Part shown: in pieces, positions 1 through 63,004 of the stretch
How positions within the stretch are numbered: the stretch's first letter is position 1
Layout of the letters: each line of letters begins with the position of its first letter
Source of the DNA: an uncultured Clostridia bacterium
GTDB taxonomy: Bacteria; Bacillota; Clostridia; Oscillospirales; Ruminococcaceae
Assembly (NCBI GenBank): GCA_947631535.1
Contig: CANRLU010000002.1
Coordinates: 1 to 63,004 of the forward strand
DNA: 63,004 bases
Direction: 5' to 3'
The notes under the pieces: generated by a model
The model's input: only the letters and a program-made list of their open reading frames with translations
What the model was told of the DNA's origin: nothing
Database searches by the model: none
Position numbers and translations under genes: made by a program

Positions 1-657
1 GGCTCTGCGGAGGTCGCCCTTGCGGTGAGGACCGTCGAGGATCATCTGGTCGCCGGTGTAGGCGTGAATGGTGGACATAATGCCGCTCTGAATGGGAGCA
101 TAGTCGTTAAGAGCCTTGGCCATAGGAGCGAGGCAGTTGGTGGTGCAGGAAGCCGCGGAGATGATGGTGTCGTCCTTGGTGAGAGTATTCTCGTTTACGC
201 CGTAAACAATAGTGGGGAGGTCGTTTCCTGCGGGAGCGGAGATAACGACTTTCTTTGCGCCGGCGTCGATATGAGCCTGGCTCTTGGCCTTAGAGGTGTA
301 GAAGCCGGTGCACTCGAGCACAACGTCTACGCCGAGCTTGCCCCAGGGAAGATTCTGGGCCTTGGGCTCTGCATAAATGGTGATCTCCTTGCCGTCAACG
401 ATGATGGCGCCGGGGGTGACGACGGTCTTGCCGTCTTCGCCGTATACGGCAGGCTTTACGTCTACGGTGTGAAGGTTCTCGCCGATCTTTCCGCAATATC
501 CGCCCTGAGCGGTATCATACTTGAGAAGATGAGCGAGCATCTCGGGGTTGGTGAGGTCGTTGATGGCAACGATCTCATATCCGGGAGCGTTGAACATCTG
601 GCGGAAAGCAAGACGTCCTATTCTTCCGAAGCCGTTGATTGCAACTTTTACTGACAT
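1..657 (-). CDS. gap: glyceraldehyde-3-phosphate dehydrogenase, type I (3' end cut by window edge)
   Basis: Glycolytic enzyme oxidising glyceraldehyde-3-phosphate to 1,3-bisphosphoglycerate with NAD+ and phosphate in the cytosol. The 219 N-terminal residues are present: the Rossmann start [16 protein letters not shown], the NAD-binding INDL segment, and the catalytic-cysteine motif SCTTNCLAP at about residues 155-163, followed by the [10 protein letters not shown] segment. The ATG at 655-657 has a strong AGGAGGT ribosome site just upstream. The remaining roughly 115 residues, including the C-terminal part of the catalytic domain, lie beyond position 1. Family identity is certain; downstream glycolytic partners cannot be seen. 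Confidence 0.97.
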
Positions 658-699
658 ATGAATTACCTCCTGTAAATTTATGCGCTTTATTGCACCTAT

Positions 700-728
700 A
701 TATTACACCAAAACATTCCTCTTTGCAA
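700..728 (-). promoter_or_regulatory. putative sigma-A promoter of gap
   Basis: On the minus strand TTGCAA (723-728) and TAATAT (700-705) are separated by 17 bases, about 45 bases upstream of the gap start codon. Fair but not perfect consensus match. Confidence 0.5.
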
Positions 729-808
729 GTCCTTTGTAAAAAAAATATCAATAAATTTTCCGAACAAAGACGAAAAAAATATACTTACGCAAAAAAACAA
801 AAAAATTC

Positions 809-837
809 TTTACTATTCGACAAAAAAATGCTATACT
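809..837 (+). promoter_or_regulatory. putative sigma-A promoter for the GHKL ATPase gene
   Basis: TTTACT (809-814), 17-base spacer, TATACT (832-837), followed about 30 bases later by the AAGGAGG ribosome site of the gene at 870. The same hexamer pair occurs upstream of galE. Confidence 0.55.
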
Positions 838-869
838 GAATCATAATATAAATCAAAAGGAGGGCAAAT

Positions 870-1622
870 ATGAGCGATATCGGGCATATGGGAATAGACC
901 CGAGGCTTTTGAGCGAATATCTCACCCGAGCCGTTTCCATTGATCAGGAACTCAATCACCGTCTCGAAGCCGCCGAAATGTTTGAAGAAGCAAGGCTTCT
1001 TCGCGAGCAGGCAAGATGCTGCCTGCGCTCGCTTGCGCAGATACAGAACTGGTTTGAAGCGGCAGCCTACAGCGAGGGCAGAGTTGAACCGTCGGTGTTC
1101 AGTCTGTCCGAGACCGTTGAGGATATTTTCGGCACAGTCCGCTCGAAGACGAGAAACGTAAGAATAAAGTTCGGCGCCGAGATAGAAGCCGGCATTTTCT
1201 GCACGGCCGATCCCGAGCGCTTTTCGGCCTGCCTTATCAATCTTATAGTAAACGCCTTCCAGAACGTCGATCAGGACGAGGGCGAGATAAAAATATCGGT
1301 AAAGCGTTTTTCCGATTACGCCGCCGTTTCTGTAATAGACAACGGCTACGGAATGACAGGCTCGGAATTTTCGAGCCTCCTCTCGCGCGAAGACGGCGCC
1401 TGCGGATTCGATATCCTGAAAAAATTCTGCGAGAGCGTCGGCTTCCCGCCCATTGCCGACACTAAAGAAAACGGCGGCTTCAGCTTGACCGTAAGGCTTC
1501 CGCTTGCGCCGCCGTCAAACGACATTGAATTCAGGTCCGACATAGTGCGTATGGATATGGGCGTATTTTCGCCGGCGTCTCTTCTCATCTACAAGTACGA
1601 TGGCGCGTCGGTAGCTTTGTAG
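870..1622 (+). CDS. soluble GHKL (histidine-kinase-type) ATPase, function unknown
   Basis: A 250-residue protein with a helical N-terminal half (about 1-85; the stretch around 30-60 is rich in Glu/Arg and could be the dimerising helix) and a HATPase_c domain (about 90-215). The N box is visible as NLIVNAFQNV, the G1 box as DNGYGM, and a terminal GGFSLTVRLPL strand fits the G2/end of the fold. There is no membrane segment, no sensor domain and no obvious phosphorylatable His in an H box, so it is either an anti-sigma/serine kinase-like protein or a stripped histidine kinase. No response regulator lies next to it. An AAGGAGG site precedes the ATG. It ends 3 bases from the convergent gene at 1626. 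Confidence 0.75.
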   Translation: MSDIGHMGIDPRLLSEYLTRAVSIDQELNHRLEAAEMFEEARLLREQARCCLRSLAQIQNWFEAAAYSEGRVEPSVFSLSETVEDIFGTVRSKTRNVRIKFGAEIEAGIFCTADPERFSACLINLIVNAFQNVDQDEGEIKISVKRFSDYAAVSVIDNGYGMTGSEFSSLLSREDGACGFDILKKFCESVGFPPIADTKENGGFSLTVRLPLAPPSNDIEFRSDIVRMDMGVFSPASLLIYKYDGASVAL

Positions 1623-1625
1623 CTC

Positions 1626-2144
1626 TCATTCGCTCTCTTCCTCGGCGAGCTTTTTTAGATATCTCTTATGGGCGATAAGATAGCTCACTATGCACAGCGC
1701 TGCTTCGATTATAACGCCTATGAGCGCGTATATCTGCGGGTCGTCGCTGACTCTCGAGAACCAGTAGCTCGTAAAGTAAAGCCCCTCTACAAGCATAACG
1801 ACCTTTTTGTCCGTCATATATTCAAGGATGAATACCGGCGCATAGTATACCGCCGCCGTGAGGATAACGATTATCGAGACAATGATGGGGTCATATGTAC
1901 CGTAGGCGGTGTGTCTTCTTGCGTCGTCTCTGAAAAGCCAGCCTAAAAGCCACACGGGAATGAGCCACGAAATAAAGCTCAGCATTTCGGGACTGCTGTA
2001 AAGCGCGAGCCTTGGGACAAACGTTCCCACTATCCCGAGAATAGCCGTTCTGCCGATTATCGTGGCAAAAATATTTATCAGCCAGAACAGGCCGAGCCTT
2101 GCCCAGCCGTAAAGCATTGTCCGCAGACTGTCTCTTTCTTCCAT
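1626..2144 (-). CDS. integral membrane protein, unknown function
   Basis: A 172-residue protein with about four hydrophobic spans, roughly residues 12-40, 52-72, 85-110 and 138-160, and a charged C-terminal tail (KRYLKKLAEEESE). The start ATG at 2144 is preceded by AAGGAGGC. I recognise no family motif. It converges with the GHKL ATPase gene, leaving only 3 bases between the two stop codons, so no separate terminator is visible there. Confidence 0.7.
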   Translation of the reverse strand: MEERDSLRTMLYGWARLGLFWLINIFATIIGRTAILGIVGTFVPRLALYSSPEMLSFISWLIPVWLLGWLFRDDARRHTAYGTYDPIIVSIIVILTAAVYYAPVFILEYMTDKKVVMLVEGLYFTSYWFSRVSDDPQIYALIGVIIEAALCIVSYLIAHKRYLKKLAEEESE

Positions 2145-2256
2145 GATGATGCCTCCTTGATGTCGCAGGATAAAACCGCATTTGTTTAATTACATTATAG
2201 CACGTTGTTTCAATTTTATCAAGAGTATATGCACAAAAATCGAAAACTCACTTTCG

Positions 2257-2635
2257 TTTGCCTCGCTCGCCGCTCGGCAAATGGGGAACCCCTTAATAGG
2301 GTTCCCCACACAAAAACAGTCCACCGGACTGTTTTTGCTTCCCTTCCTGATTTTTGTTTAGTAATAGGATTTCGCAGCCTGCAATGCGGCGCCGAAAAGT
2401 GATATGAAGGTAACGCAGTCACGCCGCATCTGTCGTTCGCTTCGCTCTCGACCCAAATGCCCTGCGCCTCGACTCTCGCCAGCCGAGATATGCGATTATT
2501 TCTCCGCAAGCACGAGCGGGCGGAGCCATATATGCCCGCGAAGTGTGAGCGGCAAGAAATAACGCCTATCTTTTTGAAAAAGGCTCGACCGAAAACTTTT
2601 AAGTTATTTTTGCTCAAACAGAATACTTTCTGCAC
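2257..2635 (+). repeat. structured intergenic repeat, copy A (plus orientation)
   Basis: This 379-base block fills most of the gene-free stretch 2145-2685. It begins TTTGCCTCGCTCG and ends ACTTTCTGCAC. It holds two perfect tandem hairpins: a 10-bp stem (2282-2291 with 2299-2308) around loop CTTAATA, and a 12-bp stem (2311-2322 with 2326-2337) around loop ACC. Then follow a shared block ending GGATTTCGCAGCCTGC, a middle part not shared with copy B, and a shared tail GACCGAAAACTTTTA. The same blocks in the same order occur inverted at 8844-9099. A short open frame crosses it, but the hairpins and partner copy suggest a non-coding element. Confidence 0.8.
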
Positions 2636-2667
2636 AAAAAAGCGCCCCGTGGGGCGCTTTTTTTGCC
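2635..2667 (-). terminator. bidirectional intrinsic terminator
   Basis: Stem AGCGCCCC / GGGGCGCT with a two-base loop, flanked by A and T runs on both sides. It lies downstream of the cysteine-rich mini-protein gene on the minus strand and closes repeat copy A on the plus strand. Confidence 0.8.
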
Positions 2668-2685
2668 TGAGCAGAGTTTTTGCGG

Positions 2686-2841
2686 TCAGTTGCAGCCGCA
2701 GCCGCAATCGTTGTTGCCGCATCCGCAGTTGTTGTTGCAGCCGCAGTTGTTGTTTCCGCAGGAGTTGCAGCCGTTGAAGCCGAAGAGGATTATCAGGATG
2801 AGAATGATGATCCACCAGTAGCCGTTTCCGAAGCAATTCAT
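2686..2841 (-). CDS. 51-residue membrane mini-protein with Cys-Gly-Asn-rich tail
   Basis: The protein has a short N-terminus (MNCFGNGYWW), one strongly hydrophobic span (about residues 10-21), then a low-complexity tail built of NCGC/NNNC units with eleven cysteines in its last 27 residues. The ATG at 2841 is chosen because AAGGAGA sits 8 bases upstream; an earlier in-frame ATG at 2880 has no such site. Proteins of this look are often annotated in Clostridia as 'chorion class high-cysteine' proteins, an uninformative name. The single gene is followed by a strong terminator. Metal binding or spore-coat/surface cross-linking are possibilities only; the function is unknown. Confidence 0.7.
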   Translation of the reverse strand: MNCFGNGYWWIIILILIILFGFNGCNSCGNNNCGCNNNCGCGNNDCGCGCN

Positions 2842-2994
2842 AAAATATATCTCCTTCATGTAGTTTTTGAAGCACTTCAATACTTCATACTACAGTTTAT
2901 GAAACCGGCGCAAATGTGTTACAGTTTTGTTTGAGCGTAGGCAAGCGGTCGGCGGCATACAATTTATCGGGAGTGATTATAAACGGCAGAACTG

Positions 2995-3011
2995 CCGATA
3001 ATTGTTATCGG
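2995..3011. promoter_or_regulatory. palindrome in the clpC-like leader
   Basis: CCGATAA, TTG, TTATCGG: a perfect 7-bp inverted repeat 27 bases before the chosen start codon, directly preceded by another small inverted repeat (CGGCAG AA CTGCCG). It could be an operator or a leader hairpin. It does not match the CtsR heptad repeat. Confidence 0.4.
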
Positions 3012-3037
3012 AATACTTTCGGAAAGGAATGACGGAT

Positions 3038-5380
3038 ATGTTTGAATTCAACGAAATGTTCGGAAACGACAGCTTCACCGACCCTGCTTTAAGAGCAGTC
3101 AGCCACGCTATTCGCCGCGCATCGCAGATGGGCCACACCTACGTAGGCACCGAGCATCTTCTGCTCGGACTTTTAAGCGAGGAAGGCTCGGCGGCGGCAT
3201 CTATCCTCGCAAGGTTTTCAGTGAGCTATAAGGCTGTGGAGCAAAAGATCTACGAGCTCATCGGCACGGGCGAGCCGACTACGGTGACGGGCGCGCAGCT
3301 CACTCCGGCGGCAAAGCGCTGCATACGCTTTGCCAAGCGCACCGCCTGCGACGTGTCAAACACAAAAACCGGCACCGAGCACATTCTCTGCGCGGTTTTG
3401 AATCAGCAGAACTCCACCGCAAGGAGTATCCTTTACGACCTCAACTGCAACATTTCCCGCCTCTACACAACGGCGGGGGAGGCCGTTGAAAAGAGCGCCG
3501 CCCTCGGAGGTCAAAAGGAGCAGCCGAAGCTTGCGCAGCTCGAAAAATACGGCCTCGATATGGTCGAGCGGGCAAGAAAGCAGGGCTACGACCCCTGCGT
3601 TGAGCGCGATGCCGAGCTCGAACGAATGATAGAGATCCTTATGCGGCGTGGAAAGAACAACCCCTGTCTCGTAGGCGAGGCGGGAGTCGGGAAAACCGCT
3701 ATAGTAGAGGCTTTGGCCGCAAAGATCGCAAACGGCAGCGTTCCGCAGCCCATCGCCGGAAAGAGGATATTCTCGCTTAGTCTCACATCGCTCCTTGCCG
3801 GTGCGAAATACCGAGGCGACTTTGAGGAGCGTCTGAAAGCCTGCATAGACGACGCAAGCCGTACCGGCGACGTTATCCTGTTTATCGACGAGCTCCACAC
3901 GCTCGTAGGCGCCGGCGCCGCCGAGGGAGCCATAGACGCCGCGAATATCCTGAAACCGATGCTCGCGCGCGGAGAGCTCCGCCTGATAGGTGCCACGACC
4001 TACGACGAATACCGGCGCACCGTTGAGGGCGACAAGGCACTCGAGCGCCGCTTCTGCGTGATAAAGGTAAACGAGCCTTCGCAGGAGGCCGCTGTGAAAA
4101 TGCTTATGCGCCTTAAGCCGAAGTACGAGCAGCATCACAAGGTCGTGATAGAAAAAGAGGCCATAGAGGCCGCCGTGAGCCTCTCGGCAAAATATATGAC
4201 CGACAGATACCTCCCCGACAAGGCGATCGACGTCATCGACGAGGCTTGTGCATCTGTAAAGCTGAAAGACTTCACAGGTTCCGAAACAAAGGGCGATCTC
4301 TCCTCGGCGTTCAACGATTACGTTTCGGGGAAGATCCCCAAAGAACGCTATTTTGAAGAGCTTTTCAGGCGCACCGGCAACCCTGCCGCAGCTCCGACGG
4401 TAATGGCGGCAGACGTGGAAAGGATAATCACTTTACAGACGTCGGTCCCGCAGGAAAAGCTCCTTGCCGACAGATCCGATGAAGTTCTCAAGGAGCTTTC
4501 CGCCCGGATAATCGGCCAGAGCGGAGCTATAGATTCTCTGGTGAACGCTCTTAAGCGCTCGGGCGCAGGGCTGCGTGCAGGGGAGGGTCCCATTGCGGCG
4601 GTTATGTTTTCTGGGCCGACGGGCGTCGGAAAGACCGAGCTTGCGCGCTCACTCGCAAAGTGCCTTTTCGGCGGCGAAGATTCCCTTATAAGGTTCGATA
4701 TGTCGGAGTTCTCCGAGCGCTACAGCGTCTCGCGGCTGATAGGCTCGCCGCCGGGATACGTAGGCTTCGGGCAGGGCGGCGAGCTCACCGAAAAGGTGCG
4801 ACGCAGGCCGTCGAGCGTGCTTTTGTTCGACGAGTTTGAAAAAGCCGACCGCGAGGTGGCGGCACTGCTCTTGCAGCTCTTGGACACCGGCTTTCTCACC
4901 GACTCCAACGGTCGAAAGGTCTCGTTTAAGAGCACCGTTGTTATTTTGACCACCAACGCTCTGCCGTCGAGCGGCTCAGCATGCGGGTTTTCGGGAACAG
5001 CGCCCGCCGACGGCGGCGCAAGGGGAGGGCTCTCAAAGGTGTTTTCCTTTGAGCTTATGAACCGCATCGACGCTGTCTGCACGTTCAGGCGTCTTTCAAA
5101 GGAAGACTGCGAAAAAATAGCCTCTATGCGGCTCGAAGCCCTTGCCGAAAGGGCGCAGCTAAGAGGGATAAATCTCGAATTTGACTCGGGGGTGGCGGAG
5201 GCCGTCGTCAACGCCGCCGATTACCGCACTTTCGGAGCGAGAGAGATATCGAGGGTGATATCCGAAAAGCTCGAAGACCCGCTCGCCGATATGCTTCTTT
5301 CGGGCGCGAGCGGCACCGTAAAGGCGGTATCCGACGGCAGCTCCATCAGCTTCGAGCAGCTGCCGGTGCTGTCGGCATAA
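3038..5380 (+). CDS. ClpC-like AAA+ ATPase (Hsp100), without a recognisable M domain
   Basis: A 780-residue double-AAA+ unfoldase, likely the partner of the ClpP protease or a disaggregase. It has a Clp N-terminal repeat domain (about 12-150; TYVGTEHLLLGLL and GTEHILCAVL), D1 Walker A GEAGVGKT (about 212-219), Walker B FIDELH, D2 Walker A GPTGVGKT (about 525-532), Walker B LLFDEFEKA, and a C-terminal D2-small domain. The place where ClpC carries its UVR/M coiled coil is a short, dissimilar segment (about 405-445). An ACGF sequence in D2 might be a ClpP-docking loop; this is uncertain. ATG 3038 is chosen for GGAAAGGA 9 bases upstream; ATG 3029 and TTG 3002 are less well placed. No ctsR, mcsA or mcsB lies nearby. 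Confidence 0.9.
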   Translation: MFEFNEMFGNDSFTDPALRAVSHAIRRASQMGHTYVGTEHLLLGLLSEEGSAAASILARFSVSYKAVEQKIYELIGTGEPTTVTGAQLTPAAKRCIRFAKRTACDVSNTKTGTEHILCAVLNQQNSTARSILYDLNCNISRLYTTAGEAVEKSAALGGQKEQPKLAQLEKYGLDMVERARKQGYDPCVERDAELERMIEILMRRGKNNPCLVGEAGVGKTAIVEALAAKIANGSVPQPIAGKRIFSLSLTSLLAGAKYRGDFEERLKACIDDASRTGDVILFIDELHTLVGAGAAEGAIDAANILKPMLARGELRLIGATTYDEYRRTVEGDKALERRFCVIKVNEPSQEAAVKMLMRLKPKYEQHHKVVIEKEAIEAAVSLSAKYMTDRYLPDKAIDVIDEACASVKLKDFTGSETKGDLSSAFNDYVSGKIPKERYFEELFRRTGNPAAAPTVMAADVERIITLQTSVPQEKLLADRSDEVLKELSARIIGQSGAIDSLVNALKRSGAGLRAGEGPIAAVMFSGPTGVGKTELARSLAKCLFGGEDSLIRFDMSEFSERYSVSRLIGSPPGYVGFGQGGELTEKVRRRPSSVLLFDEFEKADREVAALLLQLLDTGFLTDSNGRKVSFKSTVVILTTNALPSSGSACGFSGTAPADGGARGGLSKVFSFELMNRIDAVCTFRRLSKEDCEKIASMRLEALAERAQLRGINLEFDSGVAEAVVNAADYRTFGAREISRVISEKLEDPLADMLLSGASGTVKAVSDGSSISFEQLPVLSA

Positions 5381-5419
5381 ACCAACTCCGCCGGAAATAC
5401 TTTCAGTTTATTTAAAAAG

Positions 5420-5447
5420 CGCAGCCGAACTTAGTCGGCTGCGTTTT
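5420..5447 (+). terminator. intrinsic terminator of the clpC-like gene
   Basis: Perfect 9-bp stem CGCAGCCGA / TCGGCTGCG with a six-base loop, followed by TTTT, 40 bases after the stop codon. Confidence 0.8.
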
Positions 5448-5461
5448 AGCATGCAAAAAAT

Positions 5462-5490
5462 CAAAACCACCGGTATCTCCGATGGTTTTG
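5462..5490 (-). terminator. terminator-like hairpin after the acetyltransferase operon
   Basis: AAAACCA...TGGTTTT stem with an inner CGG/TCC part and A/T-rich flanks, placed between the clpC-like terminator and the end of the minus-strand gene at 5511. It could stop transcription from both sides. Confidence 0.55.
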
Positions 5491-5510
5491 TTTATTTGTT
5501 TCACTCGCTA

Positions 5511-5993
5511 TCATTGCTCTGTTCGGTCTTTTTTATAAAGTACCAGTGTCATTTCGTCGCTGACCGTCTTTTGCTCTTCGGTTTTGCGATACCCCATTTT
5601 CTCATACAGATGACAGCTGCCCGCCTCCTGCAATATTGCATAGAGCTCCCAACCGAATTTGCCATGTATCCTCTCGGCCTCAATGATCGCTTTCTGCGCA
5701 ATGCCCTTATTCCTGTACGGCGGCATAATGAAAATGGGGGATATCCTTTTCGGCTTATTCTTCTCTTTCGTATCGATTATTCTGACCGCGCCCGCAACGG
5801 CACCGTCCGCCAAAATGAAATAGTAATATGTATACGGCTGACTCAGTCGGGCAGCTGTTTTTTCCTGCGGCTCTGCGGCGGGATTCGTCTCTCGGTCATG
5901 ATATCTCTTATACGTCTCCGCGAAAGATTCCGTCTGCATCTTCCAAAGCCGTTCGGCGTCATTTAACCCTGCGCGGATCAGCTTTACTTCCAT
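5511..5993 (-). CDS. GNAT-family N-acetyltransferase
   Basis: A 160-residue GNAT protein. Motif A (acetyl-CoA pyrophosphate loop) is readable as PPYRNKGIAQKAI at about residues 93-105, preceded by the beta-4 strand RISPIFI and followed by LYEKMGYRKT, typical of the fold's end. The substrate is unknown. The ATG at 5993 sits 8 bases after GGAGG; the TTG two codons earlier is too close. It follows radA by 18 bases and is probably the last gene of the cwlD-radA transcript. Confidence 0.85.
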   Translation of the reverse strand: MEVKLIRAGLNDAERLWKMQTESFAETYKRYHDRETNPAAEPQEKTAARLSQPYTYYYFILADGAVAGAVRIIDTKEKNKPKRISPIFIMPPYRNKGIAQKAIIEAERIHGKFGWELYAILQEAGSCHLYEKMGYRKTEEQKTVSDEMTLVLYKKDRTEQ

Positions 5994-6011
5994 AGTCAAG
6001 TCCTCCGAAGC

Positions 6012-7379
6012 TCACTTTATCGCCTCAAACGCCTGCCTTAAGCTGCTCACGCCGATTATCTCTATGTCGTCGAAGACTTTTATGTTTTTGAGCGAATGGC
6101 GCGGCACTATGCACTTTGCGAACCCCAGGCGGCGTGCCTCCTGTATGCGCTGTTCGAGGTGTGAGACCGAGCGTATCTCTCCGCCGAGACCTATTTCGCC
6201 GAAAGCTATCACGTCGTCGCCTATGGGCTTGTCGGTCAGCGAGGAATAGAGCGCCATCGCCACGGGAAGGTCGGCCGCAGGCTCGTTTATCCGCAGACCT
6301 CCGATTATGTTCACATAAACGTCGAGGGCTCCGTAGTAGAACCCGAGCCGCTTTTCGAGCACCGCAAGAATGAGCCATACTCGGTTGAAGTCAAAGCCTG
6401 TCGTGACCCGTCTCGGAGCGCTCAAACCGCTCTTTGCGACGAGCGCCTGCACCTCGGCAAGGATAGGCCTCGTGCCCTCCATAGCGCATACCACGCAGCA
6501 GCCCGAAACACCTTTCGGCCGCCCCGAAAGAAGCATCTGCGACGGGTTCTCGACCTGCTCAAGACCGTTGTCGCGCATCTCAAAAACGCCTATCTCGTTT
6601 GTAGAGCCGAAGCGGTTCTTTGCGGCTCGGAGTATTCGGTAGGAGAGGTTGCGGTCGCCCTCAAAGTAGAGCACCGCGTCAACGATGTGCTCCATAACTT
6701 TCGGACCTGCTATCGCGCCGTCCTTGTTGACGTGGCCGACTATGAAAAACGGTATCTCCTCCGACTTTGCCAGCCTCATAAAGAGGTTGGCACATTCCCT
6801 TACCTGCGTTACGCTTCCCGGCGCGGAGTTTATTTCGGCTACCGACATCGTCTGTATGGAGTCGATGATAACTATGTCGGGCTTGTTGGCCGCAACGGTG
6901 TCGGCAACGGACTGCGCGTCGGATTCAGTCAGAAGATCGAGATTTTTGCAGCTCACGCCGAGGCGGTCGGCCCGAAGCTTTATCTGCCTTGCCGATTCCT
7001 CGCCCGAAACGTAGAGGATATTATATTCGTCGCCGAGGTAGCGGCATATCTGCAAAAGGAGCGTAGACTTGCCTATGCCCGGCTCGCCGCCCAGAAGCAC
7101 GAGCGAGCCTTTTACGAGCCCGCCTCCGAGGACTCTGTCGAGCTCGTTGAAGCCGGTCTTGTATCTCACTTCCGACGATTCCGAGAGGTCTACGTCGTTG
7201 AGGTTCACCACTTTTTGCGATACTCGCTGCGATGTTCTTACCGCACCGCTGCTTTTTGATATAACGGGCGCGGTCTCTTCAAGGGTGTTCCATTCACCGC
7301 AGTTCGGGCAGCGGCCGTTCCACTTCGGGCTCTCGTATCCGCAGGAGCGGCACACAAATACGCTTTTTGCCTTCGGCAT
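6012..7379 (-). CDS. radA: DNA repair protein RadA/Sms
   Basis: RecA-like branch-migration ATPase that acts on recombination intermediates. All hallmarks are present in 455 residues: an N-terminal C4 zinc finger (CRSCGYESPKWNGRCPNC), Walker A GGEPGIGKST at about residues 95-104, Walker B DIVIIDSIQ, the RadA-specific KNRFGSTNE motif, and a C-terminal Lon-protease-like domain (about 290-450). Full length for the family. The start has AGGAAG upstream. It lies between cwlD (22 bases) and the acetyltransferase (18 bases). Confidence 0.97.
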   Translation of the reverse strand: MPKAKSVFVCRSCGYESPKWNGRCPNCGEWNTLEETAPVISKSSGAVRTSQRVSQKVVNLNDVDLSESSEVRYKTGFNELDRVLGGGLVKGSLVLLGGEPGIGKSTLLLQICRYLGDEYNILYVSGEESARQIKLRADRLGVSCKNLDLLTESDAQSVADTVAANKPDIVIIDSIQTMSVAEINSAPGSVTQVRECANLFMRLAKSEEIPFFIVGHVNKDGAIAGPKVMEHIVDAVLYFEGDRNLSYRILRAAKNRFGSTNEIGVFEMRDNGLEQVENPSQMLLSGRPKGVSGCCVVCAMEGTRPILAEVQALVAKSGLSAPRRVTTGFDFNRVWLILAVLEKRLGFYYGALDVYVNIIGGLRINEPAADLPVAMALYSSLTDKPIGDDVIAFGEIGLGGEIRSVSHLEQRIQEARRLGFAKCIVPRHSLKNIKVFDDIEIIGVSSLRQAFEAIK

Positions 7380-7401
7380 AATTATTTACTTCCTTTCGTT
7401 T

Positions 7402-8148
7402 TCAGGACGCGCTCGGGCCGCCTGCTTCAAATATGTAGTCGCAGAGGCTCTTATATATCGCAAACGCGACCTGTGACTGGTATTCGTCGCTTTCAAGCTT
7501 TGCGGCTTCTTCGGGATTTGAAAGAAAACCGCACTCCGCCATAACGGCGGGACATTCGGCGTTGTGGAGAAGGTAGATGTCGGTCCCGACGGGCTTTATC
7601 TCGCGGGTGTTTTCAGGTTGGAGCAGCGAGGCAAAGTTGCCTTGAAGTATGGCGGCGAGGTGCTCGCTCTCGGAGCTTTCCTCGGGGTAAAACATCTGCG
7701 CGCCGCTGTATTTCGGGTCGGTGAACTGGTTCTGATGGATAGAAACGAAAACGGCGTTATCAAATGAGTTTATGATGTTCAGGCGGTTGGCCATATCCGA
7801 TTTTTTCTGATTTCCGAGGCCGGTTATACCGGTGTCGTGAATAGAGCGGTCGGTGTCGCGGGTAACTTCCACCCTAAAGCCGGTGAATCTCAGCATTTCT
7901 CGGAGCTTCAGCAGTATATTCAGGTTTATATCCTTTTCCTCCGCGCCGTTCACGCTCACGCAGCCGCTGTCTATCCCTCCGTGACCGGCGTCAAGAACTA
8001 TCACCGGCAGAGAATTTTCGGCCTCGGCTCCGACGGGTACGGCCTGTTCGGGCAGAGAAGACGTTTTTATGAATCCGAAGACGAGCAGGTAGGTGCAAAG
8101 AAGCACTATAAGCGCGCCGACGCGGTTGACCCAAAGTTTTTTTAACAT
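7402..8148 (-). CDS. cwlD: N-acetylmuramoyl-L-alanine amidase, CwlD type
   Basis: A 248-residue Amidase_3 enzyme with one N-terminal membrane anchor (about residues 10-30). The zinc-site motifs are present: LDAGHGGIDSG, the Glu in GAEEKDINLN, SIHQNQF, and the catalytic-Glu segment AECGFLSN near the C-terminus. In Bacillus the homologue makes muramic-lactam in spore cortex together with PdaA; the similar size and single anchor make CwlD the best match, although a vegetative amidase is not excluded. GGAGGT precedes the ATG. The order cwlD-radA suggests one transcript; a sporulation promoter was not identified. Confidence 0.85.
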   Translation of the reverse strand: MLKKLWVNRVGALIVLLCTYLLVFGFIKTSSLPEQAVPVGAEAENSLPVIVLDAGHGGIDSGCVSVNGAEEKDINLNILLKLREMLRFTGFRVEVTRDTDRSIHDTGITGLGNQKKSDMANRLNIINSFDNAVFVSIHQNQFTDPKYSGAQMFYPEESSESEHLAAILQGNFASLLQPENTREIKPVGTDIYLLHNAECPAVMAECGFLSNPEEAAKLESDEYQSQVAFAIYKSLCDYIFEAGGPSAS

Positions 8149-8198
8149 ATTGTTACCTCCGTAGTCTTTTTTACAAGACTATGAGGTTGTCTTCGGAA

Positions 8199-8795
8199 TT
8201 ATGACCTGTCTTTTCCGCCGTAAAGGATTTTTTCCTTGAGGTCTACGTGCTGATATCCTATATAGAAGGCCGCCCAGCAGGTGACTACGAACAGAAGCGG
8301 CAGCAGCGTAAGGATCACCATTCCTCCAGCAGATAGCTCCGCCGCCGGCACACTCACCGACATCGAGCGGCCCGTTTCGTCAAATTCGAGGTGGTTCGGC
8401 GCGAAGATGTAGGTTATCGGCATAAAGTAGAAGGTGAGGGTCTTATACCAGGGGAAGAAGTCGAACCCGAGAACTCCGAATTTTGAAAGGTAGAGGAGGA
8501 TAACAAAGATATAGTTTATCCCCGCGGGCACCGCTCCGATAACCGCTCCGAAGTGCTTGGTGTTTTCGGTCAGCCCCTCGCGGTTGAACTTGGCGTTCGC
8601 CTTCGCGCCGGCCTTATTGGTGAAGTCGGCATAAATGCAGAGAGTCGCGCCTATAGAGCAGAACCCGAACAGCCAGCACATTATCACGCCGAAATTCTGG
8701 TAGCACATAGGGAAGAAGTAGTTTATAACAAAGCCCGCGAGCTCGCAGAGAATGAGAAACAGCGCGGATTTTATCAGAAGTTTTGGTTTGTTCAT
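8199..8795 (-). CDS. predicted polytopic membrane protein, unknown function
   Basis: A 198-residue protein with four likely membrane spans: about 8-30, 37-57, 90-112 plus a short hydrophobic stretch (120-140), and 163-185. No catalytic motif is apparent. The ATG at 8795 has AAAGGA 9 bases upstream; an ATG six codons earlier lacks a site. It is 50 bases upstream of cwlD and co-directional, so it may head the cwlD-radA transcript. The distance between -10-like sequences and the gene could not be judged. Confidence 0.65.
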   Translation of the reverse strand: MNKPKLLIKSALFLILCELAGFVINYFFPMCYQNFGVIMCWLFGFCSIGATLCIYADFTNKAGAKANAKFNREGLTENTKHFGAVIGAVPAGINYIFVILLYLSKFGVLGFDFFPWYKTLTFYFMPITYIFAPNHLEFDETGRSMSVSVPAAELSAGGMVILTLLPLLFVVTCWAAFYIGYQHVDLKEKILYGGKDRS

Positions 8796-8843
8796 TTTAT
8801 CGTATCCTTTCACAGACTAAGTTTTATATAATTATACTCCAAA

Positions 8844-9099
8844 GTGCAGAGAAAAACAAGTGCTTTTGAGGAGGAGCGGTGAATTTTGAACAGAAAGCAT
8901 AAAAGTTTTCGGTCCACCCTTTCTCAAAAGGGTGGCGACGAGTCCAGAGGCGAGAAGCCTCTGGTCGCAGCCCGCAGGCTGCGAAATCCTTATACAAATA
9001 AGAATCAGGAGGGTAGCCCGAATCCGTCCGGTGGACGGTTCGGGCGTAGGGGACCCTATTAAGGGGGCCCCTGATTTGCCGAGCGATGAGTGAGGCAAA
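8844..9099 (-). repeat. structured intergenic repeat, copy B (minus orientation)
   Basis: A 256-base inverted partner of the element at 2257-2635; it explains most of the gene-free stretch 8796-9283. Read on the minus strand it begins TTTGCCTCACTCATCGCTCGG and carries five tandem hairpins. In plus coordinates these are 9048-9072 (loop TATTAAG, one mismatch), 9016-9045 (13 bp, one bulge, loop GGT), 8967-8982, 8944-8964 (8 bp, loop GAGAA) and 8914-8935 (9 bp, loop CTCA). It ends with the shared GACCGAAAACTTTTA and TCTGCAC blocks. The rest of the gap (9100-9231) is GC-rich and shows nothing I can name. Confidence 0.8.
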
Positions 9100-9231
9100 T
9101 TTCATACGCTGCTGAAAATCCGCTTTCCGCTCCCCGAGCGCGAAGCCCTCCGCGCTCCGCGCGAAGTGCGGCGCCGCGCAAAATATGCCGTACCTTCCCG
9201 AAAAATTTCCTCAAACTGTTGCAAAAAATCT

Positions 9232-9261
9232 TTGACAGTGCTACAATATTTTATATATATT
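9232..9261 (+). promoter_or_regulatory. putative sigma-A promoter of trkA-trkH
   Basis: Perfect -35 TTGACA (9232-9237) followed by the AT-only run TTATATATAT; TATATA at 9254 gives a 16-base spacer and TATATT at 9256 an 18-base spacer. The trkA ATG is about 25 bases downstream with CGGAGGT. Confidence 0.6.
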
Positions 9262-9283
9262 CCGACACCTAACGGAGGTCAAT

Positions 9284-10645
9284 ATGAAGATAATTATTGC
9301 CGGCTGCGGAAAAATAGGCGTCTCTGTGCTTGCGAGTCTTGCGCAGGAGGGCCACGACGTTACCGCCATAGATGACGACAGCAGCGTGATATCGGAGCTC
9401 ACCAACGTATACGACGTTATGGGCGTGTGCGGGAACGCCGTCGATTGCGATACTCTTATGGAGGCCGGAGCGGCCGACTGCGGAATGTTTGTTGCGATGA
9501 CCGATTCCGACGAGCTGAATATGCTAAGCTGCTTCCTTGCCGGAAAGATGGGCGCGCAGAACACCATCGCGCGTATCCGCAACCCCGAGTATAACGATTC
9601 GAGCCTCGGCTTTATGAGGCAGCATCTCGAGCTCTCGATGGCGATAAACCCCGAGCTTCGCGCCGCCAACGAGCTCTATAATATCCTTAAATTCCCGTCG
9701 GCTCTCAAGATCGAGACCTTCTCCCGCCGCAATCTCGAGATGATAGAGTTTAAACTCAGCGACGAGAGCGACCTTGTCGGCAAGACGCTCATAGATATCA
9801 GAAAGAAATACGACGCCAAATTCCTGATATGCTGTGTTCAGCGTGACGACGACGTGTTTATCCCGAGCGGCAATTTCACTCTTCAGGCGGGGGACAAGAT
9901 TGGCCTCACCGCCTCGCAGGCCGAAATGCAGAAGCTCCTCAAAATGCTCAATTCCCTGCGTCGTCAGGCAAAGAACATTCTCATTCTCGGCGGCAGCAAG
10001 ACCGCTTATTACCTCGCAAAAATGTGCGAGGCTTCGGGGAGCACCGTCAAGATCATCGAGCAGGACGAAGCCCGCTGCCTTGAGCTCACGTCGCTGCTCC
10101 CATCGGCAACGATAATCCACGGCAACGGCGCCGAGCAGGAGCTCCTTATGGAGGAGGGTCTCGCCAGCTGCGACGCCTTCGTAGCGCTTACCGGTATGGA
10201 CGAGGAAAACATTCTCCTCTCGGTATTTGCGAATATGCAGAACGTTCCTAAGACCGTTGTAAAGATAAACCGCGACGAGCTCGTCTGGCTCGCGAGAAAA
10301 ATTGGCATCGAAAGCGTGGTATCCCCCCGCGAGATAACCTCAAACATTCTCGTGCAGTATGCCCGCGCTCTCGAAAACTCCTCCGGTTCCGCCGCCGTCG
10401 AGACCCTTTATAAACTTTTCGACGGCAAGGCTGAGGCCCTTGAATTCATTGTAAAGACCGAGTCGAAGCTCACCGGCGTTATGCTCAAGGATATAAGCCT
10501 AAAGCCGAATATCCTCATTGGCGGCATAATGAGAGGCAGAAAAACGATAATCCCCTCCGGCGTGGATATGATCCTCCCGGGCGACAGGGTGATCGTTATC
10601 TCCTCCGGCAACCGCCTCAACGATATCTCCGACATTCTCAAATAA
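9284..10645 (+). CDS. trkA: Trk potassium uptake system, NAD-binding subunit TrkA
   Basis: Peripheral regulatory ring of the TrkH potassium channel. The 453 residues show the duplicated TrkA_N/TrkA_C layout: a first Rossmann domain (IIIAGCGKIG at 3-12), the first TrkA_C around 140-225 (SDLVGKTLIDIRKKY), a second Rossmann domain from about 230 (NILILGGSKTAYYLA) and a second TrkA_C from about 370 (ESKLTGVMLKDI). This is the full-length two-copy form rather than the short KtrA form. The CGGAGGT site precedes the ATG. trkH begins 20 bases after its stop, so the two are co-transcribed. Confidence 0.96.
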   Translation: MKIIIAGCGKIGVSVLASLAQEGHDVTAIDDDSSVISELTNVYDVMGVCGNAVDCDTLMEAGAADCGMFVAMTDSDELNMLSCFLAGKMGAQNTIARIRNPEYNDSSLGFMRQHLELSMAINPELRAANELYNILKFPSALKIETFSRRNLEMIEFKLSDESDLVGKTLIDIRKKYDAKFLICCVQRDDDVFIPSGNFTLQAGDKIGLTASQAEMQKLLKMLNSLRRQAKNILILGGSKTAYYLAKMCEASGSTVKIIEQDEARCLELTSLLPSATIIHGNGAEQELLMEEGLASCDAFVALTGMDEENILLSVFANMQNVPKTVVKINRDELVWLARKIGIESVVSPREITSNILVQYARALENSSGSAAVETLYKLFDGKAEALEFIVKTESKLTGVMLKDISLKPNILIGGIMRGRKTIIPSGVDMILPGDRVIVISSGNRLNDISDILK

Positions 10646-10665
10646 TAAAGGAAACCGGTGTATAT

Positions 10666-12111
10666 ATGAATCGCAAAATGGTATTTCACATATGCGGGCA
10701 GATGCTGCTGATAGAGGCCGCGCTGATGGTTTTGCCGCTTATAACCGCCCTCATTTACGGCGAGAGCTGCGCTTTGGCGATTTTGGCGACGATAGGCATA
10801 GCCATAGTCCTCGGCGCTGCGATAATGCTTGCTTCTCGGCCCGACGATACCGTTATATATTCCCGCGAGGGCTTTGTCATCACGGCGCTCACCTGGGTGG
10901 AATTTTCCGCCGTAGGAGCGCTGCCGTTCGTCTTGGCGGGGGAGATACCCTCGTACATAGACGCCTTTTTTGAGACCGTCAGCGGCTTCACCACCACGGG
11001 AGCCTCGATTTTGCGCAACGTTGAGGTTATGAGCAAGGGGCTTTTGTTCTGGCGGAGCTTTACTCACTGGGTCGGCGGAATGGGCATACTCGTCCTCGTT
11101 ATGGCAGTGCTCCCGATGACCACCGACCGCTCTATCCACATAATGCGAGCCGAAATGCCGGGGCCGATAATCGGCAAGCTCGTGCCGCGCGTCCGTCAGA
11201 CCGCTAAGATACTTTACATTATTTATATCGCGCTCACGCTTGTCGAGATAATACTCCTGCTCTGCGGCGGAATGAACCTGTTTGAAGCTTCGGTGCACGC
11301 TTTCGGCACCGCCGGTACCGGCGGCTTCGGCGTTAAATCGGACAGCATCACAAGCTACAGCCCGTTTATCCAGTGGGTCATGACCGCGTTTATGATGATC
11401 TTTGCCGTCAACTTCAACCTCTACTACCTCATACTGATAAAGCGCTTCAAAGCCGCGTTTTCGAGCGACGAGCTCTGGGCATACCTCGGCATCGTTGTCA
11501 CATCGGTGCTGCTCGTTTCGGTAAACATTGCGCCGCTCTATGCAACCGTTGAAGAGACCGTGAGAAAAGCCGCGTTTCAGGTGCTCTCGATAATCTCGAC
11601 CTCCGGCTTTGCTACCGCCGATTTCAACCTGTGGCCGCAGTTCTCAAAGAGCATACTCTTTGCGCTTATGCTCCTTGGCGGCTGCGCTGGCTCGACGGGC
11701 GGCGGACTCAAAGTCTCCCGCGCGATAATGCTCTTCAAATCCGGGCGGCGCGAGCTCAAAAAAATGCTCCACCCGCGCTCCGTTTCAGCAGTCAGGTTCG
11801 AGGGAAAGACCGTTGACGACAAAACCATTTCAAGCGTCGGCGTGTATTTTGCTTTCTTTGCGGCTATCCAGCTTCTGGCGTTTATTCTGATAAGCTTCGA
11901 GCCGTTCGATTTCGAGACAAAGATAACCAGCGTTGTCGCCTGCTTTAACAACGTCGGCCCCGGCCTCGGAGCCGTCGGCCCCTCCGGCAGCTATGCCGAC
12001 TATTCGGCGTTTTCAAAGCTCGTGCTGTCTGTGGCAATGCTTTTCGGCAGGCTCGAAATTTACCCCGTTATCTTCCTGCTGAGCCCGTCGGTGTGGTTTA
12101 AAAAGAGATAA
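10666..12111 (+). CDS. trkH: Trk potassium uptake system, channel subunit TrkH
   Basis: Potassium-conducting membrane subunit that pairs with TrkA. The 481 residues hold about ten to twelve membrane spans and the repeated pore loops: SGFTTTGAS (about residue 105), FGTAGTGGFG (about 215), STSGFATADF (about 308) and FNNVGPGLG (about 430), each placing Gly at the filter. The Gly at these four positions is what the Trk/Ktr family requires. AAAGGAAAC lies upstream of the ATG. It follows trkA by 20 bases. Confidence 0.96.
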   Translation: MNRKMVFHICGQMLLIEAALMVLPLITALIYGESCALAILATIGIAIVLGAAIMLASRPDDTVIYSREGFVITALTWVEFSAVGALPFVLAGEIPSYIDAFFETVSGFTTTGASILRNVEVMSKGLLFWRSFTHWVGGMGILVLVMAVLPMTTDRSIHIMRAEMPGPIIGKLVPRVRQTAKILYIIYIALTLVEIILLLCGGMNLFEASVHAFGTAGTGGFGVKSDSITSYSPFIQWVMTAFMMIFAVNFNLYYLILIKRFKAAFSSDELWAYLGIVVTSVLLVSVNIAPLYATVEETVRKAAFQVLSIISTSGFATADFNLWPQFSKSILFALMLLGGCAGSTGGGLKVSRAIMLFKSGRRELKKMLHPRSVSAVRFEGKTVDDKTISSVGVYFAFFAAIQLLAFILISFEPFDFETKITSVVACFNNVGPGLGAVGPSGSYADYSAFSKLVLSVAMLFGRLEIYPVIFLLSPSVWFKKR

Positions 12112-12138
12112 GCGGCAGACTGAAAGGAGATATCCGAA

Positions 12139-12450
12139 ATGGCAGTTATGATGATCGTTTTCGCCGCGCTTGTTGCGCTCGGCTTTGTGTTTCTGAGCGG
12201 CAGGGGACTGTCGCTCATAGCCGGATATAATACCTCTTCAAAGTCGGAAAAAGACAGGTTAGACCCCAAAAAGCTCAGCCGGTTTATGGCGGCGTTTATG
12301 TTTGTTCTGGCGGGCTGCTGGCTCGTAATAACCGTAGGATTTGCCGTCGGGATAAAGCCGTTAGGGTGGTTTGGGATGCTTCTCTTTTTAGCGGCGGCGG
12401 TGGCAGGAACTGTCATCGCGAATACGGGCAACCGATTTGAAAAGAAGTAA
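12139..12450 (+). CDS. small membrane protein of the DUF3784 type
   Basis: A 103-residue protein with three hydrophobic spans (about 3-20, 52-70, 76-93). The segment LIAGYNTSSKSEKDRLDPKKLSRFMA after the first span is the signature I associate with DUF3784 proteins of Firmicutes; their role is unknown. AAAGGAGA precedes the ATG. It lies 27 bases after trkH and is probably read through from that transcript, without proof of a link to potassium uptake. Confidence 0.75.
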   Translation: MAVMMIVFAALVALGFVFLSGRGLSLIAGYNTSSKSEKDRLDPKKLSRFMAAFMFVLAGCWLVITVGFAVGIKPLGWFGMLLFLAAAVAGTVIANTGNRFEKK

Positions 12451-12490
12451 TGCACAAAGAAAGCTGTTAATAACCGTGTATTCTGCCGAA

Positions 12491-12519
12491 TTGACCAAAC
12501 GGGGAAAATATGGTATAAT
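12491..12519 (+). promoter_or_regulatory. sigma-A promoter of the secreted Cys-rich protein gene
   Basis: TTGACC (12491-12496), 17-base spacer, TATAAT (12514-12519), 50 bases before the GTG start with its AAAGGGGGGAG site. Near-perfect consensus. Confidence 0.75.
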
Positions 12520-12568
12520 CTCCTTGGAGCTTTATGTTCAATAATTAAATTAAAGGGGGGAGAACACT

Positions 12569-13045
12569 GTGAAAACTGCTTTCAGAAAACTGTCCGCGCT
12601 GTTTATTGTTGCGTTGATGCTGTTTTTGACTTGCCTGCCGGTTTATGCCGAAGCTTTTGTCCCGGCCGACGATATTTGCTGTACTTGCTGCGGCAACAAA
12701 AATACTCTCGTGTTTGTCTGCACCGGCGAGAGAGCGCCGCGGGCATATAAAGATTTAGCCTCCATTGTCGGCGATTCACCTTTTGCATATGTTTCCCTTG
12801 ACGGCTCCGCAGGTAAATGCCTTGGTATGGCCATCTGCTCGAATAATTATTATTGCCGCACCTATTCGGTCTGCACTTTCTGCGGCCGATATCAGGAGGT
12901 AACTCAATTCCACCTTTGCGGCTCCGGAGGTTGCGACCTGACGCATTTTTCGCCTGAGGATATGCAGGAACACCTCCGCGAGGCCTGCGATATCGGCAAT
13001 ATGACGCTCGCGGAATTTATAGACCGGCTTGAAAGCAGAAAGTAA
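12569..13045 (+). CDS. secreted cysteine-rich protein, unknown function
   Basis: A 158-residue protein with a clear signal peptide (positively charged start, hydrophobic core, VYA at about 24-26 as cleavage site). The mature part has thirteen cysteines, among them a CCTCC cluster near residue 37, CTFC around residue 98 and a CGSGGC near residue 117. The pairs resemble zinc-ribbon knuckles, but a secreted protein might instead form disulfides. The last 40 residues are Cys-poor and acidic. The start is GTG after AAAGGGGGGAG. No family is recognised. The acetyltransferase gene follows after 12 bases. Confidence 0.7.
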   Translation: MKTAFRKLSALFIVALMLFLTCLPVYAEAFVPADDICCTCCGNKNTLVFVCTGERAPRAYKDLASIVGDSPFAYVSLDGSAGKCLGMAICSNNYYCRTYSVCTFCGRYQEVTQFHLCGSGGCDLTHFSPEDMQEHLREACDIGNMTLAEFIDRLESRK

Positions 13046-13057
13046 AAGAATTGCAGT

Positions 13058-13642
13058 ATGGAAAAATTTCGCCTTGAATATCCCACACTTTCCCGCAGGG
13101 CCGACGCGCTCGAATACATCGGCGAGTTTCACGAATACGGCTCAGATATCAACGGCTCGGGCGGCTTGGACCGCTTCACCGGCGACTATGAGGGCTGGCT
13201 GTTAAAGCTCGAAGCCGACCGAAGCAGGCTCCCCGACGAAGAGAGGTCCCCGAGCGAGACATATTTTTTGGTGCGCCTTGGCGATAACCGAATCGTCGGA
13301 ATGATAAACATAAGATATGTCCTCAACGAGCGCCTGAAAAAATACGGCGGGAATATCGGCTATTCTATCCGCCCGACCGAAAGGCGAAAGGGCTATAACA
13401 AGATCAATCTCTATCTTGCCTTGAAGCTCTGCAAGCTCCACGGCCTCAAGAGCGTTCTTCTTGACGCCGATACCGGCAATCCCGCGTCCTGGAGGACTAT
13501 CGAGGCCCTCGGCGGGGTGATGCTGAGGGAATATTTCGACTCTGAGATCGACCACTGTATGGTCAGAGACTATGAAATAGACGTTGATTCAAGCCTTGCG
13601 CGTTTTTCGGATATTTACGAACCTATGATAGCAGAGACATAA
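13058..13642 (+). CDS. GNAT-family N-acetyltransferase
   Basis: A 194-residue acetyltransferase of the type that carries a long N-terminal part (about 1-70; RADALEYIGEFHEYGSDING). Acetyl-CoA motif A lies around residues 100-118 (IGYSIRPTERRKGYNKINL); the Arg-Lys-Gly turn is present. The later segment DADTGNPASWRTIEALGG is the usual motif B. The substrate is unknown. The ribosome site is weak and the gene starts 12 bases after the Cys-rich gene, so translation may be coupled. A terminator follows. Confidence 0.85.
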   Translation: MEKFRLEYPTLSRRADALEYIGEFHEYGSDINGSGGLDRFTGDYEGWLLKLEADRSRLPDEERSPSETYFLVRLGDNRIVGMINIRYVLNERLKKYGGNIGYSIRPTERRKGYNKINLYLALKLCKLHGLKSVLLDADTGNPASWRTIEALGGVMLREYFDSEIDHCMVRDYEIDVDSSLARFSDIYEPMIAET

Positions 13643-13645
13643 AAA

Positions 13646-13679
13646 AGACCGTACCCGTTCCGGATACGGCCTTTTGTTT
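13646..13679. terminator. bidirectional terminator between the acetyltransferase gene and htpG
   Basis: Stem GACCGTACCC / GGATACGGCC (two mismatches) with A and T runs on both sides, placed exactly between two convergent stop codons. Confidence 0.75.
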
Positions 13680-13682
13680 TTA

Positions 13683-15560
13683 TCAGACCATCAGCTCGCT
13701 TATAAGCCCGCTGAGCTCCTCGGCGTCCTCGATTTCGAGCCCCGAAAGAAGCCTTGCCTGTGCATAGAGCAGCTTGCAGTATTTCGCGCATTTCTCTTTA
13801 TCGCTGCCGTAAAGCTCCTTTATCTTCGCGGTAACGGGGTGTTCGCTGTTGAGTTCGAGCACCAATGACGCTTTCAGACCTTCGCCGGCGTCGGGCATCT
13901 TCGAGAGCACTCTCGCCATCTCGATGGTCATTCCGCCCTCGCTCGAAAGAGCCGCGGGGTGTCCGCCGAGCGCGTTCGAGAATTTGACCGAATTCAGCCC
14001 GCCGACGCTTTCCTTTATGAAGTCCAGAAGCTCCTTGCCGCTCTCGTTCTCCTCGGCGAGCTTCTTGGTCTCCTCCTCGGTGTTGAGGTCGAGCTCGTCG
14101 GTCGAAACGTTCACGAACTTCTTGTCCTCAAAGCTCATAAGCGTCTGGAGCGTGAACTCGTCAACGTCTTCTGTAAGAAGGAGTATCTCATAACCCTTTG
14201 CCTTTACAGCGGCGGCCTGGGGGAGCCTAAGCGCCTTTTCTGGAGTGTCTCCGCAGGCGTAGTAGATGCTCTTCTGCCCCTCGGGCATGCGCGCAGCATA
14301 CTCTTTGAGGGTGGTATATTTCATCTCGTTCGAGGAGATGAACATTATCAGATCCTGGAGCTGCTCCTTGTGTGTGCCGTAGTCGGAATACACGCCGAAT
14401 TTGAGTTGTGAGCCGAACGCCTTATAGAATTTCTCGTATTTCTCCCTGTCGTTCTCAAGGAGCTTTAAAAGCTCGCTCTTTATCTTCTTTTCGACCGCTT
14501 TTGCGATGGTCCTCAGCTGGTGATCCTGCTGCAAAGTCTCGCGCGAGATGTTGAGCGAGATGTCCGAGCTGTCTATAAGCCCCTTTACGAAGCTGAAATA
14601 GTCGGGCAGCATTTCGGCGCAGCGGTCCATAATCATAACTCCGCTCGAATAGAGCTGCAAGCCCTTTTCGTAGTTCTTCGAGTAGTAGTCAAAGGGAGCG
14701 TGAGAGGGGATATAGAGCAGTGCAGTATATTCGACCACGCCCTCCTGACGGTAATGCATCACCTTTATCGGCGGCTCGTAGTCCATAAACTTCGAGGTGT
14801 AGAAGTTGTTGTATTCCTCTTCGGTCACTTCGGCGGCGGGCTTTTTCCAGAGCGGGGTTATCGAGTTGAGAGTGCGGCGCTCGGTCACCTTTTCTGTCTC
14901 GCCCTCTTTGCCCTCGACGGGCTTGTTGACCTCAAAGTCCATCCTTATGGGGTAGTGGATATAATCGGAATACTTCTTTACGAGCCTCTGGATAGAGTAT
15001 GGCTCGAGGAACTCGCAGTAGTCCTCTTCCTCCGAGTCAGGCTTGATGTGAAGCGTAATTTCGGTGCCGACGCTTTCTTTCTCGCACTCTTCGAGCGTGT
15101 AGCCGTCAACGCCTTCCGACTCCCACTTCCAGGCCTTTTCGGCGCCGTAGACTTTCGATACGACCGTGACCTTGTCGGCGACCATAAATGCCGAGTAGAA
15201 TCCGACGCCGAACTGCCCGATTATATCTACATTTTCGGCAGAATTCTCGCTCTTAAAGTCCAAAGAGCCGCTCTTCGCGATGGTCCCGAGGTTGTTTTCG
15301 AGCTCTTCCGGCGTCATTCCGCAGCCGTTGTCCGAAACGGTGAGGGTGCGGGCTTCTTCGTCGGCGGCGAGAGAGATCTCATATTCCGAGCGGGGGAGCC
15401 CCGAATCGCTGTCGGTCAGCGACTTGAAGTATCTTTTGTCGATGGCGTCGCTCGCGTTTGAGATAAGCTCTCTGAGGAAAATTTCCTTATGGGTGTAGAT
15501 AGAGTTTATCATCATATCGAGCAGCTTTTTCGACTCTGTCTGAAACTGTTTCTTTTCCAA
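13683..15560 (-). CDS. htpG: molecular chaperone HtpG (Hsp90)
   Basis: Cytosolic ATP-dependent chaperone of 625 residues, the normal bacterial length. The N-terminal GHKL ATPase shows RELISNASDAIDK (about 29-41), DNGCGMTPEEL and GQFGVGFYSAFMVADKV. The middle domain carries NISRETLQQD with the catalytic-loop Arg, and the C-terminal dimerisation domain ends the protein. Upstream lies a probable sigma-A promoter facing away from galE. No CIRCE element is seen before this gene, unlike hsp20. Confidence 0.97.
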   Translation of the reverse strand: MEKKQFQTESKKLLDMMINSIYTHKEIFLRELISNASDAIDKRYFKSLTDSDSGLPRSEYEISLAADEEARTLTVSDNGCGMTPEELENNLGTIAKSGSLDFKSENSAENVDIIGQFGVGFYSAFMVADKVTVVSKVYGAEKAWKWESEGVDGYTLEECEKESVGTEITLHIKPDSEEEDYCEFLEPYSIQRLVKKYSDYIHYPIRMDFEVNKPVEGKEGETEKVTERRTLNSITPLWKKPAAEVTEEEYNNFYTSKFMDYEPPIKVMHYRQEGVVEYTALLYIPSHAPFDYYSKNYEKGLQLYSSGVMIMDRCAEMLPDYFSFVKGLIDSSDISLNISRETLQQDHQLRTIAKAVEKKIKSELLKLLENDREKYEKFYKAFGSQLKFGVYSDYGTHKEQLQDLIMFISSNEMKYTTLKEYAARMPEGQKSIYYACGDTPEKALRLPQAAAVKAKGYEILLLTEDVDEFTLQTLMSFEDKKFVNVSTDELDLNTEEETKKLAEENESGKELLDFIKESVGGLNSVKFSNALGGHPAALSSEGGMTIEMARVLSKMPDAGEGLKASLVLELNSEHPVTAKIKELYGSDKEKCAKYCKLLYAQARLLSGLEIEDAEELSGLISELMV

Positions 15561-15605
15561 GACGTATTACTCCTTTTTATAAAAAATAAAATTTTACCAA
15601 TACAT

Positions 15606-15633
15606 ATTTTAGCACGTCCGCGGGAAAAATCAA
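15606..15633 (-). promoter_or_regulatory. putative promoter of htpG
   Basis: On the minus strand TTGATT (15628-15633), 16-base spacer, TAAAAT (15606-15611), about 45 bases upstream of the start codon. Confidence 0.45.
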
Positions 15634-15642
15634 CCTTTTCTC

Positions 15643-15671
15643 TTTACTTTTTTCCGAAAACGTGGTATACT
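15643..15671 (+). promoter_or_regulatory. putative sigma-A promoter of galE
   Basis: TTTACT (15643-15648), 17-base spacer, TATACT (15666-15671), 43 bases before the galE ATG. Confidence 0.6.
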
Positions 15672-15713
15672 CTCTATCCGTAAGCAAAATTTAAACCGAA
15701 AGGAAGATAAATT

Positions 15714-16748
15714 ATGTCCGTTCTTGTATCGGGTGGAGCCGGCTATATAGGTTCTCACACCGTTCTTGCCCTTTTAGAGCAGGGCTATGAGGTCGTCGTC
15801 TTCGACAATCTCTCGAATTCCTGTGAGGAGTCGCTTAAAAGGGTGGAAAAGATAACCGGCAAAAAGGTGAAGTTCTATAAGGCCGACATGTGCGACGCTT
15901 CAACTATGGAGCACATCTTTGAGGAAAACCCCGAGATAACCTCCGTCATTCACTTTGCGGGGCTCAAGGCCGTCGCGGTCTCCGTTTCGCAGCCGATAGA
16001 ATACTATAAAAACAACATCGGCGGAACTCTTACGCTCGTCGAGGCCATGCGCGCACACGGCGTAAAGAATATAATCTTCAGCTCCTCGGCGACGGTTTAC
16101 GGCGAAGCCGCCGAAATACCCACCACCGAAAACTGCCCGAAAGGCATCTGCACCAACCCCTACGGCTGGACCAAGTCGATGATAGAGCAGATCCTTACCG
16201 ATGTTCACACAGCCGACCCGAGCTGGAACGTAATTCTTCTGAGGTATTACAACCCCGTCGGCGCTCACAGCAGCGGCCTCATCGGCGAAGACCCGCAGGG
16301 CGTCCCGAACAACCTCACGCCCTATATCGCTCAGGTAGCTGTCGGCAGAAGACCTCATCTCAACGTCAACGGCAACGACTACAATACCCCCGACGGCACA
16401 GGCGTCCGCGATTATATCCACGTCGTTGACCTTGCGGAGGGGCATATCAAGGCTCTCGAAAAGATAGCCGACCTCAAAGGTGAGGTAAAGATCTATAACC
16501 TCGGCACCGGCAAGGGCTCGTCTGTTTTTGACGTTCTCCACGCCTACGAGCGCGCCTGCGGCAGAGAGCTGCCATATGTTATCGCACCCCGCCGCCCCGG
16601 CGACTGCGACATCAGCCTTGCCGACCCCTCGCTTGCAGAGCGCGAGCTCGGCTGGAAGGCAAAGCTCACGCTTGACGACATGTGCCGCGACTCCTGGAAC
16701 TGGCAGAGCAAAAATCCCTACGGATATAAGAGCTCCGAAAATGCCTGA
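15714..16748 (+). CDS. galE: UDP-glucose 4-epimerase
   Basis: Interconverts UDP-glucose and UDP-galactose with bound NAD+ (Leloir pathway and surface polysaccharide precursors). The 344-residue protein has the Rossmann motif GGAGYIGSH at 7-15, the Ser-Tyr-Lys catalytic set (SSSATVYGE around 125 and NPYGWTKSMIEQ with YxxxK around 150) and the substrate segment RYYNPVGAH. Normal length for GalE. The ATG follows AAAGGAAG. It stands alone, without galK or galT, in front of its own terminator. Confidence 0.96.
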   Translation: MSVLVSGGAGYIGSHTVLALLEQGYEVVVFDNLSNSCEESLKRVEKITGKKVKFYKADMCDASTMEHIFEENPEITSVIHFAGLKAVAVSVSQPIEYYKNNIGGTLTLVEAMRAHGVKNIIFSSSATVYGEAAEIPTTENCPKGICTNPYGWTKSMIEQILTDVHTADPSWNVILLRYYNPVGAHSSGLIGEDPQGVPNNLTPYIAQVAVGRRPHLNVNGNDYNTPDGTGVRDYIHVVDLAEGHIKALEKIADLKGEVKIYNLGTGKGSSVFDVLHAYERACGRELPYVIAPRRPGDCDISLADPSLAERELGWKAKLTLDDMCRDSWNWQSKNPYGYKSSENA

Positions 16749-16781
16749 AATCGTACGTTTTAATAAAAATCTTGCTTTTTG

Positions 16782-16812
16782 CCCGACTTTTTTGAGTCGG
16801 GTAAAAATTTTT
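16782..16812 (+). terminator. intrinsic terminator of galE
   Basis: Stem CCCGACT / AGTCGGG (7 bp, six-base loop), followed by TAAAAATTTTTCTT, 33 bases after the stop. Confidence 0.65.
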
Positions 16813-16813
16813 C

Positions 16814-16842
16814 TTGCATTGTGCTCAAAAATCGTGTATAAT
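16814..16842 (+). promoter_or_regulatory. sigma-A promoter of the GH30-like gene
   Basis: TTGCAT (16814-16819), 17-base spacer, TATAAT (16837-16842); the gene's ATG with AAAGGAGC lies 52 bases downstream. Confidence 0.65.
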
Positions 16843-16894
16843 CAAAATGGTATAGTTTACAGCATATACACCCACATTTTGAAAGGAGCATTAT

Positions 16895-18802
16895 ATGAAA
16901 CATCGCTTTATTCTCAAGCGAGCGGCGGCAGTATTTATAGCCGTTATTCTCGCCTGCCTCAGCGTAGGTATGCCGGTAAGCGCCGATACTTCCACTGCAA
17001 GGTCTTACACCGCGTTCAGCGGCAAAAAGGTCATCGACGGCTGGTATCCCGCGTTTATCAGCTGGCAGGAGCCCGACAAAAAGGCAGATTTTATCGCCGC
17101 CTGCCAAAACACCGGCGCCACCATCGAGGTCACCTATACCGGCAACGCCTCAATAAGTCTGCTCTTGCAGAGTTTCCCGAGCGGCGGCAATCACTACACC
17201 TGGGTCACTTATGACACTTCATCGGTGAAAACCTCAGGTGATAAAAAAGTAGCCGTTTTCAGCGCCTCCGGCTTCCTTAACACCTATACCTCCAAAAAGC
17301 ATGAGGACGACGGCTCATATCTCAGGCTCGACAATACCTGCAATTTCGGCATCGGAGGAGAGGGCAACACCGTTTATTCCGTTATCGTAAAGTGGCGGAC
17401 CGACGGCGTGCCGTCGCTCAGCGTTGACCTCGAATCCGAGAATCAGACAATTCAGGGATTCGGAGCCTCCTACACCTGGTATGGCGACTGGGTAACGATG
17501 ACGAGCGCTGCCAACAGAGAGCAGATATTCGACTGGATATTCAAAGACTGCGAATTCAACGTCCTTAGATTCCGCGACCTTCACCGTGTGCGCGCCTACG
17601 GAGGCAGCTTTGAAGACACCAACTACCGCACCCGCGCCTACAAGGCATATTACGACGCCGCCGTGAGCCGCGGGATAGACCCGATAGTTCTGGTGACGAG
17701 CTGGGGCGAATACCGCGACGAGGACTGGGTGCAGTTCGTTGACAGGGGGACTCACCAGACTTGGCAGGGCAACGTCCCGTGGACATATTATACCCTCAAA
17801 AAGGATTCAAAGGGCAACTACCGCTATAACGACCTCGCGAAATTCTGCGTTGAGTCGGTGAAGCTCTTCAACGACGCCGGCATACCCGTCGATTACTTCT
17901 CGATCTCCAACGAGGTAGAGCTCCAGGACGACCGTATGGACGAAAACGGCAACCCGCGCGATTATTCCGGCTTCTTCTTCGACACCGTGGAAACCGAATA
18001 TGCCTGCTCTTACGCCAAGGCGTATATAGCCGTTTACGACGCTTTCCAGAAAGCCTTCGGAGATAAGGCCCCCAAGCTCCTTGCCCCCGAAACTATGTCC
18101 GCGACTCCGAGTCTGATAAAATCTTACGTCGATCCGATAATCAAGGAACGTCCCGAGACCGTCACCGATATAGCCCACCACCTCTACGGCAGTGCCAACA
18201 CCGCCTCCGACTTCGCCCAGATCTCGAGCATGTACTCCGGAAAATATTCAATCTGGCAGACCGAGTGGTATACAAACGACCTCTTTGACCTCTCCTCCGA
18301 AATGATAAGAGAACTCGTCAACGAAAACCTCAACGTTTATCTCTACTGGGACGGCGTGTGGATCCCCGATAACGGCAACTGCCTCATTGAGGTCTCCAAC
18401 GATACCCCCTGGAACAGAAACGCCTATGTTGCCCGCCGCGGCCCGCACTACATTATGGAGCACTTCTCAAAGTACATCAAGAACGGCTATATCAGAGTCG
18501 ATACGAGCTCATACGCTTCAGGTTCCGAATTTGCGGCGTTTAAGTCTCCCGAGGGCGACAAGCTTGTTATAGTCGCGCTCAACAGGGGAACGAGCAGTGA
18601 AAAGCTCAAGCTCGATGTCGGTGAAAAGGTTCTCAAGTCAAAAGTCCTGCGCTCGACCATCAACACCACCGACCCTGCGCAGGAGCAGAAAAAGAACTCC
18701 TATATGAAAGAGGTAAAGACCACCGTCAGCGACGGCGGCACCATCACTCTTCCCGCGAAGACCCTCACGACTATCGTTCTCGACCTCGAGACCGAAGAGT
18801 GA
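16895..18802 (+). CDS. secreted glycoside hydrolase, GH30-like (xylanase/glucosidase type)
   Basis: A 635-residue exported enzyme. The signal peptide ends near VSA (about residue 30). Residues 35-175 form a separate module without a family I recognise (a carbohydrate-binding role is an inference). The catalytic (beta/alpha)8 domain starts at IQGFGASYTWYGDW (about 187). The likely acid/base is Glu340 in SISNEVE and the likely nucleophile Glu457 in IWQTEWY. The C-terminal beta-domain (YIMEHFSKYIKNGYIRVD onwards) ends with KTLTTIVLDL, as in GH30 glucuronoxylanases. The exact substrate (xylan, other beta-glucan) cannot be told. No anchor, dockerin or transporter is nearby. Confidence 0.8.
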   Translation: MKHRFILKRAAAVFIAVILACLSVGMPVSADTSTARSYTAFSGKKVIDGWYPAFISWQEPDKKADFIAACQNTGATIEVTYTGNASISLLLQSFPSGGNHYTWVTYDTSSVKTSGDKKVAVFSASGFLNTYTSKKHEDDGSYLRLDNTCNFGIGGEGNTVYSVIVKWRTDGVPSLSVDLESENQTIQGFGASYTWYGDWVTMTSAANREQIFDWIFKDCEFNVLRFRDLHRVRAYGGSFEDTNYRTRAYKAYYDAAVSRGIDPIVLVTSWGEYRDEDWVQFVDRGTHQTWQGNVPWTYYTLKKDSKGNYRYNDLAKFCVESVKLFNDAGIPVDYFSISNEVELQDDRMDENGNPRDYSGFFFDTVETEYACSYAKAYIAVYDAFQKAFGDKAPKLLAPETMSATPSLIKSYVDPIIKERPETVTDIAHHLYGSANTASDFAQISSMYSGKYSIWQTEWYTNDLFDLSSEMIRELVNENLNVYLYWDGVWIPDNGNCLIEVSNDTPWNRNAYVARRGPHYIMEHFSKYIKNGYIRVDTSSYASGSEFAAFKSPEGDKLVIVALNRGTSSEKLKLDVGEKVLKSKVLRSTINTTDPAQEQKKNSYMKEVKTTVSDGGTITLPAKTLTTIVLDLETEE

Positions 18803-19033
18803 TTTGAGCAAAAAAGCGATGCTTTGCCAAGCAAAAGCATTAAAATTTCTTGTAAAATTAACACAAATTTTACATTTTTCATGCAACATTTTACCGATTT
18901 TTGCACAATAACCGATTTTGCCAAGAAATATTAAGAAAAGATTGTATAAATTGGCTATAGTAAAATTGACCGGTTTAATGTATAATAATGACACAAAAGC
19001 GTTTTCGCTTAAAAATCAAGGAGGTTTTCAATT

Positions 19034-19312
19034 ATGAAGAAATTACTTGCTCTGCTTCTGGCTGCGGCTATGGTCATCTCTATGCTCACTGTCGTTGCTT
19101 TTGCCGAAGGCACCGGAAATGAATCCGATGTTGAGGGCGGCGACGAAATGAACGCCGGAGATGTTTCCGAGACTCCCAGCGAAGGTGGAACTGCTGAGCC
19201 CGCTCCCACTCCCGCTGAGACCGAGGATACCAACCCTCCCACGGGCGTAGCTCTTGCTGTAGTTCCCATGATGGTTGCTGCCGCTGCTGCTGTTGTTTCC
19301 AAGAAGCACTAA
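19034..19312 (+). CDS. 92-residue secreted mini-protein with an NPPTG sorting-like tail
   Basis: Three parts only: a signal peptide (1-25, ending VVAFA), an acidic Glu/Thr/Pro-rich linker (about 26-65), and a C-terminal NPPTG followed by a 20-residue hydrophobic segment and KKH. The tail looks like a cell-wall sorting signal, with NPPTG in place of LPxTG; a plain membrane anchor is the alternative. No sortase gene lies in the window. AAGGAGG lies upstream and a strong terminator follows directly, suggesting high expression from its own transcript. A TATAAT -10 is seen at 18979-18984 with no clear -35. The upstream 230 bases otherwise show only AT-rich leader sequence. Confidence 0.7.
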   Translation: MKKLLALLLAAAMVISMLTVVAFAEGTGNESDVEGGDEMNAGDVSETPSEGGTAEPAPTPAETEDTNPPTGVALAVVPMMVAAAAAVVSKKH

Positions 19313-19336
19313 TCGTTTATTAAAGTAAACATTCAG

Positions 19337-19362
19337 AAGCGCCCTTTTGGGCGCTTTTGTTT
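19337..19362 (+). terminator. intrinsic terminator of the mini-protein gene
   Basis: Perfect 8-bp stem AAGCGCCC / GGGCGCTT with TTTT loop, followed by TTGTTTTG, 24 bases after the stop codon. Confidence 0.85.
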
Positions 19363-19466
19363 TGCCGTTTTGTTTTGCGCTTTAACGCGGTTATTTATTA
19401 TGACGACAAATTCGGTGTTATTTTTTCAACCTTTATATTTAAATCGACAATCTTGCGTCCGACCTG

Positions 19467-19495
19467 TTGACAACGCCGCCGCAGAATGTTAAAAT
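19467..19495 (+). promoter_or_regulatory. sigma-A promoter of fhs
   Basis: TTGACA (19467-19472), 17-base spacer, TAAAAT (19490-19495), 56 bases before the fhs ATG. No tetrahydrofolate riboswitch is recognisable in the short leader. Confidence 0.65.
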
Positions 19496-19550
19496 TTCGG
19501 TAGAAAAATGTGAGTCTGACAATAGTTTGCTCAGAGAAAAGGAGTTAATT

Positions 19551-21227
19551 ATGGCGTATCTTACTGACATTGAAATCGCGCAGAGCACACCGCTCAAGCC
19601 TATCACCGAAATCGCAGAGAAGGCGGGCATAAACCCCGATCACCTCGAACAGTACGGCCGCTACAAGGCAAAGCTTGATAACCGCCTTATCCTCAGATCC
19701 GGTCGTCCCGACGGCAAGCTCGTTCTGGTAACGGCCATCACTCCCACCCCCGCGGGCGAGGGCAAGACCACCACTACGATAGGCCTTGCCGACGGTCTGC
19801 GCAGGCTCGGGAAAAATTCCGTCGTAGCGCTCAGAGAGCCTTCGCTCGGCCCCGTTTTCGGAATAAAGGGAGGAGCTGCGGGCGGCGGCTATGCTCAGGT
19901 AGTCCCTATGGAAGACATCAACCTTCACTTTACCGGCGATTTCCACGCAATAGGCGCTGCAAACAACCTTCTTGCCGCGATGATTGACAATCACATCTAC
20001 CAGGGCAACGCCCTCAACATCGACCCGAGAAAGATCACCTGGAAACGCTGCGTAGATATGAATGACCGCCAGCTCCGCTTTGTTGTGGACGGTCTCGGCG
20101 GAAAGGCCAACGGCACCCCGCGCGAAGACGGCTACGATATCACCGTTGCGAGCGAGATAATGGCCGTATTCTGCCTTGCGAGCGACATCGACGACCTCAA
20201 GGCGAGGCTTTCGCGCATAGTCGTCGGCTACACCTACGACGACAAGCCGGTCACCGCAGGCGAGCTCAAAGCCGTCGGCGCGATGACGGCCCTCCTCAAA
20301 GACGCCATAAACCCCAACCTTGTCCAGACTCTTGAGGGCACCCCCGCGATAGTCCACGGCGGACCGTTTGCAAATATCGCCCACGGCTGCAACTCGGTTA
20401 TCGCGACCCGCACCGCCTTAAAGCTCGGCGACTACGCCGTTACCGAAGCCGGCTTCGGAGCCGATCTCGGAGCAGAGAAGTTCCTCGACATCAAATGCCG
20501 TATGGCCGGCCTCACGCCCGACGCAGTGGTCATCGTTGCGACGGTAAGAGCTCTCAAGATGCACGGCGGCCTGCCCAAAACCGAGCTCGGCAGCGAAGAC
20601 CTCGCCGCTCTCGAAAAGGGCATACCAAACCTTATGCGCCACGTCTCGAACATAAAGAACGTCTACGGCCTGCCCGCGGTAGTAGCCGTCAACCGCTTCC
20701 CGACCGATACCGACGCCGAGATAGAGCTCGTCATCAAAAAGTGTGCAGAGCTCGGCGTAAAGGCGGTTCTGAGCGACGTCTGGGCCAAGGGCGGCGAAGG
20801 CGGAAAAGAGCTCGCCGAAGAGGTCATTCGCCTCTGTGAGGAGGAGAAGCCCGACTTCAGGTTCTCCTACGAGCTCGACCTGACCATCGAGAAGAAGATT
20901 GAGGCGGTCGTAAAGCGCGTCTACGGCGGCGACGGCGTTATCTTCCAGCCGGCAGCCTCGAAGGAGATAGCGCGGCTCACGGCGCTCGGCTACGGAAACT
21001 GTCCGGTTTGCATCGCGAAGACGCAGTACAGCTTTTCCGACGACCCGACCAAGCTCGGTGCGCCTACGGGCTTCACCGTTACCGTAAAGAGCGTAAAGGT
21101 ATCTGCGGGCGCGGGGTTCATTGTAGCACTCACCGGCGACATCTTAACGATGCCGGGTCTGCCCAAAGTCCCCGCGGCGGAAAAGATCGACGTCGATTCC
21201 GACGGCAAGATAAGCGGTCTGTTCTGA
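19551..21227 (+). CDS. fhs: formate--tetrahydrofolate ligase
   Basis: Activates formate with ATP to 10-formyl-THF, feeding one-carbon units to purines, fMet-tRNA or the Wood-Ljungdahl methyl branch. 558 residues, the standard length. The P-loop is [14 protein letters not shown] at about 65-78, followed by the family segment [22 protein letters not shown] (given here in two parts: [13 protein letters not shown] and AAGGGYAQV), [17 protein letters not shown] and the C-terminal [13 protein letters not shown]. The ATG is set by AAAAGGAG 7 bases upstream. It is monocistronic with its own promoter and terminator. Confidence 0.97.
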
Positions 21228-21241
21228 TACATATATGATAG

Positions 21242-21269
21242 GGGAGCCTGCTCCGGCTCCCTTTTCTTT
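21242..21269 (+). terminator. intrinsic terminator of fhs
   Basis: Stem GGGAGCC / GGCTCCC with six-base loop, followed by TTTTCTTTTT, 15 bases after the stop. Confidence 0.85.
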
Positions 21270-21302
21270 TTGTCGCTTTTTAGCACTCTTTTTGCTTAGC
21301 TG

Positions 21303-21329
21303 TTAGCACTTAACGCATTTGACTGCTAA
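21303..21329 (+). promoter_or_regulatory. CIRCE operator (HrcA-binding) upstream of hsp20
   Basis: TTAGCACTT, nine bases, GACTGCTAA. Compared with the known CIRCE consensus (TTAGCACTC-N9-GAGTGCTAA) each arm has one mismatch and the spacing is exact. An additional perfect left half-site TTAGCACTC lies at 21280-21288. The position, 143 bases before the hsp20 start, implies a leader; a possible TATATT -10 lies near 21378 but without a convincing -35. Confidence 0.75.
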
Positions 21330-21472
21330 AATTCAGCTAAACATCACCGTTTCATCACACAGCCATCATAAACAGGGTATATATTGATAATCGTCGAAGG
21401 GAAAAAGAACCCCGAGGCAAATAAAAAGTCCAAAACCACATACAATATAGTATCCTAAAGGAGGAAATCACA

Positions 21473-21904
21473 ATGTTAGTACCTTATGTAAGAAGAAATC
21501 TTTCAGCCTTTGACCCGTTCCGTGAGCTCGATGAGCTCGAGCGTTCGCTCTTTGGCAGCAACGACGGCAAGGTTGCCGCTTTCTCGACCGATATCCGCGA
21601 CAACGGCAGCGAGTTCATTCTCGAGGCCGATCTCCCCGGCGTCAAGAAGGAAGACATCAAGCTCGACCTTTCCGACAACATTCTCACCATCTCCGCCGAG
21701 CGCCACTCGGAATACGAGGAGAAGGACAAGAAGGGCAACTACGTCCGCTGCGAGCGCTCGTTCGGCTCCTACCAGCGCAGCTTTGACACCACCGGCATCG
21801 ACGTCGATAAGATCGACGCCGAGTTCAAGGACGGCGTCCTCAAGCTCACAATGCCGAAGCTCGTCGAGAAGAAGCCCGAGCCCAAGCGCCTCGAAATCAG
21901 ATAA
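21473..21904 (+). CDS. small heat-shock protein, Hsp20/alpha-crystallin family
   Basis: ATP-independent holdase of 143 residues. The N-terminus (RRNLSAFDPFRELDELERSLF) is the usual variable arm. The alpha-crystallin domain spans about 38-135, with EADLPGVKKEDIKLDL, the strand GNYVRCERSFGSYQRSF and the A-x-x-x-n-G-V-L equivalent AEFKDGVLKLTMPK. A short C-terminal tail (KKPEPKRLEIR) carries an IXI-like end. The RBS is AAAGGAGG. Heat-shock control through the upstream CIRCE element is likely. Confidence 0.95.
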   Translation: MLVPYVRRNLSAFDPFRELDELERSLFGSNDGKVAAFSTDIRDNGSEFILEADLPGVKKEDIKLDLSDNILTISAERHSEYEEKDKKGNYVRCERSFGSYQRSFDTTGIDVDKIDAEFKDGVLKLTMPKLVEKKPEPKRLEIR

Positions 21905-21915
21905 GGCAAAAAAAT

Positions 21916-21946
21916 CCGGCGTCCCGCAAAGGGGCGCCGGTTTTTT
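21916..21946. terminator. bidirectional terminator between hsp20 and uraA
   Basis: Ten-bp stem CCGGCGTCCC / GGGGCGCCGG (one G-T wobble), followed on the plus strand by TTTTTT and on the minus strand by a T-rich run. It serves the convergent hsp20 and pyrR-uraA transcripts. Confidence 0.9.
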
Positions 21947-21961
21947 GTTGTAAGCCTATGA

Positions 21962-23326
21962 TTATTTCTCAGCCTTTTTGTGACCGAGTATCTGGTTCAC
22001 GATGATGCCGAGAATGAGCGCGGTTGCGATAGAGGTTACGGTAACGGAGCCGAAGTTGAGCGCGAGGCCGCCGATGCCGCAGATGAGTATGGTCGAGACG
22101 ACGAAGAGGTTTCTGTTTTCCTCGAGGTCAACTTTCTGGACCATCTTAAGTCCAGATACAGCGATGAAGCCGTAGAGCGCTATGCAGACGCCGCCCATTA
22201 CGCAGCTCGGAATGGAGTTGACGAAAGCGACGAACGGCGCGAAGAACGAAACGATTATCGCAAGAACTGCGGTGGTGATTATGGTAGCAACGGAGGCGTT
22301 GCCGGTGATAGCCACGCAGGCCACGGATTCGCCGTATGTAGTGTTGGGGCAGCCTCCGAAGAACGCGCCGACCATCGAGCCTACGCCGTCGCCGAGGAGG
22401 GTCCTCGAAAGTCCGGGGTCTTCAAGAAGGTCTTTTTCGATAATGGAGGAAATGTTTTTGTGGTCGGCTATATGCTCGGCAAATACGACGAGCGCAACGG
22501 GAACGTAGGCCGTGGCAATGGTGCCGATATACTGCCCGCTGATGCCGCTGAATCCGCCGAGAGCTCTGATGAACGTAAATTCGGGAAGCTGGAGGAATGT
22601 CTTGAGCCCTACGCCGCCATCAACGAGATTCGCAAACGAGCTGAAGCTGATTATCTTGAGCGCGTCAATTCCCGCGAGGTTGCCTATAACGGTGAGGACA
22701 ACTCCGAAAGCATAGCCTGCGAGTATGCCGATGATGAAGGGAATGAGCTTGGTCATCTTCTTGCCGTAGGTCGAGCAGACGGTGGTCACGATGAGTGTGA
22801 TTATTCCGACGAGCACGCATACGAGCGGGTGAGCGACAGCCGAGCCGACGGAATCCTTGACGCCGCCGGTCTGGAGGTCGCTTATGGCGTTTCCGGCGAG
22901 GGAAAGTCCGATTATCGCAACGGTCGGGCCGATAACGACGGTGGGCATAAGCTTATTGAGCCAGCCGACGCCGACGAACTTAACGAGTATCGCGATGACC
23001 ACATATACGAGGCCCGCGAGGATCGCGCCGATGATGAGGCCGAGGTAGCCGACTTCAACGGTGGCCGCTCCCGCGAAAGCCGCCGCCATAGAGCCGAGGA
23101 AGGCAAACGACGAGCCGAGGAAAACAGGGCTGTTGGCCTTGGTGAAAAGAACATAAACGAGTGTGCCGGCTCCCGCGCCGAAGAGCGCCGCCGCAGGGCT
23201 CATACCGTTGCCGGTGATGATCGGGACTGCGAGTGTCGCCGCCATAATGGCGAGGAGCTGCTGGATAGCGAAGACGATCATCTGACCGAACTTCGGCTTA
23301 TCCTTGATGCCGTAGACTAATTTCAT
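21962..23326 (-). CDS. uraA: uracil permease (NCS2 family)
   Basis: Proton-coupled uracil importer with about 14 membrane segments in 454 residues. The N-terminal QQLLAIMAATLAVPII and the NCS2 signature regions are present, including the TTYGESVACVAITGN stretch near residue 330 and the SFAFLGSMAAAF span near residue 75. It is the second gene after pyrR (39-base gap), which fixes the substrate as a pyrimidine: pyrR-uraA (pyrP) is a standard arrangement in Firmicutes. Expression should fall when UMP is high through the leader attenuator. Confidence 0.94.
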   Translation of the reverse strand: MKLVYGIKDKPKFGQMIVFAIQQLLAIMAATLAVPIITGNGMSPAAALFGAGAGTLVYVLFTKANSPVFLGSSFAFLGSMAAAFAGAATVEVGYLGLIIGAILAGLVYVVIAILVKFVGVGWLNKLMPTVVIGPTVAIIGLSLAGNAISDLQTGGVKDSVGSAVAHPLVCVLVGIITLIVTTVCSTYGKKMTKLIPFIIGILAGYAFGVVLTVIGNLAGIDALKIISFSSFANLVDGGVGLKTFLQLPEFTFIRALGGFSGISGQYIGTIATAYVPVALVVFAEHIADHKNISSIIEKDLLEDPGLSRTLLGDGVGSMVGAFFGGCPNTTYGESVACVAITGNASVATIITTAVLAIIVSFFAPFVAFVNSIPSCVMGGVCIALYGFIAVSGLKMVQKVDLEENRNLFVVSTILICGIGGLALNFGSVTVTSIATALILGIIVNQILGHKKAEK

Positions 23327-23365
23327 TTTGACATTCCTCCTATATAGTTGTCGGAAAACGGGGCG

Positions 23366-23908
23366 TCAGCCCTCGCTGTCCGTTAGCGTAACCGCCGTTT
23401 CGCTGTCGAAAGGCGGAATATGCACACAAATCAGCTCGCTGTGCGAGGTGGGGATATTCTTTCCCACAAAATCTGCCCTTATCGGGAGCTCTCTGTGCCC
23501 GCGGTCTATAAGTATCGCGAGCTGTATCGACGCCGGTCTTCCGACCGAGAACACGGCTTCGATCGCCGCCCTTACGGTCCTTCCCGTGTAGAGCACGTCG
23601 TCAACGAGTATCACTTTTTTTCCTGCTATGGAAAAGGGGAGTTCCGTTTTTTTGAGGACCGGCATATCGGAAAGCTTAGAGATATCGTCGCGGTAATAGC
23701 TTATGTCGATATCCCCGCAGGGGACGCGCACGCCCTCGAATTTCAGGATATTGTCGGCTATCATTTCGGCGAGAGCGGCTCCGCGGCGCCTTATCCCCAC
23801 AAGGCATATTCCGTCGGTCCCGCGGTTTTTTTCGAGTATCTCGTGAGAGATCCTCGTCATAGCGCGGATAACGGCGCTCTCTTCCATAAGCACAGCTTTT
23901 ACCGCCAT
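23366..23908 (-). CDS. pyrR: bifunctional pyrimidine regulator PyrR / uracil phosphoribosyltransferase
   Basis: RNA-binding attenuation protein with residual UPRTase activity. The 180-residue protein (standard length) has the type-I PRTase fold; the PRPP loop is VILVDDVLYTGRTVRAA at about 95-111, preceded by LVGIRRRGAALAE. The ATG at 23908 is chosen because AAAGGAGGAG lies directly upstream and it gives the family's normal N-terminus; an extended reading to 23947 would enter the attenuator. It heads the pyrR-uraA operon. Confidence 0.95.
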   Translation of the reverse strand: MAVKAVLMEESAVIRAMTRISHEILEKNRGTDGICLVGIRRRGAALAEMIADNILKFEGVRVPCGDIDISYYRDDISKLSDMPVLKKTELPFSIAGKKVILVDDVLYTGRTVRAAIEAVFSVGRPASIQLAILIDRGHRELPIRADFVGKNIPTSHSELICVHIPPFDSETAVTLTDSEG

Positions 23909-23924
23909 AGCTCCTCCTTTGCCG

Positions 23925-24002
23925 AAAAAAACCCTGTCGCGCCGCAAGGTACGATAGGGTTGATATTGGTTATACCGTATCTTGCGGCATCACTGTACCG
24001 CA
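23925..24002 (-). promoter_or_regulatory. PyrR-responsive attenuator in the pyrR leader
   Basis: Three mutually overlapping hairpins in the minus-strand leader. (1) PyrR-binding loop at 24002-23983: stem around hexaloop CAGTGA, which fits the known CNGNGA loop, with A-T replacing the usual C-G closing pair. (2) Antiterminator: GCCGCAAGATACG (23988-23976) pairs with CGTACCTTGCGGC (23953-23941), 13 bp with one wobble. (3) Terminator: ACCCTATCG (23960-23952) pairs with CGACAGGGT (23939-23931), followed by seven Ts. (1) shares bases with the left arm of (2), and (3) shares bases with its right arm. Confidence 0.9.
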
Positions 24003-24019
24003 TTTAAGATTCTTTGTAA

Positions 24020-24048
24020 AGTATAACACCGCATATTGTGGTTGTCAA
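24020..24048 (-). promoter_or_regulatory. strong sigma-A promoter of pyrR-uraA
   Basis: On the minus strand TTGACA (24043-24048), 17-base spacer, TATACT (24020-24025); transcription would begin just before the PyrR-binding loop. Confidence 0.85.
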
Positions 24049-24090
24049 TAGCAAAAATCAAAATTTTGAGTTAAAATCGGATTTTTTGCA

Positions 24091-24124
24091 TAAAAATTGC
24101 GGGCAGTGCCGAAGCTCCGCCCGC
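24091..24124 (-). terminator. terminator of the sigma-factor gene
   Basis: On the minus strand GCGGGC (24124-24119) pairs with GCCCGC (24104-24099) around a GC-rich loop, followed by AATTTTTA, about 20 bases after the stop codon. Confidence 0.6.
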
Positions 24125-24142
24125 GATGATATGAATCAAATA

Positions 24143-25594
24143 TTACTTTTTATAGGCTATAATTCCCGTGAATTCGTCCTTTGACGGCATTTCGAGAGCT
24201 CCGGTATTTACCGCCGCCGCGCCGAACCAGCCTATCGAATCCCAGAGCGTGATATGAGGGCAGTAGGCGTCTACGAGGTCGAGGAGAGCCTCGGGGGTGT
24301 GGTCCTTGAGGACGGCTGTCTGATCGGCTGCTATGCCCTTTATCATCTCGCTGAAGTCCTCCGACTCCTTTGCAAGAATCTCGACCACCTTGTCCGACTC
24401 CTCCTCGGTGAGCGCAGGGAAGTATTTTCCGCTCACGGCGTCGTCCGTACCGAAGAATCCCCATTCATGGTTGCGGTGCCCTTTGTAGTTTATCTTTGTG
24501 CCGGTGTGACCGTTTACGGTAGAGTAGGTGCCGCTGTAGGAGTTATAGTTATACTTCTTGTCGCTGTCCTCGCAGCCCAGCGCATAGCAGGCTGCCGCGA
24601 AATTCCTGCCGATGTCGGTAAAGTTTCCGCCCTTGTCGTTAAGGCTTAAACCGGCAATGATGAGCGGAGTCATAAAGTCCCAGAGCAGGAGGTTGTCGGA
24701 AAGGTCGCAGCCCGCAAAGCCTATCTTTCTGAGCTCGGGGAGCTTTGCTCTTACGCTGTCTAAAATCCTCTTGAGCTCGGCGGAATACTTTCTGTCGAGC
24801 ATATCGAACATCTCGTCGAAGTATTCCTTCGAGAATATCAGCAGGTTGGTCTGATACTTCCTCTCGCCTCTCTTGACGATGAAGCCGTATTTTTCGAGCG
24901 TTTTTACCTCGTCTTCAAGATATACGCTCGCGACGCCGAGCTCGACCGAGAGCTGCTCTATGGTCTGGGGCTCCTGATAAGCCGAAAGCAGTATCTGCCC
25001 GGGTATCTTTCTTTGAAACAGGTTGATGAATTCGTCGTTGTCGTCGCCTATTGATATAGCCATAAACTTAAAGGGCTGGGGGTTGAAGCTTTTTTCTCCG
25101 AACTGTCTTTCCATAGCGATGCCTTCTTTCAAAATTTTTCTCGATTGGAACAGGTTGAACTTTACCGTCTGAACCGTAAGGCCGTATTTTTCGGCGATGT
25201 CCTTTACCGACATACCCCCGTAATAATGGGCGACGGTGCATAGGCGGTATTTTTCCGACAGAAAAGCGAGCTCGCGTCTGAGGACGTTTTCCTGCTCTTT
25301 TTCACAGAGGTCGTCTTCAAAGTCCGTGCCGTCGGGTATCTCCTCGTCGAGCTCGGCGGAGGTATGCCTTGAGTTTTTGCGCAGGTAGTGCTTATATGTG
25401 TTGGCAGCTACCTTCCAGACGAAGCCGAAAAATGCGTCGTCGCATTTGAGATTCGGCGCGCTCTTCAAAACCGCAAGGATTATATCCGAGCAGAGGTCCT
25501 CCGCCTTGTAGGGGTCAGAGGTCTTATGAAGCGACCATAAATAGAGTGTGCGCATGTTTTCCGAGATGAGTTCTCCTGCTTTTTGTGTCGTCAT
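24143..25594 (-). CDS. ECF-type RNA polymerase sigma factor with a long C-terminal extension
   Basis: A 483-residue protein; ordinary ECF factors are about 160-200. Residues 10-75 resemble sigma region 2 (AEDLCSDIILAVLK, then FFGFVWKVAANTYKHYLRK at 2.4). Residues about 110-160 are region 4 with the helix-turn-helix MSVKDIAEKYGLTVQTVKFNLFQSRKILK. A winged-helix-like segment follows (about 195-255; TIEQLSVELGVASVYLEDEVKTL). The last 230 residues, with an aromatic/Gly/Asn-rich stretch (about 365-400), match nothing I know. No anti-sigma gene adjoins it, so the extension may be the sensor. The ATG has AGGTGA upstream. The true promoter targets are unknown. Confidence 0.8.
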   Translation of the reverse strand: MTTQKAGELISENMRTLYLWSLHKTSDPYKAEDLCSDIILAVLKSAPNLKCDDAFFGFVWKVAANTYKHYLRKNSRHTSAELDEEIPDGTDFEDDLCEKEQENVLRRELAFLSEKYRLCTVAHYYGGMSVKDIAEKYGLTVQTVKFNLFQSRKILKEGIAMERQFGEKSFNPQPFKFMAISIGDDNDEFINLFQRKIPGQILLSAYQEPQTIEQLSVELGVASVYLEDEVKTLEKYGFIVKRGERKYQTNLLIFSKEYFDEMFDMLDRKYSAELKRILDSVRAKLPELRKIGFAGCDLSDNLLLWDFMTPLIIAGLSLNDKGGNFTDIGRNFAAACYALGCEDSDKKYNYNSYSGTYSTVNGHTGTKINYKGHRNHEWGFFGTDDAVSGKYFPALTEEESDKVVEILAKESEDFSEMIKGIAADQTAVLKDHTPEALLDLVDAYCPHITLWDSIGWFGAAAVNTGALEMPSKDEFTGIIAYKK

Positions 25595-25689
25595 TTTTGT
25601 TCACCTGTATTTCTTATGATGTCGTTGCTCTGAAAGCTTTCACCCATATAGTGACCGAAAGCCCGCTAAGGTTAGAAGATTTTTTAAAA

Positions 25690-26751
25690 TTATTTTTCGG
25701 AGAGCTTTTTGAGCCTGCCGATCACCGCTTTGAACCTTTCGGTATCGCGAACGAAGTCGTAAACAGGGCAATTAAGCCCCTCCAAAAGGTCGTCGGCGAG
25801 ATTTTTGCCGTCGGGGTCCGGCATCCAATCCATCACTTCTTTGCCTCTGAAAGCGGGGGAGGTGTAGTGCGAGTTAAAGTCATAGCCGAGGAACCTTGCG
25901 GCATGCTCCGCTTCTTTTTCGAGGCACAAAAGAGTGTTTTCTGTGTCTTTGCGGTTGGCGTATATAACCGACATATCATCAAAAGTGCCGGCTAAAGAGT
26001 AAGAGTGATAGGCAGTATCGCCGTCGCAGAAGACCGTTTCGCATACGCTCACGCACTGCTTCAAAAGCTTGAGTCTGTCGTCGGCGGAGTAGGAAGCTTC
26101 GTCGTTTCCGAGCATCCTCAGGCCCATCTCCAAGCGCCCGAGGCAGAAGAGCATATATTCCTGCAAATTCGGCTTAAAGTCGGCGTCGGTCTTTTCAAGC
26201 AGGAACATCAGCATGTCCTCCTTTGATGACCACGTCGGCGGGCAGGTTTTAGCTATTTCTACAGCACGCTGGCGGCTGCCCGAGTTGCGGTAAGCGTAGA
26301 TAAGTGTCTGCGTTGTCTGGCAGCGGATTTCGTCGTCGGTACATTCCGAAAGTATCTTTTTGCAAAGCTCAACGGCTTCGCTGTACCTGCCGAGGCAGCT
26401 GAGGTTTTCCGCAAGCCAATACATTATCTCATATGAGCGCGGGAACTCCTTTCGCCACTTTTCGAGCACGGCTATTGCCTCCTCAAATTTTGACTGTGCG
26501 TAAGATTTCTTTGAATCCTCGACGATAGTTTTGATTTTCTCGTTTTCCTTGGTGATGTCTACCCCCAAAATGCAGTCGGTGGTCACGCCGAATACGTTTG
26601 CGAGTATCGGAAGCAACGAGATGTCCGGCGCGGTTTTGTCGGTCTCCCACTGGCTCACTGCCTGCGCGGATACGTTGAGAAACTCCGCGAGCTGCTCTTG
26701 GGTGATGTCGCGCTCTCGGCGCAGGGTTTTGATGTTTGTTCCTATTGTCAT
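25690..26751 (-). CDS. XRE-family transcriptional regulator with TPR-like C-terminal region
   Basis: A 353-residue protein. Residues 5-60 are a Cro/CI helix-turn-helix (QLAEFLNVSAQAVSQWETDKTAPDISLLPILANVFGV). Residues 80-200 hold helical repeats of the tetratricopeptide kind (AVLEKWRKEFP, LAENLSCLGRYSEAVELCKKIL, LIYAYRNSGSRQRAVEIAK), and the C-terminal 150 residues are helical without a named motif. The architecture resembles peptide-sensing regulators of the RNPP kind, but no small peptide gene was found beside it. A perfect 14-bp palindrome lies in its own leader, suggesting autoregulation (inference). Confidence 0.85.
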   Translation of the reverse strand: MTIGTNIKTLRRERDITQEQLAEFLNVSAQAVSQWETDKTAPDISLLPILANVFGVTTDCILGVDITKENEKIKTIVEDSKKSYAQSKFEEAIAVLEKWRKEFPRSYEIMYWLAENLSCLGRYSEAVELCKKILSECTDDEIRCQTTQTLIYAYRNSGSRQRAVEIAKTCPPTWSSKEDMLMFLLEKTDADFKPNLQEYMLFCLGRLEMGLRMLGNDEASYSADDRLKLLKQCVSVCETVFCDGDTAYHSYSLAGTFDDMSVIYANRKDTENTLLCLEKEAEHAARFLGYDFNSHYTSPAFRGKEVMDWMPDPDGKNLADDLLEGLNCPVYDFVRDTERFKAVIGRLKKLSEK

Positions 26752-26774
26752 AGTAAAAACTCCTTAAAAATATT

Positions 26775-26788
26775 CAAAAGCGCTTTTG
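26775..26788. promoter_or_regulatory. palindromic operator candidate upstream of the XRE gene
   Basis: CAAAAGCGCTTTTG, a perfect 14-bp palindrome located between the -10 (26797-26802) and the start codon (26751) of the XRE gene, where a repressor would block its own transcript. Confidence 0.45.
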
Positions 26789-26796
26789 TTATCTGT

Positions 26797-26825
26797 ATTA
26801 TAACATCTTCGCAACGACTTGTGAA
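26797..26825 (-). promoter_or_regulatory. sigma-A promoter of the XRE gene
   Basis: On the minus strand TTCACA (26820-26825), 17-base spacer, TATAAT (26797-26802). Confidence 0.6.
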
Positions 26826-26921
26826 GACAGCGTTTGTTGTTTTTGACTCAAGCACTGCTTTATTTTTTCAAGCATAGACGTATCCGTTCGGGACGTTTTC
26901 CGCCCGTTTGTGCATATCTGC

Positions 26922-26951
26922 TTGACAAGCTCACGTAAAAAATGCGATACT
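26922..26951 (+). promoter_or_regulatory. putative sigma-A promoter of the LytTR regulator/kinase pair
   Basis: TTGACA (26922-26927), 18-base spacer, GATACT (26946-26951), 46 bases before the ATG at 26998. Confidence 0.55.
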
Positions 26952-26997
26952 GATATAATAAGTGTGCGCAATTATTAAAATCAGGAGGAAATAAAAT

Positions 26998-27735
26998 ATG
27001 GCAAGGATAGGCGTTTGCGACGACAGCCGCGAGATGTCTTTGAAAATTGCGGGGCTCGTTGAAAAGTCGTTCGGCGAGCGGGGATACGGCTGCACGGTCG
27101 AAAGTTTTTCAGATGGCACAAAGCTCCTTGAGCAGAACGCCCTCGCGCCTTTTGACATACTTTTTCTCGACATAGATATGCCGGGCGTCAGCGGGTTCGA
27201 TATCGCAAAAGAGCTTCAGTCAGAGCTTTCGCAGTGCCTGATAATCTTCGTGACCTCTCACGCCGAACTCGTTTACGACAGCTTCGATTTTCGTCCGTTC
27301 AACTTTTTGAGGAAAAATTCGGAGATCCCACTCGAAGAGAGCATACCGAGAGTAGTCGAAAAGCTCGCGTTTTATATCAGGCAGGAGGAGACCGTAGTAC
27401 TCGAAGACAAGACTCGCGGAAGCATCACCGTAAAGATACGCGATATTATCTCCATCGAGTCGAGCGGGCACTACCTCATTTACAGCATTTTCCGGGGTGC
27501 CTCTCCCGAAAAAATAATGACCCGCGGGGTGATATCCGAGCGGGAGGAGTTTTATAAAAATTACAGCTTCGCAAGGGCTCACAAGGGATTTCTCGTGAAT
27601 CTTGCGCGAACGGAATATCTAAGCTCAGGCAGGCGCGAGGCGGGGCTTTCCTGCGGGATAACGGTGCCAATCGGAAGAAAATACCTTTCATCCCTCGAAG
27701 AAAAATACTCTATGTATCTAAGGAGAAGATCATGA
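26998..27735 (+). CDS. LytTR-family response regulator (AgrA-like)
   Basis: A 245-residue two-component regulator. The receiver domain (1-125) has the acidic pair DD at 8-9, the phosphoacceptor Asp58 in FLDIDMPG, the Thr in FVTSHAE around 85 and Lys replaced by FLRKN near 108. The LytTR DNA-binding domain (about 145-243) shows IISIESSGHYLIYS, FARAHKGFLVNLARTEYLS and the terminal VPIGRKYLSSLEEKY. It binds direct repeats in the known relatives. AGGAGG precedes the ATG. Its stop overlaps the start of the kinase gene by 4 bases. Confidence 0.93.
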   Translation: MARIGVCDDSREMSLKIAGLVEKSFGERGYGCTVESFSDGTKLLEQNALAPFDILFLDIDMPGVSGFDIAKELQSELSQCLIIFVTSHAELVYDSFDFRPFNFLRKNSEIPLEESIPRVVEKLAFYIRQEETVVLEDKTRGSITVKIRDIISIESSGHYLIYSIFRGASPEKIMTRGVISEREEFYKNYSFARAHKGFLVNLARTEYLSSGRREAGLSCGITVPIGRKYLSSLEEKYSMYLRRRS

Positions 27736-29147
27736 CGCCTTACAGGATGCTTAAATTTACCTCCGAACTTAATATATTATACAATTTGCAGGCCTATCAG
27801 ATAATGTGGGTGATAATTGAGTCGGCAATATCCGTGCTCAAAGGCTTCGCCGTGGTGTTCTTTGTCGAGGAATTCTTAGGCTCTAAGAGCCAAGGCAGAT
27901 TTTGGCGGCGCGTAAACATCGCTTTTTCGCTGATATATGCCGCCGTCCTCGCGTTGGAATACTACTTGTGCGGTCTGTTTGAATATAAAGGCCTGCTTAT
28001 ATCGTTTATACCGATCACCGCGATACTCATAGCATACGCATTTTTGTACTGCGGCGGAAAAACTGCCGCAAAGATTGCGGTTACGCTTGCCGCCAACGCC
28101 GTCACGCTGCTCGTCACGGGGCTCTCAAACGTTTTGACGGTAGAGCTCGTCGGCAAAACCGCGGAGAACAAAATGCTGCTGAAAAACATCGAAGTTTCCT
28201 GGGCGGTGTTTTTCACGGCTCCGGTGCTCATATATTTTATCTTCTATGTGATACTGCGTCTTTTTAATAAGACCGACATCTCCGGCAAGCGCTCCATAGT
28301 CCAGTGGACGCTCGTTTCCGTCGCGCTTACCTTCAGCGTGGCATCGGTGCTTATGCTCTTTACCGAATACGCCTACGACTACCGCAGCAGGTTAAAGATA
28401 GCGATATTCGCGTCGATAGCGGTATTTTGCTTCGTGCTGTCCGACATTTTCGTACTTCTGCTCATAACGGACATCCTCAAAAAGAACAAAGCCGTCAACG
28501 AGCTCGAGCTTCTGCGGCAGACGGAGGAATATAACCGACAGTATATGAGCCATCTTCAAAGCGAATACGAGACCGTGAGAAAGCTGCGGCACGACTCCAA
28601 AAACAGTCTTCTTGCGCTCTCGGCGCTCATCTCGCGGGGAGACACAAAAAGGGCGCAGGAGCAGATAAACGAATATCTCGGCGTGTTGAACGGCTCGGAG
28701 GTGTTCATCGAGACCGACAACACCGTTGTAAACGCCGTTGCCAACGCCAAGCTGACCGCTGCGAAGTCCGACGGCATCGAGTGCGAGTGTCTTGTTTGCA
28801 GAGACATCGTCGGAATAAGCGACGCCGACCTTTGCCGTCTGCTCTCAAATATGCTCGACAACGCCGTGACCGCCTGCAATAACGACCCGAGTTCCAAAAG
28901 AAGGATAGAGCTTAAAATAATCCGCAGCGGCGAGGGCTATGACATCAGCGTAAAAAACACGGTGAGAGAGCCAGTTCTCGAGAGCAATCCCGAGCTTTTG
29001 TCCACAAAGGAAAACCCCGCAGAACACGGCTGCGGGGTGAAGATAATCCGCGAAATTGCGGCGAAATACGACGGCAGGAGCGATTTTTACGATCAGGACG
29101 GAATGTTCTGCTGCGCGGTGTACCTGCGCACAAAGAAGGACGGATAA
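27732..29147 (+). CDS. sensor histidine kinase, GHKL type (AgrC-like)
   Basis: A 471-residue membrane kinase paired with the preceding LytTR regulator (ATGA overlap). Residues 20-255 hold about six hydrophobic spans, the usual AgrC-type sensing module. A short coiled-coil helix (about 260-285) leads to the phosphoacceptor His287 in LRHDSKNSLLAL, where Asn takes the place of the usual DHp sequence. The ATPase domain follows, with N box NMLDNAVTAC and G2-like GCGVKIIREIAAKY. No AgrB protease or AgrD peptide gene is next to it, so the signal is unknown. Confidence 0.92.
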   Translation: MTPYRMLKFTSELNILYNLQAYQIMWVIIESAISVLKGFAVVFFVEEFLGSKSQGRFWRRVNIAFSLIYAAVLALEYYLCGLFEYKGLLISFIPITAILIAYAFLYCGGKTAAKIAVTLAANAVTLLVTGLSNVLTVELVGKTAENKMLLKNIEVSWAVFFTAPVLIYFIFYVILRLFNKTDISGKRSIVQWTLVSVALTFSVASVLMLFTEYAYDYRSRLKIAIFASIAVFCFVLSDIFVLLLITDILKKNKAVNELELLRQTEEYNRQYMSHLQSEYETVRKLRHDSKNSLLALSALISRGDTKRAQEQINEYLGVLNGSEVFIETDNTVVNAVANAKLTAAKSDGIECECLVCRDIVGISDADLCRLLSNMLDNAVTACNNDPSSKRRIELKIIRSGEGYDISVKNTVREPVLESNPELLSTKENPAEHGCGVKIIREIAAKYDGRSDFYDQDGMFCCAVYLRTKKDG

Positions 29148-29208
29148 AATTTTGCGGTAAACGTGCGAGGAGCGATGCGATTTTAACGGGGCGAATACGG
29201 AGAGCTTA

Positions 29209-29862
29209 TCATCTGTCAGATATCCATTTATGCCCCTGCGGATAAAGCCTTTTAAGCGCATTTTGAAGCCAAGCTCGCTGTTCGGGGTTCATCGAGGTGT
29301 ATGCAAGTTCAAAGTCCCGCTGATAACCTTCGCGCTCCGTATCTGTCGATTTATACAAAAGACAAATCTCCGGCGCGAGATACGGCACGCCGTCCGCATA
29401 GAGCACAGCTTTTTCGTATTCGCGTTTGATATCTCTGTTGCGGGCATATTCAAACTGAGTTTCCGACCTATTATTGAAAAGAAATTCTATAAAGTCAAAC
29501 TCGGTTTGCCCGATGTGGAGGAACTCTATACAGCAGCAGTCATTTTCATCGTGAGGGTAAAGCCTGACAAGCGGACAGTCTTCTTTGAAGCAGAAAATAT
29601 TGCGCTTTGCTTTCATCTGATTTGATATGTCTGTGATTCTATGCGCTCTGCCTCCGCCAAGCATTTCATAGACCATAAATCCCTGCGACTGCATAAACTG
29701 AATGACTTTATCCCTTTCGTTCCAATAGGCACAAACGTCAATGTCGCCGTGTACACGGGTCTCATATCCCAAAAACAGGTCGATAGCCTGCCCTCCGCAA
29801 AACGTGTATTCAAAATTTCCGTGCCTTAACAAATCGTTTGACTGTTTAATGAGCTTGTTCAA
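29209..29862 (-). CDS. nucleotidyltransferase-fold protein (aminoglycoside adenylyltransferase-like)
   Basis: A 217-residue protein. The N-terminal third has the nucleotidyltransferase signature GGQAIDLFLG...HGDIDV, with the two metal-binding Asp in DID at about 40-42. This matches the layout of ANT(2'')-like enzymes and of Mnt-type antitoxins/toxins. The rest (LAPEICLLYKSTDTEREGYQRDFE) contains the 'LLYK...D' segment common to this group. Whether it modifies a drug, a tRNA or a protein is unknown. The start is TTG at 29862 behind GAGGTG. Base composition is lower in GC than the neighbours. Confidence 0.75.
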   Translation of the reverse strand: MNKLIKQSNDLLRHGNFEYTFCGGQAIDLFLGYETRVHGDIDVCAYWNERDKVIQFMQSQGFMVYEMLGGGRAHRITDISNQMKAKRNIFCFKEDCPLVRLYPHDENDCCCIEFLHIGQTEFDFIEFLFNNRSETQFEYARNRDIKREYEKAVLYADGVPYLAPEICLLYKSTDTEREGYQRDFELAYTSMNPEQRAWLQNALKRLYPQGHKWISDR

Positions 29863-30018
29863 GCTTTATCACCTCGGTTTTTCAAATGCAACTGTGATTT
29901 TAAATGTTGTTATAAATGAGCAGCAACATAAAAATGCCGCCGCGAACGATACGCGGCCCGCAAATAAAAGGGCCCCGAAAATGACGCGAAGAGCCATTCT
30001 GATTTTTCCCGTTATGAC

Positions 30019-30047
30019 TTGATTTATTTGCGGTTCTATGCTATAAT
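30019..30047 (+). promoter_or_regulatory. sigma-A promoter of the AT-rich lipoprotein gene
   Basis: TTGATT (30019-30024), 17-base spacer, TATAAT (30042-30047), 40 bases before the ATG at 30087. Confidence 0.65.
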
Positions 30048-30086
30048 CATATTATAATAAACAGCAATTTATTGGAGAAGTGTATT

Positions 30087-30509
30087 ATGAAAAAATTTGC
30101 AAGAGTAATAATTGCAGTGGTAACATTGGTATTGTGTTTTACATTATCTGCCTGCGGAAATAAATATGTAAGCCATTATAGTGCTATGCTGATGGTAAGC
30201 ACAAATTTCTCAAATAAAGCGTCGGTTTCATTTGATAGTTTTAGCGGAACATACGTTATAAAATTGAAAAACAACAGCCCAGACGAGGTGTTTTTAACTT
30301 ATGAAGCGACGTTGGGAGAAGGAAATATAAAAGTTTACGATGATTTTAATGATGAAAAGCTGAACTTATTTGAAATTGAAGCTAACGGTTCTGTTGATGG
30401 AAAAACTGAAACTTTTACAGGCAATAAAACAATTTACATAATAATTGAATCAGACGGTAAATGCAACGATGGCAGTTTTTCGTTTGCTTTGGAAAAATCA
30501 GAGAAATAA
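30087..30509 (+). CDS. predicted lipoprotein, unknown function
   Basis: A 140-residue lipoprotein. The signal sequence MKKFARVIIAVVTLVLCFTLSACGN carries the lipobox LSAC, with the lipidated Cys at about residue 23. The mature part is beta-rich by eye (alternating Thr/Val/Phe strands; TYVIKLKNNSP, TKTIYIIIES) with no known motif. The ATG 30087 has GGAGAAG 7 bases upstream; an in-frame TTG further upstream lacks a site. The gene is markedly AT-rich, unlike flanking housekeeping genes, which suggests recent acquisition. The upstream 29863-30018 stretch has a small GCCGCG/CGCGGC hairpin and nothing else I can name. Confidence 0.65.
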   Translation: MKKFARVIIAVVTLVLCFTLSACGNKYVSHYSAMLMVSTNFSNKASVSFDSFSGTYVIKLKNNSPDEVFLTYEATLGEGNIKVYDDFNDEKLNLFEIEANGSVDGKTETFTGNKTIYIIIESDGKCNDGSFSFALEKSEK

Positions 30510-30615
30510 ATTTCAATTTAGCGAAATATAGAAATATAAGGAAAGCGAGGGCGGTTTGTCCTCGCTTTTTGCTAAAATGGAACGCAAGCTGAAATGGTTC
30601 AACTTACGTTCAGAG

Positions 30616-30701
30616 TGGTGCCGCTGACCGGACTCGAACCGGTACGCTTTAAGGGCGGGGGATTTTAAGTCCCATGTGTCTGCCAATTTCACCACAGCGG
30701 C
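30616..30701 (-). tRNA. tRNA-Leu (UAA)
   Basis: An 86-base tRNA on the minus strand with encoded CCA. The acceptor GCCGCTG pairs with CAGCGGC, discriminator A, then CCA. The anticodon stem GGGA/TCCC encloses loop CTTAAAA, giving anticodon TAA (UAA). A long variable arm follows as expected for class II Leu, and the T arm contains GGTTCGAGTCC. The D-arm has the usual GG (AAATTGGCAGAC). Confidence 0.95.
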
Positions 30702-30710
30702 GCGACATAT

Positions 30711-30739
30711 ATATTATCACTTTGTGTCCGAAATGTCAA
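30711..30739 (-). promoter_or_regulatory. promoter of tRNA-Leu
   Basis: On the minus strand TTGACA (30734-30739), 17-base spacer, TAATAT (30711-30716), ten bases upstream of the mature 5' end. Confidence 0.75.
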
Positions 30740-30805
30740 CACCGCCGCATAGAAAAATCCGTTTTGTGCAATAATATTCTCAGAAAGTCCGAAAGGAGAA
30801 TGTTT

Positions 30806-30976
30806 ATGCCCAAAAAAGACGATGTAAAAATCTACCGTCCCAAGGGGAAGATAATCCCGCAGTATGAGACAAATCCCATAGTTGACAACTATACCGCCGA
30901 AAACGGCAGGGTATACAACCGCTCGGAGGAAAACATAATCCAAGCCAAAGAAGAGGTTGACGCTAACAAAAAGTAG
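30806..30976 (+). CDS. 56-residue hydrophilic protein, unknown function
   Basis: A small charged protein (MPKKDDVKIYRPKGKIIPQYE...) ending in a Lys pair, with no membrane segment or known motif. The second ATG (30806) is chosen because AAAGGAGA lies 7-8 bases before it; the ATG at 30800 is too close to that site. It is followed by its own terminator, which supports a real gene. Its role is unknown. Confidence 0.6.
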   Translation: MPKKDDVKIYRPKGKIIPQYETNPIVDNYTAENGRVYNRSEENIIQAKEEVDANKK

Positions 30977-30983
30977 CAATTCA

Positions 30984-31009
30984 AAGCTCCCGCATGTCGG
31001 GGGCTTTTT
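30984..31009 (+). terminator. terminator of the 56-residue protein gene
   Basis: Nine-bp stem AAGCTCCCG / CGGGGGCTT (one wobble), five-base loop, T5 tail, 8 bases after the stop. Confidence 0.8.
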
Positions 31010-31014
31010 GCTTC

Positions 31015-31043
31015 TTGCATTGTAAATATTTTTGTGATACAAT
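31015..31043 (+). promoter_or_regulatory. sigma-A promoter for the small membrane protein-recD2 transcript
   Basis: TTGCAT (31015-31020), 17-base spacer, TACAAT (31038-31043), 77 bases before the ATG at 31120. Confidence 0.6.
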
Positions 31044-31119
31044 GATAAATGAGAAATTTCGTGTCGCGCTTCGGGGATACGGCATAAAATAAAGCAAAAG
31101 CTATCCGGAGGCGCAGAAT

Positions 31120-31446
31120 ATGAGAGATATTATTTTTTCGGCGATACTTATTGCGGCGACAGTCGGCCTTATTTATCTTATCCGGCTGCTTTCTTCCGAT
31201 ATCGGGTCCGAATGTGTCCGCCCGCGCGCCGATATGCGCATTTATTTCGACCGCAGCTGCGAATGTCTTGAATACACCCTGAGCAGGCTTTACGTCTGTT
31301 CGGCACTAAGAGAGCTCGACCTTCACGTTACGGTTGTCGATTGCATTGCAACTCCCGAAAGCAGGCAGTGGCTTTTAACGCTCCGCACAAAGCTGAAGCG
31401 CGATTTTGAGATAGTTACGGAGGAAAAAAGTGACGGAACAAAATAA
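31120..31446 (+). CDS. small membrane-anchored protein, unknown function
   Basis: A 108-residue protein with one N-terminal hydrophobic span (about 4-24), then a soluble part containing a DRSCECLEYTLSRLYVC segment and a cluster of cysteines (C32, C49, C51, C61, C75 by count, approximate). No family recognised. GGAGG-type site upstream (CCGGAGGCG). Its 3' end overlaps the recD2 start by 17 bases, so it is translationally linked to recD2. Confidence 0.6.
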   Translation: MRDIIFSAILIAATVGLIYLIRLLSSDIGSECVRPRADMRIYFDRSCECLEYTLSRLYVCSALRELDLHVTVVDCIATPESRQWLLTLRTKLKRDFEIVTEEKSDGTK

Positions 31447-33661
31447 TACCGTGACTATAAAGGGCACGGTGGACAGCGTTACATACAGAAACGACGACAA
31501 CGGCTTCGGCGTTATAGTCCTCGACTACGCCGGAGAGCCGCTCAACGTTGTCGGCGAGCTCGGAAACGTCGAAGAGGGCGAAGACCTCGAACTCACCGGA
31601 ACGTTTATAAAGCACCCGAAATTCGGCGACCAGTTCAGGGCCGACGCCTGCATACGCTCGCTCCCCGCAGAGGCCTCGGCGATACAGCGCTATCTTGCCG
31701 GTGGAGTTGTGAAGGGGATAGGCCCCGTTCTGGCAAAAAGGCTCGTCGAGCGCTTCGGCGACGGAACGCTCGAGATTATGGAGAACGACCCCGACCGCCT
31801 CACCGAGGTCGAGGGGATAACCAAAGCCAAGGCAAAGCTTTTTTCCGACGAATTTATAAAAGTAATAGGCTTTCGCAGCCTGCTTATGTATTTCACCGAG
31901 TGCGGTATCCCAGCGGTCTACGGCATAAGAGCCTGGAAAAAATACGCCGAGAACGCAATAGAACTCGTCCGCAGGAACCCGTATATACTCTGCTCGGCTT
32001 CAATAGAGCTGCCTTTTCCCAAGGCCGAGGAGATCGCCCGCGAAAAGGGCGTCCCAGACGACAGCTCGTTTAGGCTCGCCGCAGGGATAAAATATATCCT
32101 TGAGGAAAACGCCGACGCTGGCCACACCGCTCTCCCGCAGGACAGGCTCCTCGACCTCGCCGCAAGGCTTTTAAGGGTCGAGCCGCAGTCGGTATACGAC
32201 GCCGTTCAGGAGGAGATCTCGGAGGAAAACCTCTTTGTTTACATAAAAAAGGAGCGTCCGTTTATTATGCTCCGCGACTATTACGCCGCCGAGCAGTATA
32301 TAGCTCGCCGCCTTGCGATAATGAACACTCTTTCCTATGACACTCACATAAATTACGACGAGGTGATAGACCTTGCCGAGCAGGAAAACGGCATAGAATA
32401 TGCCCAAAAGCAGCGCGAAGCCATAAACACCGCGCTTTCAAAGGGATTTATGGTGCTCACGGGCGGTCCCGGCACCGGCAAGACCACCACCCTCAACGCG
32501 ATTATTTCGCTCTTTGAACAGCAGGGTATGAAGCCGCTAATCTGCGCGCCTACCGGCAGGGCTGCAAAGCGCGTCTCCGACCTCACGGGATACGAAGCAA
32601 AGACGATACACCGCCTTTTAGGGGTGAAAGCCGGCGGCGAGATAGCCGGCTTTGAGCATAACGAGGAAAATCTCCTTGACTGCGACGTAGTTATCATAGA
32701 TGAGATGTCGATGGTCGATTCGCTGCTGTTTGAAGCGCTTTTGCGTGCGCTGCCCATCGACTGCAAGCTCATAATGGTGGGTGACAGCGACCAGCTCCCG
32801 TCTGTCGGCGCGGGAAACGTTCTTCATGACATCATCGAGTCGAAAACCGTACCGGTTATCTCGCTCACCGAAATTTTCCGCCAGGCGCTCGAAAGCGCTA
32901 TAATCACCAACGCGCACAGAATAGTCGCAGGCGAGATGCCCACGCTCGACAATTCGAAGGACTTCTTCTTTTTGCAGCGCCTCGACTTCGACGAGGCCGC
33001 GGCGCTCACCGTTGACCTCTGCGAAAACCGTCTGCCCAAGGCATACGGCCTCGACCCTATAGGAGACATTCAGGTGCTCTCGCCCACAAGAAAGGGTCCG
33101 CTCGGGACCGCAGAGCTGAATAAGCGGCTCCAGGCGGCGCTCAATCCTCCCTCTCGGCAGAAGACTGAGATAAAGACCTTCCGCTATACTTTCCGTGTGG
33201 GCGACAAGGTAATGCAGACCAAAAACGACTACGAGATAGATTGGAAGAAGGACGACGAGCGCGGCGCGGGCATCTTCAACGGCGATATCGGGGTGATAAC
33301 CCGCCTTAACCGCCTCCTCGGCGAGATAGAGATAGATTTTGACGGCAGAGTGGCGGTATACAACACCGGCATGCTCGAAAATCTCGACCTCGCCTACGCC
33401 GCTACGGTCCACAAAAGTCAGGGCAGCGAGTTCGACGCGGTAATACTGCCTATCCTCGGCGGTTATGACAAGCTTTATTTCCGCAACCTGCTTTACACCG
33501 CCGTCACTCGGGCAAAAAAGCTGCTTGTCATCGTCGGCTCGAAAAACAGGCTTGAATTTATGGTGAAAAACAACCGCAGAATGAACCGCTACACCTGTCT
33601 TAAGCAGATGCTATGCGAAGAGTCCTACGGAAGCGCTTCGGAGGGTGAGACCGATGAATAA
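31430..33661 (+). CDS. recD2: ATP-dependent DNA helicase RecD2
   Basis: A 743-residue SF1B 5'-3' helicase of the kind that functions without RecBC, in DNA repair and mismatch handling. The N-terminal OB/HhH region (1-330) includes GGVVKGIGPVLAKRLVERFG and helix-hairpin-helix GITKAKAKLF. The helicase core begins with Walker A GGPGTGKTTT (about 342), motif II IIDEMSMVD, motif III GDSDQLPSVGAGN, and ends with VTRAKKLLVIVG. The GTG start follows GGAGG and overlaps the previous gene. comF begins inside its last codons. Confidence 0.95.
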   Translation: MTEQNNTVTIKGTVDSVTYRNDDNGFGVIVLDYAGEPLNVVGELGNVEEGEDLELTGTFIKHPKFGDQFRADACIRSLPAEASAIQRYLAGGVVKGIGPVLAKRLVERFGDGTLEIMENDPDRLTEVEGITKAKAKLFSDEFIKVIGFRSLLMYFTECGIPAVYGIRAWKKYAENAIELVRRNPYILCSASIELPFPKAEEIAREKGVPDDSSFRLAAGIKYILEENADAGHTALPQDRLLDLAARLLRVEPQSVYDAVQEEISEENLFVYIKKERPFIMLRDYYAAEQYIARRLAIMNTLSYDTHINYDEVIDLAEQENGIEYAQKQREAINTALSKGFMVLTGGPGTGKTTTLNAIISLFEQQGMKPLICAPTGRAAKRVSDLTGYEAKTIHRLLGVKAGGEIAGFEHNEENLLDCDVVIIDEMSMVDSLLFEALLRALPIDCKLIMVGDSDQLPSVGAGNVLHDIIESKTVPVISLTEIFRQALESAIITNAHRIVAGEMPTLDNSKDFFFLQRLDFDEAAALTVDLCENRLPKAYGLDPIGDIQVLSPTRKGPLGTAELNKRLQAALNPPSRQKTEIKTFRYTFRVGDKVMQTKNDYEIDWKKDDERGAGIFNGDIGVITRLNRLLGEIEIDFDGRVAVYNTGMLENLDLAYAATVHKSQGSEFDAVILPILGGYDKLYFRNLLYTAVTRAKKLLVIVGSKNRLEFMVKNNRRMNRYTCLKQMLCEESYGSASEGETDE

Positions 33662-34352
33662 AGCCCTGCTTTGGCTCGCCGACCTCGTATTTCCCAACCG
33701 CTGTCCGTTCTGCTCCGGATTTATCCCGTATGATGCGCTGATATGCCCCGAATGTGAGCAAAAGCTCGAAAAAGGAAGCTTCTGTCCCGTCTGCGGCAAG
33801 CACCCCTGCGAGTGTTCGACGGGAGAATTTCTCTATGACGGCTGCGCAGTGGCAAGGCCTTATGCGGAAACGGTGCGGAAGGGGATACTCGAACTCAAAT
33901 ATCGTTGCGGCTTCAACGCGGCAAAATACCTTGCTCCCGAGCTTCGGGATATCCTCTCTGAAAACGGGTATCTTTGCGAAGCGTCGCTTATGACCGCCGT
34001 CCCGATGAGCGCTCCTCGAAAGCGCGAGACCGGCTATAATCAGGCGGAAACCGTGGCAAAGGAGCTGGCAGCCTTCTGCGGAATAAAGTGCGATTTCAGG
34101 CTTCTTGAAAAGAAAAACACTTCGCCTGTTCAGCACGAGCTTTCCGCCGAAGAGAGAAAGTCGGCCGCGTTCGGCTCTTACTCTGCAAAAGGCGGTCACG
34201 CCGACATATCCGGCAAAACCGTCATCCTTTGCGACGACATCATCACCACCGGAAGCACACTTTCGGCCTGCGCCGGTGCGCTCAAATCGATGGGCGCGGC
34301 GAAGGTATACTGCGCCGTGCTCGCCGGAACGCCGCTCGGCGGCAAAACTTAA
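33654..34352 (+). CDS. comF: ComF family protein (phosphoribosyltransferase with zinc finger)
   Basis: A 232-residue protein. The N-terminal part has four CxxC-type pairs (CPFC, CPEC, CPVC and CEC) forming zinc fingers, followed by a type-I PRTase domain with the PRPP loop VILCDDIITTGSTLSAC near residue 190. In naturally competent bacteria ComFC helps bring in or convert single-stranded DNA; in most Clostridia its task is unclear. The ATG at 33654 sits 8 bases after GGAGGG and overlaps the recD2 stop by 8 bases; an earlier GTG lies within that ribosome site. Confidence 0.9.
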   Translation: MNKALLWLADLVFPNRCPFCSGFIPYDALICPECEQKLEKGSFCPVCGKHPCECSTGEFLYDGCAVARPYAETVRKGILELKYRCGFNAAKYLAPELRDILSENGYLCEASLMTAVPMSAPRKRETGYNQAETVAKELAAFCGIKCDFRLLEKKNTSPVQHELSAEERKSAAFGSYSAKGGHADISGKTVILCDDIITTGSTLSACAGALKSMGAAKVYCAVLAGTPLGGKT

Positions 34353-34365
34353 CGGAGGGATAAAA

Positions 34366-35382
34366 ATGTCTGTTCTCGACCTCGGTATCGACCTCGGTAC
34401 CGCGAATATAATAATTTCCACCGGCAAAGGCGGGGCCGTTCTCAACGAGCCCACCGTTATAGCCTTCGACAAAAAGACCGACCGCGTTGTTGCCTTTGGC
34501 GAGGAAGCCTACAAAATGATAGGCCGTGCGCCCGAACATATAGCCGTGATAAAGCCCCTCAAAGACGGCGTCATCTCGAACAACGATATGGCGCAGGAGC
34601 TTATCCGCCTATGCATATTAAAGGTGATCGGCAAGCGGCTGATAAATCCCCGCATCGTTATGTGCGTCCCGAGCGGCATAACCGCAGTAGAGCGCAAGGC
34701 GGTCGTAGAAAGCGCGGAATCCGCCGGCGCGAGGACGGTATACCTTATCGAGGAGCCCGTCGCGGCGCTTCTGGGAGCGGGTGAGGACATTATGCACCCG
34801 TTCGGTCGAATGGTGGTGGATATCGGCGGCGGCACCTCGGATATAGCGGTGACTTCGCTCGGAGGGATAGTCGCGGCTAACTCCGTGAAAAAGGCGGGAA
34901 ACGCCTTTAACGCGTCTATCCAGCGGTATTTTGAGGAAAACTATAAAATACTCATCGGCGAGCGAATGGCCGAGGAGGCTAAAATAACCTGCGGCAACGT
35001 TTTCTGGCCCTCCACCGAAAAGACAGGCATTATATCCGGCCGAAGCCTTATAACCGGTCTTCCTGCAAAGCTCGAAATAAGCGAAGACGACATCAGCCGC
35101 GCCATCTCCGACGACATCGACGCCATAGTTGCCGCTATCCGCGTGGTGTTCGAGTGCACGCCTCCCGAGCTCGTCGGGGATATCTTCGACCGCGGCATCG
35201 TGATGACGGGCGGGGGAGCTCTGCTCAGGGGGCTTGACATGCACATAACCCGCGAGTTCGGCGTTAAATGCACCGTCGCCGACGATCCTTTGGGCTGCGT
35301 CGCCCGCGGAACGCATATGGCCTTTAAAGTCAGAGACAAGCTCCGCAACGGTTTTGAAAAGGTCTCGGTTTCGCGAATCTGA
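34366..35382 (+). CDS. rod shape-determining protein, MreB/Mbl family
   Basis: Actin-like filament protein directing the cell-wall elongation machinery under the membrane. The 338 residues show the actin ATPase motifs: phosphate-1 LGIDLGTANIII (about 5-16), phosphate-2 VVDIGGGTSDIA (about 156-167), and adenosine motif IVMTGGGALLRGLD (about 285). The membrane-binding N-terminal helix of MreB seems short. I cannot tell mreB from mbl or mreBH; the location next to spoIIR rather than mreCD favours a paralogue such as mbl. The CGGAGGG site fixes the ATG. 13 bases after comF. Confidence 0.9.
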   Translation: MSVLDLGIDLGTANIIISTGKGGAVLNEPTVIAFDKKTDRVVAFGEEAYKMIGRAPEHIAVIKPLKDGVISNNDMAQELIRLCILKVIGKRLINPRIVMCVPSGITAVERKAVVESAESAGARTVYLIEEPVAALLGAGEDIMHPFGRMVVDIGGGTSDIAVTSLGGIVAANSVKKAGNAFNASIQRYFEENYKILIGERMAEEAKITCGNVFWPSTEKTGIISGRSLITGLPAKLEISEDDISRAISDDIDAIVAAIRVVFECTPPELVGDIFDRGIVMTGGGALLRGLDMHITREFGVKCTVADDPLGCVARGTHMAFKVRDKLRNGFEKVSVSRI

Positions 35383-35407
35383 ATATTTGTGGAAAAATAT
35401 GCCAATA

Positions 35408-35434
35408 ATCCTCCCGAAATCTATTCGGGAGGAT
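35408..35434 (+). promoter_or_regulatory. perfect hairpin burying the spoIIR ribosome site
   Basis: ATCCTCCCGAA (35408-35418), five-base loop, TTCGGGAGGAT (35424-35434): 11 perfect base pairs. The right arm contains the GGGAGG ribosome-binding site of spoIIR, 6 bases before its ATG, and the left arm is the anti-Shine-Dalgarno. The hairpin may also end the mbl transcript, though the following ATTTTATG is a weak T run. Confidence 0.7.
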
Positions 35435-35439
35435 ATTTT

Positions 35440-36036
35440 ATGAAAAAATTCACATTAGCCGTGATACTGGCGATGATAATATGCACGGCGGCGAGCATAT
35501 TCGGCAACGCCCGCGAGGTTGAGGCCGTTACCGACAAGCTGATAAGGATACACGTTATAGCCAATTCCGACAGCGAGGCCGACCAATCGCTGAAGCTGAA
35601 AGTCCGCGACGGGATAAACGCCGCCGTTTCGGAGCTGACTTCGAGCTGCGCTTCAAAGGAGGAGGCTATGGAGTCGCTCAGAAGCAGTCTTGACGGTCTG
35701 CGCGCAGTCGCGGAAAAAACCGTTGCCGAAAACGGCTTTGACTGCAAGGTGAGCTGCACGCTCGGGCGGGAGGAATTTGACGAGCGAAGATATGATGATT
35801 TCGTCCTGCCTGCGGGGGAATACGATTCGCTATGCATAAGGCTCGGCGAGGCCGCAGGAAAAAACTGGTGGTGCGTGTGCTACCCCTCGATATGCGTGGG
35901 AGCGGCGATGTCGGTGGAGGAGTGCGGGGCGTTCGACAGCGGCGAGCTGCTGATCATAAAGGAGCCCGAAAAGGTGCGATACAAGTTATGGTGCTTTGAA
36001 GCGATAAGAAAGCTCAGGAAGTTCTTTGCGGATTGA
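35440..36036 (+). CDS. spoIIR: stage II sporulation protein R
   Basis: Forespore signal protein that triggers cleavage of pro-sigma-E by SpoIIGA across the septum. The 198-residue protein has an N-terminal membrane/signal segment (about 3-20), then the SpoIIR hallmark LIRIHVIANSDSEADQSLKLKVRDGI (given as LIRIHVIANSDSEADQ and LKLKVRDGI) and the C-terminal region W-W-CVCYPSICVG. The ATG at 35440 follows GGGAGG held in a perfect hairpin. It is the clearest sporulation gene of the window. Confidence 0.94.
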   Translation: MKKFTLAVILAMIICTAASIFGNAREVEAVTDKLIRIHVIANSDSEADQSLKLKVRDGINAAVSELTSSCASKEEAMESLRSSLDGLRAVAEKTVAENGFDCKVSCTLGREEFDERRYDDFVLPAGEYDSLCIRLGEAAGKNWWCVCYPSICVGAAMSVEECGAFDSGELLIIKEPEKVRYKLWCFEAIRKLRKFFAD

Positions 36037-36079
36037 GTACGTTTTTTTGTACGCGTTGGTGTTACGCGGAAAAATATGT

Positions 36080-36108
36080 TTGACATAGAGGCGCCCTTGT
36101 GGTAAAAT
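36080..36108 (+). promoter_or_regulatory. sigma-A promoter of addBA
   Basis: TTGACA (36080-36085), 17-base spacer, TAAAAT (36103-36108), 25 bases before the addB ATG with AAAGGAGG. Confidence 0.8.
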
Positions 36109-36133
36109 TTTCGTAGAAAAGGAGGCGCGCAGA

Positions 36134-39100
36134 ATGTTGAGAATCTTCCTCGGCGAGAATCGCGGCGAAAAGCTTCACCGCTGTGCCGCCGATATGAAAG
36201 AGCGTCTGAAAAACGGCGGGAGAATCATCGCCGTAGTGCCGGATCAGTTTTCTTTTGCCTTTGACAAAGAGCTCTACGCCGAACTCGGTGCCAAAGACTT
36301 CAACAGGGTAACGGTGCTAAGCTTTCGGCGGCTCTCCGAGTCGCTCATAGAGCGCTTCGGCACCCGCGAAGGCGCACTTGTCTCGGGCAGCGAGCGAATG
36401 ATACTTATATGGCTCGCCGTAAGAAAAGTAAGAGCCGAAAAGCAGCTTCGGCATCTCGAAAGAGCCTCCGAAAAGCCCGCGTTCTGTATGGATATGTCGC
36501 TTCTTGCCGACCGTTTCCGCCGCGCGGGAATATTGCCGGAGGACCTTTCAAATGCCTCCGAAAAGCTCGGCGGAGCTCTTAAAGACAAGCTTTTCGACGT
36601 TTCTCTGATATACGGCGCCTATCTCGGGCTTTTAAAGGAGCGCTCACAGAGGGACGAGAGCTCGGTGATGCTTGAGGGTGCCCGAATCGCCGAAGAAAAC
36701 GGTTGTTTTGCCGGCTCCGACGTTTATATCGACAGCTTCGACAGCTTCTCACCCGACGAGCTCTTAATTCTTCGCGCCGCGATAAAGGACGCCCGCAGCG
36801 TAACGGTGGATCTCGGCATGCCGTTTTCGCCGAAGCGCTCGGCGGTCTCGCCGTTTTTGCACTGCGAGGCCACGCAAAAGACCCTTACCGACCTTGCGGC
36901 TTCGCTGAATGTAGGCGTTGAGTTTCTGAACTGTGAGAAAAACAAGACCGATAACGCCGTGCTTGCGGGAGTCGGCGGCTGCATTTACGCGCCGATACAT
37001 AATAAGCTTTTAAACGACGGCAGCGTGAGCATAGTCAGGGCAGAGAATATGCATGAAGAGGCGGAATATGTCGCCGCGCAGATACGCAGGCTCGTTGTTT
37101 CGGAGGGATACAGGTTCAACGACATCGCCGTTATCACCCACGACATCGACGGTTACTCCGGAGTGCTCGAAGCGGCATTTGAGCGCTACGGCATAACCGC
37201 TTTTATCGACAGGCCGCAGCCTGCTTCGGGAATGACGCTCGTTCTGTTTGCGCTCGACGCTCTCGATGCCGCGTCAACGCGCAGTCCCGACACCGACAGG
37301 ATTATGAAATACGTCCGCTCGCCGTTTTCTCCGCTCACGCAGGAGGAGGTCTCGCTGCTGTGGGACTACTGCGTTAAATGGAACGTTGACGGCGAAATGT
37401 GGAACAGCGATTTTACCGCCGCCGACGACAGCCTTGAGGCGATAAATTCCGCCAGGGTCAAGACCGTAGAGCCGCTTAAAAAGCTCCACGAAGCCGCGCA
37501 GTCGGCGACAGCAAAAGATATTGCAGAGGCTTTCTGCGCGTTTTTAAAGGAGACAGGCCTTGCCGAGCGCGCGTATAAGGTCATAGAAGACTGCGCCGAC
37601 GATTCCCTCAAGCTCGAGACGGCGCGTCTGTTTAAGCAGCTCTGGAACGCCGTTATGTCTGCCGTGAGCGACATATACCTCACTGCCGGCGGCGAAAAAC
37701 TGACTCTCCGCGCTTTTTCCGACCTCCTTCGGCTGATGCTTATGCAGACCTCCGTCGCCAGCCCTCCGCAGAAGCTGGACAGCGTTACCGTTGCCGACGT
37801 TGAGCGCTCGATAATCTCCGAGCCGAAGGCGGCGTTTGTCATAGGCCTTGCCGAGGGTCTCTTCCCTGCAGAGGCAAAAAAGAACGGCCTGTTTTCGGGG
37901 CGCGACCTTTGCGAGCTCGAATCGGTGGGGGTGTGCTTCGACATAACTCCCGAAGCTCGGATAAACGCCGAGAGGTTCGATTGCTACAAGGCGCTGACCG
38001 CGCCCTCGGAGCGGCTTTATCTGAGCTTTTCGGGCTCCGACCTAAGAGGAAACGAGCTCAGGCCGTCGAGGTTCATAAGAAGGATATCGCAGTTCTGCGG
38101 GGCGGAGACGAAAAACGCGGCCTCGCTCGGAACGGCGCTGTATGCCTCTACTCCCGCGGCGGCTTATTATACGATGGCGGTGTCGCGAAACTGTTCGCCC
38201 GAAGAAAAGGCCGCAATATACGGCGCTCTTTCCGAAATTCCCGAATACCGCGAAAAACTTTCGCGCCTCGAACGCCTTTCCGACGGCAGACACAGCCTAA
38301 GCCCCGATATTTCCCGCAGGCTTTTCGCCTCGAACGACATAAACGTGACCGCATCGAGGATAGACGTCTATAACCGCTGTGCGTTTGAATATTTCTGCAA
38401 ATACGGTCTTAAGGCGGAGCCCGTCAGACCCGTGGCGGTAGACCCTGCCAACCGCGGCACGGTCATGCACTTTCTATTCGAGAGCGTTCTCGAATACTTC
38501 GGCGAGGGATTTTCCGAGGCCTCCGACGATGAGATAACCGCGCTCGTTCAAAAGCTCCTTGCCGAATTTTCCGAAAGAGAGCTTGGCGGCGACTTCGGAA
38601 AGAGCGCGAAGTTCCGCGCCGACTACAGCCGCCTCGGCGACGCCGCGCTCGAGATCCTGTTTAATATGCGAGAGGAATTCAAGGTGTCGAAATTCAGGCC
38701 TGTGAGGTTTGAATACGACCTTTCGCGTGAAAACGGCGAGAGCGTGCTCACGGTGCCGCTCGGCAGGGGGATAAGCGTAAAGATACGCGGCATAGTCGAT
38801 AGGATAGACACCTATACCGCCGAAGAGGGCAGGACGTATATACGCGTGGTCGATTACAAGACCGGCAGCAAGAAATTCTGTTTTGAAGACATCTACAACG
38901 GCATAAATCTGCAGCTTCTGCTTTATATGCTCGCCCTCACGGAGGGCAGCGACGCCGATTTTAAAGACTGTATCCCGAGCGGGATACTCTATATGCGCGC
39001 GGGATTCTTGGAGTGTAAAGACGATTTCGACCCGCTCGACGACGGCCAGAGAACGCGTCTTAAGCGCGCCGCGGAGCAGCTTCGGCGCAACGGGCTTATC

Positions 39101-39454
39101 GTCGGGATAGACGAGGCCGTTGAGGCTATGGATGTTACTTTCGGCGGGCAGTATGTCCCCGTGAAGAAAAAGAGCGGCGGGGACTACACCGCTTCTTCCG
39201 AGCTCATCAGCCCCGAGAGCTTCAGGCTACTTGAGGAGTTCTCAAAGCGCAAGGTCGAGGAATTCGGCCGTGATCTTCTTAACGGCAGGATAGACGCCGT
39301 CCCCGCCGGAGACGACGCCGATCACCTGAGCTGTGCCAACTGCGAATATTTCTCGGTGTGCGACCGCAGAAAATATATGATGAAGATAATAGACGGCGGC
39401 GACGCCGAAAAGCTCAAAGCGATGATAGGCGAAGGAGGCGGGGAAGATGCATAG
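36134..39454 (+). CDS. addB: ATP-dependent helicase/nuclease, subunit AddB
   Basis: RecBCD-equivalent nuclease subunit of 1106 residues. The C-terminal PD-(D/E)XK nuclease is clear: GTVMHFLFESVLE, RVVDYKTGS and the iron-sulfur cysteines, one in YNRCAFEYFCKYG and others in CANCEYFSVC near residue 1070. The inactive-helicase N-terminal part starts LRIFLGENRGEKL, where the usual P-loop GxxxxGK[ST] is not intact. AddB P-loops are dispensable in some species, so the protein is still expected to work with AddA. The 3' end overlaps addA by 8 bases. Confidence 0.94.
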   Translation: MLRIFLGENRGEKLHRCAADMKERLKNGGRIIAVVPDQFSFAFDKELYAELGAKDFNRVTVLSFRRLSESLIERFGTREGALVSGSERMILIWLAVRKVRAEKQLRHLERASEKPAFCMDMSLLADRFRRAGILPEDLSNASEKLGGALKDKLFDVSLIYGAYLGLLKERSQRDESSVMLEGARIAEENGCFAGSDVYIDSFDSFSPDELLILRAAIKDARSVTVDLGMPFSPKRSAVSPFLHCEATQKTLTDLAASLNVGVEFLNCEKNKTDNAVLAGVGGCIYAPIHNKLLNDGSVSIVRAENMHEEAEYVAAQIRRLVVSEGYRFNDIAVITHDIDGYSGVLEAAFERYGITAFIDRPQPASGMTLVLFALDALDAASTRSPDTDRIMKYVRSPFSPLTQEEVSLLWDYCVKWNVDGEMWNSDFTAADDSLEAINSARVKTVEPLKKLHEAAQSATAKDIAEAFCAFLKETGLAERAYKVIEDCADDSLKLETARLFKQLWNAVMSAVSDIYLTAGGEKLTLRAFSDLLRLMLMQTSVASPPQKLDSVTVADVERSIISEPKAAFVIGLAEGLFPAEAKKNGLFSGRDLCELESVGVCFDITPEARINAERFDCYKALTAPSERLYLSFSGSDLRGNELRPSRFIRRISQFCGAETKNAASLGTALYASTPAAAYYTMAVSRNCSPEEKAAIYGALSEIPEYREKLSRLERLSDGRHSLSPDISRRLFASNDINVTASRIDVYNRCAFEYFCKYGLKAEPVRPVAVDPANRGTVMHFLFESVLEYFGEGFSEASDDEITALVQKLLAEFSERELGGDFGKSAKFRADYSRLGDAALEILFNMREEFKVSKFRPVRFEYDLSRENGESVLTVPLGRGISVKIRGIVDRIDTYTAEEGRTYIRVVDYKTGSKKFCFEDIYNGINLQLLLYMLALTEGSDADFKDCIPSGILYMRAGFLECKDDFDPLDDGQRTRLKRAAEQLRRNGLIVGIDEAVEAMDVTFGGQYVPVKKKSGGDYTASSELISPESFRLLEEFSKRKVEEFGRDLLNGRIDAVPAGDDADHLSCANCEYFSVCDRRKYMMKIIDGGDAEKLKAMIGEGGGEDA

Positions 39455-42400
39455 CTGGACTGACGAACAGCTTGAGGCGATAAATTCGTTCGGCACGCCG
39501 GTGATAGTTTCCGCAGCGGCCGGCAGCGGAAAGACCGCCGTCCTCGTTGAGCGCACGATACGTCTTTTGAGCGACAAAAGCCTCAACATTCCCGCGGACA
39601 GGCTGCTTGCCGTAACGTTTACCAACGACGCCGCCTCGCAGATGTCTCAGAAGCTCTCGCAGGCCATAGACGAGCTTGCGGAAGCGGAGCCGGAAAACGA
39701 ATGGATACAGCGTCAGCAGGCGCTTTTGAGGCTCAGCGAGATAACAACGATAAATTCGTTCTGCTTCAACCTCGTTAAAGACAACCTATCGGAGACGGAT
39801 TTTCAGAGCGGACTGCGTATTCTCGAAGAAAACGAGGCCGCCATGCTTACCGACAGGGCGCTTACCGCCGTTATGGAGCGCGAATATGCCGAGCGTCCAA
39901 AAGAGACCGAGGAGCTGATATCGCTTTTCTGCCGTGAAAACGACGCCTCGCTGCGAAGAATGATATTGCAGCTCTACAGGTTCCTGCGCTCGCTCCCGTT
40001 TGCCGACGTGTGGGCGGAAAACGCCGTAAAAGCTTTAAGAGACGGCAGCCTGACGCGCGAAGTCTTTAAAGAGCTCGACCTAAGAGCCGCGGAAACCCTC
40101 TCGCTGATAGAAAATGCCGTTGAGAGGCTCGAAAGCTGCGCCGAGAGCCTTGAATATCACTCCGGCGCAAAGGCGGTATTCCTTGAAAACTGCGCCCTTG
40201 CGCGGCAGACCGTAAGCCTGATATCGGGTTCGGAACGCGCGCAGATCCCGCAGCTCGCTTCAAACATCGGCTGGAAGATCAATCGCTCAAGGCAGACAAA
40301 GGCCGAAAAAGAGTGCTGCTCCGAGCTCGAAGAGGGAATGTATATTTCGGCAAAAAGCTGCTATGAGCATTTAAAAGACCTGTTTGCGGAGCTCTCGCAG
40401 ATATACATATACACCGAGGAGCAGACCGATGCCGACGCTGAAACGACTGCAGTATACTTTTCGGAGCTCGTGAGGCTCTGCCGGCTTCTTGACGCCGAGG
40501 CGCACCGCCTCAAAGTCGAGCGCAACGCCGTCGATTTTGCCGACACCGAGCTTATGAGCGTAAAACTTCTCGCAAGCTGCGGCAGCGACGGAAAGATAGT
40601 GAGAACGCCGCTTGCCGAGGAGATAGTGCGTTCGAAGCGCTATAAGGTCATACTGATCGACGAATTTCAGGACGTGAACGACCTTCAGGAAGTTATATTC
40701 AAAGCGATTTCGGAGAGCGAAAACACCGCCGAGATAGGCTCGAACGTTTTCGCCGTCGGCGACGTAAAGCAGGCGATATACCGCTTCAGGCTCGCCGACC
40801 CCCGCATATTTATGCGAACGAGGGCGCAGGGAAAATCGCCGGAAAGTCCTGTCAGGGAGATACTCCTGCGACGCAATTTCAGGAGCCGCGGCGGAGTGCT
40901 GAAATTCTGCAACTACGTCTTCGGGGCGCTTATGTCGGAGCGCGTCGGCGAGACCGACTATACCGACGAAGAGGCGCTCGTTCGCGGCGCTGACTTCGAT
41001 GCTCCCGACTCACCGACGGAGATAATTGCGATAAACAGCGACGGGCTTGACGCTTCTTCGCTTGAATTTACCGCCATCGCCCGCCGTATAAGGCAGCTTA
41101 TCGACGAAAAGACCCCCGTGAAAGACGGAAGCTGCGTAAGGCCCTGCCGACCGTCGGATTTCTGCGTGCTCAGCCGCAACAACATCGCGGGCTCCGAAAT
41201 ATCCGAAATTTTCGCTTCTGAGGGCTTAAAGGTGCTTTCGAGCGACACCTCGGGCTATCTCAAATCGCGGGAAATTTCGCTTCTTTTAAATCTTTTGTCG
41301 CTTATCTCCGACCCGATGCAGGACATTCCGCTGATATCGGTAATGCTCTCGCCGATATTCGGCTTTTCCGACGACGACGTCGCCGAGCTGCGCCTGTTCT
41401 CAAAGACCGACAGGCTCTATAAAGTTATGCTCGCCGTATCTGCGGGAGAATATCCCGCCGATGAAAGCCTTCGTCTTAAGTGCGCCGGAGCGTCCGCGCT
41501 CCTAAAAAAACTCGCCGTTTACGCCTCAGGGCTCACTCTTACAAGGCTTATCCGGAAGATATACGATATAACCGACATTTTTGCCGCGGCCTCTGCCTAC
41601 GAAGACGGCGCGCAGAAATGCGCCAACCTCTACCTGCTTCTTGAATATGCAAGGAGCTTTGAGCAGTCTTCCGCCGAGGGCATAGCGGGATTTTTGCGGT
41701 ATATCGACTACATTTCCAAGAGCGGCGGCGACTTCGAGCAGGCGCTCACCGTTACCGAGCCGGAGGACTCCGTGGTGATAAAAACGATACACCGCTCAAA
41801 GGGCCTTGAATATCCGTTCGTGTTTTTATGCCGCACCTCAAAAAAGTTCAACCGCAGCGACCTTAACGGACTTTTGCAGCTCAACAGCGAGAAGGGCGTT
41901 GGGCTCGGGTTCCTGGACTATTCCACCCTCACAAAGCGCCGCACGGCAATTTGGGAGCATATCCGCCGCTCCAACGCCGAGGAGCTTCTTTCGGAGGAAC
42001 TCAGGCTTTTATATGTCGCGCTGACGCGTGCAAAAGAGCGGCTCTTTATAGTCCTCGACCTGAACGAAAAGGCCTTAAAGCGCGCTAGCGAGCTCTCGTT
42101 TGAGATAGACGGCTACAGAGTTCCGCCTGCAGTCACGCGAAAGGCTGCCTGCCTTTCCGACTGGCTTCTGGCGGCCCTTATGAAGCACCCCGACTTCGGA
42201 GTGCTCCGCAGCCGCCTCGACCCGTCTATATACACCGACAGCGGCGATATCCTGCCCGACATCGCGGTTACTTCGCTGCCGCCGGCTTCAAACGCTTCGG
42301 CGGCTCCTGCGCCCGAAAGCGCCGCTCTGCCCGACGGAGAGCTCTCGGCATATCTTGCCGAAAGTTTTGCCGCCGTAACCGACAGCATACTCACCCAAAG

Positions 42401-43007
42401 CGAGGCAAAGCTGACCGTCACGGAAGTCGTCAAGGAGGACGCACTCAACTTCTTCCCGCAGGTGCCGAGCCTCGGCGAATCGCTCGAGGAGATATCCGCC
42501 GCCCGCAGAGGCACCATAACCCACCGCTTTATGCAGTTCTGCAACTTTGACATCGCGAGCCGAGATATCGAGAGCGAGATAGAGCGGCTTACTCTGCAAA
42601 ACGTTTTTTCCCCGCGTGAGGCCTCCGTTATAGACCGCAGGGCGGTGCGCCGATTCTTTGAGAGCGACGTTTACAAAAGGCTCAGCTGCAGTTTGAGCGT
42701 TCTTCGGGAGAAGCAGTTTATAGTCAGGTTCGACGACATAAAGGTAGACGGCAGCCTGCGCGAAAGATACGGCAGCACCGACGGAATGTTGCAGGGCATC
42801 GCCGACTGCCTGTTTAAAGAGGAAGACGGCTATGTGCTCGTAGACTACAAGACCGACAGGGTGAGCAGTCCACTCGAACTTGCCGAAAAATATAAAGGTC
42901 AGCTCGAACTTTATAAGGCAGCGTTCGACGTATTGCTCGATAAGCCCGTAAAATCGAGCTTTATCTATTCTTTCCGCCTCGGCGAGGGGATAGAGCTGAA
43001 AGCGTAA
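39447..43007 (+). CDS. addA: ATP-dependent helicase/nuclease, subunit AddA
   Basis: Motor and second nuclease of the AddAB double-strand-break complex. 1186 residues. Motif I SAAAGSGKTAVLVERTI near 17-33, motif Ia LAVTFTNDAASQM, motif II LIDEFQDVND (about 405), motif III AVGDVKQAIYRFR, motif V SVVIKTIHRSKGLEY (about 772), motif VI VALTRAKERLFIVL, and the C-terminal nuclease LVDYKTDRV near residue 1135. It begins inside the last codons of addB and ends near the infC promoter. Confidence 0.97.
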   Translation: MHSWTDEQLEAINSFGTPVIVSAAAGSGKTAVLVERTIRLLSDKSLNIPADRLLAVTFTNDAASQMSQKLSQAIDELAEAEPENEWIQRQQALLRLSEITTINSFCFNLVKDNLSETDFQSGLRILEENEAAMLTDRALTAVMEREYAERPKETEELISLFCRENDASLRRMILQLYRFLRSLPFADVWAENAVKALRDGSLTREVFKELDLRAAETLSLIENAVERLESCAESLEYHSGAKAVFLENCALARQTVSLISGSERAQIPQLASNIGWKINRSRQTKAEKECCSELEEGMYISAKSCYEHLKDLFAELSQIYIYTEEQTDADAETTAVYFSELVRLCRLLDAEAHRLKVERNAVDFADTELMSVKLLASCGSDGKIVRTPLAEEIVRSKRYKVILIDEFQDVNDLQEVIFKAISESENTAEIGSNVFAVGDVKQAIYRFRLADPRIFMRTRAQGKSPESPVREILLRRNFRSRGGVLKFCNYVFGALMSERVGETDYTDEEALVRGADFDAPDSPTEIIAINSDGLDASSLEFTAIARRIRQLIDEKTPVKDGSCVRPCRPSDFCVLSRNNIAGSEISEIFASEGLKVLSSDTSGYLKSREISLLLNLLSLISDPMQDIPLISVMLSPIFGFSDDDVAELRLFSKTDRLYKVMLAVSAGEYPADESLRLKCAGASALLKKLAVYASGLTLTRLIRKIYDITDIFAAASAYEDGAQKCANLYLLLEYARSFEQSSAEGIAGFLRYIDYISKSGGDFEQALTVTEPEDSVVIKTIHRSKGLEYPFVFLCRTSKKFNRSDLNGLLQLNSEKGVGLGFLDYSTLTKRRTAIWEHIRRSNAEELLSEELRLLYVALTRAKERLFIVLDLNEKALKRASELSFEIDGYRVPPAVTRKAACLSDWLLAALMKHPDFGVLRSRLDPSIYTDSGDILPDIAVTSLPPASNASAAPAPESAALPDGELSAYLAESFAAVTDSILTQSEAKLTVTEVVKEDALNFFPQVPSLGESLEEISAARRGTITHRFMQFCNFDIASRDIESEIERLTLQNVFSPREASVIDRRAVRRFFESDVYKRLSCSLSVLREKQFIVRFDDIKVDGSLRERYGSTDGMLQGIADCLFKEEDGYVLVDYKTDRVSSPLELAEKYKGQLELYKAAFDVLLDKPVKSSFIYSFRLGEGIELKA

Positions 43008-43026
43008 AAAAATTTTCCGAAACCCC

Positions 43027-43055
43027 TTGACAAAGGCAAACGGGGAGTATATAAT
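43027..43055 (+). promoter_or_regulatory. consensus sigma-A promoter of infC-rpmI-rplT
   Basis: TTGACA (43027-43032), 17-base spacer, TATAAT (43050-43055): both hexamers perfect. Confidence 0.9.
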
Positions 43056-43061
43056 ATTCGG

Positions 43062-43204
43062 GTAAAGAAAGCAGAAGCGTTCGCGTTCTCACCTCAAGCC
43101 TGTTGCGAAGAGGTCAATATCCCGATTTCCCGCCGTGTCGGCTTATGCCGATCAGTGTGTATTTTTGGAGCGTGAACCGAAAGGCTTGCGCTCTTTAATT
43201 TTAT
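43062..43204 (+). ncRNA. probable L20 leader RNA with terminal attenuator hairpin
   Basis: Long structured 5' leader between the promoter and infC. Segments such as GCAGAAGCGTTCGCGTTCTCACCT and GGAGCG-type 3' parts resemble the Firmicutes L20 leader (repression by ribosomal protein L20); this match is from memory. The 3' end forms an intrinsic terminator: GAGCGTGAACC (43168-43178), GAAA tetraloop, GGCTTGCGCTC (43183-43193), then TTTAATTTT. Premature termination there would explain control of the operon. Confidence 0.7.
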
Positions 43205-43227
43205 CTTAACTTTGGAGGTGTTGCGCC

Positions 43228-43749
43228 ATAGCCACCATGGAGCATCAGATCAATGAAGAAATCCGCGACGCGCAGGTGCGAGTCATCGACGCCGACGGCA
43301 GCCAGCTCGGTATCATTTCCTCAAAAGAAGCCCTCAATATAGCGGCTTCCAAGGATATGGACCTTGTTAAGATCGCGCCGAACGCGACCCCGCCCGTATG
43401 CAAAATCATGGACTATGCGAAGTATTGCTTTGAGCAGTCCAAGCGCGAAAGGCAGGCCCGCAAGAATCAGAAGACCGTTGAAGTCAAAGAGATCCAGATG
43501 ACCTCAAAGATCGGCGCCAACGATTTCAATACAAAGGTCAATCAGGCAATAAAGTTCCTCAAAGGCGGAGACAAGGTAAAGGTATGCATAAGGCTCCAGT
43601 TCCGCAAGGGGGCTGCGCTCCATTCCGAGCTCAGCAGTCAGCTTCTTGACCAGTTCAAAGATGCCGTGGCTGAATACGGCGTATTCGACAAGCCAAGTAA
43701 GGTAGAGGGCAGATTTATAGTTTTGTTCGTCTCGCCCAAAAAACAGTGA
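43228..43749 (+). CDS. infC: translation initiation factor IF-3, apparent AUA start
   Basis: IF3 keeps the 30S subunit free and proofreads the start codon. The product is 173 residues with the N-domain (INEEIRDAQVRVIDADG) and the C-domain (FRKGAALHSELSSQLLDQF). GGAGG at 43214-43218 is 9 bases from ATA (43228-43230) but 18 from the first ATG (43237), so the ATA, in frame with it, is the best start. A non-AUG start (AUU in E. coli and B. stearothermophilus) is a known IF3 feature for autocontrol. If instead ATG is used, the protein is 170 residues. First gene of infC-rpmI-rplT. Confidence 0.9.
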   Translation: MATMEHQINEEIRDAQVRVIDADGSQLGIISSKEALNIAASKDMDLVKIAPNATPPVCKIMDYAKYCFEQSKRERQARKNQKTVEVKEIQMTSKIGANDFNTKVNQAIKFLKGGDKVKVCIRLQFRKGAALHSELSSQLLDQFKDAVAEYGVFDKPSKVEGRFIVLFVSPKKQ

Positions 43750-43773
43750 TCATTTATTTAGGAGGATACAAAA

Positions 43774-43977
43774 ATGGCAAAAATCAAGGTAAAAACCCAT
43801 TCCGGCACCAAGAAGCGCTTTTCTTTCACAGGAACCGGCAAGGTAAAGTTCCAGCACGCCTATAAGAGACACCGCCTCGTCTCGAAAGACCATAAGGCCA
43901 AGAGACTCGCAAGAGGCACCGCTTATGCTTCGTCAGCCAATATCGAAGCGCTCAGAAAAACGATCCCTTACAAATAA
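43774..43977 (+). CDS. rpmI: 50S ribosomal protein L35
   Basis: A 67-residue basic ribosomal protein (MAKIKVKTHSGTKKRF...), the standard size. It has the conserved KTHSGTKKRF and the HRLVSKDHKAKR segment. AGGAGG precedes the ATG. Second gene of infC-rpmI-rplT, 24 bases after infC. Confidence 0.97.
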   Translation: MAKIKVKTHSGTKKRFSFTGTGKVKFQHAYKRHRLVSKDHKAKRLARGTAYASSANIEALRKTIPYK

Positions 43978-44028
43978 TTCACGGGTCGTAAGGAAAATTA
44001 AAACATCAAATAACGGAGGTAACAAATT

Positions 44029-44385
44029 ATGGCTCGTGTTAAGGGAGCAATGATGACTCGCAAGAGAAGGAACAAGACCTTAAAGCTCGCCAAGGGCTAC
44101 TGGGGTTCAAAGTCGAAGCATTTCAAGATGGCCAAGCAGGCCGTTATGAAATCCGGCAACTACGCATATATCGGCAGAAAGCAGAAAAAGCGCGAATTCC
44201 GTCAGCTTTGGATAGCGAGAATTTCCGCCGCCGCCAAGATGAACGGCATAAACTACTCCACCCTTATGAACGGTCTTAAGAAAGCCGGCGTAACTCTCAA
44301 CAGAAAGATGCTTTCCGAAATAGCGATAAGCGATCCCGCAGGGTTCACCGCGATAGTCGAAAAGGCAAAGGCGGCTCTCAACTAA
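44029..44385 (+). CDS. rplT: 50S ribosomal protein L20
   Basis: A 118-residue assembly-initiator protein of the large subunit, normal length. Sequence starts [18 protein letters not shown] with the helical KYW-like [17 protein letters not shown] segment and the RLWIARI/NAA block characteristic of L20. It is the presumed feedback repressor of its own operon through the leader. CGGAGGT precedes the ATG. Confidence 0.97.
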
Positions 44386-44394
44386 GCCCCTTAT

Positions 44395-44425
44395 AAAACA
44401 CGCTCCTCACGCGGGCGTGTTTTCT
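44395..44425 (+). terminator. terminator of infC-rpmI-rplT
   Basis: Stem AAAACACGC / GCGTGTTTT (9 bp) around an 11-base loop, ending in TTTTC, about 10 bases after rplT. Confidence 0.8.
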
Positions 44426-44457
44426 AATTATCCGAAGCTTTCAAGGTGGTAATAACA

Positions 44458-45240
44458 TTGATACAAAGCCGCGACAATCCGAAAATAAAGCTCTATGCCC
44501 GCCTGCGCGATAAAAAGCAGGCGCGGGCCGAAGATGGGCTTTTTGTGCTCGAAGGCGCAAGGATAATTTCCGACGCCCTTAAAGAAGGCGTCGGGCTCAA
44601 GTCGGCGTTTTACACGGCTTCTGCGGCGGAAAAATATCCCGAAGCCGTCGGTTCGCTTATTTCCGCCTTGGGAGAACGCGCCGAGGAGATATCGGAGGAG
44701 GTATCGCAAAAGCTCTGCGGCACCTCGGCTCCGCAGGGGATATACGCCATTGCCCCGAGGCTTGACAAAACTCCGCCTTTGGATAAAATAGTAGACGGAG
44801 GAAAATACCTTATCCTGAATTCGCTTCAGGACCCCGGCAACGTCGGCACGATAATCCGTGCGGCCGACGCCGTGGGGATTTCCGGCCTATATCTCTGCGG
44901 CTCCTGCGACATATATAATCCCAAGCTCGTTCGCTCGACTATGGGCTCGCTTTTCAGGATGCCGCTGACCGACAGACTATCTTTCGTCGAAGTGATAGGC
45001 ATTTTCAGAGCGTCGGGAGTGCCCGTTTACGCCTCGGTCGTCGATAAAAACGCGGACAGCCTCAGAGACTTTGTTTTTCCGAAGAGCTGCGCTGCGGTGA
45101 TAGGCAACGAGGGAAACGGACTCTCCGAAGAGGACGCAGCGCTCTGCGACGGAAGAATAACCATAAAGATGAGCGGCACAATAGAATCGCTCAATGCAGC
45201 GGCCGCTGCGGCGATATTCCTTTGGGAGCTCTGCAAATAA
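44458..45240 (+). CDS. RNA 2'-O-ribose methyltransferase, SpoU (TrmH) family
   Basis: A 260-residue SPOUT methyltransferase with the substrate-binding N-domain (1-95; SRDNPKIKLYARLRDKK, LFVLEGARII). The knotted domain has motif 1 NSLQDPGNVGTIIRAADAVG (about 122-141), motif 2 VIGNEGNGLS (about 219) and motif 3 IKMSGTIESLNAAAAAAI. The target is probably 23S rRNA; the exact nucleotide is unknown. TTG 44458 is chosen because AAGGTGGT lies 8 bases upstream; the GTG at 44446 is part of that site. The gene starts 35 bases after the rplT terminator. Confidence 0.93.
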   Translation: MIQSRDNPKIKLYARLRDKKQARAEDGLFVLEGARIISDALKEGVGLKSAFYTASAAEKYPEAVGSLISALGERAEEISEEVSQKLCGTSAPQGIYAIAPRLDKTPPLDKIVDGGKYLILNSLQDPGNVGTIIRAADAVGISGLYLCGSCDIYNPKLVRSTMGSLFRMPLTDRLSFVEVIGIFRASGVPVYASVVDKNADSLRDFVFPKSCAAVIGNEGNGLSEEDAALCDGRITIKMSGTIESLNAAAAAAIFLWELCK

Positions 45241-45261
45241 CATAAAAGGGGAGTTGTTCAT

Positions 45262-46449
45262 ATGCAGTACAGCGGCAGGCAGTATTGGCTCTGGCTCACG
45301 CTCGCCTTCGGGCCGGCGAACCCGCGAAAGTGGAACGCGCTTTCGCATTACGGCTCCGTTGCCGAGGCCTATGAGCGAATATCCTCTTCCGACGCCTCGA
45401 AGATACTCCCGCAGGACGCAAAAACCGTCGCTTCGGCGGATATGAGCAAGGTGCAAAAGCTTGAAGAGCTCTGCGACGGCAGGGGAATAAAAATATGCTG
45501 TTACGGCGACCCCGATTATCCGAAGAGGCTCAAGGAGATCTACAATCCGCCGTCGGTGCTGTTTTATTTCGGAGATATCTCCGGGATAGACGGCAACATC
45601 GTTATAACCGCAGTCGGTACGAAGAACCCGAGCGAATATTCCGTAGATGTCGCGCGCAGGCTTATAACCGACCTCGCCTCAAACGGAGTCGGGATAGCAA
45701 GCGGCTTCACGGTCGGACTCGATTCTGTTGCCCATTCGGCGGCGCTGAAAGCGGGAGGCATAACCTATGCCGTGCTGCCATGCGGGCTTCTGTGCGACTA
45801 TCCCAAAGAAAACCTTGAATCAAGGCCGATAATTGCCTCGCACGGCGCTCTTATAAGCGAATATTTCCCCGGCGACGGCGTTACGTCACTCGGCTTCAGG
45901 GCGCGCAACAGAGTGCTTTCCGGAATCGGTCTCGGAACGCTCGTACTGCAGGCGGGTTCAAAGAGCGGAGCTTTGAGCACGGCGTCGTTTGCGCTCTCGC
46001 AGGGAAGAGACATTTTCTGCGTCCCTCCCCACGAGCTCTTTAACGACTCTTATGCGGGAGTCGCTGGGCTTATCCGCGACGGCGCAATTCCGGTTTTCGA
46101 CAGCGGCGACATTCTCGGAGAATATACCGAAGGATACAGGCATAATCTTCAAACAAAGCCGCTCTATAAGAAATCCGCAAAGAAGCCCTCAAACGAAAAG
46201 CCGCCGAAAATTCAGTCCGAAGACGAAAAGCCCGAGCAGGAGCTTTTGGAGATAACGGAGGATTCCGAGGCATATGGGCTTGAGGGCACAAAGAAGCGTA
46301 TATACGAATACATACGCGAGCACGGGGAGACGCATCTCGACCAGCTCGCGGTGGGAATAGGGGACGTGTTCGAGATAGAGGCCTTTTTGACCGAGCTCGA
46401 GCTCGACGGGCTTATCCGCTCGCTCCCCGGAAACAGATTCAGCGTTTAA
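45262..46449 (+). CDS. dprA: DNA-processing protein DprA
   Basis: Loads RecA onto incoming single-stranded DNA in competent cells; nearly all bacteria keep it. The 395-residue protein has the Rossmann-like DprA core: AVGTKNPSEYS (standing for the usual G-S/T-R), ASGFTVGLDSVAHSAALKAGG, YAVLPCGL, ARNRVLSGIG and QAGSKSGALSTASFALSQGRDIF. The C-terminal winged helix (about 335-395) ends in DGLIRSLPGNRFSV. AAAGGGGAG upstream. 21 bases after the SpoU gene and 32 before topA. Confidence 0.94.
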   Translation: MQYSGRQYWLWLTLAFGPANPRKWNALSHYGSVAEAYERISSSDASKILPQDAKTVASADMSKVQKLEELCDGRGIKICCYGDPDYPKRLKEIYNPPSVLFYFGDISGIDGNIVITAVGTKNPSEYSVDVARRLITDLASNGVGIASGFTVGLDSVAHSAALKAGGITYAVLPCGLLCDYPKENLESRPIIASHGALISEYFPGDGVTSLGFRARNRVLSGIGLGTLVLQAGSKSGALSTASFALSQGRDIFCVPPHELFNDSYAGVAGLIRDGAIPVFDSGDILGEYTEGYRHNLQTKPLYKKSAKKPSNEKPPKIQSEDEKPEQELLEITEDSEAYGLEGTKKRIYEYIREHGETHLDQLAVGIGDVFEIEAFLTELELDGLIRSLPGNRFSV

Positions 46450-46481
46450 GGCAAAGTCACAGCAATATCAAGAGGTAAGAA

Positions 46482-48560
46482 ATGTCAGACTTAATTATTT
46501 TGGAGTCACCTTCAAAGATCCACACCGTTCAGAGCACGCTCGGCAGAGGCTATAAGGTCGTTGCGTGCATAGGCCACGTAAGAGACCTTCCCAAGTCAAA
46601 GCTCGCTGTAGATATAGAGCACGGCTTTAAACCAACCTATGTCGATATAAAGGGCAAAGAGAAGATAATAGAGGATATACGCAAGCTTGCCGACAAATCG
46701 GAGCACGTATATTTCGCGACCGACCCCGACCGCGAGGGAGAAGCCATATCCTGGCACCTTGCCACGATACTCGGCTTTGATATGAACGAAAAGAACAGGG
46801 TCACATTCAACGAGATAACAAAAACGGGCGTAGAGGCCGGAATGAAGTCTCCCCGCACGATAGATATGAATATAGTGAACGCACAGCAGGCGCGCCGCAT
46901 ACTCGACAGGATAGTGGGCTATAAGCTTTCGCCTTTTCTCTGGAAAAAGGTGAGGCGGGGCCTTTCTGCCGGAAGAGTGCAGTCGGCTGCGGTGCGAATG
47001 ATAGTAGACCGTGAGAACGAAATAAGGGCTTTCGTTCCGCAGGAATACTGGAGCATAGAGGCAAAGCTTACGGCTGCGTCGTCAAAAAAGGCGTTTACCG
47101 CCAAGCTCTCGACGGTTGACGGCAAAAAAGCCGACCTTAAAACCAAAGAAGAGACCGACGCCGTTCTTGGCAGGCTCGAAGGCGCCGAATTCAGGGTCGC
47201 GTCGGTCAAAAAGGGGACGCGCCTGCGCTCTCCTGCGGCTCCCTTCTCGACCTCCACGCTTTTGCAGGACGCAGCGCAGCGTCTCGGCTGGCAGGCAAGA
47301 AGAACTATGAACGTAGCTCAGGAGCTCTACGAGGGCGTTGACGTCGAGGGTATAGGCGCTATGGGTCTTATCACCTATATGAGGACCGACTCGCTCAGGA
47401 TCTCCGACGAGGCAAGAGCCGCCGCAAAGGAATTTATCGAAAGCTCCTACGGCAGCGGATACGTCCCCGAAAAGCCGAGGGTATACCGCGCCGGCGGCGC
47501 CAACGTCCAGGACGCTCACGAGGCAATAAGACCGACTATGCCGTCGCTGACGCCGGACGCCGCAAAGTCATCGCTCAGCGCCGATCAATATAAGCTGTAT
47601 AAGCTGATATGGGCAAGATTTCTTGCCAGCCAGATGTCGGACTGCGTGCTCGACACCACAGCCGCAGCCATAGAGGCAAACGGCTGCGTGTTCAGAACGT
47701 CGGGATTCTCTGTAAAGTTTGACGGCTTTACAGTTCTGTATGAGGAGCAGAACGACGACGATGAAGAGAACAACGCTCTTCCGAAGCTTGAAAAAGGCGA
47801 CGTTCTCAATGTGAAATCCGTCGGAGGTATCCAGCACTTCACCCAGCCTCCGGCAAGATACACCGAAGCCACGCTGATAAAAGCCTTCAAGGAGTACGGC
47901 ATAGCGCGTCCTTCTACCTATGCCTCCACGATCACAACGATAATCTCCCGCGCCTACGTTGAGCGCGACGGCAGGCAGCTCAAGCCGACTTCGCTCGGCG
48001 AAGTCACGACCGAGCTTATGAAAGAGCACTTTGAGGACATAGTTGACCTCGGATTTACCGCCGAAATGGAGAACGATCTCGATAAAATAGAGCTCGGCGA
48101 AAAAAACTGGGTAGACGTTCTCTCGGGCTTCTACAACGGCTTCGACAGGACCTTAAAGCAGGCCGAGGTTGATATGGAGGGCAAGCGCGTAAAAGTCCCC
48201 GATGAGGCCACCGACGAGATCTGCGAGCTCTGCGGCAAACCCATGGTCATAAAGCTCGGCAGATACGGAAAATTCCTCGCGTGCACAGGCTTCCCCGAGT
48301 GCAAGAACACAAAGCGTCTCGTGCAGGAGACTCCCGGAAAGTGCCCGATATGCGGCAAGAGGATAATCCAGAGAAAAACGCGAAAGGCAAAGAAATACTT
48401 CGGCTGCGAAGACAATCCGACATGTAAATTCATGACCTGGGACACTCCGACGGCTGAAGTCTGCCCCAACTGCGGCTCCACGCTCTTTAACAAGGGCGGC
48501 GCGCACGGAAAGCTCGTCTGCCACAAAGATGGCTGCGGCTACGAAAAGGAGCTGAAATGA
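46482..48560 (+). CDS. topA: DNA topoisomerase I (type IA)
   Basis: Relaxes negative supercoils through a 5'-phosphotyrosine. 692 residues. TOPRIM domain with LESPSKIHTVQSTLG (about 6-20) and ATDPDREGEAISWH; the catalytic Tyr299 in GLITYMRTDS; gate segments RPTMP and QPPARYTEATLIKAFKEYG; then three C-terminal C4 zinc ribbons (CELCG.., CPICG.., CPNCG..). The dprA-topA-trmFO order is standard in Firmicutes. The stop overlaps trmFO. Confidence 0.97.
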   Translation: MSDLIILESPSKIHTVQSTLGRGYKVVACIGHVRDLPKSKLAVDIEHGFKPTYVDIKGKEKIIEDIRKLADKSEHVYFATDPDREGEAISWHLATILGFDMNEKNRVTFNEITKTGVEAGMKSPRTIDMNIVNAQQARRILDRIVGYKLSPFLWKKVRRGLSAGRVQSAAVRMIVDRENEIRAFVPQEYWSIEAKLTAASSKKAFTAKLSTVDGKKADLKTKEETDAVLGRLEGAEFRVASVKKGTRLRSPAAPFSTSTLLQDAAQRLGWQARRTMNVAQELYEGVDVEGIGAMGLITYMRTDSLRISDEARAAAKEFIESSYGSGYVPEKPRVYRAGGANVQDAHEAIRPTMPSLTPDAAKSSLSADQYKLYKLIWARFLASQMSDCVLDTTAAAIEANGCVFRTSGFSVKFDGFTVLYEEQNDDDEENNALPKLEKGDVLNVKSVGGIQHFTQPPARYTEATLIKAFKEYGIARPSTYASTITTIISRAYVERDGRQLKPTSLGEVTTELMKEHFEDIVDLGFTAEMENDLDKIELGEKNWVDVLSGFYNGFDRTLKQAEVDMEGKRVKVPDEATDEICELCGKPMVIKLGRYGKFLACTGFPECKNTKRLVQETPGKCPICGKRIIQRKTRKAKKYFGCEDNPTCKFMTWDTPTAEVCPNCGSTLFNKGGAHGKLVCHKDGCGYEKELK

Positions 48561-49870
48561 CGGAAGTAAAGGTCATCGGAGCGGGACTCGCGGGCTGTGA
48601 GGCATCTTGGCGTCTCGCCGAAAGCGGGATAAACGTCCTGCTTTACGAGATGAAACCAAAAAAGTTCACTCCGGCGCATAAATACAAGGGACTCAGCGAG
48701 CTCGTCTGTTCAAACTCCCTCAAGGCCGAACGCCTCTGTTCGGCGGCGGGGCTCCTTAAAGAAGAGATGCGCCGCCTCGGTTCGCTCTCGATGCAGGCCG
48801 CAGAAGTTTCGCGCGTGCCGGCAGGTGGAGCTCTTGCCGTGAACCGCGAGCAATTCTCCGACTTCATCACCGAAAAGATCCGCTCCCACCCGCTCATAAA
48901 GGTAATTGAGGGCGAGGTCACCGATATTCCGGAAGGATACGTTATAATCGCAACCGGGCCGCTGACCTCCGAGGCGCTTTCAAAGAGCATCAACTCGCTT
49001 GTAGGCTCGGAATATCTCTATTTTCACGACGCCGCCGCTCCTATCGTCACCGCCGAGAGCCTCGACAGAAGCCTTGTTTTCGGCGCTTCGCGCTACGGCC
49101 GCGGCGGTGAGGACTACCTCAACTGCCCGATGAACAAAGAGGAATACCTCGCATTTTACAACGAGCTCATCAACGCTGAGACCGCGCCTCTCCACGATTT
49201 TGACGAGGCGGGGAACTATAAAGTTTATGAAGGCTGTATGCCGATAGAGGCGCTTGCCAAGCGCGGTGAGGACTGCATGCGCTTCGGGCCGCTAAAGCCC
49301 GTCGGTCTTACCGACCCGAGGACGGGCCGCCGCCCCTACGCGGTCGTACAGCTCAGGCTTGAAAACACCGCGGGAACACTTTATAACCTCGTGGGATTCC
49401 AGACAAACCTGAAATTCGGCGAGCAAAAGCGCGTTTTCTCGATGATACCCGGCCTTCGCGACGCCGAGTTTATGCGGTACGGCGTTATGCACAGAAACAC
49501 CTACCTCAACTCGCCCGAGCTGCTGGACAGGCACTTCTGCCTGAAAAGCGACCCGAGGATATACTTCGCGGGGCAGATAACGGGAGTAGAGGGCTACATC
49601 GAGTCGGCCGCAAGCGGAATTTACGCCGCTTTGAGCCTTGCAAGGCGTCTTAAAGGCGAGAGCGAGATAACGCTCCCCGAGGATACGATGCTCGGAGCGC
49701 TCGCAAAATACGTCGAGACGGGATCCCCCTCGGGATTCCAGCCGATGGGCGCAAATATGGGGATACTGCCCGAGCTCCCTGAAAAAATAAGAGGCAAGCA
49801 GGAAAAATATGAGGCGCTTGCAAGGCGTTCGCTCGAAAGCCTTGAAGCCGCACTGACAGGAGGTATGTGA
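48557..49870 (+). CDS. trmFO: methylenetetrahydrofolate--tRNA-(uracil-54) methyltransferase
   Basis: Folate/FAD-dependent formation of m5U54 in tRNA. 437 residues; dinucleotide-binding GAGLAGCEASWRLAESG at 7-23 and LLYEMKP, then CSNSLKAE with a Cys typical of TrmFO, NREQFSDFITEKI, and the FAD-binding ITGVEGYIESAASGIYAAL near the end. Start ATG overlaps the topA stop by 4 bases (ATGA). Confidence 0.96.
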   Translation: MTEVKVIGAGLAGCEASWRLAESGINVLLYEMKPKKFTPAHKYKGLSELVCSNSLKAERLCSAAGLLKEEMRRLGSLSMQAAEVSRVPAGGALAVNREQFSDFITEKIRSHPLIKVIEGEVTDIPEGYVIIATGPLTSEALSKSINSLVGSEYLYFHDAAAPIVTAESLDRSLVFGASRYGRGGEDYLNCPMNKEEYLAFYNELINAETAPLHDFDEAGNYKVYEGCMPIEALAKRGEDCMRFGPLKPVGLTDPRTGRRPYAVVQLRLENTAGTLYNLVGFQTNLKFGEQKRVFSMIPGLRDAEFMRYGVMHRNTYLNSPELLDRHFCLKSDPRIYFAGQITGVEGYIESAASGIYAALSLARRLKGESEITLPEDTMLGALAKYVETGSPSGFQPMGANMGILPELPEKIRGKQEKYEALARRSLESLEAALTGGM

Positions 49871-49871
49871 C

Positions 49872-50882
49872 ATGAGGATAATCGTTGACGGCTTCGGCGG
49901 AGACAATGCGCCGCTCGAAGTCTTGAAGGGCTGTGCTATGGCGGTGGACGGCCTCGGAGTGGATATTACCGTCGTCGGAGACGAGGCAAAGCTCCGCGAG
50001 TGTGCCGAATCAAACGGCATAGATATCTCCCGACTTTCGCTGAAACACGCCGCCACCGTAATGGACGTCTGCTGCGAGCCCACAAAGATACTTAAAGAAT
50101 ATTCCGATTCCTCTATGGCTGTTGGCCTTAAGATGCTTGCCGACGGCGAGGGCGACGCTTTTCTTTCCGCAGGCTCCACAGGAGCACTCGTGGTTGGCTC
50201 GACCTTTATCGTAAAGAGGATAAAGGGGATAAAGCGCGTGGCGCTCGCTACGCTCATTCCCACGCTCCGATCCAACACGCTCTTGCTCGACGTCGGCGCC
50301 AATGCCGACTGCCGTCCCGAAATGCTCACGCAGTTTGCCGTGATGGGCTCGGCCTATATGACCCGTTTTATGGACATAAAGGAGCCGACTGTCGCTCTTG
50401 CCAACATCGGTGCGGAGCCCACAAAGGGCAGAGACCTCGAGACCGAAAGTTATAAGCTTCTTGAGACCGCGCCGGTGAAATTCATCGGAAATGTCGAGGG
50501 GCGCGACATTCCGCTTGGGGCTGCAGACGTCGTTGTTGCAGACGGCTTCTCGGGAAATCTTATCCTCAAAACCGTCGAGGGTATGGGAAAGTTCTTCTCG
50601 ACCACGCTGAAAGAGATGCTCTCGGGCGGATTGGGCGCAAAGCTCGGCGCGCTTATGCTTCTTAAAAAGATAAACGCCTTCAAAAAGAAAATGGACTACA
50701 CTGAGCACGGCGGAGCACCGCTCCTCGGCACGCAAAAGCCGGTAATAAAGGCTCACGGCTCGTCAAATGCCAAGGCGTTTTACAACGCCGTCCGTCAGGC
50801 GAAGATATGTGTTGAAAACGACCTTGTTTCGGAGATAACCAAGGGCATCGACGAGCTCAGGACATCAAGCGATGAGCCGTAA
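49872..50882 (+). CDS. plsX: phosphate acyltransferase PlsX
   Basis: Makes acyl-phosphate from acyl-ACP in phospholipid synthesis. 336 residues. The hallmark MRIIVDGFGGDNAPLEVL opens the protein; SAGSTGALVVGST and ANIGAEPTKGRDLETE follow, then the C-terminal AFYNAVRQA. The start is one base after the trmFO stop. Unlike many Firmicutes, no fapR, fabD or acpP accompanies it. Confidence 0.96.
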   Translation: MRIIVDGFGGDNAPLEVLKGCAMAVDGLGVDITVVGDEAKLRECAESNGIDISRLSLKHAATVMDVCCEPTKILKEYSDSSMAVGLKMLADGEGDAFLSAGSTGALVVGSTFIVKRIKGIKRVALATLIPTLRSNTLLLDVGANADCRPEMLTQFAVMGSAYMTRFMDIKEPTVALANIGAEPTKGRDLETESYKLLETAPVKFIGNVEGRDIPLGAADVVVADGFSGNLILKTVEGMGKFFSTTLKEMLSGGLGAKLGALMLLKKINAFKKKMDYTEHGGAPLLGTQKPVIKAHGSSNAKAFYNAVRQAKICVENDLVSEITKGIDELRTSSDEP

Positions 50883-50912
50883 AGAATTTTTACTTTACAC
50901 ACAGGAGGTTGT

Positions 50913-51605
50913 ATGGACAAGCTCGAAGAATTTGAAAAGATAATAGACTACCGTTTTAAAGACCGCGGGCTTCTGTTTGAGGCGCTGTCGCACTCCTCCT
51001 TTGCCAACGAATCGAAGCACCGCTTCCGCTCCAACGAAAGGCTGGAGTTTTTAGGCGATTCGGTGCTATCGATAGTCGTTTCGGACTACTTATTCGAAAA
51101 CTACACCGATATTCCCGAGGGCGAGCTCACCAAGACCCGCGCAACGCTTGTCTGCGAAAAGGCGCTTCACCAGTTCGGCTCGCAGATAGACCTCGGAAAC
51201 TACATCATGCTCGGCAAAGGCGAAGAGCTTGCCGGCGGACGCGAGCGCCCGTCGATAATCGCCGATGCATTTGAGGCGGTTATAGCGGCTATATATCTTG
51301 ACGGCGGAATGGACGCCGCCCGCAGGCATATCCTGCGCTTTATGCCCGAAGACGTTATGGGAGCCGTCGCCGAGGCTTATGACGACTACAAGACGATTTT
51401 GCAGGAGATAATCCAGAAAAACCCCGAAGAGCACGTTGAATACAGGCTCGTAGGCGAGTCGGGGCCCGACCACAACAAGTCGTTTACGGTCAGGGTGATG
51501 CTCAATTCCAACGTGATAGGCGAGGGGACTGCGCACAGCAAAAAGTCCGCCGAACAGCTCGCCGCAAAAGAGGCGCTCCGCCTGATGGGCTGGGAGAAGA
51601 AATGA
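50913..51605 (+). CDS. rnc: ribonuclease III
   Basis: Double-strand RNA endonuclease for rRNA and mRNA processing. 230 residues: RNase III domain with signature NERLEFLGDSVLSIVVSDYL (about 37-56) and catalytic DAFEAVIAAIYLDGG (about 117), then the dsRNA-binding domain (about 155-228; SKKSAEQLAAKEALRLM). ACAGGAGG precedes the ATG. Stop overlaps the next start by 4 bases. Confidence 0.97.
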   Translation: MDKLEEFEKIIDYRFKDRGLLFEALSHSSFANESKHRFRSNERLEFLGDSVLSIVVSDYLFENYTDIPEGELTKTRATLVCEKALHQFGSQIDLGNYIMLGKGEELAGGRERPSIIADAFEAVIAAIYLDGGMDAARRHILRFMPEDVMGAVAEAYDDYKTILQEIIQKNPEEHVEYRLVGESGPDHNKSFTVRVMLNSNVIGEGTAHSKKSAEQLAAKEALRLMGWEKK

Positions 51606-52597
51606 GCGGGCGAGCTTCGGTGGCGATATTCGTGCCGCACGTCGGATGCCCGCACAGGTGCAGCTTCTGCGACCAGAGAGCCATAACCGGCTCGCAGAGC
51701 GTTCCGCACGCGCAGGACGTTTTAAGCGCCTGCGAGCGCGCCGTTGAGTGCGGTGCTGACCTCAAAAACACCGAGATCGCCTTTTTCGGCGGGAGCTTTA
51801 CCGCCGTCCCGAGGGAATATATGCTTGAGCTGCTCGAGGCGGCAAAGATATATGTAAAAAAGGGCTTTCGCGGGATTCGTCTTTCTACCCGACCCGATGC
51901 CATTGACTCCGAAGTGCTCGGGATACTCAAAGACTACGGCGTTACTTCGATAGAACTCGGCGCGCAGTCGATGTCCGACGAAGTGCTTATGCTGAACGAG
52001 CGCGGGCACACTGCAGAAGACGTTGTGAGAGCTTCAAGCCTTGTAAAGGAATATGGCTTTACACTTGGCCTGCAGATGATGGTCGGGCTTTACGGCTCGA
52101 CTCCGGATACCGACATATACACGGCCGAACGTCTGATAGCGCTCAAGCCCTCGGAGGCGCGAATCTATCCGACTGTGATACTCAAAAACACCCGCCTCGG
52201 GGAGCTTTTCCTCAAAGGAGAGTACCGCCCGTACGACTTAGACGGCGCAGTTGCGCTATGTGCGCGGCTTCTCGATATGTTTGAGAGCGCGGGGATATCG
52301 GTGATAAAACTCGGGCTACATTCCTCTCAAGACGTCGAGAAGGACATGCTCGGCGGGCTCTATCACCCCGCTTTTCGGGAGCTCTGCGAGAGCCTTCGCT
52401 ATCGGAACGAAATGGAGAGGCTCATAGGCGATGACAAGCAAGTTGCCTTTACAGTGCCGCCGAAGGAGCTTTCAAAGGTGCTCGGACAGAAAAGATCGAA
52501 TATAGAATATTTTCGCTCGAAGGGCGTTGAGGTGAGGGTGATCCCCGACCCGAACGCCTCGGAGCATCGTATAAAACGACAAACGGAGGACGACTAA
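51602..52597 (+). CDS. radical SAM protein (Elp3-related family), between rnc and smc
   Basis: A 331-residue radical SAM enzyme. The cluster motif is CxxxCxxC in GCPHRCSFCDQ near residue 15; GGSFTAVP and LSTRPDAID follow as in the Elp3/oxygen-independent coproporphyrinogen-like family. The C-terminal part (SKVLGQKRSNIEYF) is specific for this group. The reaction is unknown; it lies between rnc and smc in many Clostridia. Start overlaps the rnc stop (ATGA), and its stop touches the smc start. Confidence 0.9.
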   Translation: MSGRASVAIFVPHVGCPHRCSFCDQRAITGSQSVPHAQDVLSACERAVECGADLKNTEIAFFGGSFTAVPREYMLELLEAAKIYVKKGFRGIRLSTRPDAIDSEVLGILKDYGVTSIELGAQSMSDEVLMLNERGHTAEDVVRASSLVKEYGFTLGLQMMVGLYGSTPDTDIYTAERLIALKPSEARIYPTVILKNTRLGELFLKGEYRPYDLDGAVALCARLLDMFESAGISVIKLGLHSSQDVEKDMLGGLYHPAFRELCESLRYRNEMERLIGDDKQVAFTVPPKELSKVLGQKRSNIEYFRSKGVEVRVIPDPNASEHRIKRQTEDD

Positions 52598-55500
52598 GTG
52601 TATCTGAAATCGCTTGAACTTCACGGCTTCAAGTCTTTTCCCGACAAGGTAACGCTTGAATTCGGCAAGGGGCTGACGGCTGTTGTCGGGCCGAACGGCA
52701 GCGGAAAATCGAATATAGGCGACGCCGTGCGCTGGGTCCTGGGCGAGCAGTCATCAAAAACTCTGCGCGGCGGCAAGATGGAGGACGTGATCTTCGGCGG
52801 AACGCAGCAGCGCAAGCCCGTCGGCTTTGCCTCGGTCACGCTGAACATCGTAAACGATGACCGCACCCTTTCCGTAGACTCCGATACAGTGAGCGTTACC
52901 CGCAAACTTTACCGCAACGGCGACAGCGAATATCTTATAAACGGCAGCCCAGTGAGGCTCAAAGACGTTGTCGAGCTGTTTATGGACACCGGCCTCGGTC
53001 GGGACGGCTACTCGATAATCGGACAGGGCCGCGTGGCCGACATTGTGGGAAGCAAGTCGGGCGAGCGCAGGGAAATATTTGAAGAAGCCGCCGGAATATC
53101 GAAATTCCGATATAAAAAGGCGGAGTCGGAGCGCAGGCTCGCCGCTGCCGAAGACAACATTTTAAGGCTGAAAGACATCATTTCCGAGCTTGAGGGCAGG
53201 GTCGAGCCGTTAAGAGTGCAGTCCGAAAAGGCGAAAAAATACCTCGTTCTGGCCGACTCGCGGCGCTCGCTCGAAATAGCCGTGTGGACTCACAGGCTCA
53301 ACGAATTAAGAGGCGTGATCGACGGTCTTGAGGACAGGCTGCTCGCTTCAAATGCCGAATATGAACACCTCGACAACGAGATAGAAGATCTTGACGAGCA
53401 GATATCGAACCTTTCGCAGAAGCGTCAGCAGTGCAGCGCAGCCGCAGAGGATTACCGCACGAGGATATCGGAGCTTGAAAAATTAAGCGCTGACGCCGCG
53501 GCCGATATCGCCGTGTTTAAAAACAATATCCACCATTACACCGAGCAGATAAAAGAGAATGAGCAGCGCAAGGCGGAGCTTTCGCTCGGCGACGCAAAGC
53601 TTGAGGAAAAAATCTCCGAAAAGCGCGCGGAGATCATAAGGATAGAAAGCGAAAAAGCCGAGCTTGAAGCGCAGATAGCGGAGCTCTCCGATAAGCTCTC
53701 GACCCTTTCTATTGAAGCGGACGAATTTGAGCGCTCGCTTTCCGGCAGGAATGAAGAGCTCAACAAACTTTACATCAAAAAGTCGGAGCTGAGCTTTTCG
53801 CTCGCCAATGCCGACGCCACGCGCATAGGGCTTGAGCAGTCGGCTGCCGAAAGCCGCGAAGCGGTTTTGCAGGGAAAAACGGAGACTTTGAGCGCTGAAG
53901 ACGAGCTCAAAGCCGTAGAAAAAGGGATTGCGGAGGCCGAGGAGGCCGTAAAGGAGCACACCAACCGATTAAACGGCTTCCAGATGCTCTATAATAAAAA
54001 GAGCGAGCAGCTTAAAGCCCTCACCGACGAATGTAACTCCTCCGACCTTGATATAAGAAACCTCAGGCAGCGCAGGCAGATGCTTTTAGACCTCGAAAAC
54101 TCTATGGAGGGCTTTGCAGGCAGCGTCAGGCAGATTGTAAAGGCGGGCAGGAGCGGTCAGCTAAGGGGCGTAAAAGGAACGGTCGCGCAGCTGATATCCG
54201 TTGAGCAGAAATACAGCCTCGCCATCGAGACCGCTCTCGGCGGCGCGTTGCAGAACATAGTTGTTGACAATGAAGACACCGCCAAGCGCGGCATAAAGAT
54301 ACTGAAAGAAACCAACGGCGGCCGCGCTACATTCCTGCCTATAACCTCAGTAAAGGGAAACACCCTTACAGAAAAAAATCTTGATATGCAGGAGGGCTAT
54401 ATTGCCCTTGCGAGCGAGCTTGTGAACTGCGAGCCGGAGTATAATGGGATTGTAACTTCCCTGCTCGGCAGAATAGTTATCGCCGAGGACATCGACCTTG
54501 CCTCCAATATCGCGAAGAAATTCGGCTACAGGTTCAGGATAATTACCCTCGACGGCCAGGTGATCAACGCCGGCGGCTCGTTCACCGGAGGAAGCTCGCA
54601 GCGCTCTTCGGGAGTTCTTTCAAGAAAGAACGAGATAAGATCAATAGATTCCCGCCTCGAAAAGCTCTCGGCATCTTACGGGAACGTAAAGCGCCGCCTC
54701 GAATCGCTCACCGCCGAGACCGAAAAGCTCGGGTTCGACCTTGAGGGCGAGCGGGATATGATATCTCGTGCCGAGACGGAAAAAGTCCGCCTTGAGGGCG
54801 AAAAGGGTCGCATATCGGCTTTAAAAGAGCAGTATGAGCTCAGGATGGCCGAGCTTGAAAAGAATATATCTTCTTCGGAAGAGCGCATAGCGGCGCTCAT
54901 CGCGCAAAAGGCTCTTGACGCCGAGGAGCTTAAAAAGTGCGCCGAGAATATAGCTTCGCTCGAAAGCGAGCTTTCGGCCGCGCAGGCAAAGAGCGGCGAA
55001 ACAAAGGACGTGAGAGAAAAGCTCTCATCCGACATCTACGAGATGAGACTGAAGCTTTCTGAGCTCGCAAAGGATATACGTTCCTGCGAAGAATCCATTG
55101 AGCAGACCGAGCAGAGCATTAAAAACTCAGCAGAGGAGTCGAAGCGCTTCGACGAAAAAACCGCCGAGCTCAACGCCCTTATAGACGGCGAGAACGTAAA
55201 GATCGACGAGCGCGGCCGCGAGGCCGAAGAAGCGAAGCAGACCGCCGCTTCCCTAAGAGACAGGATCAGGGAGGAAAACGAGCGCGGGCTCGAATACGAG
55301 CGCCGCACGCAGGAGCTCAGAGATATCCAGCGCACGAAGTCGCAGGAAAAGGAGACCGTTTCTGCCGAGATCTCCCGCGTGACCGAGCGCTGCGACAACG
55401 TCAAAAAAGAAAGCGAAAGCATGGTGCTGCAGCTTCAGGAATCCTATTCGCTCACCGTTGCCGAAGCCGCCGAGCAGGCCGAGGATATCGAAGACATCGC

Positions 55501-56164
55501 CGAGGCCCAGAAGCGTCTAAACGAGATAAAGGGCAAGATACGCGCTCTCGGCTCGGTGAACACCGACGCCATCGACGAGTATAAAGAGGTCAAGGAAAGA
55601 TACGAGTTCCTTTCGGGGCAGCTGAACGACGTTACGCAGTCCAAAGACGAGCTCGAAAAGCTTATTGCCAGCCTCACAAAGAGCATGCGCGAGATATTCA
55701 CCGAAAGCTTCAATAAGATAAACGAGAACTTCAAGACTACGTTTGTAGAGCTCTTCGGCGGAGGACGGGCCGAGCTCATTCTCTCCGACCCTGACAACGT
55801 TCTTGAGTCGGGGATAGAGATAAACGTCGCTCCTCCCGGAAAGGTGATAAAGAATCTTTCGCTGCTCTCGGGCGGCGAGCAGGCGTTTGTGGCCATAGCC
55901 ATATATTTCGCGATACTTAAGCTGCGGCCGTCGCCGTTCTGTATACTCGACGAGATAGAGGCTGCGCTTGACGACGTGAACGTAACCCGATATGCGCAGT
56001 ATCTTCACAATTTCACCGGTACTACGCAGTTTATACTTATAACCCACCGCAGAGGAACTATGGAGGAAGCCGACGTTTTGTACGGCGTGACTATGCAGGA
56101 AAAGGGCGTTTCCAAGCTTTTGAGAATGGACATAAGCGAAGTCGGAAATGCCGACGCCGAGTAA
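52598..56164 (+). CDS. smc: chromosome segregation protein SMC
   Basis: Condensin ATPase ring protein of 1188 residues. Head 1: LTAVVGPNGSGKSNIGDAVRWV with Walker A (about 32-39) and a Q-loop. Long coiled coils (about 170-500 and 680-1000) flank a hinge around 515-660 (GVKGTVAQLI, NGGRATFLPI, GGSFTGGSS). Head 2: signature LLSGGEQAFVAIAI and Walker B SPFCILDEIEAALDD. The start is GTG directly after the previous stop, preceded by GGAGGA. FtsY follows after 9 bases; ScpA/ScpB are not in the window. Confidence 0.97.
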   Translation: MYLKSLELHGFKSFPDKVTLEFGKGLTAVVGPNGSGKSNIGDAVRWVLGEQSSKTLRGGKMEDVIFGGTQQRKPVGFASVTLNIVNDDRTLSVDSDTVSVTRKLYRNGDSEYLINGSPVRLKDVVELFMDTGLGRDGYSIIGQGRVADIVGSKSGERREIFEEAAGISKFRYKKAESERRLAAAEDNILRLKDIISELEGRVEPLRVQSEKAKKYLVLADSRRSLEIAVWTHRLNELRGVIDGLEDRLLASNAEYEHLDNEIEDLDEQISNLSQKRQQCSAAAEDYRTRISELEKLSADAAADIAVFKNNIHHYTEQIKENEQRKAELSLGDAKLEEKISEKRAEIIRIESEKAELEAQIAELSDKLSTLSIEADEFERSLSGRNEELNKLYIKKSELSFSLANADATRIGLEQSAAESREAVLQGKTETLSAEDELKAVEKGIAEAEEAVKEHTNRLNGFQMLYNKKSEQLKALTDECNSSDLDIRNLRQRRQMLLDLENSMEGFAGSVRQIVKAGRSGQLRGVKGTVAQLISVEQKYSLAIETALGGALQNIVVDNEDTAKRGIKILKETNGGRATFLPITSVKGNTLTEKNLDMQEGYIALASELVNCEPEYNGIVTSLLGRIVIAEDIDLASNIAKKFGYRFRIITLDGQVINAGGSFTGGSSQRSSGVLSRKNEIRSIDSRLEKLSASYGNVKRRLESLTAETEKLGFDLEGERDMISRAETEKVRLEGEKGRISALKEQYELRMAELEKNISSSEERIAALIAQKALDAEELKKCAENIASLESELSAAQAKSGETKDVREKLSSDIYEMRLKLSELAKDIRSCEESIEQTEQSIKNSAEESKRFDEKTAELNALIDGENVKIDERGREAEEAKQTAASLRDRIREENERGLEYERRTQELRDIQRTKSQEKETVSAEISRVTERCDNVKKESESMVLQLQESYSLTVAEAAEQAEDIEDIAEAQKRLNEIKGKIRALGSVNTDAIDEYKEVKERYEFLSGQLNDVTQSKDELEKLIASLTKSMREIFTESFNKINENFKTTFVELFGGGRAELILSDPDNVLESGIEINVAPPGKVIKNLSLLSGGEQAFVAIAIYFAILKLRPSPFCILDEIEAALDDVNVTRYAQYLHNFTGTTQFILITHRRGTMEEADVLYGVTMQEKGVSKLLRMDISEVGNADAE

Positions 56165-56173
56165 GGAGATACA

Positions 56174-57094
56174 ATGGGATTTTTTGAAAAACTTAAACAG
56201 GGGTTAAAAAAGACGAAAAACGGCCTGATAGGCGGGATAAACTCGCTGCTCTCGGGTTCGGAGATAAACGACGATTTTTACGATGAGCTCGAAGAAACGC
56301 TTATCCTCTCGGATATCGGCGCGAAGACTTCGGAGGACATCGTTTCGGGGCTGCGCCAAAGGGTAAAGGAGCAAAAGCTCTCGACTCCCGACGAAGTCCG
56401 CGCGGCGCTGAAAGAAATGATAAGAGAGATGCTCGGCGAGGACACCCCGCTCGACCTTTCAACGGTGCCGTCGGTGATACTCGTTATAGGTGTTAACGGC
56501 GTGGGAAAGACCACCGCTATAGGAAAGCTCTCAAACCAGCTGAAGCAGGAGGGCAAGCGGGTGCTCGTGGCCGCGGCGGATACTTTCAGGGCGGCGGCGA
56601 TAGAGCAGCTCAACGTCTGGACCGACCGCGCCGGCGTTGAGATCATCAAGCACAACGAGGGTTCCGATCCGGCATCGGTGGTGTATGACGCCCTCGACGC
56701 CGCAAAGTCGCGCAGCGCCGACGTTGTTATCATCGACACGGCGGGAAGGCTTCACAATAAGTCGAATCTTATGAACGAGCTTGCGAAGATATCGAGGATA
56801 GTTCACCAAAAGGCCGAGGGCTGCGCTTTGGAGGTCCTCATCGCGCTCGACGCCACCACCGGCCAGAACGCCGTGAACCAAGCAAGAGCCTTTAACGACG
56901 CCGCCGACATCACCGGTATCATACTAACAAAGCTCGACAGCTCCGCAAAGGGCGGCATAGTAATTTCTATCGCCAACGAGCTGAAGGTTCCGGTAAAGCT
57001 TGTGTCGGTAGGCGAGAAGATAGACGACTTGCAGCCCTTCTCGGCGCAGGATTTTGTAGACGCTCTGTTTGAAAACGACGACCGTGAGGAATAA
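56174..57094 (+). CDS. ftsY: signal recognition particle receptor FtsY
   Basis: SRP-receptor GTPase targeting ribosomes to the membrane. 306 residues, a short form lacking the large acidic A domain of enterobacteria. N domain to about residue 90, then the G domain: G1 [14 protein letters not shown] (about 110), G2 [10 protein letters not shown]3 [12 protein letters not shown]4 [11 protein letters not shown]5-like [19 protein letters not shown] precedes the ATG. The smc-ftsY pair is standard in Firmicutes. Confidence 0.97.
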
Positions 57095-57096
57095 TT

Positions 57097-57690
57097 ATGA
57101 CTAAAATGATACTTGCAAGCTCTAATCCGCATAAGCTTCGGGAATTCCGCGAAATTTTGGAGCCGCTCGGCTGCGAGGTGATATCTCAGAAAGACGCCGG
57201 CATAGACATCGAGCCGGAGGAAAACGGCACTACCTTTGCGGAAAACTCCGCGATAAAGGCGAGAGCGATATATGACATCGCAAAATGCGCCGTTATCGCC
57301 GACGACAGCGGCCTTGAGGTCGATGCGCTCGGCGGCGAGCCGGGAGTTTACTCCGCCCGCTACGGCGGCACCCGCGACGACATAGCACACAACGACCTCG
57401 TTATCAAGAAACTCGAGGGCATTCCGGACGAAAAGCGTACGGCAAGGTTCGTCTGCGCGATAACATATATCGACGCAAACGGGAACGAATCCCGCTTTCT
57501 CGGAAAATTCGAGGGCTGGATAGGCTACGAAATGAGAGGGGAGCACGGCTTCGGCTACGACCCGATATTTATGGTCGGCGATATAAGCTCGGCCGAGATG
57601 TCTCCAGAGGAGAAAAACGCCGTGAGTCACCGCGGAAAGGCGCTCAGGCTTCTCGCCGATTACATCAACAGGACAAATTCGGAGGATTAA
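57097..57690 (+). CDS. rdgB: dITP/XTP pyrophosphatase (RdgB/HAM1)
   Basis: Removes non-canonical purine triphosphates such as ITP and XTP. 197 residues with the family start MILASSNPHKLREFREIL, EENGTTFAENSAIKARA, the metal site ADDSGLEVDALGG, and GFGYDPIF. It starts 2 bases after the ftsY stop and ends 1 base before yhbY. Confidence 0.96.
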   Translation: MTKMILASSNPHKLREFREILEPLGCEVISQKDAGIDIEPEENGTTFAENSAIKARAIYDIAKCAVIADDSGLEVDALGGEPGVYSARYGGTRDDIAHNDLVIKKLEGIPDEKRTARFVCAITYIDANGNESRFLGKFEGWIGYEMRGEHGFGYDPIFMVGDISSAEMSPEEKNAVSHRGKALRLLADYINRTNSED

Positions 57691-57691
57691 A

Positions 57692-57985
57692 ATGCTCACA
57701 TCAAAGCAAAGATCATATTTAAAATCCGTCTCCGCTAATCTCGAGCCGGCGTTTCAGGTCGGAAAGGGCGGAGTATCGAAAGAACAGGCGGAGGGGATAT
57801 CGAAATATCTCACCGCTCACGAGCTCGTGAAGATAAAGGTGCTCGACAATTCGATGTATACTGCCGACGAGGCCGCTCGCGAGCTCGCCTCGCTCACCGA
57901 TGCCGAGGTAGTCATCGTGATCGGCTCAAAGGCTGTACTGTTCCGCCCGAATCCCGAAAAGCCTGCGGTAAGCCAAAATCTTTAA
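57692..57985 (+). CDS. yhbY: ribosome assembly RNA-binding protein YhbY/YqeI
   Basis: A 97-residue CRS1/YhbY (CRM) domain protein that binds pre-50S particles. The signature is GKGGVSK (about 24-30) with the preceding LEPAFQV; ELVKIKVLDN follows and a GSKAVLFRPN end. It lies one base after rdgB; in most Firmicutes nadD comes next, but here it does not. Confidence 0.93.
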   Translation: MLTSKQRSYLKSVSANLEPAFQVGKGGVSKEQAEGISKYLTAHELVKIKVLDNSMYTADEAARELASLTDAEVVIVIGSKAVLFRPNPEKPAVSQNL

Positions 57986-58016
57986 AAGCAATATATCAGG
58001 AAAAGAGGTCTTTATA

Positions 58017-58610
58017 TTGACCGACCCGAGGATGCCCGAAATGAAAGACTTTCTGAAAGAAAATCTTTCGGAAAAAAGATATATCCACAGCTTAAACGTC
58101 GCCGATGCTGCAAGGCGCCTTGCCGAAATCAACGGCGCCGACGCCGATAAATGTTATCTTGCGGGCCTGCTTCACGATATCTGCAAGGAGCTTTCAAAGC
58201 AGGAGCAGCTCGAGCTGGTAATGCGCTCGGAGTTTGAGGTCTCAAAGATAGAACTCGGCGCACCGAAGACCCACCATGCGATAGCGGGAGCCGTCTTCGT
58301 AAAGGAAAAATACGGCATCGCCGACCGCGATATCCTCTCGCCGATACGCTGGCACACCGTCGGAAAGGGCGGAATGACGCTCTATGAGCAGATAATCTAT
58401 ATGGCCGACCTTATTTCCGACGACCGCGACTACGGCGACATCGAAAGGATAAGAAGCATAACTTATGGTGACCTTAAGCGCGGGCTGTATGAAGCCTTTA
58501 AATGGATGATACAGGAAAATCTTGAAAAATGCAGGCTTATACCTCAGTCTACATACGACGCGTATAACGAATATACGGCGATAGAGATATCGAGGTTTAA
58601 AGACAGATAG
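58017..58610 (+). CDS. yqeK: HD-domain hydrolase YqeK
   Basis: Ap4A-type dinucleoside tetraphosphate hydrolase family, 197 residues. The HD domain has HSLNVADAARRLAE (His near 23), LHDICKE (the HD pair near 50), APKTHHAIAGAVF and D of DLISDDRDY. TTG at 58017 is chosen because AAAGAGG lies about 8 bases upstream, and ATGs further downstream (M14-like) would cut into the first helix. Neighbours are yhbY and the LCP-like gene; nadD is missing from the interval. Confidence 0.9.
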   Translation: MTDPRMPEMKDFLKENLSEKRYIHSLNVADAARRLAEINGADADKCYLAGLLHDICKELSKQEQLELVMRSEFEVSKIELGAPKTHHAIAGAVFVKEKYGIADRDILSPIRWHTVGKGGMTLYEQIIYMADLISDDRDYGDIERIRSITYGDLKRGLYEAFKWMIQENLEKCRLIPQSTYDAYNEYTAIEISRFKDR

Positions 58611-58648
58611 CAGGAGATTCGGGAAGCAGCGTCCCGACGGGCGTTGAT

Positions 58649-59599
58649 ATGAAAAAATCGGGATATGCTTTCACGATAATCACTTTCTGCTTTATAAGCG
58701 CGGCGGTAACTCTTGCCATACTCGGCAGCGCCGCAAGGGCCGCAAAGCTGCGGGTAGCCTCGCAGTATAACGAGCCCGACTATATAAGATATATCTCCGA
58801 GGGCTACGGGTTCGACACCGTAAGCACCAAAAAGAACTATCTTATAACCGTCACCGACGGCGAGCTGCCCGTGAGGGTGCACCTGCTGACGGTGGACGAG
58901 GACAAAAACACAGTTGATATCCTCGATATACCGCCCGACACATATATCATCGCAGACGGTTATTTCGGTCTCCTGCGCGACGCTTTTGCAACGCCGGTCT
59001 ACACGCAGATAGTCAGCCGCGTGCTCTGCCTTGATATCAGCGGCTCCGCGAGCTTCAGCGCCGAAACGCTCGGCGATATGGCGCATCTCCTTGAAGTGAA
59101 GCTTAAGCTCCCCAAGAGCATATACCGCTCCGGCGAGCTCGATATTACCCGTGAAATCGGTGAAAAGATAGCTCTTGACGGCTTCAGCTATTCCGGAGGA
59201 GATGCCGAGGCGGTGAAGCTTTACCGAAAGCTTCTGGCAGGGATATTCTCCGAGATGAGCAGTCGGGGCTCGCTCGAAAGCTTTTCTCTGCTTATGAATC
59301 TCATAGTCAACAGGTTCGACACCGATATGACCGTTGAGGATATCATCGCGGCGGTGAATTCGGTAAAAGATGTAAAGCTGAGAAAGGTCAGCATATGGAT
59401 CGCCGTAGGGAGTCGGGCAAAATTCGGCGAAAAAAATATATGGGCGCTCGACGCTGAGGGTATGGCAGAGCTTTTGAACTCCGTCTTCAGAGTTAAGGGG
59501 ATAGAAGTCCCCAAGGAAAGCCTGAGTATCCCCGCGATGCCCGTAGGTGAATTTATTTACGAAGATCTGCCTGTAAAGGCAACTGATATACCGGACTGA
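58649..59599 (+). CDS. LytR-CpsA-Psr-like membrane protein, probably altered catalytic site
   Basis: A 316-residue protein with one N-terminal membrane span (about 6-28) and an extracellular domain. The segment NTVDILDIPPDTYI fits the LCP beta-strand that normally reads SIPRDT, so the usual arginine is proline here. A weaker match lies in VSIWIAVGS near residue 255. LCP proteins ligate wall polymers to peptidoglycan, and in Clostridia they often sit between yqeK and rsfS. With the Arg gone, activity is doubtful and a structural or regulatory role is possible. The ATG has only a poor ribosome site. Confidence 0.65.
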   Translation: MKKSGYAFTIITFCFISAAVTLAILGSAARAAKLRVASQYNEPDYIRYISEGYGFDTVSTKKNYLITVTDGELPVRVHLLTVDEDKNTVDILDIPPDTYIIADGYFGLLRDAFATPVYTQIVSRVLCLDISGSASFSAETLGDMAHLLEVKLKLPKSIYRSGELDITREIGEKIALDGFSYSGGDAEAVKLYRKLLAGIFSEMSSRGSLESFSLLMNLIVNRFDTDMTVEDIIAAVNSVKDVKLRKVSIWIAVGSRAKFGEKNIWALDAEGMAELLNSVFRVKGIEVPKESLSIPAMPVGEFIYEDLPVKATDIPD

Positions 59600-59618
59600 C
59601 AAAAAGGAGGAAAAAATT

Positions 59619-59969
59619 ATGACACAACTTGAAAAGCTCTCGACCATCGTCAAGGCTCTCGATTCAAAGAGTGCGCAGGACATCAAGGTGATAAGGATAG
59701 GCGACCTCACCATTGTGGCCGACTACTTCGTCATTGCCAACGGCACCTCGACCACCCATACTCGCGGTCTTGTTGACGAAGTTGATTTCAGAATGGGCGA
59801 AAAGGGCGTGAACGTTGACCACATAGAGGGCGTTGACGGCGCGAGCTGGATAGCTATGGACTACGGCGACATAGTTGTGCACGTCTTCTACCGCGACGTC
59901 AGAGAGCAATATAACCTCGAAAAGCTCTGGAGCGACGGCGAAGCTGTTGACATTGCGACTTTATTGTGA
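59619..59969 (+). CDS. rsfS: ribosome silencing factor RsfS
   Basis: A 116-residue protein that binds L14 and blocks subunit joining. The signature ALDSKSAQDIKVIRIGDLTIVADYFVIANGTS (parts: ALDSKSAQDI, ADYFVIANGTS) opens the protein; VDHIEGVDGASWIAMDYGDIVVHVF is present (parts: GASWIAMDYGD, IVVHVF). Standard length. AAAAAGGAGG precedes the ATG. Confidence 0.96.
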   Translation: MTQLEKLSTIVKALDSKSAQDIKVIRIGDLTIVADYFVIANGTSTTHTRGLVDEVDFRMGEKGVNVDHIEGVDGASWIAMDYGDIVVHVFYRDVREQYNLEKLWSDGEAVDIATLL

Positions 59970-59997
59970 TAAAATAATCGCACTGCGAAATTTTATC
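59968..59997. promoter_or_regulatory. 30-base imperfect palindrome between rsfS and leuS
   Basis: GATAAAAT, AA, TCGC / GCGA, A, ATTTTATC: an 8-bp outer and 4-bp inner stem around ACT. It overlaps the rsfS stop codon. No T run follows, so it is not a typical terminator; a protein-binding site or mRNA-processing site is possible. Confidence 0.4.
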
Positions 59998-60054
59998 GCT
60001 GTCAGATATTAAAATACCGTCCGATTTTTATTTTCACAAAAAGGAATGATTCAA

Positions 60055-62460
60055 ATGAAATACGATTTTTCCGCCGTTGAAGCCAAATGGCAGAAGTATT
60101 GGGAGGATAACAAGACCTTTGAGGTGGATATCGACCGCTCAAAGCCGAAATACTACGCTCTGGTGGAGTTTCCCTATCCCTCCGGCGCTGGTATGCACGT
60201 CGGGCACATAAAGGCCTATACCGGCCTTGAGGCTCTCTCCCGCAAAAAGCGCCTTGAGGGTTATAACGTCCTCTTCCCGATGGGTTTCGACGCCTTCGGC
60301 CTCCCTGCCGAGAACTACGCCATAAAGACCGGCGTACACCCGAGGGTATCTACCGACCACAACATCGCCCACTTCTCGGAGCAGATGAAAAAGGTGGGCT
60401 ACAGCTTCGACTGGTCCCGCGTTGTAGATACCTCCGACGAAAACTACTATAAATGGACTCAGTGGATATTCCTGAAGATGTTTGAAAACGGCCTTGTTTT
60501 CAGGGATACCGCGCTCGTCAACTACTGCCCGAGCTGCAAGGTCGTGCTCTCAAACGAGGATTCGCAGGGCGGCAAGTGCGACGTCTGCCACAGCGATATC
60601 GTGCAGATGTCAAAAGAGGTATGGTACTTAAGGATAACCGAATACTGCGAAAAGCTCCTTGAGGGTCTTAACGAGGTGGATTATCTTCCCTACGTGAAGA
60701 CTCAGCAGGAAAACTGGATAGGAAAATCCACCGGCGCTTTCGTAAACTTCGAGCTCAAGGGTTCGAGCGAAAAGCTTCGCATATATACCACCCGTCCCGA
60801 CACTCTTTACGGCGTCACCTTTATGGTAATCGCCCCCGAGCACCCGATAATCGACCGCAGCGCAGGCGTTATAAAGAACCTCGACGAGGTAAAGGCCTAC
60901 AGGGCGGAGTGCGCCAAGAAAACCGAATTTGAGCGCACCCAGCTCGTAAAGGACAAGACCGGCGTTAAGCTCGACGGCTTAAGCGCCGTAAACCCCGTGA
61001 ACGGCAAGGAGATCCCGATTTATATTTCGGACTACGTTATGATGGGCTACGGCACCGGCGCGATTATGGCCGTTCCCGCGCATGACCAGCGCGACTGGGA
61101 GTTTGCGAAGAAATTCGGAATAGATATAATCGAGGTCATCAAGGGCGGAGACATCGAAAAGGAAGCCTACACCGGCGACGGCGAAATGGTCAACTCCGGC
61201 GTCCTCAACGGTCTCACCAACAAGAAGGACTCCATCGAAAAAATGCTTGAATTCCTCACGGAAAAGGGCATCGGCGAAAAGGGCGTTCAGTATAAGATGA
61301 AGGACTGGGCGTTCAACCGTCAGCGCTACTGGGGCGAGCCTATCCCGATCGTCCACTGTCCTCACTGTGGAATGGTCGCCGTTCCCTACGACGAGCTTCC
61401 GCTCAAGCTGCCGAACGTTGAAAACTTCGAGCCCGGCACCGACGGTCAGAGCCCACTCGCAAGGATAGAGAGCTTTGTAAACTGCAAATGTCCGAAGTGC
61501 GGCCGCGATGCCAAGCGCGAGACCGATACCATGCCGCAGTGGGCCGGTTCTTCGTGGTATTATCTTAGGTATGTTGACCCGCACAATTCCGAGGCGTTCG
61601 CCTCAAAAGAGGCTATGGAATACTGGCTGCCGGTAGACTGGTATAACGGCGGCAACGAGCACGTCACCCGCCATATGATCTATTCGAGATTCTGGCACCG
61701 CTTCCTCTACGACATCGGCGAGGTCCCCACTCCCGAGCCCTATATGAAGCGCACCTGCCAGGGGCTCATACTCGGTCCCGACGGCGACAAGATGTCGAAA
61801 TCGAAGGGCAACGTAGTCGACCCGCTCGACGTTATAAACATCTACGGCGCCGACGTACTGAGGGTATACGTCCTCTTTATGGGCGACTACGAAAAGGCCG
61901 CGCCCTGGTCGGAATCCGGCGTTACGGGCTGCAAGCGCTTCCTCGAAAGGGTCTGGGGTCTTCAGGACATTATGACCGACGCTGAAAGTTACCGCCCCGA
62001 GTTCGTCGCTAAGATGCATAAGGCGATAAAGAAGGTAACTCTCGATATCGACTCGATGAAATATAACACCGCCATCGCCGCGCTTATGACTCTTATCAAC
62101 GATTTCTATGCGAGCGGAAGCGTCACCCGCGCGGAGCTCAGAGACTTCTGCATACTCCTTTATCCGTTTGCGCCCCATATTACCGAAGAGATCTACGAGG
62201 CTCAGAGATTCGGCGGATATCTCCATAACGCCGAGTGGGCTAAATACGACGACGCTCTCTGCCGCGAAGACGAAGTCGAGGTAGCCGTCCAGGTCAACGG
62301 AAAGATCAGGGAGAAGCTCATGGTAAGCGCCGACGCCTCTCAGGACGAGGTCATCGAAGCCGCAAAATCGCTCGAAAGAATAGCCTCGGAAATCGCCGGA
62401 AAGCAGATAGTAAAGGCGATTTACGTCAAGGGAAGGCTCGTCAATATTGTCATGAAGTAA
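60055..62460 (+). CDS. leuS: leucyl-tRNA synthetase
   Basis: Class I synthetase charging tRNA-Leu. 801 residues. HIGH motif in PYPSGAGMHVGHIKAYT (about residues 40-56), CP1 editing domain (about 220-400; TRPDTLYGVTFMV, GTGAIMAVPAHDQRDWEFA), KMSKS in GDKMSKSKGNVVDP (about 580), and the C-terminal anticodon region. A Cys pair CPSC / CDVC (about 155) makes a zinc knuckle. ATG 60055 is chosen: AAAGGA lies 9 bases upstream; ATG 60046 is too close. The leader is short (85 bases) and shows no T-box. Confidence 0.97.
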   Translation: MKYDFSAVEAKWQKYWEDNKTFEVDIDRSKPKYYALVEFPYPSGAGMHVGHIKAYTGLEALSRKKRLEGYNVLFPMGFDAFGLPAENYAIKTGVHPRVSTDHNIAHFSEQMKKVGYSFDWSRVVDTSDENYYKWTQWIFLKMFENGLVFRDTALVNYCPSCKVVLSNEDSQGGKCDVCHSDIVQMSKEVWYLRITEYCEKLLEGLNEVDYLPYVKTQQENWIGKSTGAFVNFELKGSSEKLRIYTTRPDTLYGVTFMVIAPEHPIIDRSAGVIKNLDEVKAYRAECAKKTEFERTQLVKDKTGVKLDGLSAVNPVNGKEIPIYISDYVMMGYGTGAIMAVPAHDQRDWEFAKKFGIDIIEVIKGGDIEKEAYTGDGEMVNSGVLNGLTNKKDSIEKMLEFLTEKGIGEKGVQYKMKDWAFNRQRYWGEPIPIVHCPHCGMVAVPYDELPLKLPNVENFEPGTDGQSPLARIESFVNCKCPKCGRDAKRETDTMPQWAGSSWYYLRYVDPHNSEAFASKEAMEYWLPVDWYNGGNEHVTRHMIYSRFWHRFLYDIGEVPTPEPYMKRTCQGLILGPDGDKMSKSKGNVVDPLDVINIYGADVLRVYVLFMGDYEKAAPWSESGVTGCKRFLERVWGLQDIMTDAESYRPEFVAKMHKAIKKVTLDIDSMKYNTAIAALMTLINDFYASGSVTRAELRDFCILLYPFAPHITEEIYEAQRFGGYLHNAEWAKYDDALCREDEVEVAVQVNGKIREKLMVSADASQDEVIEAAKSLERIASEIAGKQIVKAIYVKGRLVNIVMK

Positions 62461-62487
62461 AAAACGCAAGAATTTTGCTTTTGGGTA

Positions 62488-62516
62488 TTGACTTATCGGG
62501 CATAAAGGATTATAAT
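62488..62516 (+). promoter_or_regulatory. sigma-A promoter of rpsU
   Basis: TTGACT (62488-62493), 17-base spacer, TATAAT (62511-62516), 68 bases before the rpsU ATG. Confidence 0.75.
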
Positions 62517-62583
62517 TATACAGTACATTGTGATGTGATGTAAAATACCTTCGCCCTCAGGCGGCAAAGGGAGGGAACAGTAA

Positions 62584-62757
62584 ATGGCAGAAGTTCGTGT
62601 CGGCAAAAATGAGTCTTTGGATACGGCTCTTAAGCGTTTTAAGAGATCCTGCGCCAGAGACGGCATCATTGCCGAAGTTCGCAAGCGCGAGCAGTACGAA
62701 AAGCCTTCGGTAAGGCGCAAGAAAAAGTCGGAAGCTGCTCGTAAGCGCAAGTACTAA
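62584..62757 (+). CDS. rpsU: 30S ribosomal protein S21
   Basis: A 57-residue ribosomal protein, too short to stand out as an open frame but with an unmistakable S21 sequence: [19 protein letters not shown], then [19 protein letters not shown] and a lysine/arginine-rich tail ([12 protein letters not shown]). S21 helps mRNA binding at the 30S platform. GGGAGGG precedes the ATG and a sigma-A promoter and terminator flank it. Confidence 0.95.
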
Positions 62758-62780
62758 TTTAACAGTGCAATATAAAACGA

Positions 62781-62815
62781 AAGCGGGCAGAGAATCTCTG
62801 TTCGCTTCGGTTTTT
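62781..62815 (+). terminator. intrinsic terminator of rpsU
   Basis: Twelve-bp stem AAGCGGGCAGAG / CTCTGTTCGCTT (two wobbles), AAT loop, then CGGTTTTT, 23 bases after the stop. Confidence 0.85.
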
Positions 62816-62838
62816 ATTGCGGTAACGGAGGCGGTATT

Positions 62839-63004
62839 TTGCTTCATAAGCCGGACTATGTTTTTGATTCTATAGCCGATATTTCGCCCGACTTCTTTGA
62901 AAAAGATGGCATAGAGGCGCTTATCTTGGACCTCGACAACACCCTCACGACACATAACAACCCCGTTCCCGACGCCGTAAGGCTGAAATGGTTTGAAGAT
63001 ATGA
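62839..63004 (+). CDS. yqeG: YqeG-family HAD phosphatase (5' part, cut by window end)
   Basis: First 55 residues of a HAD-superfamily phosphatase of the IIIA (YqeG) subgroup. The catalytic motif I is DLDNTLT at about residues 33-39, preceded by EALILDLDN. The start is TTG at 62839 with GGAGG 7 bases upstream. YqeG-type genes belong to the same conserved Firmicutes neighbourhood as yhbY, yqeK and rsfS. The rest of the gene lies beyond 63004. Confidence 0.85.
   Translation, partial: MLHKPDYVFDSIADISPDFFEKDGIEALILDLDNTLTTHNNPVPDAVRLKWFEDM

Follow-up and report, generated by a model that had tools for sequence, protein, structure and literature searches.

A stretch of 63,004 nucleotides from an uncultured Clostridia bacterium (hereafter the window) carries two related, hairpin-rich sequences on opposite strands. 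Their presence raises the questions of whether the fold is maintained by selection and of how such a sequence has spread.

Two copies of a modular hairpin repeat in the window

Both copies are present as described in the first-pass annotation of the window. Sequence comparison places the conserved limits of copy A at 2257–2601 on the plus strand and those of copy B at 8900–9099 on the minus strand, with about 6–7 further AAGTTTT-like bases kept at the 3′ end beyond these limits. The annotated ends at 2635 (copy A) and 8844 (copy B) proved too wide, because the motif TCTGCAC, which had been counted as a shared part of the element, lies downstream of both window copies and is not conserved in other copies; its match between the two is probably a coincidence. 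The named hairpins are real, namely S, L (loop CTTAATA) and H (core GTCC-ACC-GGAC), and the reported change in the outer stem of H, from CAAAAACA/TGTTTTTG in copy A to GCCCGAA/TTCGGGC in copy B, was confirmed with the addition of one unpaired A in the latter. The order common to both copies is S, L, H, a linker, J, K and E with the tail ACCGAAAACTTTTA.

Copy B is the short form. On the minus strand it consists of S (9075–9099), L (9048–9072, with the loop triplet AAT at 9058–9060), H (9016–9045), the linker TCCTG-ATT (9003–9010, with ATT at 9003–9005 as the partner of the loop triplet), J (8966–8983), K (8944–8964) and E (8914–8935), which together with the 3′ tail (8900–8913) occupies 8900–8935. 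These assignments rest on sequence and covariation for S and H, on covariation for J and K, and on covariation and comparison of 3′ ends for E. Copy A carries two extra hairpins, M and Q, and is longer because these replace most of J–K and split the 5′ arm of E, as judged by eye. Its plus-strand parts are S (TTTGCC...GGCAAA, 2257–2281; S covaries in 19 short copies), L (2282–2308, loop (C)TTAATA) and H (2311–2337), both supported by sequence and covariation, and the linker TCCTG-ATT (2345–2352), in which ATT (2350–2352) is complementary to the loop triplet AAT (2295–2297) identified by the complementarity count described below. There follow the 5′ part of J (CGCAGCCTGC, 2373–2382), interrupted by module M (AATGCGGCG...CGCCGCAT, 2383–2429, by eye), the imperfect hairpin Q within the 5′ arm of E (2487–2570, by eye), and the remainder of E with the tail ACCGAAAACTTTTA (2571–2601), which forms the constant 3′ end of the element. 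Module M occurs in long copies at several differing junctions (by eye). A bidirectional terminator-like hairpin, AAAAAAGCGCCCCGTGGGGCGCTTTTTTT, lies at 2636–2664 of the window, 34 bases past copy A, and a second copy of this hairpin was not seen to the left of copy A.

Both copies fold more stably than shuffled sequences: the folding energy of copy B with six tail bases (z = −8.3) was reached by 0 of 200 shuffles and that of copy A with seven tail bases (z = −5.6) by 0 of 100.

A dispersed repeat family in Clostridia

The genome that contains the window as its contig C2 (G000; 2.09 Mb in 145 contigs, 95% complete) has many more copies. BLAST returned 65 matches with copy A and 52 with copy B, these being pieces of which some copies yield more than one, so that the case raised in the first-pass annotation as fatal to a structured element, a genome with these two copies only, does not apply. 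In 59 stretches of G000 together with the window we found 67 distinct E ends, a few of which represent a second, tandem end within a single copy and one of which (L053-1314) is a chance match, and 42 copies running from S to E (45 before two false pairings and one over-long pairing were dropped). The 3′ end of the G000 copies is sharp and the 5′ end lies mostly at or near S. The core measures approximately 165–210 bp and comprises L, H, J, K and E in that order, often with S in front, to which optional hairpin modules are added. At least six G000 contigs end in or at repeat copies.

Beyond G000, the covariance model R1 matched 29 of 119 genomes of the family (28 of 118 genera) and 19 of 117 genomes of the order, the latter from eight families of one order; up to 20 candidates per genome were scored, and copy numbers per genome are therefore at least those counted. 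A pattern scan of named genomes gave at least 80 loci. Among the 80 listed, 76 have Clostridia-type titles, many of them metagenome-assembled genomes of rabbit, ruminant and chicken gut together with one isolate, MH27-2, and the other four are chance matches elsewhere. R1 matched 69 of the 76 Clostridia-type loci listed, the remaining seven including tandem repeats beside tRNA genes that have the H hairpin only. These tandem repeats (L136, 4860–5270; L140, 1660–2010; L192, 5200–5740) have a period of about 163–185 bp and share the H hairpin CAGTCCACCGGACTG with the repeat family, and each of their units repeats the 3′ end of the tRNA and/or a terminator-like hairpin (by eye). A search with copy B of 72,556 records of plasmids and 50,697 of phages returned no match, and a plasmid or phage vehicle was rejected; in viral_contigs the pattern had one exact match. 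A full-text search of one literature collection yielded no description of this repeat family in the text it covers. The repeat is a dispersed non-coding family that keeps its fold while its letters change, and it resides in genomes of Oscillospiraceae-type Clostridia.

Stem covariation and a loop–linker pseudoknot

Covariation was assessed in two alignments. In the first (A1; 19 short G000 copies, 51 predicted pairs), 97.5% of cells pair and both partners have changed in 19 of the 51 pairs. None of 500 shuffles, in which kinship is not modelled, reached the observed covariation score, the share of paired cells or either of two double-change counts, and slid controls brought the paired share down to 31–55%. 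A fifth measure, the number of further pair types, went in the opposite direction (30 observed, shuffled mean 34, with 499 of 500 shuffles equal or higher). The second alignment (A2), which is fitted to R1, comprises the 113 matches of that model outside G000, where 80 of 87 loci contained at least one; here double changes occur in 49 of 51 pairs, any of the five measures was reached by 0 of 500 shuffles that likewise ignore the kinship of the sequences, and slid controls lay much lower than the observed pairing. Absence of covariation across more copies had been named beforehand as a reason to give up the structured element, and both alignments do show covariation, which leaves the structured-element idea unrefuted. 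The stem covariation claimed from the two window copies is real beyond shuffles, but part of it, within one genome, reflects a swap of ready-made blocks and not stepwise compensation.

The claim that selection acts on structure, and not on a peptide, draws its support from a pseudoknot of three base pairs with compensatory changes. In this pseudoknot a triplet in the L loop (NNN in the loop xyNNNA) pairs with the triplet that follows TCCTG in the linker, 3′ of H. With extraction rules that are blind to pairing, and that were written after a cruder first count (89 of 120), the two triplets were exactly complementary in 125 of 134 distinct segments, against a mean of 51 and a maximum of 67 in 2000 permutations. 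This permutation test shows association, which linkage of blocks alone could yield. The stronger point is that seven of the 11 triplet pair types seen are complementary, because a random pair of triplets is complementary once in 64. The complementary types are GCG/CGC (73 segments), AAT/ATT (27), GAT/ATC (10), ACG/CGT (10), CCG/CGG (2), TCG/CGA (2) and GGT/ACC (1). The nine misses comprise two GCG/TCC cases (L006 and L057), apparently misreadings of TCCTGCGC by the pattern; four GCG/CTT cases (L163, L166, L233 and L238); two CAA/ATC cases (L072 and L177), which are one locus counted twice; and one chimera, L029, in which the H stem and the pseudoknot are both disrupted.

A mutual-information scan of 88 A2 rows, aligned to a model that lacks the pseudoknot, recovered the same contact. 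Columns 100–322 gave the top coupling outside the stems (0.74, 95% Watson–Crick), and columns 101–321 (0.52, 94%) and 99–341 (0.32, 89%) came lower in the ranking, below several couplings that are not Watson–Crick, such as 283–379 (0.69, 49%). The fold, pseudoknot included, is kept while its letters change, and the compensatory changes extend across sequences from different genomes, as expected of a selected nucleic-acid structure (kinship not modelled).

Exchange of blocks between copies

Within G000, the alleles of the L stem, the L loop, H and the linker are linked to one another (0–3 of 1000 permutations) and so are those of J and K (0 of 1000). The blocks [L-H-linker], [J-K] and [E] are mutually unlinked (69–838 of 1000), except for the linker and J, with 25 (n = 18–32 for all these tests). 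In one orthologous pair of loci, L048 in G000 and L161 in G221, the flanks are 92–93% identical and stem pairs have been replaced together, and the L–H allele of the G221 locus recurs, apart from one extra base, at another G000 locus, L037. The unlinked blocks and the alleles of these three loci imply that exchange between copies is likely frequent.

Presence and absence at orthologous sites

At the site of copy A, the sequence as read shows no element in G220, G215 or G148 (G148 has other sequence there), and spacing indicates the same for G044, G214 and G219, while G218 has a different repeat copy in the same gap. Copy B is absent from the orthologous site in G221, which contains other GC-rich hairpins instead. 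At the site of L066, G221 lacks the element and the flanks meet within a few bases, the sequence there resembling the element's own 3′ tail; this absence may represent a loss by recombination. The gap at L021/L242 contains a copy in each of the two species, but the two copies point in opposite directions.

Neighbouring genes, taken as simple open reading frames of at least 90 codons with four double rows removed, could be read on both sides of 37 copies, giving 21 co-directional, eight divergent and eight convergent gene pairs. In the 21 co-directional cases the element has the orientation of the genes in 10 and the opposite orientation in 11. A putative open reading frame overlaps the element in 11 of 42 copies, by 10–240 bases.

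A second mosaic family of long palindromes (with GTGGAAGCAAAA) occupies G221 sites at which G000 has the element: 16180–16720 of L261 corresponds to L033, and 17500–17900 of L245 to L057. At the L057 site G221 keeps the 3′ tail of the element with a different body. Elsewhere, G000 contig C71 (L055 and L040) and L264 of G221 appear to differ by an inversion of about 3 kb, and two element copies in inverted orientation are located at its breakpoints in G000.

IS1182-type ends and duplicated hairpins in other genomes

The left and right flanks of individual copies were compared with each other and with cross pairs. A score of at least 14 was obtained for five of nine Lapin-022 bin52 copies (cross pairs 2 of 72) and for nine of 58 other copies (cross pairs 2 of 680), of which only L194, L118 and L160 are hairpin duplications beside IS1182-like ends (by eye). 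Flanking duplications were found in 0 of 21 copies of four other groups (Lapin-012 bin76, 0 of 6; Lapin-025 bin54, 0 of 9; SUG1305, 0 of 4; goat RGIG3116, 0 of 2). The strong cases (Lapin-022, L118, L160 and L194) are hairpins that adjoin imperfect, CAGnnTGTCGAAAAAG-like inverted repeats. Such ends bound 11 distinct core elements, 257–304 bp in length, which come from G225, G226, G002 and a further contig (L198); G225 and G226 fall outside the 31 genomes of the window's genus that were examined, and G002 represents another genus of the family. Their terminal inverted repeats are imperfect and approximately 16 bp long. All 10 core elements with both flanks available show a hairpin duplication in direct copies, with an aligned length of 21–34 bp that in L160 and L306 is shorter than the hairpin. 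Like an intrinsic terminator, a duplicated hairpin often has a T-rich stretch behind it, and 'terminator-like' here denotes a judgement from hairpin shape and from this T-rich stretch, which is present after many of the hairpins. An empty site supports the duplication: the sequences that flank L294 overlap in G228 by 31 bp, which form a single hairpin with no element.

At 257–304 bp, the core elements of G225, G226 and G002 are too short for a transposase gene. Of 148 genomes of the family, 34 contain the IS1182-type end pattern, and in G025 it bounds an element of 1562 bp (645–2206 of contig C5) whose open frame, 482 residues as read to the edge of the locus, matches NF033551 (IS1182 transposase) over the whole profile (389 bits, cut-off 270). 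This element sits between perfect 39-bp hairpin copies. Another IS1182 element (L339) is present in G199, a member of the window's genus, with a hairpin duplication of 39/39, so that the duplication is found in two of two IS1182 elements with both ends; at the IS1182 loci L338 and L340 one end only was found. The CAGnnTGTCGAAAAAG-like ends are common to the 11 core elements and to the IS1182 elements of G025 and G199. When these two elements, the 10 core elements and five further MITEs (L330–L332 and L335, which have no core, and L336, which has part of it by eye) were taken together, all 17 scored 16–39 and none of 272 cross pairs reached 14; this set was selected for both ends being found, and pairs resembling terminal inverted repeats with no duplication were excluded (L333, score 9; a 3.7-kb pair in L336, 6; two core-less pairs, 7 and 5). 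The core-less MITEs L330–L332 (G142; parts of the sequence read N) and L335 (G107) are 119–176 bp long and combine IS1182-type ends with hairpin duplication.

The H core was not found in the fully read autonomous element of G025, and a search for an autonomous element containing the core gave none in the loci searched, all core-bearing pairs of terminal inverted repeats spanning 257–304 bp. Since the autonomous element and some of the MITEs lack the core, it is not needed for movement. The first-pass annotation had recognised no transposase in the window, but the same core elsewhere has IS1182-family ends and a target duplication. The copies of goat RGIG3116 (L146, L231, L124 and L151) have a longer terminal inverted repeat, TCTTCACGGAAAGTTGGGGAAT, of about 20 bp, unlike the IS1182 type, and a possible 8-bp duplication (both by eye; the automatic test gave 0 of 2 copies). 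These ends suggest that mobile ends of more than one type may have captured the core.

RNA or single-stranded DNA

An excess of G.U pairs was considered as a mark of RNA and rejected, since in the stems of the element G.T mismatches are roughly as rare as A.C mismatches (13 against 15 of 963 cells; 90 against 61 of 4273). In the stems of 27 tRNAs from the fetched loci there are 25 G.T against 4 A.C among 560. None of the triplet pairs of the pseudoknot involves G.U pairing. The near-equal rarity speaks against simple RNA-only selection, and the ratio may also have been blurred as old copies decayed neutrally; the data show a kept fold, which may act as RNA or as single-stranded DNA. A known structured RNA family was also rejected: a search of the window against Rfam 15 at gathering score matched only a tRNA, and permissive searches with copy A and six loci gave nothing near gathering score over an element. 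Copies of G225 (L143, L147, L162 and L294) carry the promoter-like stretch TTGGCA-N16-TAAGAT, or one near it, which ends 3 bases 5′ of the L hairpin; it is not conserved in the copies of G226 or G002 (both by eye).

Discussion

Taken from sequence comparisons, the reading we favour, at a probability of roughly two-thirds, is that the repeat is a small non-autonomous, MITE-like mobile DNA whose pseudoknotted core is under selection and which IS1182 transposases move in some genomes. Such a transposase, supplied in trans, would insert the element at a terminator hairpin, and the insertion would duplicate this hairpin, so that the upstream gene keeps its terminator and the element gains one. Copies within one genome would then exchange the blocks [L-H-linker], [J-K] and [E] by recombination. 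As the least secure step, the pseudoknotted core may owe its retention to a role as a folded single-stranded molecule, in the simplest case RNA.

Two other accounts of the fold have to be weighed against this one. Covariation might be a by-product of DNA processes such as template switching or gene conversion, arising with no selection on structure, and G.T pairs that are not enriched over A.C (unlike in tRNA), blocks that assort independently between copies, the joint replacement of stem pairs in L048/L161 and the near-identical G221 allele at L037 all agree with it. The pseudoknot already weakens this explanation: it joins places outside the arms of one hairpin, so that arm-to-arm palindrome correction cannot make it, yet seven triplet pairs are complementary, and in L029, a chimera of the type that exchange would produce, neither the H stem nor the pseudoknot is intact. 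Such a by-product therefore appears quite unlikely. A different account, that the host keeps many copies as a functional RNA gene or as a cis-regulatory RNA (riboswitch, attenuator or terminator) acting for neighbouring genes, is in our estimate very unlikely. A fold and pseudoknot that appear selected across genomes are compatible with it, as is the promoter-like stretch 3 bases before L in several G225 copies, but that stretch is not conserved in G226 and G002, copies show no preferred orientation relative to genes, close relatives differ in copy positions, two species carry opposite orientations in one intergenic gap (L021/L242), and Rfam gave no match at gathering score. An unlikely and more speculative possibility treats the core as an RNA parasite that is transcribed and pseudoknotted. 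As a minimal mobile RNA gene travelling on IS1182-type and other routes, it would form an insulated transcription unit, framed by the duplicated terminator of its target, wherever it inserts, and its RNA fold would be selected for aiding its own spread or for protecting host copies.

How the core moves in the window's own genus is less clear-cut. G000, at 95% completeness, has no match to an IS1182 transposase, whereas four of the 31 genus genomes have one; it shows no excess of the IS1182-type terminal repeat (four matches against six for the reversed control pattern), flanking duplication in 0 of 33 copies, and no outer stem, inverted flank matches not exceeding those of cross pairs (p = 0.12). 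Either the G000 copies took another route, or their ends and duplications have been lost. That the core of this genus moves by a different route, via some other transposase or a reverse-transcribed transcript, with IS1182 ends confined to some other genomes, is a tentative alternative that we hold to be less likely than not. It would account for G000 copies with a sharp 3′ end and a 5′ end mostly near S that nevertheless come with no IS1182 ends, duplication or gene, and it agrees with the different, longer terminal inverted repeat of the goat RGIG3116 copies (by eye). It is at odds with the IS1182 element with a hairpin duplication in G199 (L339) of the same genus, and with the terminator-like hairpin that follows several G000 copies about 23–37 bases past the E end (by eye). 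Truncation at the 5′ end as a sign of retrotransposition is not the rule, most complete copies starting at S, although S is absent from some copies. Movement as an element of the REP/BIME/REPIN type by a Y1 (RAYT, IS200/IS605-like) transposase is hardly credible. The element is small, palindromic, mostly intergenic and high in copy number, and Y1_Tnp is found in eight of the 31 genus genomes, some of them carriers; but Y1_Tnp (PF01797) had no match in the carriers G044, G148, G218, G220 and G221, for which reason this driver was set aside, and G000 has only a short broken Y1 fragment. A broken IS200-type (Y1) remnant lies approximately 400–500 bases from one copy in L059 (G000 contig C30).

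Compared with known systems, the MITE-like element resembles several in part. REP, BIME and REPIN sequences are likewise small dispersed palindromes in mosaic arrays, but the unit of the present family is far longer, its hairpin order is fixed and a Y1 transposase was not detected in several carriers. With IS1182 insertion sequences and their MITEs it shares a terminator-like hairpin as target and, in the same bacterial family, the terminal inverted repeats; a search of one IS1182 element for the pseudoknotted core, in contrast, did not find it. The studied case is IS1272/TnSha1 of staphylococci, IS1272 being a member of the IS1182 family. According to one report, IS1272/TnSha1 target hairpins with little primary-sequence conservation, several of them confirmed terminators, by blunt cutting and partial hairpin deletion with no target duplication (PMC4923244). 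The hairpin is instead duplicated here, in 17 of 17 selected elements. BOX of Streptococcus pneumoniae, compared by description only, is similarly modular, structured, high-copy and non-autonomous with variable modules; in the accessible portion of its description neither a cross-module pseudoknot nor terminator duplication appears, and BOX is described there from streptococci, whereas the present family comes from Clostridia, in eight families of one order (PMC3049150). Yeast mitochondrial GC clusters are also mobile hairpins that merge and shuffle, but they belong to organelle DNA and have a main unit of 42 nt, and a conserved multi-hairpin core is not described in the portion of the source available (PMC4478555).

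It is easy to dismiss small non-coding repeats in gut Clostridia as assembly breakers. This family offers a testable fold with a covariation-supported pseudoknot, a candidate enzyme family in IS1182 and, in some genomes, a target rule, namely a terminator-like hairpin that is duplicated. It raises the questions of how a transposase would recognise a hairpin and cut at both its feet, and of why a MITE would keep a folded core while its autonomous partner has none.
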